DNA of 64,000 bases from Beroe forskalii (lineage: Eukaryota > Ctenophora > Nuda > Beroida > Beroidae). Location: assembly GCA_011033025.1 (NCBI GenBank), contig WFMF01000359.1, positions 1-64,000 on the forward strand, in the 5' to 3' direction. The position numbers and the translations under genes are program-made. Below the pieces are notes generated by a model. The model saw nothing but the letters and a program-made list of their open reading frames with translations. It had not been told where the DNA came from and searched no databases. Positions 1-64,000 of this stretch are shown here, in pieces (position 1 is the first letter of the stretch; each line of letters opens with the position of its first letter).

Positions 1-11
1 GAAAGATTGCT

Positions 12-719
12 ATGTTGGAGCACAACAGAAGACGCAAGGAAGAAGCATCTGAAGGGAAGGAGGAGAATACCACCCTTAGAAGAAGACTCAGTAGCAGCAG
101 TGAAGAGGAAATCGAGCTGGAACGTGTCAGGCCAAAGAATGATGAAGTGAAAAGTGTGCCTAGAGAGCAAAAATTGCCCGGAGCAGTGCCAATTAACGAA
201 GGTTCTTCTGAAGAAGTCGAGTCAAAACACGTTACCTCGGATTCTATGGAACTTAGATCAGGATCATCGTTGTCACCTGAATCAAGTGAGTTCATTCCAC
301 GGCGCAAGCTACCCAATGTGCCCGAATCAGTAAGTTTGAATCCAGTGAACCAACGTACTATTCAGCTGTCAAGCACACCGTGTGTTATTCAGAGAGGAAC
401 ATCGGGCATTAAGATGAATGATACAGCTGAAAGAAGTCTTCCTATACCACCAGGGGGAGCGACACCTGCCAGTGCAGTGGGGAAATCAAGAGGACAGAAG
501 ACACCTGCAGCTGCTATGAAGTATGGAGATGACAGGAATCAAGGAGCAGTTAGAGATTCTTTATCACCGATTACCACAGGATTCGTTCCCACTCGAAGTA
601 CAGTCAGGATTTCAAATCAGACATGTGAGGGGAGGTCTAGGAATGAGGATTCTCCAAAAAGGTCTGGGCTGAGACCCAGACGAATAATAAAAAAGCCTGA
701 TTATTTCACGTCATCGTAG
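12..719 (+). CDS. Retroelement ORF, Pol-tail-like (fossil)
   Basis: Open frame of 235 codons, rich in Ser, Glu, Lys and Pro, without a recognisable enzyme domain. Its end is basic followed by an aromatic residue (PRRIIKKPDYF), which resembles the extreme C-terminus of Ty3/gypsy-type Pol polyproteins. That resemblance, and the Gag-like frame 0.9 kb downstream, are why I place it in a retroelement. The frame may begin left of the window, since the ATG at 12 is simply the first one visible. The catalytic part of Pol is not in the window, so whether the element is whole cannot be judged. The alternative is an unrelated low-complexity protein. Confidence 0.4.
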   Translation: MLEHNRRRKEEASEGKEENTTLRRRLSSSSEEEIELERVRPKNDEVKSVPREQKLPGAVPINEGSSEEVESKHVTSDSMELRSGSSLSPESSEFIPRRKLPNVPESVSLNPVNQRTIQLSSTPCVIQRGTSGIKMNDTAERSLPIPPGGATPASAVGKSRGQKTPAAAMKYGDDRNQGAVRDSLSPITTGFVPTRSTVRISNQTCEGRSRNEDSPKRSGLRPRRIIKKPDYFTSS

Positions 720-945
720 GTCACCTTAAAGATCTCACGGACTAGGTACTTGTAACTTTACACTAGCTTGCAAAGTATTGCCGTTCACTGTCAGGACATC
801 ATTTGGGCAGTTGTTCAGTTTACTTGGTATGGAAATTTTCCTGGGCGTTATTTCGTTGGAACATAGATTTCGTTATACACTGCACTCTTTGATTGATGAT
901 GCACTCTTTGATTGATGTTCTAAATCGCCTATTATTTTAGATATC

Positions 946-1473
946 ATGCCAATATCTGATGCAGAAGAGGAGCTATATTTCACGGAGGATGAAATCAAGG
1001 CGTTGGTAGAGGGTTACATTCCATATGCAATTCCTTACGACAATGTGGTAATGCCAAGCTTCATACTACGTGACGTTCTCTCCTCAGAAGTCCTAACTCA
1101 AGATGCGTCGAGGATTTGGGTTGGGCTTAAGAAAGAGACATTTAGATCAATAAAGTTGATCAGAAATGTCGCAGAGGCGCGACTGCTCCTCTGGGGAATT
1201 GAAAATGTGATGCGGGAACAAAGAGATGTTGTTATTGAACATTGCCGGAAAGAATTGAGCATACTGCGGGAAAGGGGCCTAATAACTAGTGGCAAGCACC
1301 ATGGTAACTATCGGGGGGTACGTAGGGCACACGACTTGTTTCTTGGCAAGTTTATTGCGAATGCCAAGCAATACAGGGAGTCAATAATCACTCTTGACCA
1401 TGTCCCTATCGTGGCTGTGGCTATCATGTTACAGCTAGCTAAAAGGTTATTTAAAGTGAATAACTGGGTTTAG
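946..1473 (+). CDS. Unknown ORF between Pol-like and Gag-like frames
   Basis: Open frame of 175 codons starting with ATG, with an acidic N-terminus, an Arg/Lys-rich middle and a hydrophobic stretch near the end (residues about 152-166). I do not recognise the family. It sits 227 bp after the Pol-like frame and 155 bp before the Gag-like frame on the same strand, so it probably belongs to the same retroelement as an accessory ORF. It could instead be a chance open frame inside a terminal repeat between two tandem copies. Confidence 0.3.
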   Translation: MPISDAEEELYFTEDEIKALVEGYIPYAIPYDNVVMPSFILRDVLSSEVLTQDASRIWVGLKKETFRSIKLIRNVAEARLLLWGIENVMREQRDVVIEHCRKELSILRERGLITSGKHHGNYRGVRRAHDLFLGKFIANAKQYRESIITLDHVPIVAVAIMLQLAKRLFKVNNWV

Positions 1474-1628
1474 ATGGGTCACATAACCAGTTAAGCTTCT
1501 AGTTACCAGTATGTTTATTATTGAGCACTTAAACACTGAGATTCAAGTTCACCCAGTTTGTTTTAAAGTTTATTGCATATTATTGCACAATAACACTTGT
1601 ACAACACTCATCAACTGTTCCATATAGT

Positions 1629-2669
1629 ATGGAAACGTTAAAGATCGAGCAGGCACTTATAGAACTAAAGATTAAAGAAATGGTATTAACAGATAGGATG
1701 GAAAGACTAGAGAGGCAATTAGATGCTTTAGCTCTGGGGGAAGAGACAGAGAGGAAAGACAAGAAAGTTGAGATTTATGACTTGAGAGAAGAGCTTGATA
1801 AGTGCAGGGAGGACATTCAGAAAATTACGATTGAGGTAGCCGCTACTGAAGCAAGGGAGACGGCGTCAGAACCATGCAGGGAAAGTCATAGCCAGGTGAT
1901 GGGTAAGGAGAAAGAGGAATATAGGGTGAAATCCGGCCATAAACCCACAAAATATAAAACGGGCGATGATGTGGTGCTATTTTTAGACAGGTTTAAAAAC
2001 TTTGTAAAGATCAATAGAATCAATGAGGACCTGCTAACGATTCTACTTTCTCTCATTGAGGATGATTCTACCTTTAAGGATATAAGGGACATTGGAGTCC
2101 CTGAGACAAGCAGGTCCAATGTAGACGAATTGATAACAGCGATAAAAGACGGATTATATCCGGCCACAGAGTCTAGAATTCTCCGATCTAAGATGCTAAG
2201 AATGAGACAAAAATCGGGCGAGTCTATCAGTAAATTCACTGAACGATTGAAAGACGCCTCATTAATAGCTTTCAGTGATTCGGCTCTGAGAGAAGAAGCT
2301 TGTCTCGCAGCATTAATCGAGGGAGTCTTGGACGGTAAGATCAAAAGGAAGCTAATGGAAGAAGAGGTAAGCGAATTCACAAGCGCAATTAAAATGGCTA
2401 AAAAGATGGAAAAGATTGAGGAGGCAGTAGATGAAGAACCTCACTGGGATACGGCAGAAGTGGAAGTTCGGGGCCCAGTTTATAGTGTTGAGGAACAGCG
2501 TTCGGGTGGATGTGCTAAGTGCGGGAAGAAGGGGCACAGCTTAGAGAACTGCTGGAAAGACCTTCAATGTCAATTATGTGGGATCAAGGGCCACGTTGCT
2601 TCGGTTTGTCGAAAACGTCATAGCTTTCCACCACGTGGTAGGGGTTTTAGAGGTGGTCCACGTGTATAG
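1629..2669 (+). CDS. gag: Gag-like protein with two CCHC zinc knuckles (retroelement fossil)
   Basis: 346-codon frame. Residues about 1-80 are charged and heptad-like (probable coiled coil). Residues about 110-260 look like a retrotransposon capsid region, with repeated Leu/Ile and a basic segment typical of Gag. Two CCHC boxes (C-x2-C-x4-H-x4-C) lie at about residues 295-308 and 314-327, followed by an RG-rich tail. This layout (capsid, double knuckle, basic tail) is that of LTR-retroelement Gag, which packages element RNA. The frame is open throughout. Unusually, it lies downstream of the Pol-like end. Either two copies stand in tandem or the gene order is permuted. A domesticated Gag is possible but has no other support. 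Confidence 0.7.
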   Translation: METLKIEQALIELKIKEMVLTDRMERLERQLDALALGEETERKDKKVEIYDLREELDKCREDIQKITIEVAATEARETASEPCRESHSQVMGKEKEEYRVKSGHKPTKYKTGDDVVLFLDRFKNFVKINRINEDLLTILLSLIEDDSTFKDIRDIGVPETSRSNVDELITAIKDGLYPATESRILRSKMLRMRQKSGESISKFTERLKDASLIAFSDSALREEACLAALIEGVLDGKIKRKLMEEEVSEFTSAIKMAKKMEKIEEAVDEEPHWDTAEVEVRGPVYSVEEQRSGGCAKCGKKGHSLENCWKDLQCQLCGIKGHVASVCRKRHSFPPRGRGFRGGPRV

Positions 2670-2789
2670 ACGTGGTGTTAGTCAGTGGGGTTAGGGTTCA
2701 GTTAGCATGACACCGTTTCCTTTGAGTCCTAAGAGGTATGAGAGATAGTATGGAGCAGGGCGATGCATCAGCCTTCATTCCTACGTATT

Positions 2790-3110
2790 ACCTGCAACTA
2801 TAATTGTAGGAGTACAACCTTCCCACCTATAGTACTACTTGCAACTATAATTGTAAGAGTGCAACCTTCATTCCTAAGTACTACTAGCAACTATAATTGT
2901 AAGAGTGCAACCTTCATTCCTAAGTACTACTTGCAACTATAATTGTAAGAGTGCAACCTTCATTCCTAAGTACTACTTGCAACTATAATTGTAAGAGTGC
3001 AACCTTCATTCCTAAGTACTACTTGCAACTATAATTGTAAGAGTGCAACCTTCCTACCTAGGTATTACCTGCAACTATAATTGTAGGAATACAATCTTCC
3101 TTTCTAAAGT
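2790..3110. repeat. 46-bp tandem array downstream of gag
   Basis: About seven copies of a unit of roughly 46 bp built around GCAACTATAATTGTA followed by a GAGTGCAACCTTC segment. The middle four copies are nearly identical and the two outer ones are diverged, as expected for an array that expands from its centre. It starts 120 bp after the Gag stop and may be part of the untranslated 3' region or terminal repeat of the retroelement. Confidence 0.85.
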
Positions 3111-5183
3111 TTCACCTACAGCAGTCTTCCTAAAGAATATCACTGGAATCGAGCTACTAATACGATCAGTTTGAGTGTTGTTACAGTTGAAATTGAGTCG
3201 GGGTTATAAAAAATCATTTTAAATTTCGTAATTTGAGTAAAAGTTTGGAGTGATTACACGCAGGATCGTGTTCCCATTTTTTTTAAAAATAAATATTAGT
3301 ATATGTTGGGAAGCTCAATTTAATATATTGCGGGGTAACTTATTATAATTTATATTTATTACTATAATAGGGCGGATACCAGTAAGAGTTCAAGATACGT
3401 CCGCGCGTTATTTCGAATAATAGTAAGTATTTGAGTGATGAGAATAAAGTATGGAGATGCTAATCAACTTTATTACAGTAGAAAATTGTAATGAAATCAT
3501 TTTGCACTGCGTAAATTTATCAAAGGTTGGAATCGTTAGAAATTTTCCGTATTGAATCATCATGAATTAGTTAATTAATTATTTGTTATTTGATTTTCAT
3601 CTATTGAATTGCGTATTTCAACATTTTTGAAAATGAGCCGTGTTCGGATACGAAATTAAAAGGGTATCAAAGTATGATAGATCAGTAGATCATCTTGTTA
3701 AATTTATCTTGAATTTAATCTAATTTATTTCCATTCATTGGATAGTGCTTAATTATCTTATTCTCATATTATTTATATGTTAAGGTGCTTCATAAATTTC
3801 CTTTTCAGATTTTAGATATGCTTATAATTGATAAGTATAGTTTATTAATTTGGTCGTAGATTTATAGGTTATACTTTATTCATGGTTTTAGCTGGGTTTT
3901 AGCGCCAGGGTATTAATTTTTTCACCTTTTGGTCTCAGTTTCTAAGGAGTAGTATTTCATGTAGTAGTTAGCAGTGTAGATTTACTTATTATTCGGTTGT
4001 GGGATATTTCCATAGGTTTTGGGCAAAAATTATTTTAGTATCATACGCCGGGGCAGTTGGTTCGACTGGGTTTAAGCCTTTGAGGCGTAAACCAAGTCGT
4101 TCAAACTGTCTGGGGGTATATGGTGAAGTATGATATCGAGGGCATAACTGCGATTTTAACATTCTAGTATATTCCTTTAGTGATAGCCATTTCATCAGAT
4201 ATATATCCTGTGTGTGATGAGTGTAGCTCATGATGTATGATAAAATGTCACGTGGGATTATCGTGTAAGAGGCGGGCAGACTTTTTAAGGTTAGGTGCAA
4301 GAGGCGTTATCTCGGACTTATCATTGTTCATGTTGGGATTATGGCTTGTTGGTTGTACGGTGTGTTTGGGGTTGATCTTTTAGATACATTATTATATCTC
4401 GTTTTAGCGACCGATTGCGAGTATGATATGACGTAGTTATTATTGCTCATATGATTTAAATTATAGACGTCATCATCCGTTATCAAACTCGAGAGTTTCC
4501 TTAACGCGTTCAAAAGTATCCTAGTGCTATTCGACGCTATAACGTCGGATAGTCACCTTATTCTTATCACCAAGGGTCGATAAACCTATACCCTTTACCC
4601 TGGAGCGCCCTTCCTAGCCGCTCTTACCACGAGTCGTATTTTTCTCCATTCAGACAGTCTTTATATCACGCTATAATTGTACGCAATACGTTGCAGGACA
4701 CTTCACCACTCAGGCAAAGTGGGAGTTGTTGCTGGATTTTATTGGCGATATAGTCGATACTAAATAATTTAATTTGTCAATTGTCTGCAAATTCTCTGTT
4801 AATTTGTTTTCTAAGCATTTTACAGTATTATCATCATTATTTATAATTTTTATGTTATTATTTTATCAAATTCCGATGGGGATATATATATAGAACAGAG
4901 AACTAAAGTAATTCAGAACAAATAGTTGACCATCTAGTGTGATCAGGATAAGCCACTCCTATTGAGTCACATTGATAATTTTCTTCTCTCATTTTCATCT
5001 TAATATTCCAATCCATAGTCCATGAAACTCGACCAACAAGGATCTATATAGTTATCATCATTCGATTCGAATCACATGACGATTCGAATATACTGTTTAT
5101 ATTGATGTATTTTAATCTACAATAGTAGGTACGATATCAATTGTTTACTGATTTGTGTATACTATGATACCGCTGATCTTGTG
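3111..5183. other. AT-rich stretch, no gene seen
   Basis: No exon or known repeat was recognised. It could contain the terminal repeat of the retroelement at the left, but I found no matching direct repeat in 720-1628. Two reverse-strand open frames at 3989-4300 and 4328-4513 have no protein features I recognise. Confidence 0.5.
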
Positions 5184-5492
5184 AGTTCGAGCAGGGGCGT
5201 AGAAAGATTTCTGAAAAGGGGGAGGCGAGTAAGCGAGTAACATCCAAAACCTGTTTAATGTTTTATTTTGTAAGCTCAAAGCTCTCATTTTATCATAATG
5301 AACAACATTTTCATAATGAACAACATTTTCATTTGCCCAGTTAGGATTGCAGGATATTCCAACCGGGTATAAGTCTGACGTTACTGCTCTGTAACTTGGC
5401 TTTGTATGTACATTTCTATTTCTATCACCTGTCCAAAAAGGGGGAGGCAGCCGCCTGTGTTGCCTCCCCCTGGCTACGCCCCTGAGTTCGAG
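5184..5492. mobile_element. hAT-like MITE, complete, with 8-bp target duplication
   Basis: The element spans 5192-5484 (293 bp). It begins CAGGGGCGTAG and ends CTACGCCCCTG, so the inverted ends are perfect over 11 bp. It is flanked by the 8-bp direct repeat AGTTCGAG (5184-5191 and 5485-5492), the size made by hAT transposases. It has no coding capacity. An internal 20-bp duplication at about 5297-5333 is not present in the sister copy at 63478-63650. Subterminal GGGGGAGGC and GCCTCCCCC also pair. Confidence 0.9.
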
Positions 5493-7543
5493 GTGATGTC
5501 GTTTATCTCAGTGGTTTTAATTATTTATTATTATAGTTATTATTTATTCTATAACCTATATTTTGATTGATGTTTATGATGGGCCTCCCTGTAATAATGG
5601 TTAACGCTGTGTTGGGAGTTTAGCCCAGATTTTGCACTTGATTTATATTTTTTGTGCTATTTTGGTTAAGTAGGAAAGACAGAATATTTTAACCTGAATG
5701 ACATTGTAAAATATATTTCATGTAAAATTTGAATTTTGAAATAATAAAAAATGGTATACTATGATACCGCTGAACTTGTTGTGAGCTCGAGGATGTATCG
5801 CGTTATGGTTTGTACTTGTAGAGGCCATCGGCGACTTTCTTACCATAAATAGTACACACCTTAAAATGTACAAACCTTAAATTCTACGGACCATTTTTTT
5901 CTAAAATAAATTTTCAACAGTTTCAAGAAATTTTCTGTCTCCCTTCGAAGTTGTACCCTTCTTTCATATCTATTGCCTTTCCATCAAACCTTTGCCTATT
6001 TTCTATTCAAATAATTTTATTTTGATTATTGAAAATATGGTATAGACCATGTGGATTGGTGTTTTACTCGGCACGTTTTTTTAAAGTTGATTTATATAAT
6101 TTATAGGAATTTATATAATTCAATTGCAAAAAAAATCATCACCATTGCCTATGCATTGATGATGTTAGGATTTCGTTAGGATTTCCAGTGAACTTTTCAT
6201 TGCGTAAAGCCGTAAACTATGTACAAAAAATCAAGAGATTCACTAATAAGTAATAATAGAACAGTATAGGTGTGGCTTGATAATCGAACAATAACGCTCC
6301 ATTAATTCCTGGAATGTTCGACTTTTTTAAACTTGATTAAACATGTATCCGATTACATGTCGGATGATATCCTGTTGGTAAATCGGAATTCCCTTTGAAA
6401 GTATGATTGATAGGCCGTTTAGAATGACGCCAATATCACAGTTTGTCATGAGAAGTTTAGAGGTACTCACAGTATATCTTATCACCATGCGCGCGCGAGC
6501 TTTTTCTCATTTGATTACCGAGTAACTTCAGGTCAGAAATTCCTATGATAAAGGATCAAATTTATGAGACCGCAACTGTAAAAGTAAATAATAAAGAAAT
6601 GCCCGCTTTCATGAGTCCTTTCACAGTTGCATGTTCTGTTTGTTCCATGTTTTGTTTGATTTTACAAGTCTTTTTCTACCCGTCTTCTTTGCTCTCCCAG
6701 TCCCTCTATTGTAATCTATATAACACAGTACAGAGTTGCAGTGATTCGACCAACTCATGTCTCTGTGTTTTGAATAAATTATTTTGAAAAACAGTTATGA
6801 AGATATTCATTGCTTCCTACTTCCATGTTCCTGCTTCTTACTTTGTCCCTTCTCGAACTTCCCAAAATTTCAATGTTAACCTTACAAAGTTACAATGTTG
6901 GCGATTAATGTCTGGGGAGGACCACACGTCGCGTCATAACTGCTATAATGATTAAATGCGTAAATGCATAAAATGCCATAACTTCCTCCGCTTTATGAAT
7001 GATCTGTTGGAAATGATGTTTTCACTGGACGTGATCTCGTGGAGTAATCATATCCTGATGGACCGCTGACGAGCTCAGCTAATATGACCCAACAACAATG
7101 AATGGCATTATGTCACGTGACTTGTTGTTGCCATATTATTATTTATCTTCATCACATCACAGTTTCACATCAATCAAAGACAGCATGTATTGACGCAGCC
7201 ATGGTCTTCACATCGATATTAATCATGTGATGAGTCGTGCTGTCGTAGTCCAGGATGATCTGTAGGCATGTAAAGGCCACCGCGCACCACACTTTTGACG
7301 TGTTTCGTCACCAACTCACCCTTTTATGCATATAATGATGACGTCAGGCCGTGGTGCCTGCAGGTTTCACTGACTTGTGACGTGTATAATTCGTGGCAAG
7401 TGTGAAGTGCGTTATCTGGTGAAATTATTGTGAACAGGTCAGTGCAGTGCTGTGGTAATCACTCCCAGGGATCAGCGAGATTAGTAGAATATATTACAGA
7501 ATATATGCAGGGTTCTTAAGATATATCACACCGTCAGACTTGA
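5493..7543. other. AT-rich stretch with small dispersed repeats
   Basis: No exon was recognised. A segment at 5754-5792 repeats the sequence left of the MITE (5156-5191: TATACTATGATACCGCTGA followed by a TGTGAGTTCGAGG-like part), so a copy of about 60 bp of an older repeat is present twice. One copy of the CACAG short repeat lies at 6724-6768. The open frame at 6545-6787 overlaps that repeat and is not taken as a gene. Confidence 0.5.
6724..6768 (+). repeat. Short dispersed repeat, copy 1 (CACAG...CTCTGTG)
   Basis: A 45-bp sequence starting CACAGTACAG and ending ATGTCTCTGTG. Related copies lie at 10758-10800 (+), 11129-11171 (-), 20569-20613 (+) and 30581-30624 (-). The shared core is ACAG, then GCTGT or a variant, then a TTTGAT-like run, then ATGTCTC. 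The ends are partly complementary, so a small hairpin can form. Confidence 0.6.
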
Positions 7544-7753
7544 GACTTCAGATTATCTGATGGATATTTAGATGGGGGTGACTTCAGATTATCTGATGGA
7601 TATTTAGATGGGGGTGACTTCAGATTATCTGATGGATATTTAGATGGGGGTGACTTCAGATTATCTGATGGATATTTAGATGGGGGTGACTTCAGATTAT
7701 CTGATGGATATTTAGATGGGGGTGACTTCAGATTATTTGATGGATATTAAGAT
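7544..7753. repeat. 36-bp tandem array
   Basis: Six copies of a 36-bp unit beginning GACTTCAGATTATCTGATGG, nearly identical. The last copy has small changes and is interrupted by the TIR element at 7756-10051, whose right flank resumes with a fragment of the same unit (AAGATGGGGGTG). Confidence 0.95.
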
Positions 7754-10058
7754 GGGGGGGGGGTCCACCGGCCAACGGCCAACCGACTAGAAAATTTGCT
7801 GTTTCGGCCAATTGGCCGTTGGCCGTTTGGCCGTTTTTTTTGTTTTTTATCTCTGGTTTCGGCCAGAAGCATCTTAGTTGAAAGTTGTGAGAGAAAAAGT
7901 TGTTACAATTTCTATAACCGACATTTTCCTGCTAATTTGATTGGTGGGGGTGTCAAATGTGTCAATTGAGGTCGTTGAAACAGTCAAAAGTTTCCCTTGT
8001 GGTTGAAGATGGCTCAAGCTCCATACATTTATATAATGCTGTTTTGAATGTTACAAAAATCAAAGAAAGGGAGAATTTTGAAGTTGCTAATGGTCCATGA
8101 CAATGTGCAGTTCAGGTGGTGACCAATGACCATCCCTACTCTTTTAGCATTATAGTCTTATAAATCCATTCCAATATAGTCATATTGTTTTATCCCTGAT
8201 GCCGTGCCATGCCTTGAACTATTTCCTGCTCATGTTAGAAACACTCAATTCTATTGACTGACTCCCTGCGTATATATGACCTAGGGAAGTGGGGAAGACT
8301 ATACCAATGACCCCTGCTGCCCCACCGAACACCCGCCAACCCCTGGTGTTTTCATGTTCAAAATCACTCATGATAAGTGTCGAAACAATTATCAGATCTG
8401 AAATGGTTCAGTAAGGGTTCACCAGAGGTCAGCAGGGCAGGGAGTCAGTGGGGGCAGCAGGGTGTCGTAGGGGTCACCAGGGGGTCAGCAAGACAGCAGG
8501 GGTTCAATAGGGAGTCACTAGGGAGCTAGGGGGATAGTGGGGGTCACTGGAGGGTGAGTGGGGGTCGCCAGGGGGTTAGTGGGGGTCACCAGCCGGGGTC
8601 ATTAGGAGTCAGCAGGGGGTCAGTAGGAGTTCAACAGGGAGTCAGTAGGGGGTCAGCAGGGATTCACCAGGGGGCTAGCAGGAGTCAGCAGGGGGTCAGT
8701 AGGAATTCACCAGGGAGTCAGCAGGGGTCAGTAGGGTTTTACCAGGGGTCAGCAGGGGTCAGTAGAGGGCCAGCAGGGGGTTATTAGGGGGTCAGCAGGG
8801 TTCAGTAGGGGGATGAATTAGGAATCCATTGGGAAGGGGCTGCAGAACAGGATGAAAAGACTGAGGACTTGAGGAGGAGACTGGGTAGGAGACTCAGAAG
8901 GAAGTTGAGGAGCAGTGGCTGATCTTGAGGAATTTGAGAAGGATGCCAAGGTACTAAGGCGAGACAAGGGTAAGGAATGCATGGTGCTATAGTGTGAGGC
9001 AGATAGACTAGATGGGCTGGGGAACTTTCAGGGCTCAATAGGGCAGGGACAGGCGCTCAATGGGGGGGGGGGCAGCAGGGGTTCACCACGGGGTCAGCAG
9101 GGGTCAGCAGGGGTTCATCAGGGGGTCATTAGGGGTCAGCAGGGGTTCAGTAGGGTGTCAGTTGGGGGATGGACTAGGAATCTATTGGGAAGGGGCTGCA
9201 GAACAGGATGAAAAGACTGATGAGGAGACTGGGTAGCAGTTGCTGATCATGAGGAATTGAGAAGGAGGCCAAGGTACTAGGGCGAGACAAGGCTAAGGAA
9301 TGCATGGTGCTATAGTGTGAGGCAGGGAGACTAGATGGATAGGGCCACTTTCAGGGCTAAATAGGGGCAAAGAGGACTTTACTGGAAAGAAGGGCAGTGG
9401 AATAATGGAGGCAGGAGGTCAAGCGGAGGGAAGCACTGCTGTTGTATTAGTAAATATTAGTTGTGGAAAGGTGGTATTAGTGGTGGAAAGGCCCGGAAGT
9501 GGGAGCAGGAGTGGATTTAACTGGTTGCAGGGCCTTGGGGTTGACAGAATTCTGGGAAGCCATCGTTTGCTCCGATAGTCTAATGGCAATGTCAGGGTGA
9601 GTAATTCCTTACAGGACTCTGTGCTGCAGTCTTAATTGGCAAGCCCTTTTTATCAGAATCAAGGAGTCCTCATGCAAGGAGATTTCCTTTCAAGCACTCC
9701 AATACTTTCCTGGCCACCGAAAAATATTCAATACCTCTTGGGGAACCTACTGAGATGTTAACAGTTGCATTCTCCTGGTCTATGAGTTGCCAAAAGCACT
9801 AGACTACGAAAATGAGCTTTGTTATCTTTAACACCACATTTTTTCGCGATTTCGATAATAAGTGTCTTCAAATGTACTCAGGTGTGTTCTTTGAACTATA
9901 ACAAGCAACTTTCTCTCCGAGAGTTTTTTGATTGTACCCCCCTGAAGAGCGGTAAATATCAAAAATAGAAAAACGGCCAACCGGCCAACCGTCTAAAAAA
10001 TTTCAAATTTCGGCCAATTGGCCGATGGCCGTTGGCCGGTGGACCCCCCCCAAGATGG
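7749..10058. mobile_element. 2.3-kb non-autonomous TIR element inserted in the 36-bp array
   Basis: The inverted ends are GGGGGGGGTCCACCGG... at 7756 and its complement ending at 10051, identical over about 26 bp. A GGCCAATTGGCC-rich subterminal part follows on each side. A 7-bp direct repeat AAGATGG flanks it (7749-7755; 10052-10058). An original 8-bp hAT-size duplication is possible, given the G run at the border. No transposase was recognised. The inside consists largely of G-rich minisatellite and an internal duplication of about 200 bp. Confidence 0.8.
8410..9160. repeat. GGGGTCAGCAGG-type minisatellite inside the TIR element
   Basis: Irregular units of about 12-15 bp (GGGTCAGCAGGGG, GGTTCACCAGGG and variants) run over 8410-8815 and again at 9075-9165. 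The blocks are separated by the first member of a duplicated segment: about 8810-9030 and about 9165-9350 share long runs such as GGGAAGGGGCTGCAGAACAG. The open frame at 8554-8787 is a by-product of the repeat. Confidence 0.85.
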
Positions 10059-11396
10059 GGGTGGAAGCGTTTCTTAGATCCTTTCTAGCGTGTTTTTTGG
10101 TTTTGTTTTTGTGTTTCTAAAATTACAATCAATCATTTGACATTCCATTTGTTTTATTTGAGTTGAAATACGCAACGAATAAATTGACATTACTCAGGAT
10201 CAGTAATAGGAGGAATCTTTGATTATGGTCACATTCCTCGAATGATGTGACTATAATTAAGGACTACTGTTTATATACAAAATAACTATTTTCTATTGAA
10301 CTTGTCGAGCCATTAGTGGCATAATTAGACCATATTTCCACATTCTCTAGAAAACGAGGAAGACCGAAGAGCCTTTTAAAAGTCTTTATTTCACGCCAAT
10401 ATAGTAGCCAAGGGCTGTAATTGATATGCGAGGCCGAATTCTCGTTCGTACTATTATAAGTTGCGATCAAGCTTCACTAGACAATATAAATCCGTATAAA
10501 TTACCATATTTAACATATTCTATTTATATTCTATTCTAGTAATCACTAATTTGTAATCAGAAATCATGCAAACAACAGGTATCGTGGCCAGCGTAAAGTA
10601 TTACTTCACTTGACGGTTCTGTGGAAAGCCTGAACCTATAATATGACTATAAGCTGTAGATCACAGCATGGGCTGCGCGAGCACGTTCGTGTGACTTCAC
10701 AGTACGGAGGTACTATTGGTTACAATATAGGTGAATCTAGTATTTTTATCCACAAATCACAGAACAGAAGTGCTGTAATTTGATCAATCCATGTCTCCCT
10801 AGTAAGCAGGCAAAAATGATGGTAACGAAAGAATTATTAAATATCATGCTCATATCATGCTCATTGATTTCCAAGATTTATGTAAGATTCATACTGGAAT
10901 GAATGAAAAAGATTCAATGAAATTAATAATAAAAAATCAACAAGTGCTCTGGGCTAACATTAATGGGTTACCACTAGGCTTGGTGATTAGTCCGATGTAC
11001 CTAGAAGGCTGGTAACTACTAGGGAACCGATAAATTTTCTTGAGTCTCATTCCGTTTACGTAATGTGGAATAAATAACGTCCGTATTGCATACAATAAAC
11101 CTGTTTCTCAAAATAAATTATTTAAAACCACAGAGACATCAGTTTATCGAATCACTCAACTTTGTACTGTGTTTTGTATATTAAAGTACGTCCTTTTGAG
11201 CAGCAAGTCTTGCTAGAATCTTCAATCGTGTCTCACAGTTTTCCTTAACAATCTGTTAATTTAACTATTTAATTAGCCGTCATTAATTACAAGTCGTGAC
11301 TCGTGACTTGAGACTGATTTGATAGTAATCTCATGATATATGTTCAATGTTGTCTACTACCTATTGTTATGAAAAGCGAGCCTATAATTCAGTATC
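10059..11396. other. AT-rich stretch with two short-repeat copies
   Basis: No exon was recognised. Copies of the CACAG short repeat lie at 10758-10800 (+ strand) and 11129-11171 (- strand), about 370 bp apart and in inverted orientation. Confidence 0.5.
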
Positions 11397-13430
11397 TTAG
11401 TGTAGTGTTCCATGCCCGGTTTTTTGCTCGGAATTCCGTGTGCGAAAAACCGAGAAAGCAAAATCCGGATGAAAATCCGCGGTTTTCCGGGTGAAAAACC
11501 GAGTTGATTTTTCCTATTTCGTGAAGTAGGAAAAAGCTCGGAAAACCGACTAAAATCGGAGATTGTAGGAAGTACTTTGGACTGGGCCTGCCTAAAGATT
11601 CAATTAACGCAATCAACGTGTATAGAGTAGGTTATCATCATGTACATAGCAGATACACATCACACACCTTACACAGCGCACAGCTCCTTCACTCTTCAAC
11701 TTTCAAAGAACGAAAAAAACACACACAGAATATAGTAAATTGGTCAATGTGAATTTTGGAATCCTGAAACACAATCTAGGTACCTACTGATCTAAAGTTT
11801 TTCAACCTTAATTGATAGCCATACACTTGTTAGATTCATAACTAGACAACAGTTTCCTTACAAACAAATGGTGAGTTAGATGATTTTTGAGTTAGAAATA
11901 TATGTCTAGGCTATTGGAACTTTAATTCTATCTCTCAACTTCCATGAGTCTCAAATTCTAGATATTTTTTCTAGATAATTTTCCGACATAATTTTCAAAT
12001 TCTATCGGCTAGTACACATCACACATACACCAGATAGTCATCGGCGATTGGTCAATGTGCCAGACTGGTGTCAGTGATACGTAACGTCAATGTGCCAGAC
12101 TGGTGTCAGTGATACGTAACGTCATTGTGCCAGACTGGTGTCAGTGATACGTAACGTCAGTGTGCCAGACTGGTGTCAGTGATACGTAACGTCAATGTGC
12201 CAGACTGGTGTCAGTGATACGTAACGTCATTGTGCCAGACTGGTGTCAGTGATACGTAACGTCAGTGTGCCAGACTGGTGTCAGTGATACGTAACGTCAA
12301 TATGCCAGACTGGTGTCAGTGATACGTAACGTCATTGTGCCAGACTGGTGTCAGTGATACGTAACGTCAGTGTGCCAGACTGGTGTCAGTGATACGTTAC
12401 GTCAATGTGCCAGACTGGTGTCAGTGATACGTAACGTCAATGTGCCAGACTGGTGTCAGTGATACGTAACGTCATTGTGCCAGACTGGTGTCAGTGATAC
12501 GTAACGTCAGTGTGCCAGACTGGTGTCAGTGATACGTTACGTCAATGTGCCAGACTGGTGTCAGTGATACGTAACGTCAATGTGCCAGACTGGTGTCAGT
12601 GATACGTAACGTCATTGTGCCAGACTGGTGTCAGTGATACGTACAGACTGGCGTCATTGATACGTAACGTCAATGTGTCAGACTGGTGTCAGTGATACGT
12701 GACTTCAATGTGCCAGACTGGTGTCAGTGATACGTAACGTCAATGTGCCAGACTGGTGTCAGTGATACGTAACGTCAGTGTGCCAGACTGGTGTCAGTGA
12801 TACGTAACGTCAGTGTGCCAGACTGGTGTCAGTGATACGTAACGTCAATGTGCCAGACTGGTGTCAGTGCTACGTAACGTCAGTGTGCCAGACTGGTGTC
12901 ATTGATACGTAACGTCAATGTGTCAGACTGGTGTTAGTGATAGGTAACAGCCAGAATGGTGTCAGTGATACGTAACGTAAGCGTGCCCGACTGGTGTCAG
13001 TGATTCTAATACACTTAATACTTTAATAAAACGTCGGAATGTGGCCAGAGCTGCGTCGGAATGGTTTAAGTCATCAGTGAAGCGTCAAAATGGTTTCAGA
13101 GAGTCAGAGAGTTAGAGATATGCTATAATTGATTGTGTCAACTCTGTCTTCTTGACAGTCTTTGAATCATGTCCCAAGAAGTGAGATTGTAAATAGGTTG
13201 CTCTGACTTACAGTGTCCTGCACCCAGACTCACCTACACATTACACAAACTACACAGATATTAGTTGTTACACACAGTGCTTACACTCTTGCATGACAAT
13301 AATTCAATTTCAAATTGGCTGATTCGGAATTTCGTTGCATGGAACAACCCAAGCTTTTTCCGGTTTTTCAAAAGGCGGAATTCCGCGCGGATTTTCGAGT
13401 CGGTTTTCCGGGCGTGGAACACTACACTAA
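11397..13430. mobile_element. 2.0-kb TIR element carrying a satellite array
   Basis: Inverted ends TTAGTGTAGTGTTCCA, followed by T or C and GCCCGG, lie at 11397 and (complement) at 13430. They match over about 22 of 23 bp. Further subterminal stretches with CGGTTTTCCG and GGAATTCCG occur in both halves. No target duplication is obvious in the 8-9 bp on either side, and no transposase frame was found. Nearly half the length is a 35-bp satellite (12038-13010). Confidence 0.7.
12038..13010. repeat. 35-bp satellite with higher-order periodicity
   Basis: About 27 copies of a 35-bp unit (TGCCAGACTGGTGTCAGTGA then TACGTAACGTCA). The base after GTCA varies in a regular order: A, T, G, A, T, G, A, T, G, and then A, A, T, G twice, where the first A unit also has TTACG for TAACG. 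Units were therefore amplified as trimers (105 bp) and later as tetramers (140 bp). Copies after about 12640 are more diverged and irregular, as at an array edge. Confidence 0.95.
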
Positions 13431-13675
13431 CGAATTACAAAAAAAAACAATTCATTATCTTGTTCTGAATACAATTATAACATCTCTGATTCATTAATTT
13501 CCACGAATCTATGTGAATCATCGATTTATTCAATGTACAAGGTGTTGATTAGATTTTGGTAACTTAAGACACAAGATATTCACTGATATCCTCAAAATAA
13601 TAATATTTCTGTTGAATATAATATCTACTCGTTCTACGTTGCCGGTGATGTTGTAGTTTCAATGACCACTATTAG

Positions 13676-14265
13676 CACTTCAAGGTAAATTGAGCGATCC
13701 GTCGAGGCCAGTATCACGCCAGTATCGCGCCAGTATCAGGCCAGTACCACGCCAGTATCACGCCAGTATCGCGCCAGTATCAGGCCACACGCCGTTATCG
13801 CCGTATCGCCAGTATCACGCCAGTATCGCGCCAGCATCACGCCAGTACGCCAGCACGCCAGTCTCGCCAGTATCACGCCAGTAGCACGCCAGTATCACGC
13901 CAGTATCACGCCAGCCGCCCAGCAGCACGCCAGTATCAGATCATATACTGGCGTGTTACTGGCGTCCTGGCTTTAAGTTAGTTTCGACTGGCGCGATACT
14001 GGCGTGATACTGGCGTGCTACTGGCGCGGTACTGGCGTGATACTGGCGCGATACTGGCGTGCTACTTGCGTGCTACTGGCGCGCTACTGGCGTGCTATTG
14101 GCGCACTACTGGCGTGATACTGGCGCGATACTGGCGTGATACTGGCGCGATAACGGCGTGAGGTAGGCCTGATACTGGCGTGATACTGGCGTGGTACTGG
14201 CCTGATACTGGCGCGATACTGGCGTGATACTGGCCTCGACGGATCGCTCAATTTACCCACTTCAA
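13676..14265. mobile_element. Foldback element built of inverted minisatellite arrays
   Basis: The element spans 13684-14257 (574 bp). Both ends read GGTAAATTGAGCGATCC and continue GTCGAGG inwards, as perfect inverted repeats of about 37 bp. The two arms are arrays of about 12 bp (CCAGTATCACG, CCAGTATCGCG) in opposite orientation, meeting near 13930-13985. A perfect 8-bp direct repeat CACTTCAA flanks it (13676-13683; 14258-14265), which indicates transposition of the hAT type. It has no coding capacity. Confidence 0.9.
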
Positions 14266-17200
14266 TTATTAGTAGTGCCATTCATTCTTCACTTTTTCAT
14301 TATTAGCAAATGATTCTTATAAATGTAGCATGATCTTCCTCCTACTTTTCACTAACATAAACGACATGGAATGATCAGGGTACTTTTGTACTTTGATTAG
14401 TAGATAAAAGTATTTCAATGGCGTCTGACTACATTGAGCTTCCGCGGTATACCTTATCTTGCATGAAACTAAGGCTCAACTACCTGATAACGGTTCTCGA
14501 GACGAATTTGACCCAAATCAAGTGATCATAAATTTTTTAAGACATCTTTTCATTTTTTCAATTTTGCAAATTAACAGAATGTCAGAGAAACGAATACATT
14601 AAAATTTTTTCTAAACTTATGTAATATTGTCACCCGTCCTCCTATTCATGCGCCTGAACCGTTTTCAGAATTTCCAAATGTCCTGATAATTGTAAACATC
14701 TGATAAGTAAACATCTCTCTCGTTTATATCTGCTACCCCATGAAGCTCACTCTGGTCCCCAAGTGTTGTATAATAACCTCAATGTTTGTATATTACGTTC
14801 AAGCAGTCCAATTAATGGGTTGGTTTGCTGCAGCAGGTCGAATTTTCTGGTCACTAGTGAAAAGCATACCAATAGTTGCAAAATGAAAATGGACCTCGAA
14901 TGCTCCCTCAAAGCATCGCCACAACATCATGAACTAGAGAAAATTATCGAATTCTATTGTGGTGCCCTCTAATGATGTAAGCCCCACGACAGTTTCAATC
15001 TTTTGTCTTATGTTATGTAACGGTAAATAACGCTGCATGAATGCTACAATTTGACCAAAAAAGTCTATTCATCAAACTTATATGTTGTAATGTAATGTTC
15101 GAATTTTAGTATGATATATAGTCTTTTTGACTAAGTTAGAATCGATTTTATAATATGGGCTGTGGCAACCTCGAAAAGGCTTGTTGCAGTGAACTTAAAA
15201 GCTCGATAATGTATCGCCATTGATTGAGTTGGTAATGCTTTCATTGTTCACCGTATTCATCATTTGAGTCGGCTTCAAGAATGTGGATGAAATCAAAATC
15301 TTTCTGAGTCGAGAAATTGACTTTTTCATAAGAAAAATAATTGAGGCTTCCAGACGATAAATTGAAAATTTACCTTCAAAATTATAATAAAGTAATGAAA
15401 AATGATAAAGCCATTGGAAGTTTGTATATCAGAATTCTAATCTTTCAAAAACTTTTTGGAAGAAAATCCGCTGTAAAATGCGAGAGAAAACTTTGGTATC
15501 AGATATAGTGGTTTATACATCGATTCAAAAATTGCCCCCACGATTTTGAATCAAAATTTTGGTGAAAAATGCTCCGGGCAGTATTTTCTCCATTATAAAA
15601 TCGTCACCCCCAATCTTTTCGAAACGCATTAATACTTTTGGAGTACTCATGTTGTGATCAGTGGACTACTTGTGTCGATGTTGTGCGAAAATTTTGTGGA
15701 AAGTCGGTTATATCCATTAGCACGATATTTACGTAATTGTATGATAGGAAACCAACTTTGTTGTCTGAAATAGACAAGTAAGTCATTTCCTCTGAATCAA
15801 TCCACCATTTGATTTTATTATTGACATCTTTTTTACTATCAAGTCAAGTTAAGTGGGAAATGAATCATTGTTCATTTATTTGTTTTGTTATTTCTAAACT
15901 CAAGTTCTGAACATTACACAGATTTTTGACCTAGCTTCCACAAAATTGCATTGGTTATTTTTCATTTTCAGAGCCGTAACATTCACCATGATCATACAAA
16001 CCCTTACCCTAACCCTCAAAATCAAACCTAACCATGTTACCCTCATTCGACCCTAAAAAGTGCTAGCTGCACTTAAGCATTTTTCTAACAGTGACGTGAT
16101 TGTCACATTTAATTAAAGCTAAGCTCATGTTCTATATTCCTGGGGAGTGCCATGGAACGTGTTTATCGTCTCTATATTATCTATTATTATAATACCTTCA
16201 AGCACGTTATTTCCGATAACCCTCATGGTGCTTCATGATTGATAACCTTCATGTGCGTGGAGAGTATATTGTCAGCATACGGTGATAATCCGTTCTCATG
16301 AGAGAATTATATCCCATAATACCTTCTAGACATTTCAAACACTGTATCCCGCTAATTATCGAGCGAGCACCATGTTTCATAACAACTTCGCGACATTTCC
16401 CAGACTGTATCTAACTTGCCCGGGCATGTTATGTGTCGCGCACGAACAATAGGCGCTTGGATCGTTACTGCAGGTACCAATGTGAGGGCATATTGTTTGT
16501 GCGCGACTTCTTAGTCGGCACCCTCGACAGAGCCTTTCAATATTTCAAATGTTTTTGTGATGCAATTATCATACGTTGTAGTGTTGTTTTAAGGACGTTT
16601 CAGGTCAAGAAAATGTTCCCATTCATAGTTTTCAAAGATGTGTCATTCTTTGAGTTGGCATATCAGTGTTCAGTGCTTTTTTAAATTACACAATCCACTC
16701 ATTTCTCAAAAGATGCATGCGTTATTTCAACCAATTTCAATTTCTCGTTTTGTGGATTTTAGTTGTGGCTCACGAAAATGTTCGGAGTTTGCTAGTTCCT
16801 GAATCAGAATTCACAGTGTCTTCAATAGTTAAATCATGGTTTGATTGCGACTCATGCCTATACACTAAGTTTGGAATTGAATTGAATTTTGCAGCCTTGG
16901 TTCTGACCAATATCTGAATATGTTTTCACAAATCACAAGTAGAAAGTTCGAGTAGAGCACCGTTGCCCCAGTTTATTAGACATTTTGCCAACCTTTTTAA
17001 CTTTTTCTACCTACTTTACGATCTGATGCTTCTGACCTATGATTTATGTAGATACATATCAGCCCTCGGACCTGTCACAGCTTCATAGATCATCAATATC
17101 CTGTTCCTGATTTAAGAATTTCAGTCTATTTCAGTGTTCAATCTGTTGTTTCTTTGATAGTTGTGCTGTTATTTCTGACATTTTGCTGCAATAACTTTCT

Positions 17201-17389
17201 GTTGGTTGAAAAAATTCGAAGATTTATACTCAAACTTTCAACATTTACTTTCTAGAAGAGGCAAATCCCTCAAAAAGCTCCCGAGAGTGAGTATTGGACA
17301 TACATTTCACAGTCAAATAATTGGCCCCGACTATTTAACTGCTTTTCACATGAAAAATCGCAGAAAATTCATCCTTCAGGTATTATAAC
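14266..17389. other. AT-rich stretch, no gene seen
   Basis: No exon, repeat or RNA gene could be recognised. The longest frames (14763-14972, 16433-16684, 16666-16917) show no motif. Confidence 0.4.
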
Positions 17390-17483
17390 AGATAATACCT
17401 TGGTACTTTGAGACGCCGCGCAAACGCTCTCATTTCGTTCGAGCGTTATCACGCGCGGCGCTCAAAGTACCAAGGTATTATCT
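17390..17483. mobile_element. 94-bp near-perfect hairpin (foldback MITE)
   Basis: The 23-bp ends (AGATAATACCTTGGTACTTT then GAG) are perfectly inverted at 17390-17412 and 17461-17483. The pairing continues inwards through CGCCGCG/CGCGGCG and AACGCTC/GAGCGTT. A tiny loop (about TCATTTCGTTC) is left. No convincing target duplication was seen. Confidence 0.75.
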
Positions 17484-17499
17484 TTAATATAAAGGAAAG

Positions 17500-18386
17500 A
17501 GGCACTTCTACGTTTGTTCTTGAATAACTGACACAAATGAAGCTAAAAAGCCGCAATTTTTTGCAAGGCGGTAGAAAATGGATAAACTTAAAAGATAGCA
17601 TGGCCAAAAATAGGATTTAGGCTTTAGATTTTTCGTAAATAACTTCGAAAGTCCGAAAAATTCACCCTAAAACAAGATCGCGTTCTAGGTTAAATTCACC
17701 AGTTGCGCGCGTCGCTATGGTGATTGGTGATTGCGCGCGCTAAACTGCACGTGCATTTTAACGAAGCATCTGCCATTTCGTTACTGTGTACTTTGAAAAC
17801 GTTTCAACTGTTTAAAGTCATAATTTACGTTCTCAATGGAATTTTCGAGTTTGGTAAAAATTTACGACAGAAGCATATCAACTCTAATCGCTATTGTAGG
17901 AGAAAAGGTAAGAGTTGAACAATTTGTTCCATTGTGAAAATCAGCGATAATTCTTTCATATCAAGATATTTGAAGTTTCGATGGTTGGCTATGAGGATTC
18001 GACAGGAGTAATTCATATTTACCCAAGTGAGAAGTGAGTTCTAAACAGATGAAAATGCGGACAATTTTGATTTCAGTGAGCTTGGATTCAAATTTGTTGC
18101 CCATCTTTTCTCCAAATCTTAACTTTGGATTAGAAAACGGTCATTGTTCTTGAGTTCTTCTTATTTACTGTTATATGTCCTCGACGTTTATTTACGATCG
18201 CAAAATCTGCAATATTTTTTATTTATATTCAAATCCTATGTTAATATTTCGTAATTTCGTTACGTTGCACCCCTACCCCCAGTAACAAAAATTGCATCAA
18301 TGACTTCGTTCAATTTATTGTACGTCCAACTGACTATATGTCCATTGTCCAATTTAACAGAAAACCCAACGGGTTTTCTCGTCATG
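17500..18386 (+). mobile_element. Helitron-like element, copy A1 (diverged)
   Basis: Shares a long body with the next copy: a GCGCGCG...GCTATGG motif, GCACGTGCATTTTAAC, and a late block GTTACGTTGCACCCC. It ends near a hairpin (AAAACCCAACGGGTTTT, about 18361-18377), matching the position of the terminal hairpin in copy A2. The terminal bases after the hairpin no longer fit CTRR. The 5' border is approximate. There is no rolling-circle helicase, so it is non-autonomous. Confidence 0.55.
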
Positions 18387-18439
18387 TTATAATCGAGAGA
18401 GGTAGTTATAAGTAGGAGCTTTCGCTCTCCCAGAAAATC

Positions 18440-19479
18440 TGACACACTAGGAGTTGAAAACCCGCGATTTTTTGCAGGATGGTAGAAAAAAGGTGTCTCC
18501 GTATTGCTACATTCTTCTTTTTTGCGTAAAGGCTTTAGATTTTTTGTAGTTATCGCTCAAAGTGGGAAAAAGGGTCGCTAAAAACTAGATCGAGTTATAG
18601 ATTTGATTCAACTGTTGCGCGCGTTGCTATGGCTACATGGGCTAGCGCGCGCAAAACTGCACGTGCATTTTAACCAGGAATCTGCCATTTCGCTATTGTG
18701 TATTTTGGAAACGTTTCAGCCGTTGAAATTGATAGTTTACGTTCTTAATGGAATTTTCGAGTACGGAAAATTCGAGTATGGCTTAAGACTATCAACTCTT
18801 AGCAGCATTATCGAAGAAAAGGTAAGAGTTGAGCATTTTGTTCCACAGTGAAAATCAGCGATAATTCATTCATGTGAAGATATTCATTGTAGTTTCGATG
18901 GTTTACTGCGATAATTCGACGGAATGAAGAATTCGTATTTACTGGAGCTAGAAGTGGGTTATGAACAGGCAGAAATGCGAACACTTTTGATTTCAATGAG
19001 CTTGGATTCAAATTCTCCTAATCTGAACTTTAGATTAAAAACATTGTTCTTGAGTTCTTCTTAATAACCAAATGTTTGCTCGAGGCTAATATGCAACCGT
19101 AATTTTTTTCAAATTTGCTTTCAAAGCCTACGTGAATATTTCGCAATTTCGTTACGTTGCACCCCCACCCCCATTAACAAAAAATTGCATCAATGACTTA
19201 CTTACAAATAAATGTTAGATATCACATTTTACACTTCCAAACTTTTAAAAAACGCAATTTTACCAACATTTGTTTTTGTTTTTTGTCATTAATTTCTACA
19301 ATTCAACATTTGTAAAATCTGTATTGTGATCCATGAAATTTTAAAATACTGCGTATGTCCATATTTGAAGAAACCAGTGTCTTGGCTAGGGCAATTATAT
19401 GTTACCATTGGGGTACTCTGTAGCCAGCATTGGATTGGTCGGGTGTCCTGTGACCTAGAAGGCCCAACGGGCCTTCTAG
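18440..19479 (+). mobile_element. Helitron-like element, copy A2
   Basis: About 910 bp to the right of copy A1 and in the same orientation. It ends with a GC-rich palindrome (AAGGCCCAACGGGCCTT) and then CTAG followed by T (CTAG at 19476-19479). Helitrons end in a hairpin plus CTRR and insert next to a T, so this terminus fits. The body aligns with copy A1 up to about 19200. The remaining 280 bp are specific to this copy. The 5' border is approximate. Confidence 0.65.
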
Positions 19480-22400
19480 TATTTCTATATGAGGCCGAAG
19501 GCCAAAATGTCGCTTATTAAATAACTTTTCAATGATTCATGGCTCATGAGCCACAATATGCCGTCTACCCAGCCAAAGCCACACGATTTAATCCAGATTA
19601 TGCCGACGAGTGAATAATTTGGATACGGTAGATATTACAGTTTAAAAATCTGAAGGCTAATTATTCAATTGTCTCTTTGATTGATACTGAATAGATTTGG
19701 AACAAACAAAGATGCTAAATAAAAAGTATCATTTGACGCACAAAGTTTTAAATTGTGTTATTATCTTATTATTACTCGGGGAGTCCAGGGAGCGTTGCCC
19801 GATAGCCTAATAAACACCGCGTAAGAGAAATAGGCGGTTCTACGTCATCAACTCACTACATTGAGCTCTGATAATGACGTCATCCTACCCGCCTATTAGT
19901 ATCGCTTCAAAGACGGGGCTGAAAGCAAGGTGTTTATTATGTGTCGATTGCATTTACCGTTCAAAATTGGATACTACAGGAAAACACCCAATTTTGCTAG
20001 ATTGCAATAGGGACTTTAATGGTGGGAGTGGCTTTATTTCGCTAAAAATCATAACCTCTGCTTGTTTCTGGTTTATCGCACCTTCCTCAAATAGTACTGA
20101 TTTTATTACACTATTTTTCAACATCTCTTATTTCTGATCGTTTGCATTTTTTCTAATGGAATTGCTACCAGTTGATGCCCATGTAGCTTCATTTATTTAG
20201 TCAATATACCTAGGGTACTTAATTTTGGGGTAAATATTAAGAGGTTAGCTCCATGAAATTACAGTGACCAGAATTTAAATGCATAACCATTGAGAATTTC
20301 CATTCATGATGGCAATGATGCATAATAGCGCACAGCCGCAGCTATATTGTGAACCATATATCACCATATTATAACATTGTGCTCGCTCATTGTTCATATT
20401 TACATATTGAAACGATGAGCGTCGGCATTATAATATTTCGCTCGCTACTTTCAAAATTATATATTTTTCTCCACAGTTGACAGTGCTTGAAAGGTAAGTG
20501 AGCACCCCTGACCCCTCAAAAAAGTGGTGCGTGACATATTTTTATAACTACCTCAATATTTTACAAATCACAGAACAGTTATGTGCTGTGACACCTGATT
20601 ATATCTCTGTGTTAAAAAATACCGTAAGAGTCCATGCTTTTGTAAACTGTAAACATTTTTGGATCAATGATCATTCCAGAACATTGTGCTAATAGTTTGA
20701 AATTTAGCTGAAATGATAATTTCAGTTGTTTTTGACCTAAAAAGTAGAAAATTAAAAAGATAGATAATGCTCCGGGCATGAATTCTGTAATAATAGATGG
20801 TCTTTATGATATCCAAAAAAAAATCATCAGAACATTCTCAATAAATGATAGTACTTCCATATTACAGGATACCTATTCTCTAAATGTAAAGCAATTCGGC
20901 AACTCCTTCATTTATAATAATAATTTATTACTTTCTAGCTTTGTTTAATAAAATTGATCTATTTTGGTACTGATTCACACCTTTCCTCTTTGCGTCAAAC
21001 ATCAAGGCAGTCAAGACTCAAGCTAAATTATTGCTACGCGTGAATTCAGAATGCGTTTAACATTGTGAAAATGATAGAACGTTGAGAAAGGTGGATTCAA
21101 TTTCCCATTGGATCGTTCTATGTAACATTCTAACATTCTCTCGACTCTTAAACTTTTAATTTTGATTTTTCTCGCCTTTTCTGTCATATTGAGCTCTTTT
21201 TTATTTATTGAAAACTTGTGCCTCTTCTTGAGAACTATGCTGTTGAAATACATTGAATTAAAGTCCTGTTTTATATCAGAGTTTTTCTCATCGAACCTCC
21301 ATTATAATATGTTCGCAGGGTTCGTTCCGATGGCAAATATCAGGACATTGCCCGTAATAACATATTCTGTAGATCATTACGGCTTTGTCTTGACTTGACT
21401 CTAAGCGACCCTATTAATCAAAATGGTAGTTACTAGTTCTACCTCGCTCCATATGACAATGGAGGACACCGCACATATAAACGGTATATTTGATCTTGTG
21501 GTAACGAGTTAAAGCTTACGATGATGCCCCAAGTATAATCCAATATTCTAAGCAATCTCGAATATTGAAATGCCAGAAGATGTTTGTAACAATGTGGCGT
21601 TGCTTTTGGCTATATGTGGACATGTGGGGGCGATCGTGTTAAAATTCGTCAACGGGGTGGGCGATGAGTTATTTTGTGAGGTCAATCAATGGAATCTGGG
21701 TATATTGGGGGGGGGGGGCAAAATTGTATCGATTTCTTCTAATGGTTTTATTTCTGAGTCTTATTTTTCATGCCCTTCACAAATGGTAACCTTTTTTGTT
21801 TCTGTTGCTTCTCTTACCTGTTTTTTTCAGATCTTGTACTTTCTATCCATTTTATTTTGAATTGTCAAACTATTTATTTTGAAATTGGGCTTTTCTAAGA
21901 TATGATATAAGAAATGTTAGCGCATTCCCAGCCATGCTCTAAGTCGAAATAATAGCAAAAATGGGCGCTGATGTTAAATAGTGCACACCACACCCTACTC
22001 CCAGTGTTTTCACATCATCTCTGATGGCACACATTAAGTACCATAAATGGCAAGGAGTCTGGGTATTACAAGGAAAATGTCACCCACCTATAGAAGCCCC
22101 CATAGTCCCCATCCACCGCAGTGCAACATCTGTCTATCAGCAGTTCTGATATCCCCACAACCACACTATCTGTTGTAGTGTTGTCACAACCTTCTCTGCA
22201 CCACACTCGGTCTTGCCCACTGTTGTTAACGTCCGCTTTTGAGAAGGGTGCTGGAAGGTCGCTTGTAGAACATTTCCAATATTGTTGGAAGTATTTTATA
22301 GTATCAAATAACCTCTTTGAGCTGTCAGGAAACTTGACGTCACTCACTCACTCAACTGCCTAGATGGTAATTACTACAACTTCCAATGCCTCTCCATTTC

Positions 22401-23878
22401 CCGACACTTATAGGGTGGAACAATCAATGTATTCTAAACAAGAAGTGGGCTGGAATGTTACCATACAAGTGCAGCTGCATAATGTAGTCGGCGTATTAGT
22501 TTACCCACAGGTCCATTTGAAATGGGCCAACCAGCGCGCGAGTAGACTGCAAACTCGTTCACTGATTGGTCTAGTGACGACTTCGCGATCCTATGGGAAA
22601 CCTCATATGTAACCGACTATAATCTTACTTTTCATGGCCTGCGTTTAACAGTTTAACTCCAATTTGTTTTTGTAATTGCGTGCGCTGTCGATATGACACG
22701 ATATGAGCCTATCATTCAAATCATGTCATATAGAGTACAGTTTACTCTATAAACAATAAGAGAAGCCACATTTAAGTACTTACATGTTTGTTTATGAATT
22801 TTGTTACGGTAGGACAGTAACTTTTTAATTTGCTAATTCGCTTGGAAATTTTCTGTCCTATAAACTGTCATCATCGATACTATAGTACTATCGTTATGCT
22901 GCATCGTAAAATTCATCAACGAAAAATGACGAACATTTGATACTGCTTTCTTCGAATTCCTTGAATATTTAATGCTGAAATATTGTTCTGCCGGGAAGTC
23001 TTGGTGTCTGGGATTGATAAGACTTATGCATCCCCCATACTCACTTCTTACGTGGCTGCAGTCTATGTTGAATATGAGGTGTCTCGCCGATCACTGGCTT
23101 TCTCTTGAAGGCCGATATGATCGTGACTATTTTCATTGCCGGGCAAAAGTGTCCGAGCATTGGTCACTCTCAGTCTCATTCAGTCACTCTCAGTCTCACG
23201 CAGTCTCAGGCGATATAGCGTACACATTCCTTGAGCATTTCATGCCCCTTCAATACGTCCTTGTGCTTTGTGCTACTCCCAGTAACGTAGTAGCTTAGGT
23301 GGTAATGGAAAATGGTTGACTCATCAATAATCATGTGACATATTTGATAGATTTATTAGTACTCTTTGAGAACACGTGACAAGTTTGTTCTCTGAACTTA
23401 CCTACGGGACGTAATTTGGTCAGATGATATTATGTGGACGGTCAATGTAAATTCATGAAATTAATTCATGAAATTAAATTTATTTCATCAGATTTTCGTT
23501 TTATAAAATGCTATAGAAATTAATGTAGCTTCTGAATGGCATGAAATTTGAATGTAGAAAGCTCCCAGAAACTTTCCATGGAAACGACCGGTTAACCGAA
23601 GCATAACCGAAAAAACGTTTTATCGACCCTTTTTGGCCAACTGAAACCGTTACCGTACATTTTGATATCACAATTGAATGACTGATTAAGGAAATGGTCG
23701 GGTAACCGAAAACTGATTAACTGGAACATTTTAAAAATCCGTTGAGAAATTATAACCGGTCTTTTGATTAAGTAAAAGTTTCGCCTGCGATCACATTATC
23801 ACATATTAATACTTAGCTTCCTCATGATGCTCATTGCGCAATTAAAGTATTGTAGAAGTATAGAATTAGAAGCTCTTC
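19480..23878. other. Repeat-containing stretch, no gene seen
   Basis: Contains the hairpin repeat at 19831-19896 and a CACAG repeat copy at 20569-20613. A reverse-strand open frame at 22066-22347 (93 codons from an ATG) looks mildly protein-like with six cysteines, but it has no recognisable domain or splice partners. About 23585-23763 begins GACCGGTTAA and ends AACCGGTC, possibly a small inverted-repeat element. Confidence 0.4.
19831..19896. repeat. Hairpin repeat with ACGTCAT/ATGACGT arms, copy 1
   Basis: TAGGCGG ... ACGTCATCA ... GATAATGACGTCAT ... CCGCCTA, so both the outer and the inner parts are self-complementary. Related copies occur at 46204-46256, 53050-53088 (-), 56705-56756 and 59241-59302. 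The shared core is GTCATCAATTCACCA-like, followed after 10-20 bp by GATAATGACGTCA. Confidence 0.6.
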
Positions 23879-23938
23879 CAAAATGTCTGAGCGGAGCCTA
23901 TATTAAATTATTTAATATAGGCTTTGCTCAGACATTTG
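23879..23938. repeat. 60-bp near-perfect palindrome
   Basis: Arms of about 28 bp (AATGTCTGAGCgGAGCCTAT on the left, ATAGGCTtTGCTCAGACATT on the right) have a single mismatch and a one-base centre. Transcribed, it would fold into a hairpin without a loop of the size used by pre-miRNAs, so a foldback MITE or a cruciform is more likely. Confidence 0.7.
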
Positions 23939-26900
23939 GGTCCCAAAGCTGACAGTGACCAAATTTTGTACACTTTCCTGAAACCTCTTTCAGTTATTCT
24001 ACAATTGTTCTTGTTGTTCAGTATGTCGAGAGAAGTCCATTTGTGTGTGTTCGCTATCATTGCGACTTTTTCAAATGCCCAATTGTCCATTCGTTTAAAC
24101 CTTGTAGGGGAACATCCTTAATCCTTCAGGATCCGGAGTATTTGATTTTTAAATGAATATAATATTAATCGATGTAAAACCGTTCATCTCAAGATTAAAA
24201 TACAAATTGGTTGCTTCGGAATGGAAGGGCTATACTGTCAGTTCCCACTATAAGTGGCTGATTCGCCATCATCATATTACGAGCACGGTACATGAAATAA
24301 AATTACTGAATTATTCATACAAAAGCTCCACGTAGCCAATGCTATCACAAGTCAGGGTTGTGGTAGATTATATACTGCCAATTAGGACTGATATTAGCTG
24401 ATTCCACGAAATAATTGTTCCAACTTCCAGTTGCGGGGAGTAGGTAGTTTGGTACTGGAGTGGGGCAATGTTTATTATGAGTCGCATGCTTTGCTATTGT
24501 ATTCTCCAAAACATGACTAGGATAGAAAGATTAAAATGAATGTTTTTTGTAAAGAACCTTATTTCAGTACATTAAAGTTACAACTTGCCGAAGAGTTTTA
24601 ATAGAACAACTTGTCCTATTGACATGATGCGCTCATTCCACCGACCTGCACCTTTTCTCTCAGTCTTGGTATATGCAAGCTTGTTTAATACGTATTTTCG
24701 AAAAAATTCGGCAAAAATACGACAAAACGTAATTTTTGAATCTTTGCTTGAACTTCGAATAAGTTGTGTTGTCACGTATAGGTTGCGCGCGCACTCTTAA
24801 TGTTAACGATACCTATACTATCATTTTATCATATTTGGTAGCGCATGCGCGCGTATTTTTCACTTAATCTTATTCAACAACCCTATTCAGAATACGGTGT
24901 TAAAATTTCTACGTCACGAATTGTGATAATAAATACGTGTATTTATCTTCAGAAGCCAATACGTCGTACCTTTTTTGGTGATTTTTCACGTACCTATTTA
25001 TTAACATCCTTGGGTATATGTGAACACCTCGTTACAAAGTATTCTACCGCTCCCCGGATCAAGGGCGCTAAAACTGACATCATTTTCATTGTTGTGGATG
25101 GAAAATTCCTGGCATCAAAGTGTCTATTTGTATTTGATACGCGACAAGCTATGGTATCGCGGCGTTCTAAGCTCTTCTGTCTACAAACTAATGACCCTGT
25201 TAACTAAATGCAGTAAGAAGAGAGTGTAATCCTTTGCAGTTATAACATCGGATTATTTTATTACTTTACTCGGATTTAATGGACGTCGCTATTTTTGCCA
25301 GCCGTGTTTATGCTCATTTATAATGTACACAAACGGTACGTGCCACTTAGATACTTTCAGGTTTTCTTCAGCTCATCTGGAGAGTTGAACTGCAGAAATT
25401 GACTAATTGATCAATTAATGATCAAATTTGATTTCATCATTTGTGTGCCCTTTGGTCAAATAAAAAAAAAGTCAATGGTTGGTCATCTCGTAATATTGGA
25501 AACCGTTCAGGAATTTATCCTCATTTTCTATTATTAAAAATAGTGAGTATCAAGGAGCTACTTAGATCTATTTTTATCAGCAGATTCATATTATATAAGT
25601 TTGTAGTCGCCATTTTGATTACGAATCATTCTTGATGGTTGAATTTACTAAATAAATATTGAAATATTATCATTTCTGACCTCAAAGTAATATTATGTGT
25701 AGTCTCATTACTCAGCTTAGGGCTATTACTACTTATAACTCTCGCGGACCCCCCCCCACATGTTCGTTGTACTGCAGAGTAGTTGGAATAGTAGCTAATT
25801 TCAACTACTCTCAATTTGTCGATTGAAACTTAATTTGATCGTAGTTTCTTGTCGGTATAATGATATGTGGTTTCAGCTCTACCAGGCAATTCAATCAGCT
25901 TCCTGGGTTTAATCGTTGTGCCAATCTTGATATTTTAGATCATGTGGATTTTTATCAATAATTTTATATTGCGAATTTGTCAAATCTCAAATGTATTTTG
26001 TAGATTTATTAAAATTTTGTCCATTAAAAATATTCGTACTTGAATTTTATGTTTGAGGGATATTTCAATTTTATACTTTTATAGGAGTCATATTATCTTT
26101 TCCAATTCCTTTATTATGCTATCACATACTCAATACAGCACTTTTAATAGTCCAATTCATTCTCAGAACCATCTCTAACATGGTTGTTCTGAGAACAATA
26201 CTATATTTCATAAAACAATATAATAAAGTAATAGATATTGCCCAGAAAAGCGTATAATATATATGGGCAATCAGAAGGACTACAAAGTAAAATCTGTTTG
26301 AATGGAGGATGTCCTTACTTGGGACGAGGGGAGGCGAAACATACATAAGTATCATGAGTAAATTGTGATACCGAACTTTCAGCAGAATCGTTACCTGTTG
26401 ATAGTGAAATATTCCGTCGGGCATAAAAAATTTAACATGAGTGCGAAATTAAGTTTTGAAGAGATTCTGAAATTTAATGGAAAAAGTTTCAAAAATGGTC
26501 ACTAAAATGATCAACTCGTCGAAACGAATCTAATGCAATCAAGAGCTGTTTTATCTCATTCTAGTAAAATTTCAATTTTTGAACGCCATTTTTGCTCCGA
26601 GGCCTCACATGGGCAATATTGGACCTATGGAATCAAGACCAACGTCAAAATTTTGGTACACGCCCTGGCCGCCCTGGCCCAACTCATATCTAAAAATCGT
26701 GTTTTCCAAAATGTAAGGGGCAACCCCCCCCCCCCCCCCTTTAAGGGTTAAATATATAAGTGGTTTTAAACAGATAATTTCACTATCCAGCAATAGAAAG
26801 AACCCAGAACTACGTGGTTTTGTTATAATGTAATCTTTGATGTGCATAACTGCTTAATTTTCACTATCAGACATTGCGATCACTGATCAGACTCCAGCTG

Positions 26901-29900
26901 GTTTAGCTGGCTGGTTTTAAACCATCGTATCATCAAGTTTACCAGCCACCATCCGTTCATAAACACTAAATTGCTGTGATACTATTACTACGTAAGATAT
27001 TTTTCGACTTTTTGAATTATCTGAGTATAGTTGTTGTATTATTTTCTTCCCGTGTCACATTGGCTTAACTTAAGTAAACAAGTAACTAAGTAAACTAACA
27101 GTTCATTACCTGCAAAGAAGCCAAACGTCTTTCCTGTTAACTTGTTCCGCCGTTATCGTTGTAATTTAGCCATATATGTGCGTTGTACTTTTGATTACTA
27201 TGAGTGCCTTTTACTGCTTTATGATTGCTCCAATACACAGTATTCATACAGGATTCACTTGTTTCTCTGTTGAACTATGGTTCAGGGATATCAATATAAG
27301 GTATAAGAACCCTTTCAATCTCTCTTGCTTTTGAACTTATAGCTTCACGACACTCAGGGGTGGGACAAGGCGCTTTAAGGCCCCGAGGAGAATTCAAAAT
27401 TAGAACGAAAAGAGCCCTAAAAAGGGGGTCCTCAAGGGCCTTTGGGGTAAAAATATTAGATTTGGTTACTGTAGCTCTATTGCCATAACAAAGTCTTGAA
27501 TAGAATTGTGAAATTATTATTAATTTACGGGTTATTTGCATTTGAGAGGAAAAATTCGATCATTTTTTTCCTCGGAAGATTCAAGTGACTTGAAAGAGCC
27601 CTAGAATACGGGGCCCTAAAGAGCCCTTTAAACAGTTTCCCACAGTTGAGTAGGATCTACAGCCATATTAGCGTCCTTAAATTACACCGGACTGTTAAAA
27701 TACCGTTGCCTTATTGAGGAAATCACTTAATCAAACTATATAAATGGCATTTTGACTAAATGGGGCCATGCAATATATCATTAGTGATATAAACTATCTG
27801 AAAAGAGCCCTAGAAAGTGGGGCCTATAAAAGCTCGTTCCCCCTCACAACACTACTTTATGCAATCAAATTTGAGATGATATTATCAGAAGCCAAAATAT
27901 CGGTAATTGAACTGCAATACTCACGAGCACTTCAAAGTTTTCCCTAGCTTTAAATCGTTTTTGGGCCATAACATATAAATGCCTGTCGATGCTATGATAT
28001 TGAATATAGCTGGTAATGAGTTATGACGTGTGATAATGTCAGACAAGAAAAAGCTTCAATTCATGATTTCTTTCCTGCCACATCTTCTTCCAAATCCTGA
28101 CTAATTGTTCCTGTCATCATCTCCTCACATAGCACTGCTGTGTCAACACACGTCACGACATGTGCCTACAAGGCGCGCACACAAAGTCAATAGGCTGCTG
28201 CGTCATTATCAAGTGTTAGAACGGGAACTTGGCAGCGACAAAGTGCATACTTTCTGTGGGCACTGGGATTGTTTATAATTAATCCCGTTACTCTTTTCCT
28301 GTGTTTCGATCTACAAACCACGGTAGGGCTGTTATTTGATCCGTCCAGATCCGTCCATATCTTCGTGGAATTACAAAGTCGTACCACAAACTTTTATTAA
28401 TTTGTAATTTGTAAGTTGTTTTAGTTGGTGCGAGCAATTTTCGTTGTTGTTTTGTGAATTGTAGCTTTTATCATTTTGTTAAGTTACGCATAATAATAAA
28501 GTAATAAGCTTCAAACATTGGCTCCATTGTTCTTGATGAGATGGGAGTGGAACCCAAAGAATTGATTTTAGATGTTCACAAAGAACATACCATTCTTGAC
28601 TAATTTTGAGACCATCAATATGGCAATATGCCGTATAACCCTCACAACCCATTTAAGACGACATAAAACGACAAGGTATCAAGGCAGAAATTTGGTAACG
28701 AAATAGCAAAACAAAAATTACATTAGCAAAGTCTCCATACGTACCATTTTCACACCCTGAACGTACTGGCACGCCGAACTCATTGGTACGTTGCTAATGT
28801 TGTAATGTAATTGCTGTTGTGATATTTCGTTCTAGGTTCACACTTTGTCGTTTTAATGTTTTATACGTCAGATCGAAATGAAGCATTTTCACAATTCCAT
28901 AAAGTATTACTACTGTCGATCTTGACTTAAGATAAAGATAAACCGAACACAGTTTATGTCAATTTTTTCTTTGTAAAATCATTCTCAGTTAAGGAGTGAA
29001 GGAATTCTCAGTTCACTTAAAGTACTTTACCACTTTATATTATTCCGACACCTTGAATATTCATTTGCTTGCAACATAATGCATTTTTGAGCTTCAGTCG
29101 AAACCATTATATAGTTACTTGGTATAAGCACACCTTCCCGTAAAACGCGATATAAGTCCTGCATCTGGATTCTGGATTGTAAAACAGCTTTATACTATGA
29201 ATTATATAATTGCATGCCCAGCGTGGTTTTTTGTATCTGAACCCCGCCCGACCCCGCTTATTCATTTCAACTTCAAAGCTCCGCTTATTTTCACTTAGAA
29301 GCAGTTCATGAGGCTTGAGCTAGCTAAGGTCTATAATAAGTCCTTTACAACTTTACGAGATATTCTCCTGCGAGGGCCTTCTGTAAACTAACACTTAAGA
29401 GGGACCTTTTTCGAGCTTTTAAAATTAAATGCATTTTTCGTGAGCTGTGTAAATCCCGGATCATGCGTGATGTTTGTGCGTATAAATGCATTTGAAGGAC
29501 CCATTATTAATCCTGGCAATAATCAAACTTGTCGCAGTAGATGCTGTACGTCATGTCGGGCTTTGGCCCGGTATCACTCTATTGTCTCGGGATTTGGCCT
29601 GGTATTACTCTATTGTAAGTTACTTATAGTATTCTCTTGAACCACCCCTGCCTCAAATCGCAATTCGCATATTAAAGTCTGCGCGTGCGCAATAGTCAGC
29701 TCCACGCCATCAATTGAACTGTTAAAGCCGTTACAATGACTCCCCGTGCGTCCACCAGCTTTCTCGTGGCTACCATTATAGACTGTGCTCAAATTAATCT
29801 CCCTCACTCACTCGCTCCTATTATAATATTATATTGACTGAACATGAGGCGAAATTTCGCTCCTCTCACATATATTGCATTAGCTTAAATATATATGGGC

Positions 29901-32420
29901 TTATATAAGCGAGCTACTGCCCTTGTTTATGTGACCGAGTTTACGGCTCTGATTAATGACCTCGCTCCTTCTTTCTCATATGCTGATCATCATGTTACTC
30001 CGTGATTGGTGATGTCCTAAAGTAAAAGGCCATGATTGGTGATGTCCTATAGTAACCCATAGTAGCTACTTTAGATCTCGGGAGTCGAGGAGAACTGCAG
30101 CTCTAATATCTTGCGATCTGTAGCTACAGTTCAGCATATGTTTCATATGGTGTGAGGTTTCCGATATGCACAAAATGCATGATCAATACGATGGCCTGTG
30201 AAGTTATTTTAAATAGTGAGCGAAATTTCGTACGCAGGAGCATGCACTTCATGCATACGCAACGAGAACAAAATATTTTATAAATCTTATGTTATTGCAA
30301 TTGCCCCTTCATTTGATTAATCGCCCTTATGAGCTTATGGTGTTGCTTGCATTTTCGTTATCGGTAACGTTACTGATAAAGGTGCAAAGGGAATTATTTG
30401 CTTGAAGTTGGAATAGTTTTATTTTTCTATCTCCTATCTATCCTATAGTGACATTTATCATTATTCAGCTGGCGCTCTGATTGGTCAGTATGTGTCCCTT
30501 CAACAATGACTACCGATGATATGATAGTAGCTATGTTTAATTTTACCCATAATTTGGTTCATAATTTGTTAGCTTTTGTAACAGAGAGATATGAACAGAT
30601 CAAACTACAGCTCTTCTGTACTGTAGTTTGTAGATTAAAAGTACTCTATGTTAACTACACCTATTTAAGTATTTACTGCACCTAATGATGATTATCCTAG
30701 CAATGGATCGTTGGATTAGCACTTATAGTAAAATGGCCTCTGCGAATGGATATAATTTTGTAATTGTCCCAATTTCAAAGGTCTAATGTCCGGTGTTCCC
30801 ATATTACACAACACTCGTATCAATTGTCTCCCCATCTAATACTATTGTCCTTCCCACTTCCTCTAGTTATAAATTGCCATTGTATCATATCGTATCTTGG
30901 AATATAATATATTAGACATCTATTTACTCCCACTTTTTGCTGACATGAGTAATTACGGACGTGGAATTGTTGCAAAACGCCCAGAAGTCCCGTCGTTCGA
31001 ATTATGTTCAATTATCATAAACTATGTAACTTCTGACATACGAGTATTAGGTCAGGTAACTTTATAAACTACGAGTTACGAGTAACTATAGAAAGTAGTC
31101 ATTATGTTGGTTTTCTACTTCAGCTATTTCTGTTGTTTTATTCCATCGTACTGGACTGTTGAAAGGACAGCAATTTACAATAAGTGCTATTAATTGGTTG
31201 ATTCCGGTACTATAGGTCAGAAATTCCACTGTATTGTTAAATATTTCGACGATTTCAACTGGACAAATAGTTCCTTGGTTGGTAATAGTATATACCTATA
31301 TATTATGTAGTATGAACTTACAAGTGGTACAGGAAGCATATATTATATTCGCCTCTTGTTGTAATATAGTCATGCCACTTTGTTGGGTTTATATTATATT
31401 GTCGAGCTGGAAACTCAGTCGAGCTGCTCTGAAATATGCTTCAAGATTCGTCATGCGGCTTTATGTCATAGTGAAGATTCCCCGAAGGATGGAGCAACGC
31501 GGTGTGCGGTCAGCAGCTTATGTTACCTTGCAGTAAAAGACATATTATGTCAAAATCAACGGGCATCTATTATGGAAGTATTAAATGTGTTCCTTTGATT
31601 CATGCTTTAGCTCTACTTTAGAGTTTTATATTAGCTGCTCGCCACCAGATTCCCCTAATTGATTTGGGTGCTAATATTTCGTTTTTCCGGCGGTTAGAGA
31701 CTTAAAATGCAACAACTTAAAAACGCACGCGGATATCAGCCGGATGTTTTATTTTTTAATGCATTTAAAGATTTAAGCTTTTAAGTGCACCTTATCGCGA
31801 ACACCTTAATATGATGTCCCTTTAGCTTTTGGGTGCCGGGTATAAATACTTGATAATTTTGGAATCATAAAAGTTTTAGGTCGAATTTTGCGCCTTGCCA
31901 TCATTGTAGAAGACAGTTTCGATTATATAAGATAGCTTTATATTTCGATCTAATAAACTGCTTTATAAACTACTTCCCTGTTCCTACTATTAGCCACTTC
32001 CTGTGCTTGTTCGGAATCGATTATCAATTGACTCCTGCTTTCCGATAACTATTGCTTGGTTCTGCATGGTCAATGATAATATTAATATAACCTAATGGAC
32101 ATATTTATCACGCACGAATCTCTGAGACCTAAAACAATTGTTCACGCTAAGAGCCATCCTTTTCTTATCATTGTAATTTCCAAAAAGACGCAAAATTTAG
32201 CGTTTTGATGTTTTAGTTCTATATTTTTTTCCATTAGTTCAATTTTCGCTAATCAATTTTGATCCTTTCTGTCATTTATGGCCGTTTTTTCATGATAATT
32301 GATTATGGAATTGTATGTGAACATACCAATTGCAAGCAGTAGTCAATATTGGTTATTTTCACTGCCTTTATTTTCACGGACAATTTTCCATGTGTAAAGT
32401 TTTAATTCTAACATTCAGAT
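23939..32420. other. AT-rich stretch without a recognisable gene
   Basis: No exon was supported. Seen within it: three spaced copies of a GAAAAGAGCCCTA...GGGGCC motif (about 27405, 27590 and 27799), a CACAG repeat copy at 30581-30624 (-), and a direct duplication of GATTGGTGATGTCCTA at 30001-30060. There is also a C run of 15 bases at about 26726-26740. The part next to 32421 should contain the promoter and 5' untranslated sequence of the GPCR gene, but no site is clear. Confidence 0.4.
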
Positions 32421-32469
32421 ATGAGTACTGGAATTCAGAAGGAAATTGATCTCATCTGGGGTTCAATAG
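32421..32469 (+). CDS. GPCR exon 1 (start codon, short N-terminus, start of TM1)
   Basis: An ATG just after a TTCAGAT sequence begins 16 codons ending in a split Gly codon. The donor is ATAG|gtaaat. The phase-1 end fits the acceptor of the next exon, and the joined sequence makes a continuous hydrophobic TM1 (LIWGSIGVVYCVFGIFGN). Together these support this start over the internal methionines. Confidence 0.75.
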
Positions 32470-35400
32470 GTAAATGTATGATGGGGTGCGCACTTCTTAC
32501 TTTCTTGTAGCGGGAACTTGGGAACTGAGATTGGTGTCATCATTACTGAACTTTAAGATGATTAAAAACTTGCCTAAAAGGTCATTTCATTCCGGCAATT
32601 TTTCAAAAATCCTAATTTTGTGCGTGTCCATAAGATCCTAATTCTGATTATTGATTATGGTCAACACATAATATACAAGGACTGCGCCCATATTTCCCAG
32701 TCGTGTTCTTGAATCATAACCCTCCCCAGTCCACAAGCTCTGTTTAAGTTTGATAAAGCGGCAAGAATTAGAATATCCCGAGAATGGCATGATTGCAGCC
32801 ATTATAAGAGTTAATTTCACGTGTCTATAGAATCCTGTATAATAAATTTTGACGCGAAAGATTTTGAAAATGATCCAAACTGACGTACAAGATGTACCCA
32901 TTTTTGGTTGCGCGCACTGCCGCAACCCAGTAGCTACTTTCAGATTTAACAGTATGGATGAAGGTAGTATGTTCTCTTAGCCCTCATAAAAAGCACGGTC
33001 TCTGCTAACCCCTTCAATGGTTTTCTTGTGAAAAAGGCGATTGGGAAGGGAAAATCATATTATTCTCTTTTTGTAACATAACCTGAGGTGTTATCACTTT
33101 TCTCCCTGTTATGCCCTTATTTCTTTATGAATTTCAAAGGTAACTCCTTTCTTTTATCTTTTAAAAATTGGCTCTCCCATCTGAGTTCTCACTTATATCC
33201 ACAGGAGTCGTGTACTGCGTGTTTGGGATATTTGGAAATGGCTTTCTTGCGTTTGTTTTCCTACGAATGAGGCGGAAGCAGTCAGTAACAGATATCATTT
33301 TCCTTCAGCTCGCAGTTCTGGGTGAGTTCTGATTTATTATATCGCCGTTCTAATTAACTTTATGGCTGTTCTAATTGATATTATCACCATGCTATAAGTC
33401 CATTAACAATGTTGAATTCTGAACTTTTAATACGTAGTGAGGACATTTTCCGTGCGTTTCTAATATATAATCAAACTCCAAAAAATCAAACAATGTTTTT
33501 AAGGCATTATTAATAAAATTTGCATTATTCTGAAAGTGCAAAAGAAGTAATTTATTCTGCTAAATTTTACGCAAATCATGAATAAGCAAATACATTCTCG
33601 TTCAGTGGCGTTAAATGAGCGTTGACAATTTAGTATTTTAATTTCTCTTTGTGCAGTGTTTATATATCAATGTACCGTATAATAAGAGCATCTTTGTCTT
33701 TGATTTTAAATAAAGATCTTGAGCGACCTTATTATATTTGGTCAATAAAATTTTGAAAGGCATTTAAGCACTGTCCTCCCACTGTCTTCATTAGTTGTTT
33801 CAAAGCTCACTCAAATGGGATATTTGCGTGGGGTAGTGTTGCAATATAAAACACATTGCAGAGGTGACAAGCGTCCCGAAAATTCCATCAGATTTTGACA
33901 ATTCGCACGCCTTTGGTTCATACGGTCTAGATCAGAGTTTTGATATTGGATTTTTTCACTAATTTTGCAATAGTTCGTGCAGGACCCCTCAGTTTCAATT
34001 TCTTGGGGGGTTTACGGGTGTACGGGTACTAGGAAGCTAGGAAGTCCCAACTTCCCGGATGAACTAAATAAGTATAGAAAATTGTGGGAAATGAAAATGA
34101 AGATAGGGCTTAACGCCTTTCCCTATTCAGATTTCACATCACCCGATCTTTAATAACACAGATTCTTTTCAGACTGTCTGAGCGGTTTCGCTGGGTTATT
34201 CGGTTCTATCTTCCTGGTTAACGGTAGGCGATGGTTTGACGAGGACAACATAGCAGCAGACCTCATTTGTTACCCAGCAGGTTAGAATTTAAGTAATTTA
34301 CTAATTGAGAAGTTTAGACTTCTTAGCACTGGAGAGTTACCAGGTGGGTCCCAGTGGAACACTCCGCTATGGGAGGGTGGTCAGTGGACATTCCACCAAA
34401 ACATATTGTTATTTGGGGATTGCAAGATTTCAACTACCACTGGCATTTAATTTCTTAAATATCCGAGTGTCCAAGGCAGTTACCGAGAAAAGGCTTAGCA
34501 TTTTGAAGTCCTCAGCATGCTATAATTTAGTTTATCGATACAATTTAACTGTTAGCGGCACATATCACTCAGGTGTGGCATGAATATCTCTCAGTGTACC
34601 ACTTCCAGGCTCGATATATCGGAGACACTTCCATGTCAGCCAATAAAGATTCCGTATGAGGTGTATTTTCCCAAAACCAAAAAGGATTTGGTTGTGATGG
34701 TCCGCGGCGGTTTTAAGGCGTTCTTTACTGTAAAACCCATGATATGAGAAAGAACGCGACGGTTAAAACTGCTGCAACGTCACTTATAAAATACACAGCA
34801 TTCACGTAACGTTAATGCATCAAAAGGTGCCGTTGCGGCAGTTTTAACCGTCGCGTTCTTTCTCATCATGGGTTTTACAGTAAAGAACGCCTTAAAACCG
34901 CCGCGGACCATCACAACCAAATCCTTTTTGGTTTTGGGAAAAAATATCACCCTTTTTCTGTGCCGAGATATTGAAATTTGGCGTCAAATCACGTGTAAAA
35001 ATTCGCGTTACCTAGCATTACTGATGACGTCACAATTACGTCATAAAATTAGATGAGCTATCTGAGACCCATTCATTTACACAGTTGGGACTAAGACCGA
35101 CAACATATCCAAAGATGAAGTTCTGGGGTGGTCCCGTTCTCTCTCCACAAGCTTCACAAGATTTGCCAGTTTTTGGAGTTTTTTTCGTGTCAAAGTGCTT
35201 CGAACAACCGCAAATAACTCAATGATGCCGTAGAGCCCGGAACTTTTTGAGCACATCTTTGGAAAGTGCATTAAATTTCCTTTCTGCGCTAACAGGAGCA
35301 TTTTTTTCTATCTCGAAAGCTTCATACCGAAAAATTGCGTTGAAAAACGCCTATTTTTGGGAAAATAGACATTTGAAATTCTTAGTTTTGTGACGTCATT

Positions 35401-38400
35401 ATGACGTCATTATCATGACGTAAATTAGTTTTTAAGGTCACTAACTGCAAGTTCTATCTTTCTACTTTCCAACGCTGGGTCGATAAGCTCTGTATCTTTT
35501 ATGGTTTCCGAGATATCGCCGTTTAAATAGGGTATACTTCTCGCACTAAAGCGTCATCTCTCGTATATGTATATACCTCTATATGTATGTATATATACCA
35601 AAAACCAAAAAGGATTTGGTTGTGATGGTCCGCGGCGGTGTTTAGGCGTTCTTTACTTCAAAACCCATGATATGGAAAAGAACGCGACGGTGAAAACTGC
35701 TGCAACGTCACTTCAAAATGTGTACAGCATTCACGAAACTGTAATGCTTCGAAAAAGTGCCGTTGCGGCAGTTTTAACCGTCGCGTTCTTTTCCATATCA
35801 TGGGTTTTGAAGTAAAGAACGCCTAAACACCGCCGCGGACCATCACAACCAAATCCTTTTTGGTTTTTGGAAAAAATATCACCCTTTTTCTGTGCTCAGA
35901 TATTGAAATTTGACGTCAAATCGCGCGTCAAAAATCGCGTTACCTAGCATTACTTATGACGTCACAATTACGTCATGAAATTAGATTAACTATCTGAGAC
36001 ATATTCATTAGCACAGTTGGGACTATGACCAACAACATATCCAAAGATGAAGTTCTGGGATGGTCCCGTTCTCTCAAAATCATCCTTACCGATTTTGCGA
36101 TTTTTTGCGACTTTTTCGTGTCAAAGTGTTTCAAACAAGTGAAAATATCTCAATGATCCCAAGACGCCCAGAATTTTTCGACCACTTCTTTGGAAAGTAC
36201 GTTGAATTTCCTTTCTGCGCAGCAGAAGCATTTTTTCCTATCTCGAAAGCTTCATACCGAAAAATTGCGTTGAAAAACGCCTATTTTTGGGTAATCGAAA
36301 TTTGAAATTCTTGGTTTTGTGACGTCATTATGTCGTCATTATCATGACGTAAAATAGTTTTCGAGGTCACTTTTAGCAAGTTCTATCTTTCTACTTTCCA
36401 ACGCTGGGTCGATGAGTTCTGTATCTTTTACTGTTCTCGAGATATACCTCTTTAAAGAGGGTATACTTTTCGCCTAAAAATGTTCTCTATTGGTATGTAT
36501 ATACATATGTATGTATATATATACCTATATACCTATCTATATATATGGTCGTAACCCGATTTAACAAGAACACCCTCGATTTTGGCAAAATTCAAGTTGT
36601 AATAACTCGGCCATTTTTCATCTAATCGATCTGAAATTTTGACAGTTGCACCCTTGGCCTCTGAACATGCGATGTTCAAATTTTAGTGCAATTTCGGCAA
36701 CGGGAACTTACTCAAATTTTAACGTCAAATATGGCCAATCCATGAAAACATATGGTTGGGGGCTGGCAAGCAAAGTTACATAAACTCACTCCCGATGCTC
36801 GGAGGCTCGTTTACTGTTAAGATAGCCGTCCAATGCTCGCCCTCGGACCCTTCGGGTCCTCGGGCTCGCGCTCGGGCCTTCGGCCCTCGCACTGTTAGGT
36901 TCGCCGTTCAATGCTCGCCCTCGGGCCCTTCGGGCCCTCGGGCTCGCGGCTCGGGCCTTCGGCCCTTGCACTGTTAGATCCGCCGTCCAATGCTCACCCT
37001 CGGACCCTTCGGGTCCTCGGGCTCGCGCTCGGGCCTTCGGCCCTCGCCCAGTAAGGTTCGCCATCCAAAGCTCGCCCTCGGGCCCTTCGGGCCCTCGGGC
37101 TCGCAAACCGCCGCGGGGGGCTTGCCAGCCCCCTGATGGTCGTAACCCAATTTAACAAGAACACCCTCGATTTTGGCAATATTCAAGTTGTAATATCTCG
37201 GCCATTTTTCATCCGATTGACCTGAAATTTTGACAGTTGCACCTTTGACCTCTAAAGATGTAATGTTCAAATTTTAGTGCGATTTCGGCAACGGGAACTT
37301 GCTCAAATTTCAACGTGAAATATGGCGAATCCATGAAAACATATAGTTGGGGGCTGGCAAGCAAAGTTACATAAACTCACTCCCGATGCTCGGACGCTCG
37401 TGTACTGTTAGGATAGCCGTCCAATGCTCGCCCTCGGACCCTTCGGGTCCTCGGGCTCGCGGCTCGGGCCTTCGGCCCTCGCACTGCTAGGACCGCCGTC
37501 CAATGCTCGCCCTCGGGCCCTTCGGGCCCTCGGGCTCGCAAACCGCCGCGGGGGGCTTGCCAGCCCCCTGATCAGCCAATCAAGAGTCACGTTATTTTTA
37601 TGCTAACTCCAGAGCTCTTCACGTGGATATTATAATACTTGCTCTTCCAATAACTGGAAATGCGCCTTTGTTTAAGCTGTCAAGACATATATCCACTCCT
37701 TACTTTGACTCATTGACCGTTCGTGGCACAACATGACTCTGACTCATGAACAGGCACAAAGTGTGTGCGAACTGCGAAGTAAGCGGAATGACCGTGTCAC
37801 ATATCTTCCTTTTCACAGCTCTCCCACCCTGTAAATACCTGCCGTATAAATCACTCAAACACTTTCGGGAGTTCTTTGACAGCCTGGAGTTTCCTCTTCA
37901 CTAGTCCCAAGAGACACCTAATGTCCTAATAGCTGTGATGCTGGCCGTTGTAAATATATTTGAGGAAAATCACATATTTACCCAGCTGCTGTATCAATAT
38001 TAAATGTAAAATATTCGAGTATTATGTGTACTACGATCGTCTTGCATTTCGGGATCCACATACTCACATACCATGTGTGCCAAAAAGTGTCAACAGGTTC
38101 TTATAAATAATCCTGGCATTTGGATGTACTCGCATTAAATGTCAGCATTGTTTCCATGCTCGAGATGAATATTTCCAAATATTTGTCCAACTTTCCGCGA
38201 GATCACTCTCCCGTTCGGAAAGTCTGCTTTAATTCATGGCATTCCGAGGGTATTGAACCATCTCCGAGAGTTAGCACTGAAAATTCCATATTGACGCATC
38301 GCTCACTGGAGATTTTTACATCTTTTGTACGGATTCAAATCGATTTTAAACATGGTGCAACTTCCTCTGTCGTCAGAAAATTGACAACACGTTACGTATA

Positions 38401-40908
38401 GCTTAACGTTTTGGAATTTAAACGTTACGAGTTTTTATACAACGGTTGAATCAACCAACCAAAGATTTTCTACCCCTCTATAACCCTCTCAGGAACGATG
38501 TGGAACATGGCGCCCCCTACCACGCCCCTTTTAACCCTCTATATTACCCTCTCAGGAACGATGTGGAACATGGCGCCCCTGACACGCCCATTTTAACCCT
38601 CTATAACCCTCGCAGGGATGATGTGGAACATGGCGTCCCTGACCACGCCCCTACTGCTGAGTAGCGCCAGTCTGGGCCGGTTCCTGGCCGTCTACGCGCC
38701 CTTTGCCTACGAGAAGTGCTTCAACCTGCGCGTGGTGAAGTGCATGATCGTGTACTGCTGGGCCCACGGGCTGCTCGGGGCTTCCATCAGCTTCGCAGGA
38801 CCTAACAAAGAAGGTATTGAGTGTGGGTGGACCGCAGTGAGAAATGAAACCATCTTTAAAGTGATGGAGTATGGAGGAGGTTGATTCAAAATTATTTTTT
38901 ATTATCCCCGTAGTACCTTAGTAGCATCTTTTGTGTGCGTGGCGCAACATGAATTAAGAATAATACGGCTGTACGCCGCGCAAACTTATGCTCTGCACAC
39001 AAAAGTCGCGCAAACTGCTGTTCAAACTGGCGAACTGTCACCGCTACGCTCTTTTCAGTCAAACCGTACCAGATGAATAATACGGCTGTACGCCGCGCAA
39101 ACTTATGCCGCGCACACAAAAGACGCACGAACGCTATATCTGCATTCCAAAATTACATATTTCAGTGTTGGAAGAATTTTGCGTTACTGTTTTCAGTTGA
39201 TTGCGATGAAGTTCGAAAACTGAGATTTATCAATTTTGCAAAATTCCATTATTCAGTGTTGGAAGAATTTTGTGTTTTCAGTTGTGCATATTGTTGATGC
39301 ATTGCCCATGACCCTTCATTTCAGTTAATTTACATCCTGCTCTTTACCATTCCTGTCATTGTATCCTGCTTCTCCATCATCTTCTGTAACCTGATGGTAG
39401 CACTGAAGATACTCGTCATGAAGGTAAGAACTCTGAAATACCTTGATAACCTCCAATATTTTAAGTATTTGACTGGGGGATATATATTTGCAATTATCAT
39501 GGTCACAAGATTTTAGCCTCAGAGAGTCTGGTCGGCCGAAATTGTAGTCGACACTTAGGACAATTTTTTGAAGCATCCCAGAACATCTGTGGCTTCAAAT
39601 TTAAGTGACATTTGATCATTAAAGTGCCAAAACTTTATTATGAAACCTGAATAATTCTTTATTTGACGCATCATTTATCATGTGAATTTATAGAAGTTAA
39701 ATAGTTTGACAATCACTTTGTCTCAAAAAATCCCACCCATAATTGGAGCAGACATATTGGTAAACTGGAGGCTAAGTGAAATATGGAAATATGGAAGTAA
39801 TGATATGATTTAAACCCAATAAATCCTGATTCGTATATCCGGTAAACTGTTTGTATTCCAGCACCAGTACCGCCGTAAGAAGCGCGTGATGAGCATGGCT
39901 CTGTGCTCTGTGGCTGCCAGTGATGAGAACCACCTCTACACCGCCCCCATGAGCTCCCTCTCAACCAATCACTACGTCGCTCCCTCCGTTCCCACCAATG
40001 GGAACGCAGATTCAAACCTCACCAATCACCACGTTTCTCTCTCCTCCAATCAGAAAGAAGCTCCCACCGCCCTGATCCCCTCGACAAATCACAATGCAGG
40101 GCCCAGGATTTCCTCCAATCAGATACGATCTGTCCACGTGTCCATCCCGAGGAAGAACAGCTACAGCAGCGCTACCCGGACAAACCCGTACATTTCGAGC
40201 CCTGACTCTGGCCTGCCCGGGGGAGACAGCTCGAACATGAGGAGCAATCTGAGCAGCACACTCACCTCCATTAACACTACTTTCAAGAGGTGGTGTAACA
40301 CCTCGCTACGGGGCGAGAACACAAGTACCAAGACCATTAGCAAGGACAATACCACCACCACTACCTTTGATGCGAGGGTGATCAGTGAGACCGCTAACAA
40401 TAATCACAGCAGCATTGAGGACCACCGGACGGGACCCGACACCCGGCCCTCCGTTATCTCGCTCACTATCCGCAAGATCAGCATGCTCTCCCGCCATAAC
40501 AAATCCACCAGCACAGCCACAGCGCCCATAGACAGGAACTGCAGCAGTTTGTCCACCTCGGCGCCCTATCGGAAGACAAAACGGAAGGATCGGCAGCGAC
40601 GGCGGCGCGAGAACCAAGCCATCCTGATGACCATCCTGCTGTCCATCAACTACCTGGTGTGCTACATCGAGATCATCCACTACTACGTGGCTGTGTCCAT
40701 CGGGGGCAACTGGGAGCAGTCTTACACGGTGGTGTTCAGCAACGTGACCTACGTCTACCTCTGGTACTACTTCTCCCTCTTCTGCGCCGCTGGCAGCAAC
40801 TGCATCCTCCACTTCTGCTTCAACCCCAACGTTAAGAAGAACCTCAAGATGATTGGCCGGGGGAGTGTCTCCAAGACTACGGTAGGGGAGTCCACTGGCT
40901 CGGCTTAG
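32421..40908 (+). CDS. Rhodopsin-class (class A-type) GPCR, six coding exons
   Basis: Exons 32421-32469, 33205-33321, 34173-34280, 38616-38860, 39325-39423 and 39862-40908 join in frame (phases 1,1,1,0,0) to 554 codons. TM1 has GNxF, and TM2 has LAVLD with the D codon split by intron 2. The Cys before TM3 (LICYPAG) can pair with the ECL2 Cys (IECGW). TM5 keeps its Pro. Loop 3 runs from about residue 207 to 455, is Ser/Thr/Asn-rich and has basic ends. TM6-TM7 and a short tail follow. Motifs are altered: GRF for D/ERY, a CYIE-like segment for CWxP, and NCILH for NPxxY. The N-terminus has only about ten residues before TM1. As a membrane receptor it should signal through G proteins or arrestin, and the ligand is unknown. 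The end of exon 4 is the least certain border (AAA|gtgatg chosen; GCA|gtgaga also in phase). Confidence 0.88.
33205..33321 (+). CDS. GPCR exon 2 (TM1, loop 1, TM2 start)
   Basis: Acceptor tccacag|GAG and donor CTGG|gtgagt. It encodes the GNGF motif of TM1, a basic first loop (RMRRKQS) and the first part of TM2 up to LAVL. The conserved TM2 aspartate codon is split by the following intron. Confidence 0.9.
34173..34280 (+). CDS. GPCR exon 3 (TM2 end, loop, Cys before TM3)
   Basis: Acceptor ttttcag|ACT and donor CAGCAG|gttaga. It completes the TM2 aspartate, then the end of TM2, an acidic extracellular loop 1 (FDEDN) and the cysteine that opens TM3 (LICYPA). Confidence 0.88.
34670..34938. mobile_element. 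Long palindrome, copy 1 (head of 928-bp tandem unit)
   Basis: Arms of about 108 bp start CCCAAAACCAAAAAGG and end with its complement, around a centre of about 50 bp. Between the arms of this copy I see one mismatch and a 2-base gap. Foldback-type element with no coding capacity. The unit continues with single-copy-like sequence to about 35597 and ends in a TATA/TATG-rich run. Confidence 0.9.
34939..35597. repeat. Non-palindromic body of tandem unit 1
   Basis: Starts AAAAAATATCACCCTTTTTC and carries several GACGTCA motifs. It is repeated with substitutions and small gaps at 35871-36546. Both bodies end with GGGTATACTT and then a TATA-rich simple repeat. This shows that the palindrome belongs to a larger duplicated unit of about 930 bp. 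Confidence 0.9.
35598..35870. mobile_element. Long palindrome, copy 2 (head of second tandem unit)
   Basis: Same family as copy 1 with arms of about 109 bp. I see two mismatches between its arms. It differs from copy 1 at several places (five instead of four A near the tip, GGTGTTTAGG for GGTTTTAAGG, ACTTCAAA for ACTGTAAA, ATGGAAAAG for ATGAGAAAG), and each difference appears complementarily in both arms. Confidence 0.9.
35871..36546. repeat. Non-palindromic body of tandem unit 2
   Basis: Diverged second copy of 34939-35597, running into a longer TATG/TATA simple repeat (about 36500-36546). The open frame at 36060-36305 lies in it and is not conserved in the first copy. Confidence 0.85.
36547..37135 (+). 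mobile_element. GC-rich repeat element, unit 1 (Helitron/HINE-like?)
   Basis: Begins GGTCGTAACCC and ends with a strong hairpin (GGGGGCT-TGCC-AGCCCCC) followed by TGAT. That terminus fits hairpin plus CTRR next to T of rolling-circle elements. An inverted match of the terminal stem (GGGGGCTGGCAAGC) lies at 36763-36776. The middle is a GC-rich minisatellite of about 76 bp in four copies (about 36820-37110). The long open frames on both strands here are repeat artefacts. Confidence 0.6.
37136..37571 (+). mobile_element. GC-rich repeat element, unit 2
   Basis: Directly joined head-to-tail to unit 1: CCCCCTGA of unit 1 is followed at once by TGGTCGTAACCC. It has the same order of parts, but the GC-rich minisatellite has only two copies, so it is shorter (about 436 bp). 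It ends CCAGCCCCCTGAT as in unit 1. Confidence 0.6.
38474..38640 (+). repeat. Three tandem copies of an intron-exon boundary
   Basis: Unit of 60-63 bp containing TTTTAACCCTCTATA, a pyrimidine-rich run, CTCAG or CGCAG, and GATGTGGAACATGGCG. Acceptor AGs fall at 38491-38492, 38554-38555 and 38614-38615. Only the third runs into the open GPCR exon 4. Splicing at either of the first two would reach an in-frame TAA at the end of the second copy. The forward frame 38446-38664 comes from this repeat. Confidence 0.85.
38616..38860 (+). CDS. GPCR exon 4 (TM3, loop 2, TM4, ECL2)
   Basis: Acceptor cgcag|GGATG. Encodes TM3 with SASLGRFLAV in the place of the D/ERY motif, then TM4 (CMIVYCWAHGLLGASISF) with its Trp, and ECL2 with the disulfide Cys. 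I end it at AAA|gtgatg (38860), which joins in phase 0 to TM5. An alternative phase-0 donor lies at 38835. Confidence 0.85.
38923..39134. mobile_element. GCGC-rich inverted-repeat MITE with duplicated right half (in intron 4)
   Basis: Left end CTTTTGTGTGCGTGGCGC. The right half, GAATAATACGGCTGTACGCC to GCACACAAAAG and CGC, occurs twice (38957-39022 and 39075-39134, offset 118 bp). It belongs to the family at 42025-42141. It occupies much of GPCR intron 4. Confidence 0.6.
39325..39423 (+). CDS. GPCR exon 5 (TM5)
   Basis: Acceptor catttcag|TTA and donor ATGAAG|gtaaga, 33 codons. Encodes TM5 with the conserved proline (FTIPVIV) and the start of intracellular loop 3. Confidence 0.92.
39862..40908 (+). 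CDS. GPCR exon 6 (loop 3, TM6, TM7, C-tail)
   Basis: Acceptor tattccag|CAC, 348 codons and stop TAG. The first about 250 residues are loop 3: basic at both ends (QYRRKKR; RKDRQRRRR), rich in Ser, Thr and Asn in between, with repeated SxNxH/SNQ-like segments. TM6 (ILMTILLSINYLVCYIEIIHYY) and TM7 (YVYLWYYFSLFCAAGSNCILHF) follow, then FNPNVKKNL as helix 8 and a tail of about 20 residues. G+C is clearly higher than in the flanks. Confidence 0.95.
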   Translation, partial: HQYRRKKRVMSMALCSVAASDENHLYTAPMSSLSTNHYVAPSVPTNGNADSNLTNHHVSLSSNQKEAPTALIPSTNHNAGPRISSNQIRSVHVSIPRKNSYSSATRTNPYISSPDSGLPGGDSSNMRSNLSSTLTSINTTFKRWCNTSLRGENTSTKTISKDNTTTTTFDARVISETANNNHSSIEDHRTGPDTRPSVISLTIRKISMLSRHNKSTSTATAPIDRNCSSLSTSAPYRKTKRKDRQRRRRENQAILMTILLSINYLVCYIEIIHYYVAVSIGGNWEQSYTVVFSNVTYVYLWYYFSLFCAAGSNCILHFCFNPNVKKNLKMIGRGSVSKTTVGESTGSA

Positions 40909-43848
40909 GACTTTAGGAGGCCCATAACAGTGTGGTGTCAGAGGTTGCAGAAACTATTGCAGATGGTCGACATGACTTTGTTCGAAGAGTCTGAGGGATC
41001 AATTGCTTGTTTTGATAAACTTATAAACTGGGAATACCCACGATGCACCATAAATTGTGGCTAGGGACTTGGGGTATTTAGGTCTTATAGACATTCAGGA
41101 TTTTGGGCATCTATGCTTAGGACATTCAGGACTTATACTGACTACTGAGTACTGACTTAGGACTTCTAGTCTTTTAGCCACTTTTTAATAATGCAAGTAA
41201 AATCATCGTTGTTCACACGCTTTAATTACAGATTTCAATGGCATAACTACCCAGTATTAAGAAACTGCAACGGTTATATGATATCTAAATATCTTTTTAA
41301 TGGGTAAACTTGGTTAATTGGAGCCTGGTTGGAACCCGTTGCTCCGTGTGGCGCATGAAACTTTATGTTGAATGTGAGTTTATTATACACCCAAAACAGC
41401 AGCGTCTACTCCTAATGCTTATGCAGCTTTTCGGTGTCCTAACCTAATAGTTATATTACGGCGCGCAGGCTTAAGGTCGCCAGTCGGTGCACAACAGTTA
41501 TTCAGTTATTCTTAGTTCTTCAATAAATTGAAAAACTAAACCAAAAATATTTTGGCTAGTTGTATTGTGCACAAAAATAATTTATTATGCTGCTTGTCAT
41601 TGCACTTAAAATTTTATAGCATGTAGGCGAATACAGAATTTGGGATCTTTCAAAAACTACGTAAAATCTGAAATAAAAAAGGATTTTAATTTTCTGAGGT
41701 CATATATTGATTTTCTACAAATACAATAACATAAAGCGTAATATTTCGAAAATTCGTCCTTCCCCTTCATGATTACGTAGTAATAATATCTGAAGGGTCC
41801 CTTATCTGGCTTTTTGTTACAGCTTTTTGAGTGCTTTTGAATTTTTGTTGGGGACGGTTTCCCATGGCAGGGCATGTGTTCGATTTTTATCAAGATTATT
41901 CACCGGGTACAGCATTTTAGTAACTGCATATATTCATAACAACGCTTAGGTTAATAGGTTATCCGTCATCGTTATAATAAGTTATCTTAGCAGAATTCCC
42001 CTTTTAGTTTTGTATGGTCATGACAGTTCAAACTACACTGTGCGCGTCTTTTGTGCGCGCGGCGTACAAAAATGTTATTTATATTATGCCTATACGCCGC
42101 GCTCACAAATGACAAAAGACGCGCAAACTGAAGTTCCAACTGCCCCTGTTATTTCTATGATATAATCATTAATCCAGCTGATCACTATCAATATATCAAA
42201 TTCAAATACTGACAAAACAATATGCTCGAGTCCTGATTGCAAAAATTAAGAAGCATGACCAAGTTTGCAAATGATCATATTTAGTTGATGGTTCCGTCCT
42301 AGATTCGAAGATCATTGATCTTGTGACGCAATATTCATCATGTCACAAGTTCAATAAATTTGTGTCATTTGTCATATTTTGTCTTACAGGAATGATATGT
42401 ACTCCATTAGAACAAATGAATCACGTTCAGATCCAAAATAATCGGAATTGTATTATAAAAGTAATAAAATACAATCAGCTTAAATCGACATCAATAATTG
42501 ATCTCACTAGAAACGTAGAAAGACAGTACATACCCATCGTGATATTTTGTGCTTTATAAAACATCAACTGACGGTTAGAGGTCTCCCACGTTATCATTAG
42601 ATGGCCTTCAGACTTCAGCCTCCATCAACCGACTGAGGGCTTGCAGGGCTTTAGCCAAATCCAATCGGTATCTGACCAGTAACTGTCCGTCGATGTTAAT
42701 AAATTAATCATCTATCATTGATCACTCTAATGGAATTTATTAAAACAATTATTACAAATAGCAGCTAGAGCCGTATTACAGTCTCGCACAAAGAATAGAC
42801 ATTTTATTCGCACCAGTGACTTAAGAGCAACCCTCTGCATAGCCAATCGTCTGTGATTTGTGGGCGACGGTGGCATAACATACGGCAACTTTTTGGCCCT
42901 AAATGGCCCTTATTTAACCGGCAAAAACGGCATTTAATTTTTCATCCAAACTTTCGGGCTGAAAATTTCAAACCGACCCTTTGGATTCCAAAATGGGGTT
43001 TGATGACTATTTCATTGTATGTGATGTATTCCTTTATCTGGGGGCTACATAAAAATTTTGTCCAATGAGTCGATTGAAATGTTTCAAAAATGCAAAAATG
43101 TTAAGGTTCTTCTGTGAGCCGGTTGAAAATCGGCCGACTTAATAAAAAGACCGGCTAAATAAAGGTCATTGAGGTTATTTTAGTTTGTTATGATTAATTA
43201 AATTAAGAGTTTCCAATTTCTACGATTTAAATTTGAAGAGGGCATGGTAAATAATTGGCAATGGCATTTACCTAGTCTAATCATTCAAAATCAAAATGCC
43301 TAATATTTATTCACCTTAAGAAGTTATCGGTTAACGAGAAATCAGAACTTTTTATTGGCTGTTGCTGATTTGAGAAAAGTGAGTTTGATTGACCGATACC
43401 CTCTTGAGGCACCCCACAGTACTTGCATTGTAATTGTTTTGCTGTGCAAAATTATATTCGTTGCTGTAAATTATGAATAAAATGTTATTTTAAAAACCTT
43501 TTAAATCTGTTACTCATTGCCTTAATTTGGATAGGCAAATATTGGACTGGACAGACAAATCGTGGCGTAACGGTAAATGCATGGTTTTTATTTCCTTAAC
43601 CCATTTAATTAATCAAAATGATTGATGCTGCTGCAGGTCTCATTCTGTCTGTTATATAATTCTGATGTTCATAAAATCATAACTGCAGGCATCTTATTCT
43701 TCAGCAAATTCATTTCAATCATCATCAATCAGCTAATCAGGAAACCACGTTACTATTTCATTTTCATTTCCAGACATCACATTACATCACACAGTAAATC
43801 TTTGAACCACTTGACTACCGCGGCAGTAGGACCTGTGTCATCATTTCA
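40909..43848. other. GPCR 3' flank and intergenic stretch
   Basis: AATAAA at 41522-41527 is the first clear polyadenylation signal I noticed, about 610 bp after the GPCR stop. On the other strand, AATAAA (43592-43587) lies about 260 bp after the stop of the secreted-protein gene. The two genes are convergent. An inverted-repeat element lies at 42025-42141. Nothing else was recognised. Confidence 0.5.
42025..42141. mobile_element. 117-bp inverted-repeat MITE (TGCGCGTCTTTTGT family)
   Basis: The left end has TGCGCGTCTTTTGTGCGCGC and GGCGTA. The right end carries the complement (TACGCCGCGC ... ACAAAAGACGCGCA). The pairing extends outwards through AGTT...AACT. About 25 bp of AT-rich loop remain. 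Related to 38923-39134. Confidence 0.75.
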
Positions 43849-44592
43849 TCAGAGATTTCCATACCAGTAGCAGTGTTCCATGTGGTATATCTGGGAGTCC
43901 GGTCTGTGGATAGCACTGGGAATACCCGAGTTTCTGCGGGTCCTCCCTGAGAAGAACTTAAAGTTGGGTCCTGACTTGTCCTCGTCACACTGGAGACAGG
44001 AGTTGAGACTACCGTCCGGGTGGTTGAAGGGCTCCCCCTTGATCTTACTCCACAAACAGGTGATGAGGCAGTGGTGTCGGGTGTTGAGGATGTTGTAGAA
44101 CCAAATGGAGATGCACTCCTCTGAGAAACCCAAGCCCCGGAGGCAGTCCCATTCCCAGCCGTCCGAGAACATGCCCTTAATGGCACAGCTCCGGGTAGCG
44201 TCCGTCAGGTTGTGTCGGATGTACACTCCCAGGTCCTGTAGGCTAGAGCAGCTGCCGCAGTGGCCCTTGTGTGTGACGCTGTAGTTAGCTGCTGCGGCGT
44301 CCGCTTCGCTGGCAAAGTCCGCGAGTCTGTAGCGGAAGAATGCGGTGCCAGGCTCCTGGTCCGTGGACCACTGCATGGCACAGAACACGTCCGGCGAGGG
44401 AGGAGGGTTGCTTTTGTTCTGGTAGGGGTTCTCACACACTGGACTCACCAGAGCAGGGATGGGTTCCTCTAGGAGAGAAGGGGATCCGTGCTTCACGAAC
44501 CAGTCTCCCAGCACCAGTCTGTCCTGCCCACAGGTGTCACAGGAGGTGAGTGGGAGGAGGAGAAGGAGGAGGAGAGGGGAGGGGAGATACAT
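43849..44592 (-). CDS. Secreted cysteine-rich protein, single exon
   Basis: The reverse-strand frame from ATG at 44592 to a stop at 43849 gives about 248 residues. In-frame sequence 5' of this ATG lacks another ATG. Residues 2-20 are a signal peptide (a run of eight leucines broken by Pro near its end, then TSCDTC). The rest has about 13 cysteines and three N-glycosylation sequons (NKS, NYS, NLT), no membrane segment, and a conserved-looking end with LQCDEDKSGP and GRTRRNSG. From memory, proteins with CGSCSSLQDL..., RSC and CxxCDEDKSGP blocks occur in marine invertebrates and algae without known function. I cannot confirm that here. High G+C and lack of introns set it apart from its AT-rich surroundings. 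A spliced 5' leader is possible (cag|GGCACCTC just before the ATG). Confidence 0.88.
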   Translation of the reverse strand: MYLPSPLLLLLLLPLTSCDTCGQDRLVLGDWFVKHGSPSLLEEPIPALVSPVCENPYQNKSNPPPSPDVFCAMQWSTDQEPGTAFFRYRLADFASEADAAAANYSVTHKGHCGSCSSLQDLGVYIRHNLTDATRSCAIKGMFSDGWEWDCLRGLGFSEECISIWFYNILNTRHHCLITCLWSKIKGEPFNHPDGSLNSCLQCDEDKSGPNFKFFSGRTRRNSGIPSAIHRPDSQIYHMEHCYWYGNL

Positions 44593-46985
44593 GAGGTGCC
44601 CTGTCAACGGTCGAAATGTTACTTGTTAGACAATAGAGTCATGTGGACGGTGGGCAAACCTATTGTCCAAAAATCTTAGCAGAGTCGGTATGAGATAATA
44701 TGTACACAAAAGCAAAACACTAAAAGCAAAACACAAAAGCAAAAAGAAAACCGTGGCACACCAAAGCACGCCATAAAAGGAAATGTACTGAGTAAATAAA
44801 AGAATTTTTCTGATGTATGACTAATACTATAGCTAAGTTATATGCCATCGCTCTATAATAACCCTATACTTATAGCGTTGAAATATAGTTTGTATATATG
44901 ATCAAGAATTATGCAAAGTGCATACGTCTTTTCTCTAAGCAAAGTAAAAGCTTTTTTGACAACAACAAAAAATCAACATTACTAAGTGAAGATATGCACA
45001 AGGATATGGCGTATGTAAACGTACTAACTACTAGTACTAAGAGCTACTCAGCACACTGACACAGTGAATCATCATGGGCCATGCGGCCCTCTCCCTAGAT
45101 AAGGGTGTGGACGTGATAACAGGTGTCGTTATACGTTTGTTTCTGCAGAGAGGCTGTTTAGCGAAACAGGTGTTATGTCTAAGTTACTACTATACAGGAG
45201 TTACAGACCTCACTGGAAGTTGGAAATATTGTAATTATGCCATGGGGAAAGAGGACGAATTCCTATCATGAAGTAATGACTTTAAAATGATTATTCTAAA
45301 AAATAGATAATTGCTTGACAAAATTTAAACTCTCACGCTGCATCCTATTCTGTCCACACCCGGCACTCCGGCAGTGTGTTCTGTGCTGAAAACGGCAGAG
45401 GGGAAAACAGATTTTTAGGACTGGCTTTCTTATAAAAAAAAATCCTTCCTCTAGTAAGGACATCCTATTATAACTAATACTATAAAATGCCGTTGTGGGC
45501 ACATTATCATTAAAGTTGTGAAAATTAACAATAAGCTGTGAAAATTAACAAAGACATCTTACTTTAATTATGCGTGTACTGTTATGTGCCCAACTATTGC
45601 CACGAGGCTGTAGATTTCTTGCGATGATATATCCATATTAAGCAGGATCAATATGGATCATACCATTTACCATAAAGAAGATGGCTGCAAAATATTTAAT
45701 GGTTCAAGCAATGTAAAATTTAAAAACTGATTAAAAACTGATGAAAACTGATTAAAAACCGATTAAAAACTGATTAAATGACGAATGGCCGCACTGATCG
45801 GATAACATGCAAACTGCACTGATAAGAGTGGAGAATTGCCACAAGGCACCTTATACCAATATGTAAGCTTGTAATTGGAAATGGTTTGAATCTAATTATC
45901 GACCAGCTGAGGTCTAGAGTAAGACCACCATATCATTCAACGCCTATAAGAGGGACTAGGGAGAGCGCATGTACACCCACAGCACTCATGAACCGACCAA
46001 TCAGCGTGTGGCATTTACAAATCCTGCTCCCCAGATTGGTCGAACACATGATATTCCCTGGACAATAGCAGCTCCACTATAAGCTCCAGCACAACAACCG
46101 TGCAGATTGTTTAACTGTGAGAGCAATGGTAATGCGATGATCCCCGGGGCTAGATCATGCTCCGGTACCTAGGTAGATATAGACTGCTCATGAATATAGT
46201 GATACGTCATCAGTTTAGCATTGTAAACCATGATTATGACATCACACTCAACTGCCTAACATATTTTTCGGCAACAACCGATAAAATAAAATATTGTATC
46301 TTGCTTCTATTTTTCTCTCCTCGCACAAGCCCGTGCAGTAGTATTATAATTACCTACACGGTAGGTTAACAGCAGCATAAAATGTATTTATACAGGTCGA
46401 GGGGTATATGCTATTGCTAAAGAACTGAACTATAGCTATGTGTGTACTGATGAAGCCTGCTCATTGCGGGAATATACTATAGCGAGCTTTCATCGGCATA
46501 AAATAATCTATTTATCGTAATTTGAATTCCATGGCTTCACAAATCGACTGAATTATTTGGATGATAATTCCATGCCTTTTCCAAGCTCTAAACGTACCAT
46601 GTAGCAATAGAAATGGGCTCTAATTCAACATTAAACTAATGCTAAAACGCCTGGCCACGGGATCAACGTATGCTATCTATCTGAACGGTATAATGGACAG
46701 TATAATATTTGAGTACGACGTATATTCAGGATAAAGGCGTGTAATAAATTACATCTCGTAATGATCTGGAAATAATAGGTATAAACGACTTGTCTAATTG
46801 GAGAAATCATCATATTCATAGGTCACGTGATCACATTTGTATAGTGGTATACAGGTGGGATTCATTTTCAGGGTAGTCACAGATCCATGACAGTGGATCA
46901 GGAGTCACAGGAGCCAACATATTGAACAATGAACATGTCACATGATTTCTGAATATCAAACAGGGCATGAGATATTTGTTGCATA
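44593..46985. other. Intergenic stretch, no gene seen
   Basis: Upstream of the secreted-protein gene, so its promoter should lie at the left end, but no site is clear. A short GC-rich reverse-strand segment near 45340-45385 could be an exon, though no frame is convincing. Simple repeats: AAAAGCAAAACAC at about 44705-44755 and AAAACTGATT at 45720-45775. A copy of the GTCATCA hairpin repeat lies at 46204-46256. Confidence 0.4.
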
Positions 46986-47215
46986 ATATCATGCATTCAT
47001 AAGACAGCACAGATTCATAACTCAAACGACTAACACAGCATGATCAACTCATAATTGAAATTCTAACAGAATGGATCATAAATCTAACGCACCATGGAAT
47101 ACGGATTCATAAATCTAACCCAGCATGGATTCAAAAATCTAACACAGCATCGATTCATAATTCTAACAGAATGGATTCATAACTCAGAATGGATTCATTT
47201 CACAGACGCAGCATA
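46986..47215. repeat. Imperfect ~24-bp tandem repeat (GATTCATAAATCTAAC)
   Basis: About eight diverged copies of GGATTCATAAATCTAACACAG-like units, with alternating endings (CAGCATG or AGAATG). Confidence 0.7.
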
Positions 47216-47333
47216 TCCCAAACATATATTCGTATCCAAACGTGATCACAAATGCCACATCACCCAATGCTCCTGGCATTGCTATAGGATCATTCGATCA
47301 GAGCCCAGGTTACTGGTTATGAGATGGCATCTT

Positions 47334-47684
47334 AATAAAATTAAAATTAGATAAATTCTCTGTAATTTTTGTCTTTTCGCACACCATTAAATTAGAGCTT
47401 GCCAAGGAAATATCAAGAGAAAGAAAGGCTAAGCCGGGCTTAGTCGCGCCGTTGCTATGGATACAGATATTCTGCACGTGCAGTTTAATCGCGCGCGTGT
47501 TCTTTACGGTTTAATGCTGTTTTGATTTCGGAGCTTTATAACTTTTGGTGTGATTAAATTTTTTGATGCGGTAAAAATACTTTTAGTTGATTTTTGTTGC
47601 GGGGTTTGAAATTTGCGAACGAATTGCATTGGTCGAAATTTGCGCCGAGTGAGTTTGCGTATGCAGGCCCAACGGGCCTGCTAG
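47334..47684 (+). mobile_element. Helitron-like element, copy B1
   Basis: Starts with AATAAAATTAAAATTAGATA and CTCTGTA, then a GTTGCTATGG motif, GCACGTGCAG and CGGTTTAATGCTGTTTTGA. It ends with the hairpin GCAGGCCCAACGGGCCTGC at 47663-47681 overlapping CTAG (47681-47684) followed by T. Non-autonomous, about 350 bp. Confidence 0.7.
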
Positions 47685-47690
47685 TTATGG

Positions 47691-48045
47691 CATAAAATTA
47701 AAATTAGATAACCTCCCACTCTCTGTACTATTTATTGTCTTTTCATACGTCGTAACGTAATTTGTCCTTTTGAAGACACATTTTGGGGCGCCCACGTGCA
47801 GTAGGCGCGCGCGTTGCTATGGTTGCAAATTTGAAATTGCGCGCGCGTTCATTTCGGTTTAATGCTGTTTTGAGTACGTTGCTCCGTAACTTTTGATATA
47901 ATTGGATTTTTGATGCGGTAAAAAGTATTCAATGAATTTGAATTGCATCGGTCGAAATTTGCGAACGAGGTGCTGCCTAGCAGCCCCGAGTGAACTACGA
48001 TGTATTTGGTAATTTGGCATTTGCAGCCCAACGGGATTCGTGTCG
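47691..48045 (+). mobile_element. Helitron-like element, copy B2 (decayed 3' end)
   Basis: Begins six bases after the end of B1 with the same ATAAAATTAAAATTAGATA start and has the same order of motifs. Its terminal hairpin is degraded (GCAGCCCAACGGGATTC at about 48023-48039). Confidence 0.65.
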
Positions 48046-48199
48046 CAGGATTATACAGAATTAAACATAAGTTGTCCACAAGGGCACTAACACCCCTGTC
48101 TGGACAATAGTACAATCTCAATCGTTCTGATCAAATTCATATGTGAAGTAAATATAAAATCATTTATCGAAATCCGAAAATCCAAAAAGTGTAAACTGG

Positions 48200-48482
48200 A
48201 AGTGGATCAAAACGATATGAGGTCCCAACTTATCAGCTTAATCTGTCGCATGTGTATGGAAGTGGGACTCTGTGTCGTTATCGCCATTGATTAGAATGCA
48301 ATTATGGGCAACGTGTCGTTGTGTGCTTTGGGATTCGTGTCGGAGTGCACGTGCAGATTGAATCTGATTCGAAAATTTTTCGATGCAGTAAGAATTGATG
48401 GTTGAAATCTGCGAACGAGTTGCTGCGAAACAGTTCCGAGTGAGCTATGGATTAGATTTAGCAGGCCCAATGGGCCTGCTAG
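48200..48482 (+). mobile_element. Helitron-like element, copy B3
   Basis: Shares GCACGTGCAG, GCGAACGAGTTGCTGC, CCGAGTGA and the terminal hairpin GCAGGCCCAATGGGCCTGC with CTAG at 48479-48482 followed by T. Its 5' part is diverged and the start is approximate. Confidence 0.6.
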
Positions 48483-51400
48483 TAATCGAACATTATGAGG
48501 TCATATGACCTTGAGATCAAATTAAAAACAGCAAATCCAAAGGCCTGCAGTGGCTCATTACAGAGAACTTAGAAATATGATGCTCAACAGCTAGCTGAAA
48601 ATGAAAATTGAGACGCGTCGTTAGGACTTAGGTCATATTCCCGTCAATTCAACCAATAGGAATCCAGAAAGACTCTGACTTGAGCTCAAATTTTAACCCT
48701 TGAATTAGTAATAATCTAATAATATCATAATTTTGGAATTGAGTTGTAATTCTGCGGAAGGTCGGCCTTTGTGAGCCATTGTCTTCTCCGAGGGTGGTGG
48801 TTAGTCACCGCACCACTCCAGAATATGCGCATTGACGTCACCACTCAAACACACACCTTGCTTCAATGTTTCTGTATATTGAGTCGCTCTGGTGAGGGCA
48901 CCTATTGCACAAGTAAACGGTGTCATGTTCTTGTGCTACGACTCAGATTGACTGCGATAAGAAGTTCAACTTCATTTCAAGTTACTGTGCGTGAACCGGA
49001 ACGCAATACGCCTACAGCATAGAAATTATTTTTAAGCTTTCTTCCTCTTTCACAACCAGGCACATTTTCTATAAGAGAGGATTCAATGGAAATTTAGCGG
49101 TATAACGAACGTACCATATCTATTATCTATGATCTAACGTAACATATAACAGCCCATGATGAAAAACTAAACGATTTTGCCGTGGTACCATTTTCAAAAT
49201 CACACGGAAGAAATGTGCCACATAAAAGCATAAAATATTAAAGGTATTGACATTGAAGATGTAGGCATCAATACATATTCTAAATTATCATGTGTTTCTG
49301 TCTGCTTTCATTCAATGAAATGAAGCGGAGGTTGGAGCCTGGAGGAGCCTGGTATGATTGGAGAAACGTAGCAATTCTATGTGCATCTAAATTTGGAATA
49401 AATGCGTGAATATTGAATATGCCTGAATTGTCTGATGCCATCTTACATGAAGCTCCTCTATGGAATATTACACTGGTAATATTTAGTTGAGTGGAACTGG
49501 ATAGATTTGTCAGGTGTCGCCTGACCCTCTTCGAAGTCAGAAAAAGGATAGATTCCTTCATCTGAGTCTCCCTTATCATTTGCATGTTTATTAAAGTTCC
49601 TCACTTTTCACATGCATATTATGCATGTTTATGCAGACTTGTATTCTGCTCACCATCTAATATAACAATAGGTCATCATTTTGATGCATATTTCATGTCT
49701 CAAAGTCTTTAATTATGAATCATACCCTAGCATAACACCTCATACCCATATAAAGTCCGGTCAAAATGGTGATGAGTGGGAATTTTAAATTGAATTTGAA
49801 TGTGCACATGATCAAGTTAAAGCCATGTGTGTGTACACTTGGATGAGGATCGATAGATAAACACTGACATTATTAGATTTAATCAATCAAATTCGATGCA
49901 TGTGCACACAGTATAATTTTAAATTAAATGAATTTTATGGGCGATGACACGGCTTCAAGTAGTCCTGCCCACTCACTGCTCAGATGAGTTCATGAGTCCA
50001 TTATGCATGGGTACTTTGCAGCAGAACCGTCATCTAGCTCAGATATATCTTCTGGGAATGGGCACTGCAATAACTTAATACTATATTCTCTTGCTGATTG
50101 TCATTGTTTGCTGGTTGATATCTTCGCAACTACCTTTTGATGGTGTAAGAAAATTTGAGATCATCAATGAATACAGATTAGATAGGAAACCGAAAAGTAC
50201 GTATCTTTCCGGGGACCCCAAAGTAAATGATAATCTATGGAATTTTGTGACAAAGTACCCGTAATCAGTAATCACGCTGCAAAATGAGGCGATGAACTCG
50301 TCTGAGCAGATTTGGCAACTTGGATCCGCGCGCACCATCTGCCCTAAACACATGCTCGCGCGCGCGGCTTTGGCACCAACGAAAGCGATAACGATATCAT
50401 ACTTGCATCAACAAAATACGTTTTGCGATTCCAACGAAAATAAATGTCCCAAAATTGTCCCGAAGTTTCAGCGCGCATTCGACGTCACTGAAAAAAGTGA
50501 ATAGCTACATCCAGCAAAATAATTGTTCTATCACGAGACACGATCAGTTGTGAATGGCGGTCCTTTTCATATGCTTTTTCAAATATAATGAAGAACTTTG
50601 TCACTTATTATATGGGGCTGATTCTGTCTTAAGGCTGGCCAATGACCATGTTTTGTAACATGCCGCAGGTTGTCTTAGAATGTATCAAATGGATAAGCGG
50701 TGACCAAGGAACATGACGTGAGAAATATTTGAAAAATTAAGAAATGGTTGGTAAAATGAAATTGCTGATCTGTCACAGAACAGCGGCAGGTTCTGTCACA
50801 GAACTGCGGCATGTTATTTTGCTCTTTTGTAAAGTGGTTTTAAGGAAACATGTATTGGTGTATGATTATAAGAGCGGTTATTCCTAAACAAAATCTCACT
50901 ATTTACTTCACTTATCATGGTGATTTTCAGTCTAATATCTTAATATGCTCCATCGAAGTGGTTAGAGCAGTCATTTTACGGTTTGACACGAATCAAAGTT
51001 TCCTGGCAGCAGATTATTATAATTATGTAGATAATTTATAATCACACTGTCTGATTTTACTTCAATCGTCATACTTATGCATACATCCAATTAAAATACT
51101 TGTTGAATATAGCCGGACCAAACGGCACTGACAGTTAGAAAATACAGGAAACTCTGCCTCACTGTGATGGACAAATTAGAAACGATAAACCAACCCATAT
51201 CGAAACATGTCTTGCTACATTATGTTGATGAATAATTCCGATAGAATTTAAACGCATTGGGGTAAATATCAGTTGATACCACGCATTTCTTAGATAGAAT
51301 TTGATAATATGACCGCTCATAATATTATATCGTTTCTTATAAATGAGAATTATCTTAGACTGTTTAAACATAATTACCTCCCTGCTGCTTCCATCCAACC

Positions 51401-54400
51401 TACCAAGAAATAATAAAAAAGATCACACAGCTCGACCAGATTTCCGGTAATTATATAATCATTAAGCTAATGACACATATAATTAGGGGTCACGTACGAG
51501 AGATAGGTGAATGGTCGTCACCAGTTCGTCGCTCAAACCCCTGATAATGTCGTCACCAACCACCACATAGTAGCATTGGTGTAGGGCTGCCAGTATGCGG
51601 CCGGACGGTATTTAAACCTTAATAATAGGTTAACAAGACGAGGGGAAAATGGTCGGGATGTCTTCTGGTAAAATGCTTTCGAACTGGCACAGGCAGTTGG
51701 TAAAGTTAACATCAATGAAAGAAAGCACGAGGTTTCTGAGTCATGTTTGTTGAGGTTTCAGTTTCCAAGGTTTCAAAGTACTTTAATGAACAATAAAAGC
51801 CAGATGCACGACAAGAAAATTTGGGTGTTCGTTTTTAATATAAGGAGTAGGTCCCTATTTAAATATTTAAGTATTTACATGTAGGCATAATTGCTCAACC
51901 TATTGTGATGTAGTGGGTAATAGATGATCAGATCGACATATTATCCTGAGAATCTGAATAGAGGCTTCCTGTCTTTCTGTAGGACACTCAATTGTCCAAG
52001 ATAACGGAAAAAAAAAAAACAAAAACTACTTATATATTGAACCCAAATCTCGCATATAGATGAAACAATTGAACAAAAACCAGGAAGAAAGGAAGAAGTA
52101 GCATTGGGCGACATATCACGTTTTCCTCCCAAGGACAGACACTACTCTACCACAAATATAGTACATGACACGACATATTTTACAAGATGTATCCGAGTAT
52201 TCCAAACTGCGCTCTCGTAATACGTTAATGGTCCTCCCTAAATTGGACACTATAGGACTTATATTTTATACAATACATCCCATGCACTCCAATAGGCGAC
52301 TCAATTCGTCATCTACTTGGAGTTATAAGCTCTTATCATGACATCAGTGCGATCTGTCAACTAATTGCGTACAACCTGTATTAATTGTTCATTGTATGAT
52401 GCCGTGTAAAAGAGTTCTAGATAACCCTGCCACTTTGGCTTTTAAGGAGAAACTTTTGTCGTTGGTATGTCAAAGGACCATGTGATATAGCTATAAACTA
52501 TGGCGCAGCTTGAGTCTTGAGATACACATTAGAGCATATAAGACGAGAGTCGAGAAGCCGAGATTAATATGCTTAAAATTCATCGGAATGATGTCCTACT
52601 TTTGAATTGTAAGGTGAGCAGAATAAAATTAACACGGCATAGTTTGCATGTGAAAAGTGAGGGAACCTTATAATTGATAAGTCAGAAAATAGGAGAATTT
52701 GATATAAACTAAGTAGTAAGGAAGTGTTAATTGTAGTTTGCTCCAAATAAGACAACATACAGTTACTGAGTTTGATGCAACTTACAAATTTAAAATTATC
52801 TTAGGCCTCGTACATGAAAATAATACCAAGTCCATTATTTTCGGCTGTTTAATAGCTTGCCCATAATAAGATAATAGGACTGTTTAACATTAACAGTGCT
52901 CGAGTTGACTGCCAACTCGCGTCCTGATTGGTCAATGTCAAGGTGATTTTAGGATCCTATGGATAACCTGATAAGCTGCCGATGTTTGTCTCCATGAGCG
53001 TGCCAGCTTAGAGGTTGAGATCGGTTTTGAAATTTAATAGGCAGCTGTGAGTGCCGTCATTATCAAGGTTTAGAATACTGAATCAGAGACATTTATAGTC
53101 AAACAAACTACTTTTCGAGAATAACACGGGTTTATTTTGGGTATATGATATTGAATGGTACGTAATGTTCATGCTTTGCACGGTATTGACTTTTGCATAA
53201 ATTACTAGCCTTTCATCCATACGATTGATCTACAACACTCAAACTTCTCATATCTGATGCGTTTCATCTTCACTGGCACATTTTGTCGTATTACTTTCAA
53301 TTTGTAATATAATGGCTCGTGCACTAACACTATTGTCTACTAATTAAACCCATGAGCATATGAGAATACGCCATTGTTGGCACTGCAAAAGAATAAACTG
53401 CGTAAACTTACAAACTTTTGGATTTGCTACTACTCTGTTGAAGTACAGATGTAAAATTAAAATTGAAGGAAGTTCAAATTTCAATAAAAAGACAAAAACA
53501 TAATATTACGAGGAAAATAAGTCACTTTCAGACAAATCAAAACAACATTGGTAGTAAAACTCACACTTGAGGTTCTCAGACAATTTCATAATTTAATGGT
53601 TACTCTTTAGTTTCATCAACTTCTCCAGTCTCCAATTGCAGATAAGTACCATACCATTAGTAATGTGGTGCACAAAATTTCGAAAAAATCTCCATATTGA
53701 TATTTTCAGCCTACTAAATTTTCGTACACCATAATTATGTCATATATAAATGTCTCTCGGTTCTCGAAGGGTATTAGGTCGTTCCAAGGTCGTGATTTTG
53801 AAATGTAGCTCTTACCAGAAGCAAGCCAAGATGAGGGCAAGGGTTCCATACCTACTCTAGAGTACTACCAAACAATACACACAATAGATAGCATATATTC
53901 TACATTAGAGCTGCTTTTACCTTGCATAGATATTTAGATATTTTATTCCCTTTACAAACCCAGCGAGATAGAACCGTAGAACGTACATAAAACGTATTTT
54001 CCTGAAGTAAACGTGATATAAGTAATATATAATGAGTTCCGAGGTCATTCATCGCCCGTCATTATATACGGCAGCCGCGGAAAGAAAGGCTTACAGGGCG
54101 GAAACATTCATGGTTAGCGATGTATGCGAGTGTGCGTGGTTGAAACAATACGTGAGCAGAGATGAAACTATACGAGAAGAGATGAAACAGATAATATGAT
54201 GATTTTATGAGGATCGGAAAGTCACGATTTTATTTGGCACGAGCTGAAAATACGAAAGTTTATCGGGATTTGGGAAAATTATTTGAATCGGGCGAAAAGT
54301 TTGTCAGAGATTAGATTAGATATACTGGCATCATTGATCCTCACTAAAATTTGGGGGTGGGCGACATCTCATCTCACGACATCTCATCTCAGGACACTTC

Positions 54401-57400
54401 ATCTCCCTGTCTTGACCCTAACCATACGAAAGTCAATTCTCTCTCTCTGCTCAAATATTGCTCTGTTGTCAGCTGAAAACGGATTATGTGTTTATGTTTA
54501 TGCTGACACAAAGCCATTACCCAAACTATTTCTCATCATTAAATTCCGGCACACGCTCAGGAAAATAGCTGAACAAACCGTTTTATGTACAATTTCATTC
54601 GCCAAAAACAGTTTAATTACGATGAGTTTCAGTTGAGTGATAATGAGGCTAATTATGCCGTATACATCCAACTCTATGCAATACTAAATACTGCAATTCT
54701 ACTGCAATTCGAGCATGATTATTCCTGATGTAATGGAATTTCCATTACATGTACTTGGAGTTTGTCGCTTTGACATTACACAAAAATGAGTAGAGCGAGC
54801 ATTTCCCGTGATATTCAGATGAATTTCAAAAGTCAAAACAAGGGCAGTAATATCGCATATGATTGTGAGATAGAGTTATGATTGCATTCAGGAAATGTTT
54901 TGACGGATAAGAAAATAATAACTTTCAGATCATTACAAAATGATGATGATCATGAATGACGTTGGTAAGTAACGATAGATCATTAGCATTAGACCATGTT
55001 CCACTCAAATCATACCGGATTGAATGATATCACATATGTCCGACAGTAAAGGTTCCCGTTTCTCAATCAAGATTGCATAAAAAGCTGAAATAGAAAGCTT
55101 AATGTGAATAGGATTTTGAACTGTCACAGCCGTTATTCACTCAGTGGAAGGAACTTAAATATATCTTGCACCACAGGATAGCAGAAATGTGAAAGGTGCG
55201 AAATCTGGGGTTGTGTTGAGGAACGCACTTTGTATAATATACCAACACTTGAAACAATAGCTGCTCAGACTTATTGAGTTATTGGGTGTAAAAATGCAGT
55301 GGACCTGAAATTGATGCTAATTTTTCCTTCAAAGAACCAACCCTGGCTCTAACCGTAATCTCAAATCTTGCAGCATCCCTCGCCCTGCACTCAAACTTAT
55401 TGTTGATCATCCCCAGGAATCAGTGTAGTTTTATTGCCGTGAAGTTTCCGGAATAAAGAATTCATGTTCAGGGGTTTATATCTGCTTCTAACTTTCTAAG
55501 AAAGGCTAATCGAGTGTCTAGAATCTAAAGGTTCACTATATCTGTTACAATGGACAAATTTTCATACATTCCCAACGAAATGTGTCTCCTTTAAGAATTT
55601 CCTGTGAGATGGTAGTGTAGATTGAGACCAGTATTGCTCGTTAGGTTTAAAATAGGAGAATAAATGAAAAGCATACGGTTAGAAATGATCTCAATATCAC
55701 GCTTTACAGAGTTAATTTGTTTACGTGCAACTGCTTTGTTGAATGCAGACGATCAAGGAAGAGAAATAGACAGTAGACATTACGATCTGAAGTCACTAGT
55801 CGGATGGAAATGGGTATGTTTGTAGACATCATGACTTGGGTAAACCGGTGTCTATTGAGAATTATGCGTCTGTTACAAACCCTAATAAATATAGAGGAGG
55901 AACTCTATTCTCTAACTAAACGAATGCTGTGTGGTAGGTTGAGATTTGAGAATTCTAAAATATAAATATTATCATCAAAGGAGAGAGAGAGGATAATTCA
56001 AAAGGAAATAGGAATTCAGGGATATATTGTAAACACTAAAACTGGTATATAAAGTATAAACTGTTATATAAACTGCCGTTTACAATGTCACAAATATAAA
56101 GAGAAGTTCCAAAACGTGAGTTCCAATTCCGACTGGACAGACAGAAACACAACGACAGCGAATAAAAGCATTTCAATGACTCGCTGTAGCACGTGTTTGA
56201 AATTATACTGCCACGAACTTACGTGGCAGACATATAAAAAGATTGAAAAAAACCGTGGAACGGACATTTCAATTCAAAATATTTTACCTCATGACACTTT
56301 ACCACATGATAACTATTTATTTCAACCATAGGAAAAGGTTAGATTCAGGGGAGAGAGATGAAGTGCTGTGAGTGTGAGGTAAAATGTCTGAGTTCATAAG
56401 TCGAGCTCCCATAAAAACAACGTTTGAATCATGAACACGTTTTTCTCAGTTCACAAAATAATAGAATTTTAACTGTCACTGAGCTCTAGGGAAAATCTGG
56501 ACGGTTATAAAATAAGTGGTGCAGGCGAAACAGAGCCCCTATAATAATGAAGCATGGACCATGTTATATATTGGTATCCATGATTTGAATATTACATATA
56601 GAAGAAGAGCAAGCAACTCATAATTCTGCAGTATAAACATTATACTGCCATCATCCTCCAACAATTCCCCAGCCACACAATTATACCTGCCTCTCCTAGC
56701 ACGCAGGCGGCTCTCTGTCATCAATTCACCATTCTAAACCTTGATAATGACGTCATATTATCAAGCTAAGCAGCTTCAGCCGGACAATCAGTCGGACCTC
56801 TGCTCGAGAACTGCATTATTCCGCAAAGAACCCCGTCTTCTTCAGCTTCACGTCACATTAATAACATAATAATTAACTTGTGATTAACTCGTAATTTACT
56901 TGGAATTTACTGGCAATTTCCTCATAGTTTATTTGAAATTTCCCACAAATTATCCATAGCACAAGACCATGTTTAGCGACAAAATAAATACAGGTTTGGT
57001 AATAAGTCGGCACCCCCCATCTGCAGCCAAAACCATATATGTTGACAAAAAATCATTTGGCACAGTTTAAGTTTGATCTACTTATTGCGATTGAATTTGA
57101 GTGATGAAAATCAATCTCTGCTCTGAATGCGGAATATTTAATGAAGGAGTAATTTGGAACATACCCGGATCTGATTCAACCAGTATTTTGACTGGCCAAT
57201 ATAAACAGTTGTCCTGTTACCAACCAAGAAATGACAAGACAAAACATTCCTCTAAGTCACGTACTTACATTCCACCCAACAACATGTTAACTTCTAAACT
57301 GTACCGGAATAAAACGTGTAGCAGTGATATATAATAGGAGTGAGCAGCCGCGCCTCTAACAGTGGGTCATGTTGTTTAGTTGTTAGAAACCTCTCATTTA

Positions 57401-60124
57401 GATTAAACGAGAATATGTTTATTTTGGACACTGCTGATCCATTACATTGGATCATTCTTGGGAATAGAACACACAATTATTTGAAGTTTGAACTATAGTT
57501 CTAGCTATACAATCAATATAAAATAAACAGCTCACTCGCTCGTGTGAATATCTCAGGCCCAGTAAGGGCACTGTAATATCATGAAGTAAGAAGTAATTCC
57601 AATCTATTTACTATCACCAGTTAACTCCTATAATAATTGAGTAATTGTGGGATTTAGAATATGATCTGGGTCATTGCTTAGTGTAGTCTAGATCAACTAT
57701 CTTCTGATTTAGCCTATTGATTTCTAGACTCGTAGTATACGGGTAAACATGATTTAAACCTCATCCTCCGAGGGCTAACTGCTGATTTTACAACTGTTGA
57801 AAATAAAAAACACATTATCGAACACTGATGATAGCAACTCATCACGGACTAAAATTCTTAATAATACTTTCTAATGTACTAATGTAGACTACTCATGTAA
57901 ATACCAATAACATCTAAATATTCAACTGGAAATAAACATTAACAAATATTCAACTTGAATATTTAAATACTGTTATAAGTATTTTAGTGCAACGTATATC
58001 AACTGGGCTCAATCAAATTCCCCAGACAGTTTTAACATCTGAAAACACATGTCAACAGCAAAAATGTTAATCAGGGTCTGGAATATTGGCATAATTTAGT
58101 GAGAAAGCCTTAAAAATCGAATAAAATAGCATTTCGCATTGCTACCACGGCAAAATATTCTATTGATTCAGCGCTTCATCTCCCCAGAAAATTACAGAGG
58201 AGAATTAATACAGGATTAGCATTTATAATCGATCGATTTCAATCGAAACGTATAAAACTAACCACCGTGCAGCTACTATAGTTTACGCTTTTTCATCAAA
58301 TTAGCAAATTGAAGATCATAATTTCATGACCACTTCAAAGTGTTCTTTAGAAATAAGTCCCCTATTTTCAGAATCTTATCAGTGGGCAATTGATCTGACA
58401 CCTGTGGGCTGGGACAAAGTCTCAGCACTATGGTAGATGTACGATATTGTTCGTCATAACTTCTTTTGTTCGTGATCAGAAATCAGTATGGGCATGCTTC
58501 CAGCTAATTTACTTTCAAAAATATTATGTGATGTATAATTCTCCTTTAGAATGTGATGTATAATTCTGCTTTAGAAGCTTGGTGGAAGCTGTTTCCATGG
58601 AAGCAGACATCCAGTTTGAAGGCTGGTCAAATAATTCCGCGAATTTTTCGAAACATGCCGTTCTATGTTGCATGTGTTCGTGCCTCCTTAACTATATGTC
58701 TCCCGATAGACTAACACAGGAATCTATAGTAATATTATAGTCAGACATTTTGTTAAATATTCAACTTAGAAAACACTGCATTTAATGGTTTTGTCATCAA
58801 AACGGACTTGGCTAGAGAAAATGCAAGGCATGAGACAGATAATATTACTCCTTTCATCTAGTTTAGAACCTGTAAAGTCCAAACTTGCAGTAATTTTCCC
58901 ATAATGATTGCCAATCAGCGAATATCAAGAAAATATACTTTAAGTTTTCATTCAGGGTGGGATAGAAATATGCCTTAAATTTTACATAACCTGATATATC
59001 ATTTTATCAACACCTGCACACACACATATTCTTAACAGGTATTCAAATAAATTCCTTGGATAATTATTCAAAACGTTGAGAAGGTTAATTCGTCGTAAAG
59101 AAATGTAGCCAGCTCTGTATTATAGTAAAAGTAAAATATATGGCAAGGTGAAGTGTCGAAAGCCTGCAAAATACTCGGTGGGTGGGATTTACTCGGCACT
59201 CGTAGAGAACGGAATATCTCCGAACCTGCACGGGAAATGGACGGCAGGAAACGTCATCAATTCACCACTCTGAATTATTATAATGACGTCACTCTACACA
59301 GCCTGTTTATCGCTTGCGGTATCAGAATAGTGCGTAGTTTGACATTTTTACCGTCAAATAGTTGCTACAGTCGAACACAGTGTTACGCGTTTGAGCATTT
59401 TTCCATTGTGCTTCAAATCAGGAATTTGGCTGGGAACCTGCGTACGATGAAGCGGAAGGCATTTCATTTCCTCCTCCAAAAAATGTGAGTAAAGAAGAGC
59501 AGGTCAAACAAGTAATAACTTTAGTAAGATCAAAATATGAGGACTGAGAAGTGATAAGAATGCAAATGAGATGGTAATGAGGGCAACTTATATAAACCGG
59601 AAACGTTTTCTACTTTGTAATACTAATAGTAAATTCTAAAATCTTTCAAATGTGTTTGAATTGATAGGGAATTTATTCACATTTAAATGATATCATTAAA
59701 CGATAAGCGGAATTCGGCTGTGCGTCAGTCGTCAACGGAACTGCTTGAAAATATGCCTACTGAAATTATGACTGCAGTGTGAGAATGTACAGTCGCCGGA
59801 TGTATCCGGAGTCGTCAGCAAATTAACAGTAAAGATTAGCAACATATCCTAACATCTCACTTAATAAACTATACAGTAGATCAGTAGTGAGTACAATGCT
59901 AAAGAGTAAACTGTGGTCCTTTGGCTTCCAGAATAGGACGAATTTAGCTGTAAATTAGCTAAGTTTTGCAGTTGAGTAATGGTATTACACCGGGTAAAGT
60001 GAGTACTGAGTAGATATTCAGACTGTCACCAGTCTCGTTTCCAGCCAACATGGCAACATCTTCTTATCTTGCTTAGAAACGAAAGCAAAACAAAACCTAC
60101 GTGCATTTTACTCACCGTCACGCT
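48483..60124. other. Long AT-rich stretch, no gene recognised
   Basis: Nearly 12 kb without a supported exon. It contains hairpin-repeat copies at 53050-53088 (-), 56705-56756 and 59241-59302. A TCTCATCTCA-type simple repeat lies at about 54362-54400. Open frames in it (for example 54283-54636 and 59153-59488) overlap repeats or lack any motif. Short exons of genes outside my recognition may be present. Confidence 0.35.
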
Positions 60125-60250
60125 TTTCATATTTCATACCACGTGATTTCTAGGCTGTGCCACGTGATTTCTTGGGATTGTCATGTGATTTCTAGAGCTT
60201 GTCACGTGATTTCTTGGGATTTTCATGTGATTTCTAGAGCTTGTCACGCG
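60120..60250. repeat. Tandem CACGTGATTTCT repeat (E-box array)
   Basis: Six copies of a 20-22 bp unit (CACGTGATTTCT or CATGTGATTTCT followed by TGGGATTG or AGAGCTTG). The two spacer types alternate, so the unit is a dimer of about 42 bp. Each CACGTG is a perfect E-box core. It lies about 1.2 kb beyond the 3' end of the thioredoxin-like gene. Confidence 0.85.
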
Positions 60251-61429
60251 ATCCATGAACAGGATGTTATGGCACGTGACTCGTATTGTAAGTTGTTATC
60301 TGGGGATGATGTTCAAATTTATAAGAACTCGCTGTAAAGCAGTAGGTACCGCATATAAATTATAATAGGCACAAATAAAATATAAATTTACTTCATGTGT
60401 TAAGGAATTCAAACCACTTTTCAAAGCAAACCGACAGAAGACTTTTCTATATTGTATTTTATTCTATCTTTGTGTAATGTGTATTCTAGTTAATTGAATG
60501 AAAGCTGCAAGGCTCAACTCATGCTTTAACCATAAATTTAGCTTGAAAGAACGAGCGTTTAATTAATAGTTATCATAGCTCCATATATACTTCCATAGGT
60601 TTCATCAATAACTATTTTACTCTGGCCGTGCGACTTTGTAATCAATTATTTTTTCAGGAAAAAGCATATATTTGTAATGAAAAGGCATTAAAATTTGTTC
60701 AATATTTACACTTTAACAAGATCATTAGAGTCTTGCATCGAAGATAAATACAATTATTTGTTATTTCATTTATTCAGCTATTCACAAGTGCAATGAGTAA
60801 GAAAATGAATTCATTATACCTGAATAACCACGATTATTGCGCATGTTTAGTAAATGGATAACTTAATAGTGATTAAATCAAAATAAATTCATATTTTAAT
60901 TAAATTCATTTGCCATTCAAATAAGTATACAAATATTTTTTAATCTTAGTACGCTATTATCTAAAAAGGGCTTGAAAAAACTTTTCATTTCCATCCTGTT
61001 TATGTGCTTTGTTCTCAATTATTCTAACTTATTATTATCATCGAGTGTAATTAATAAGTAATTTATAACACATGGATCTTTTATAAAGCAATTACCAGCC
61101 ATAGTTGTTCGTGGTTATATGATTATGAACAACACTATATTTAATTGTTACCATAACTCATGTAAACAAAGAATGCAATTGGATAATCGAAGTAAAAGAA
61201 AGTCGCTGATCTCAAATCAATGAATGAAATCATGAACCAACCACATATATTTAAACTTCAAGAGCGATAAACAATAAACATGCCAATATATTGTTTTTTG
61301 TCTTTCTCAGATCAACTTTGAGAGTTTCATTAATATCTTGCATAATTGAACATTCAGATTTCGGCACTGTAGCACCTTTGAGGACATGACAAATGATAAG
61401 AGAACTTAGTCTCTACTCAACCAATCAAC

Positions 61430-61633
61430 TCAATAGGGAGCGGTTGAAACTGAGCAAGAATCTGTGGTGTGGTGGTTGTCAGCCACGAAGAAGTGACTAC
61501 CTGCATAGTTGTACTCATACCCCACCCTGCGGTATCTTTGTCTGTGGAGAAATTGTCGGCGATGCTGTCTTTGGTGGAATTCAATCTTCTTTCTTAGCTT
61601 CTCCAAACCTGGTGCAACAACTACGTCGATGAC
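61430..61633 (-). CDS. Thioredoxin-like last exon with basic tail
   Basis: 67 codons and stop TGA. The first about 18 residues complete the thioredoxin fold (VVVAPGLEKLRKKI). The remainder (HQRQHRRQFLHRQRYRR..., then an aromatic and His-rich part) is not part of the fold. The forward frame 61393-61632 is its antisense shadow. Confidence 0.75.
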   Translation of the reverse strand, partial: VIDVVVAPGLEKLRKKIEFHQRQHRRQFLHRQRYRRVGYEYNYAGSHFFVADNHHTTDSCSVSTAPY

Positions 61634-62233
61634 CTAGGTAGAGAGAAAAGGATAAGTGTACAATGAACATTGTTACAAGTATACGAAACACTTCATCCCT
61701 ATCAGTGTGGATGGATTTCAAAAATTATTGAGTGAAGTAGGTATTCAATATGATCTGCATGACAGATCATATTGTGAATGCAACCATCTTACAATGTAAC
61801 TGGTCTAAATAGGAATATTTTAAAACTTTCATGTAATCCGAAAACTCTATATTTCTAAATTAATGTTGGTTGCAACTTGGGTAACATTAAAGTAGTCCAT
61901 TTCAAACTTAAGCTTGCATCAAGTCTAGACTGATATAGGTATAGGTACTGCAATATTAACCTTGCCATCAGCAAACACAAGATATGTTGGGAGCACATAT
62001 ATCTGGCAAAGTCTCGTTATTTCCTCATGATCTGCTACATTAAGCTGAAAAAGGATAAATTTAGAAATTTGGATAATCATTTAGGAAAAATTCGTTTTAT
62101 TTTGATAATGAAAAACCGATGAGATGTTTCGATTTGTATTGAAATTTTACAAACCTTGAAAAATGAGCATTTATCCTGCATTTCCCCAGCCAACTTTGTT
62201 ATCTGGGGTAAAGAACATTTGTATGGGCCACAC
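61430..62233 (-). CDS. Thioredoxin-fold protein, 3' part (three exons; N-terminal exon not found)
   Basis: Reverse-strand exons 62233-62155, 62044-61961 and 61633-61430, with GT-AG borders (tctgcag|G...TTCAAG|gtttgt; tttttcag|CTT...GGCAAG|gttaat; ctacctag|GTC). They join in frame and read as a thioredoxin from its active site to its last helix: CGPYK, Pro after the active-site helix, the K-L-N-V strand (usually KVDVD), the cis-proline loop VLPTY, the strand LVFADGK, then VIDVVVAPGLEKLRKKI. The split codon before CGPY ends in G, as a Trp codon would. Unusual points: the second active-site Cys is Tyr (CGPY) with another Cys two residues on, and a His/Arg-rich tail of about 48 residues follows the fold. 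A donor at NYAG|gtagtc could shorten the tail. The N-terminal exon (strands 1-2) is not recognisable up to 64000. Confidence 0.82.
61961..62044 (-). CDS. Thioredoxin-like exon with the cis-Pro loop
   Basis: 84 bases, phase 0 at both ends. Encodes LNVADHEEITRLCQ, then the substrate-binding cis-proline loop (VLPTY) and LVFADGK. This is the most typical thioredoxin segment of the gene. Confidence 0.88.
62155..62233 (-). CDS. Thioredoxin-like exon with the active site
   Basis: 79 bases: the last base of a split (Trp?) codon, then CGPYKCSLPQITKL and on to CSFFK. It matches the thioredoxin active-site helix and the start of the following strand. Confidence 0.82.
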
Positions 62234-63287
62234 CTGCAGATAATGTGATCAGTTAAATGTCTGCTGGAAAGATTAGATCATACCCACATCTCTTGAGGGA
62301 GTGCCACAAAAATGACTGTATTTGTCCTACAAAGAAGAGGGAGTACCACAATTCTAAGATACCTATATATAAATCATTGATCAACATTGTGCTGATCAGT
62401 CATCATTCAAATGCAACTGTCTGTCAAAAAGGCTGTCAAAAATGTGAAAGGGCTGGTAGAAAGAGCCAAATTTGGTCCTAATACTGTATAGCTATACAGC
62501 TATATCATACCTTACCTATATCTATTTCTGTGGATAGTAATGTCAACGATGTGGTTCCATAATGATGTGGTTTATAATGACAATCAATTACATCGTTCTA
62601 CAACATCTTTAGGTCTCAAATTTGATTGTATAAAGTAGTGTTGAAAAGTTTAAAAGGTACCTACAACAATTACCTTTGTTTACTTAAACTTTTTTTACTT
62701 AATTACCCAATGATAAAATAGCTGCATATCTTATAGCTAGCTGCTTGGCTCTCTCAAAGTCTCAACTGTCCCTATCACCCCTTCACAAAAGTTGAAATCC
62801 ATTTCCCATAGGGAGGATAAGGCCCAGGGCGAGGATAAAAATTTTTCTACAAGCAAAAATTTTCAAAGATTTGAAAATAAAAACAAACAAAATTTGGTAA
62901 TAAGTGGTGGAAAAATTGTGAAATTGTCATCTATTTTTGAGATGTGCTATGTGACTTGAAACCAAAACCAAATGAGGAAAACTAAGGACCCCATTCGCTT
63001 TTCCAGGATCATTTTCGGTTGTCCAAGAGCAGAATTTAGGATAGCTAAAAGGGAATGTTTTGATAAAGCCCAAGATTATCATTGCTTTGATGATGGCTAT
63101 TATTTTGATATTCAATGAGAACGAGGATTAATAAGCAGCATGCATATGATTAATCTATCAACAAAGTCTAAAGGGCAAAGACAATACATATCATTTCTCA
63201 TCTAAATTGGATAAATTGATTATCTTATGTCTTGGACAAGCGAAGATTAAGTGCACATTTTAATTGTGATACTGTGAAAGATTTGGA
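62234..63287 (-). other. Upstream intron of the thioredoxin-like gene
   Basis: Since the first recognised exon starts with a split codon, this stretch should be intron at least in part. No N-terminal thioredoxin segment ending in a TG|gt donor was found here. Otherwise AT-rich with nothing recognisable. Confidence 0.5.
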
Positions 63288-63890
63288 CTGAAATGAGGGC
63301 AAATATCATACTGAGATGGTAATTCAATTTCGATTTGCTCCAAACGTCTGGCTTGGGAGCTAACGCTCCCACATCCAAGGCCCGCCTAAAATGAGTTTTA
63401 TTTTCGTTTCTGTAAACATTTCTCCTACCAAAGAACTGATATGATTATACATCAAAATTAGACATGAATGACTGAATCAGGGGCGTAGCCAGATTTCTGC
63501 AAAGGGGATGGCGAGTTACATTCAAAACCATCCAAAACCTGTTAAATATTTTATTTTGTTGGCTCAAAGCTCTCATCTTATAAAGATAAACAAAATTTCC
63601 ATATCACCTACCCAAAAAGGGGAGGCAGCCGCCTGTGTCGCCTCCCCCTGGACTGAATGACGGTAAAAGTCTTATTGAGATGGCAATTTGTCCAAATGTT
63701 GGCCTTCTGGGGGCTGCCGCTCCCAGACCCCCAACATTGCCCTTTTTATAGATTTTTTTTTTGTGTAATGTGATCAAATATCTTAAACTAGCCTTAAAAT
63801 TAGACTGAAATGAGGTTAAAAATCCTATTGAGACATCAATTCAACGTCTGGCTTCTGGGGGCTGCCGCCCCCAGACCCCTGCCTTATAAG
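63288..63890 (+). repeat. Three copies of a hairpin-bearing repeat, one split by a MITE
   Basis: Units begin GACTGAAATGAGGGCAAA, GACTGAATGACGGTAAAA and GACTGAAATGAGGTTAAA (about 63288, 63651 and 63812). They continue with a TATTGAGATGGCAATT-like part and end in a hairpin (GGGAGCTAACGCTCCC, GGGGGCTGCCGCTCCC, GGGGGCTGCCGCCCCC) followed in two units by AGACCCC. The MITE at 63478-63650 sits at the start of the middle unit. Confidence 0.75.
63470..63658. mobile_element. hAT-like MITE, second copy, right end shortened
   Basis: The element spans 63478-63650 and matches the one at 5192-5484 (CAGGGGCGTAG start, CCAAAACCTGTT, TTTTATTTTGT, GGCTCAAAGCTCTCAT, GGCAGCCGCCTGTGT). The 8-bp direct repeat GACTGAAT flanks it (63470-63477; 63651-63658). 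The right end stops at CCTCCCCCTG and lacks the GCTACGCCCCTG present in the other copy. Confidence 0.85.
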
Positions 63891-64000
63891 TTTGATCTTT
63901 TTGCTAGAAATTTGTCGGTTTCTTTCTTAAAGTCAAATATTCAAATAATCAGATACCTTGTTGAGCAAGTTTTTAAACCTCAAAAATTGAAATACCAGAG

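Follow-up and report, generated by a model that had tools for sequence, protein, structure and literature searches.

Canonical Helitrons have a 5′ TC, a 3′ CTRR and a 3′ hairpin and insert between A and T with no duplication of the target site, as set out in accounts of Helraiser (PMC4778049) and of the Helitron definition (PMC4067079). According to the latter excerpt, Helentron-associated HINE elements carry subterminal palindromes of 12–15 bp and DINE-1 prefers TT as its insertion site (PMC4067079). FoHeli1/2 are placed between TNAT and T in the excerpt that describes them (PMC5148889). In yeast, template switching at short inverted repeats is reported to homogenise the arms and invert the spacer (PMC8604942). 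Paired changes in both arms over short time scales are likewise described, in the excerpts, for RNA hairpin template switching (PMC8794818) and for the concerted mitochondrial palindromes of Nematomorpha (PMC6649704). Among the literature matches listed, no title or abstract opening mentions co-evolving arms in a long palindrome at the 5′ end of a Helitron. We also know of no comparable long 5′ palindrome in Helraiser.

The window analysed here, a stretch of 64,000 nucleotides from Beroe forskalii, contains two neighbouring units that are both non-autonomous Helitron-like elements of ~1.4–1.6 kb, belonging to two different subfamilies. The 5′ end of the element consists of a T-run and CCCAAAACC, the 3′ end of a hairpin and CTGA, and the target is A^T. 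A palindrome of ~270 bp with ~112 stem pairs is located at the 5′ end of the element. Both palindromes of the original prediction are real, but its start for the first, 34670, was 4 bases late, as the stem begins at 34666. The parts are as follows.

34666..35597, + strand: element 1 (unit-1 subfamily), left part, with the T-run and CCCAAAACC 5′ end, palindrome, body and (TA)n; the base before is A (34665)
34666..34785, + strand: palindrome 1, left arm
34827..34942, + strand: palindrome 1, right arm, reverse complement of the left arm
34943..35560, + strand: body 1, non-palindromic
35598..37136, + strand: element 2 (unit-2 subfamily), nested at an A^T site of element 1 and lacking the 5′ T-run
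about 35598..35713, + strand: palindrome 2, left arm
35755..35870, + strand: palindrome 2, right arm
35875..36486, + strand: body 2, non-palindromic
36487..36545, + strand: (TA)n microsatellite of element 2
36546..37136, + strand: 3′ module of element 2, terminating in GGGGGCTTGCCAGCCCCCTGA; best match 98.1%, unit-2-type locus L032
37137..37571, + strand: 3′ module of element 1, left over beyond the nested insertion, terminating in CTGA, then T; best match 96.3%, unit-1-type locus L011

The element pair is situated upstream of a GPCR-like exon.

Nested insertion of two subfamilies

The two units had been taken for tandem copies. Element 2 is instead complete and sits within the (TA)n tract of element 1. 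For the 3′ module at ~36546–37137 the best match (98.1%) is unit-2-type L032, and the eight best matches of the module at ~37138–37572 are all unit-1-type loci, at up to 96.3%. Counting against this assignment, the 3′ module of element 2 is matched least well, of all 19, by unit-2-type L033 (86.8%). Neighbouring units were found at 11 loci; in six of these (C424, C580, C636, C333, C680 and C858) the GGTCG module comes after CTGA and T, either immediately or beyond a (TA)n tract. Two 3′ modules occur in succession, the first end being unmatched, at C224, C349 and C425, and the nested-junction pattern is absent at C270 and C160. Tandem duplication of a 930-bp unit is therefore rejected, because the 3′ modules best match different subfamilies and six of the 11 loci show the nested junction.

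Both subfamilies are also found alone. Unit-1-type copies are solitary at many loci, in a search that scored 40 of 678 first-look candidates, and C227 and C262, which are separate insertions, carry the exact unit-2 arm motif. The differences within the window pair are mostly subfamily differences that predate both insertions. Local duplication with later arm conversion is thus not supported for this pair, the two arm variants existing elsewhere as separate insertions, which is the finding the original prediction had named as telling against it.

Family size and Helitron-type termini

Arm matches in the genome numbered 392 + 397, with none for a reversed control, and correspond to about 400 palindromes, of which 115 were compared. 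A second genome search scored 40 of 641 candidates. Copies L001–L060 are the top-scoring ones. Most of L072–L107 were picked for an exact match of both arms to one 27-base stretch, so that matched arms are favoured there in the hairpin-alignment and mirrored-allele counts; these copies are absent from the tree counts because their bodies are too short. The unit alignment dropped 4 of 74 units, the body tree dropped the 37 hairpins without a full body (leaving 78 copies, with 93 stem columns), and the stem-pair alignment left out 11 flipped hairpins (leaving 104 unflipped). L071, which is 243 bases long and lies at the end of a contig, was left out.

A 5′ terminus consisting of a T-run of 1–7 followed by CCC or CC was parsed in 94 of the 115 copies, and the base before the run is A in all 94, under a pattern that required a T and barred only T before the run. 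The 21 unparsed ends include window element 2 and C680_480980, which are without the T. The 3′ terminus is CTGA in most of 37 rows examined. It is also seen in 73 end-like matches, after 49 internal look-alikes among 122 motif matches had been set aside, and T follows in 72 of these 73. Nested junctions read A^T, and judged by eye there is no target-site duplication. The 5′ TC, 3′ CTRR, 3′ hairpin and A^T insertion without target-site duplication are those of canonical Helitrons. Departures from the canonical form are a GC-rich 3′ hairpin that directly adjoins CTGA, where a position ~11 bases upstream would be expected, and, at the 5′ end, a variable T-run and the ~112-pair palindrome. As in some HINE/DINE-1 and FoHeli elements, as far as the excerpts describe them, palindromes or hairpins lie near both ends, microsatellites are present and the number of terminal Ts varies; the A^T site and the palindrome of ~270 bp set this family apart. 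Helentrons and HINEs are recognised by T-T insertion and subterminal inverted repeats, whereas the site here is A^T and no inverted repeat linking the two element ends was listed at the searched lengths, 25 and 30 bases only. PF14214, which would mark the RepHel protein of an autonomous member, matches 20 places in the genome, and none has been linked to the family as an autonomous partner.

Mirrored variation in the palindrome arms

In a comparison of 93 stem columns, no substitution and one 2-base gap separate the two arms of unit 1, and a single substitution those of unit 2. The arms of the two units differ from each other by 6–7 substitutions, nearly always present in both arms. The near-identity of arms within each palindrome, against differences between units, is as the original prediction described, and the four arm differences that it quoted are all present and all mirrored. 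The bodies, compared as it had proposed, have diverged to ~87% identity, and the units in full to 86%. Folding energies give z = −31.5 for palindrome 1 and −30.3 for palindrome 2 (200 shuffles each). A known structured RNA is rejected, as Rfam at E up to 0.5 gave four matches of which none reaches the gathering score and three lie in the TA microsatellite.

Mirrored change is family-wide and extends beyond the window pair. When the 104 unflipped hairpins are aligned, both sides are changed at 42 of the 112 stem pairs, compared with 8.8 (sd 1.9) in shuffles, and mirrored cells number 181, compared with 25.8 (sd 4.1); neither value was reached in 500 shuffles. On the body tree (78 copies, 93 columns), internal branches carry 24 mirrored and 13 one-armed changes (chance co-change 0.39), and terminal branches 35 and 143 (chance co-change 5.1). 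Pruning two odd copies of the 78 gives 19 mirrored and 15 one-armed changes on internal branches and 22 and 143 on terminal ones (Fisher p 4e-7). Apparent whole-hairpin swaps between subfamilies (C270_14738 and C370_577072) inflate the event counts. Ten of the 15 internal one-armed changes in the pruned tree fall at columns 50, 64 and 84; the copies that are one-armed there occur singly and scattered, and we read most of the changes at these columns as placement effects. Inherited one-armed variants are found, for example, at column 98 (C262 and window unit 2), column 34 (C1110 and C330) and column 59 (two C880 copies).

Distinct mirrored alleles comprise 21 transitions and 27 transversions, those common to at least two copies comprise 14 and 12, and mirrored gaps occur in five copies (three distinct). 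By thirds of the stem, the distinct alleles number 11 (outer), 24 (middle) and 13 (inner), and a simple homogenisation gradient along the stem is rejected. Exact 24-base patterns, which would miss copies with a further nearby change, were run for four of the seven mirrored singletons in the main subfamily. Two have exactly two genome-wide occurrences, in both arms of one copy; the third recurs in one arm only at two further places, and the fourth in both arms at two additional loci and in a single arm at one more. The family-wide counts, the body tree and the one-copy mirrored alleles fit an arm-to-arm copying process and, as originally proposed, are not explained by independent drift. They suggest that one arm has repeatedly been rewritten from the other across the family.

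It is extremely unlikely that no process is needed, each subfamily's palindrome having been created perfect and then inherited. This account would suit the window pair, two subfamilies of which one is nested in the other, but it is contradicted by a graded series near unit 2: TTTTAAGG at C913 and C225, TTTTTAGG at C807, and TGTTTAGG at C227, C262 and the window. These motifs are in both arms at all six places, with C349 having the motif in one arm only, and the bodies of C227, C262, C807 and C913 are 95–98% identical to body 2. Together with the both-side pairs and the one-copy alleles, this series refutes simple inheritance as a complete account. Hairpins are difficult to assemble, and an assembly or polishing artefact could equalise arms and flip loops. 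We consider this very unlikely, as mirrored alleles are common to independent loci (20 copies at one pair), one-armed mutations are freely recorded (the 143 terminal changes) and loops are flipped in 11 of 115 hairpins, not in half.

Selection on a folded nucleic acid was also among the explanations first offered. One-armed mutants would fail to transpose, and second mutations would restore pairing in the manner of structural RNA. Consistent with this, inherited variants are more often mirrored and private ones mostly one-armed, and the main-subfamily stem has two mirrored and one one-armed shared variants in 93 columns, compared with 106 in 569 body sites. A loop-adjacent T-G would moreover be a permitted wobble pair. 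The transversions among distinct mirrored alleles nevertheless argue against it, as do the mirrored deletions, the restriction of some mirrored alleles to one copy, and the common swaps of the G-C to U-A type, few wobble cells being seen at the pair concerned. Mirrored internal changes (24 in 93 paired columns) also reach about half the body rate per site (297/570), which we judge too high for double mutation, and loop inversions are not predicted. Selection is accordingly improbable as the sole cause and may be a contributor.

Loop inversion

The loop is inverted in 11 of the 115 hairpins, nine of them unambiguously (the orientation is ambiguous in C607_107552 and C880_495937), and several inverted loops have identical unflipped loops elsewhere. 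An invertible hairpin at a DNA end and dimers that share one hairpin are features in common with parvoviruses, whose terminal hairpins exist in flip and flop forms. Unlike in parvoviruses, no viral gene is seen in the element, and the integrated ends are of Helitron type. Arms homogenised for multi-base and indel changes as well, together with spacer inversion, correspond to the template-switch signature published for yeast (PMC8604942), and the same mechanism probably operates here. The yeast cases in that account concern short arms in single genes, whereas here a ~112-pair stem is repeated in about 400 dispersed transposon copies. The RNA hairpins and nematomorph palindromes share the paired changes in both arms; according to the excerpts they lie in functional RNA or coding genes (PMC8794818; PMC6649704), whereas this is a non-coding transposon end whose adjoining body provides a rate control. 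Two loop-adjacent differences between left and right arms escape homogenisation, the arms being unlike in 108 and 109 of the 115 hairpins.

Proposed mechanism and its timing

We consider it probable that nested subfamilies are combined here with family-wide arm copying, most likely by polymerase template switching on the folded palindrome and mostly during transposition. The palindrome would become single-stranded and fold; a nascent strand would copy the loop and inner stem and then fold back, and the second arm would be completed with the first as template. A mutation in one arm would thus tend to be copied to the other or lost, and switching from strand to strand would also flip the loop. 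Copying would take place mostly in a single-stranded or circular transposition intermediate and less in resident copies.

In a rather unlikely alternative, resident copies undergo gene conversion or template switching between their arms, through cruciforms, breaks or ordinary replication and independently of transposition. One-copy mirrored alleles and loop inversions can arise in place, and hairpin-centred inverted duplications are present at C607 and C880. The ratio of arm mismatches per arm site to terminal branch length is 1.2 in the 35 shortest branches and 0.37, 0.40 and 0.13 in the longer bins (24, 10 and 9 copies). The fall is in keeping with conversion in place, and could reflect either slow in-place copying or pre-insertion evolution within branches. 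Arm mismatch itself does not correlate with terminal branch length (Spearman 0.10, p 0.38). Against resident-copy conversion, the shortest branches gain arm mismatches at 1.2 times the body rate, and main-subfamily one-arm singletons (0.0060 per site per copy) approach the value for the body (0.0075), so that in-place copying would be slow. The loop-proximal differences survive as well, though processing at the hairpin tip should presumably remove them first. Their persistence fits self-priming; a structure tolerating wobble and mismatch there would also fit. We favour copying during transposition, and slow copying in resident copies may also occur.

More tentatively, and with considerable doubt, arm re-copying may be a regular step of this Helitron's transposition cycle. 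A displaced or circular single strand would snap back at the 5′ palindrome, the inner stem would prime synthesis, and the outer stem would be rewritten every round.

Helitron movement in vivo and the lifespan of long perfect palindromes are, in our judgement, open questions. In this family one palindrome is present in about 400 dispersed copies; the body next to each serves as a clock, which allows direct measurement of decay as well as of arm copying and loop inversion. Mirrored differences between neighbouring hairpins need not imply local gene conversion, since copying may have occurred in the source lineages before either insertion. If re-copying is indeed a regular step of the cycle, a ~112-pair stem would need no base-by-base selection to remain perfect, and a single-stranded intermediate would have left a heritable trace, in the form of mirrored mutations and flipped loops, in the genome of a living eukaryote.

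Two nested elements of different subfamilies

The two window palindromes are each ~270 bp long, with stems of ~112 pairs as counted from the family consensus. Over 93 stem columns, the arms (the two halves of a hairpin) of unit 1 differ by no substitutions and a 2-base gap and those of unit 2 by one substitution, whereas between-unit comparisons give 6–7 substitutions; the adjoining non-palindromic bodies share ~87% identity. The original prediction that arms match within a unit and differ between units was right in substance. Its premise of a local duplication did not hold, as the pair represents insertions of two subfamilies that also occur separately elsewhere, the outcome that its own refuting condition had anticipated. 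In the 216 Mb assembly (1134 contigs), unit-1-like copies of 95–97% identity lie at many places (40 of 678 first-look candidates scored), and unit-2-like copies of 96–97% identity are found in contigs C227, C262, C913, and C807 (40 of 641 scored). Genome-wide, the exact unit-2 arm motif is confined to C227, C262, and the window, with both arms present at each.

The window reads palindrome 1, body 1, (TA)n, palindrome 2, body 2, (TA)n, 3′ module (the part right of the (TA)n tract), CTGA, T, and again 3′ module, CTGA, T.

Helitron-like elements in the window
35598–37136: element 2, inside element 1
34666–35597 and 37137–37571: element 1, split by element 2

The first 3′ module shares 98.1% identity with that of the unit-2-type locus L032, while the second is closest to the unit-1-type locus L011 (96.3%) and its eight best matches are all unit-1-type. 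Since these best matches fall in different subfamilies, element 2 is placed within element 1; L033, the other unit-2-type locus compared, matches both modules poorly. The insertion point of element 2 is an A^T step within element 1's (TA)n tract. The same nested junction occurs at C580, C636, C333, C680, and C858 (6 of 11 loci looked at, window included), with one further element alongside at C858. Taken on its own, the window pair is an ordinary case of one transposon copy nested in another.

Downstream of the elements, the exon at 38663–38809 has a Pfam 7TM_GPCR_Srx match above cut-off. Three near-repeats of ~60 bp (CTCTCAGGAACGATGTGGAACATGGCG...) lie directly upstream of this GPCR-like exon (38470–38650), and the motif ATACGGCTGTACGCCGCGCAAACTTATGC occurs twice at 38950–39130. 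An open frame on the + strand (1629–2666) has weak gag-like matches to PNMA and Retrotrans_gag, both below cut-off.

Element ends and family size

The arm motif has 392 forward and 397 reverse matches genome-wide (none for the reversed control), and thus there are ~400 palindromes in the genome. Flank comparison gave a sharp left end (unique DNA, A, T-run, CCCAAAACC) and a sharp right end (GGGGGCTTGCCAGCCCCCTGA, T, unique DNA). An A precedes the T-run in all 94 parsed of 115 hairpins, and T follows CTGA in 72 of 73 end-like matches. These termini are Helitron ends except for where the 3′ hairpin lies and for their variable T-run. The Helitron Rep domain has 20 genome matches, none of them linked to these ends; on PF14214-matching contigs, Rep frames of up to 2871 aa are apparently open. 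Some copies depart from this layout after the (TA)n: L034 and L020 have another 3′ module (GGATAGCCAAAAACAATTG...), and in L007, L015, and L024 the usual module is inverted.

Mirrored variation across the family

Mirrored variation, in which a change in one arm is accompanied by the complementary change in the other, is general to the family and extends beyond the window pair. Among 115 hairpins from 107 loci (most of L072–L107 were picked for an exact 27-base match in both arms, which favours matched arms there), the arms match in 105–115 copies at each of stem columns 14–106, and in 95–114 copies at columns 4–13, where slippage occurs. Many stem columns vary between copies despite this match; arms differ on average by 1.7% within copies and by 4.5% between them. 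When the 104 unflipped hairpins were compared, both sides had changed at 42 of the 112 pairs (181 cells), against a shuffled expectation of 8.8 pairs and 25.8 cells; sliding partners by 1–3 columns left 10–23 such pairs. A short GC-rich palindrome in the 3′ module (window 36800–37100, and other loci) is also mirrored, reading CGGACCC..GGGTCC or CGGGCCC..GGGCCC in 143 of 144 cases (A/T 87, G/C 56, other 1). L048 (C270:14738) and L052 (C370:577072) appear to combine one subfamily's body with another's hairpin type, which suggests whole-hairpin exchange.

When changes were placed on a tree built from 78 bodies, internal branches received 24 mirrored and 13 one-armed (single-arm) changes and terminal branches 35 and 143, with chance co-change of 0.39 and 5.1, respectively. 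Removal of two odd copies gave 19 mirrored and 15 one-armed internally and 22 and 143 terminally (Fisher p 4e-7). Ten of these 15 internal one-armed changes fall at three columns whose one-armed copies are isolated and scattered, and we therefore take most to be placement effects; genuine inheritance of a one-armed variant is still seen at columns 98, 34, and 59. Among the 42 copies of the main subfamily, one-arm singletons number 0.0060 per site per copy versus 0.0075 for body singletons, and 7 mirrored singletons were observed versus ~0.05 expected from independent hits, as calculated from its counts. Four of the seven were searched genome-wide: two occur exactly twice, as both arms of one copy, one is also single-armed at two other places, and one is in both arms at three loci and one arm at a fourth.

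Probable template switching and its possible link to transposition

Distinct mirrored alleles comprise 21 transitions and 27 transversions, with no significant difference from body changes (661 and 614; p 0.30). PMC8794818 describes two-step RNA compensation as proceeding mostly via G-U (78.5% of cases), which is not the pattern in the Beroe palindromes. Mirrored gaps were found in five copies (three distinct), and loop inversion was seen in 11 of 115 hairpins, although orientation is ambiguous in two of these, one lacking an adjoining body and one with bodies on both sides. Five flipped loop types (four without the ambiguous C607_107552) have an identical unflipped loop elsewhere, and loop inversion has therefore recurred. 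Both homogenised arms and inverted spacers are results of template switching according to Abraham and Hazkani-Covo (PMC8604942). The inner stem would act as the primer for fold-back synthesis, so that loop-adjacent arm differences would be expected to persist; at two such positions the arms are still unlike in 108 and 109 of 115 hairpins. Synthesis running beyond the arm would leave head-to-head bodies with one hairpin, and two body pairs share a common hairpin in this way (C607:106599 and C880:495937). The corresponding loci, L022 (C607:106599 and 107552) and L013 (C880:495937), are inverted arrays, and one hairpin there has (TA)n on both sides.

The ratio of mismatches per arm site to terminal branch length is 1.2 in the 35 shortest branches and 0.37 (24 copies), 0.40 (10), and 0.13 (9) in the next bins. 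Slow arm copying in place may occur in resident copies, and would give a similar fall on longer branches. Our reading of these ratios is that decay in resident copies runs close to the body rate while lineages that moved kept matched arms, so that arm copying would accompany transposition. Single-stranded and circular transposition stages are described for Helraiser in PMC4778049. Arm copying extends across the family and is a known kind of mutation; among the literature matches listed, its setting here, a Helitron whose long 5′ palindrome has co-evolving arms, was not found.
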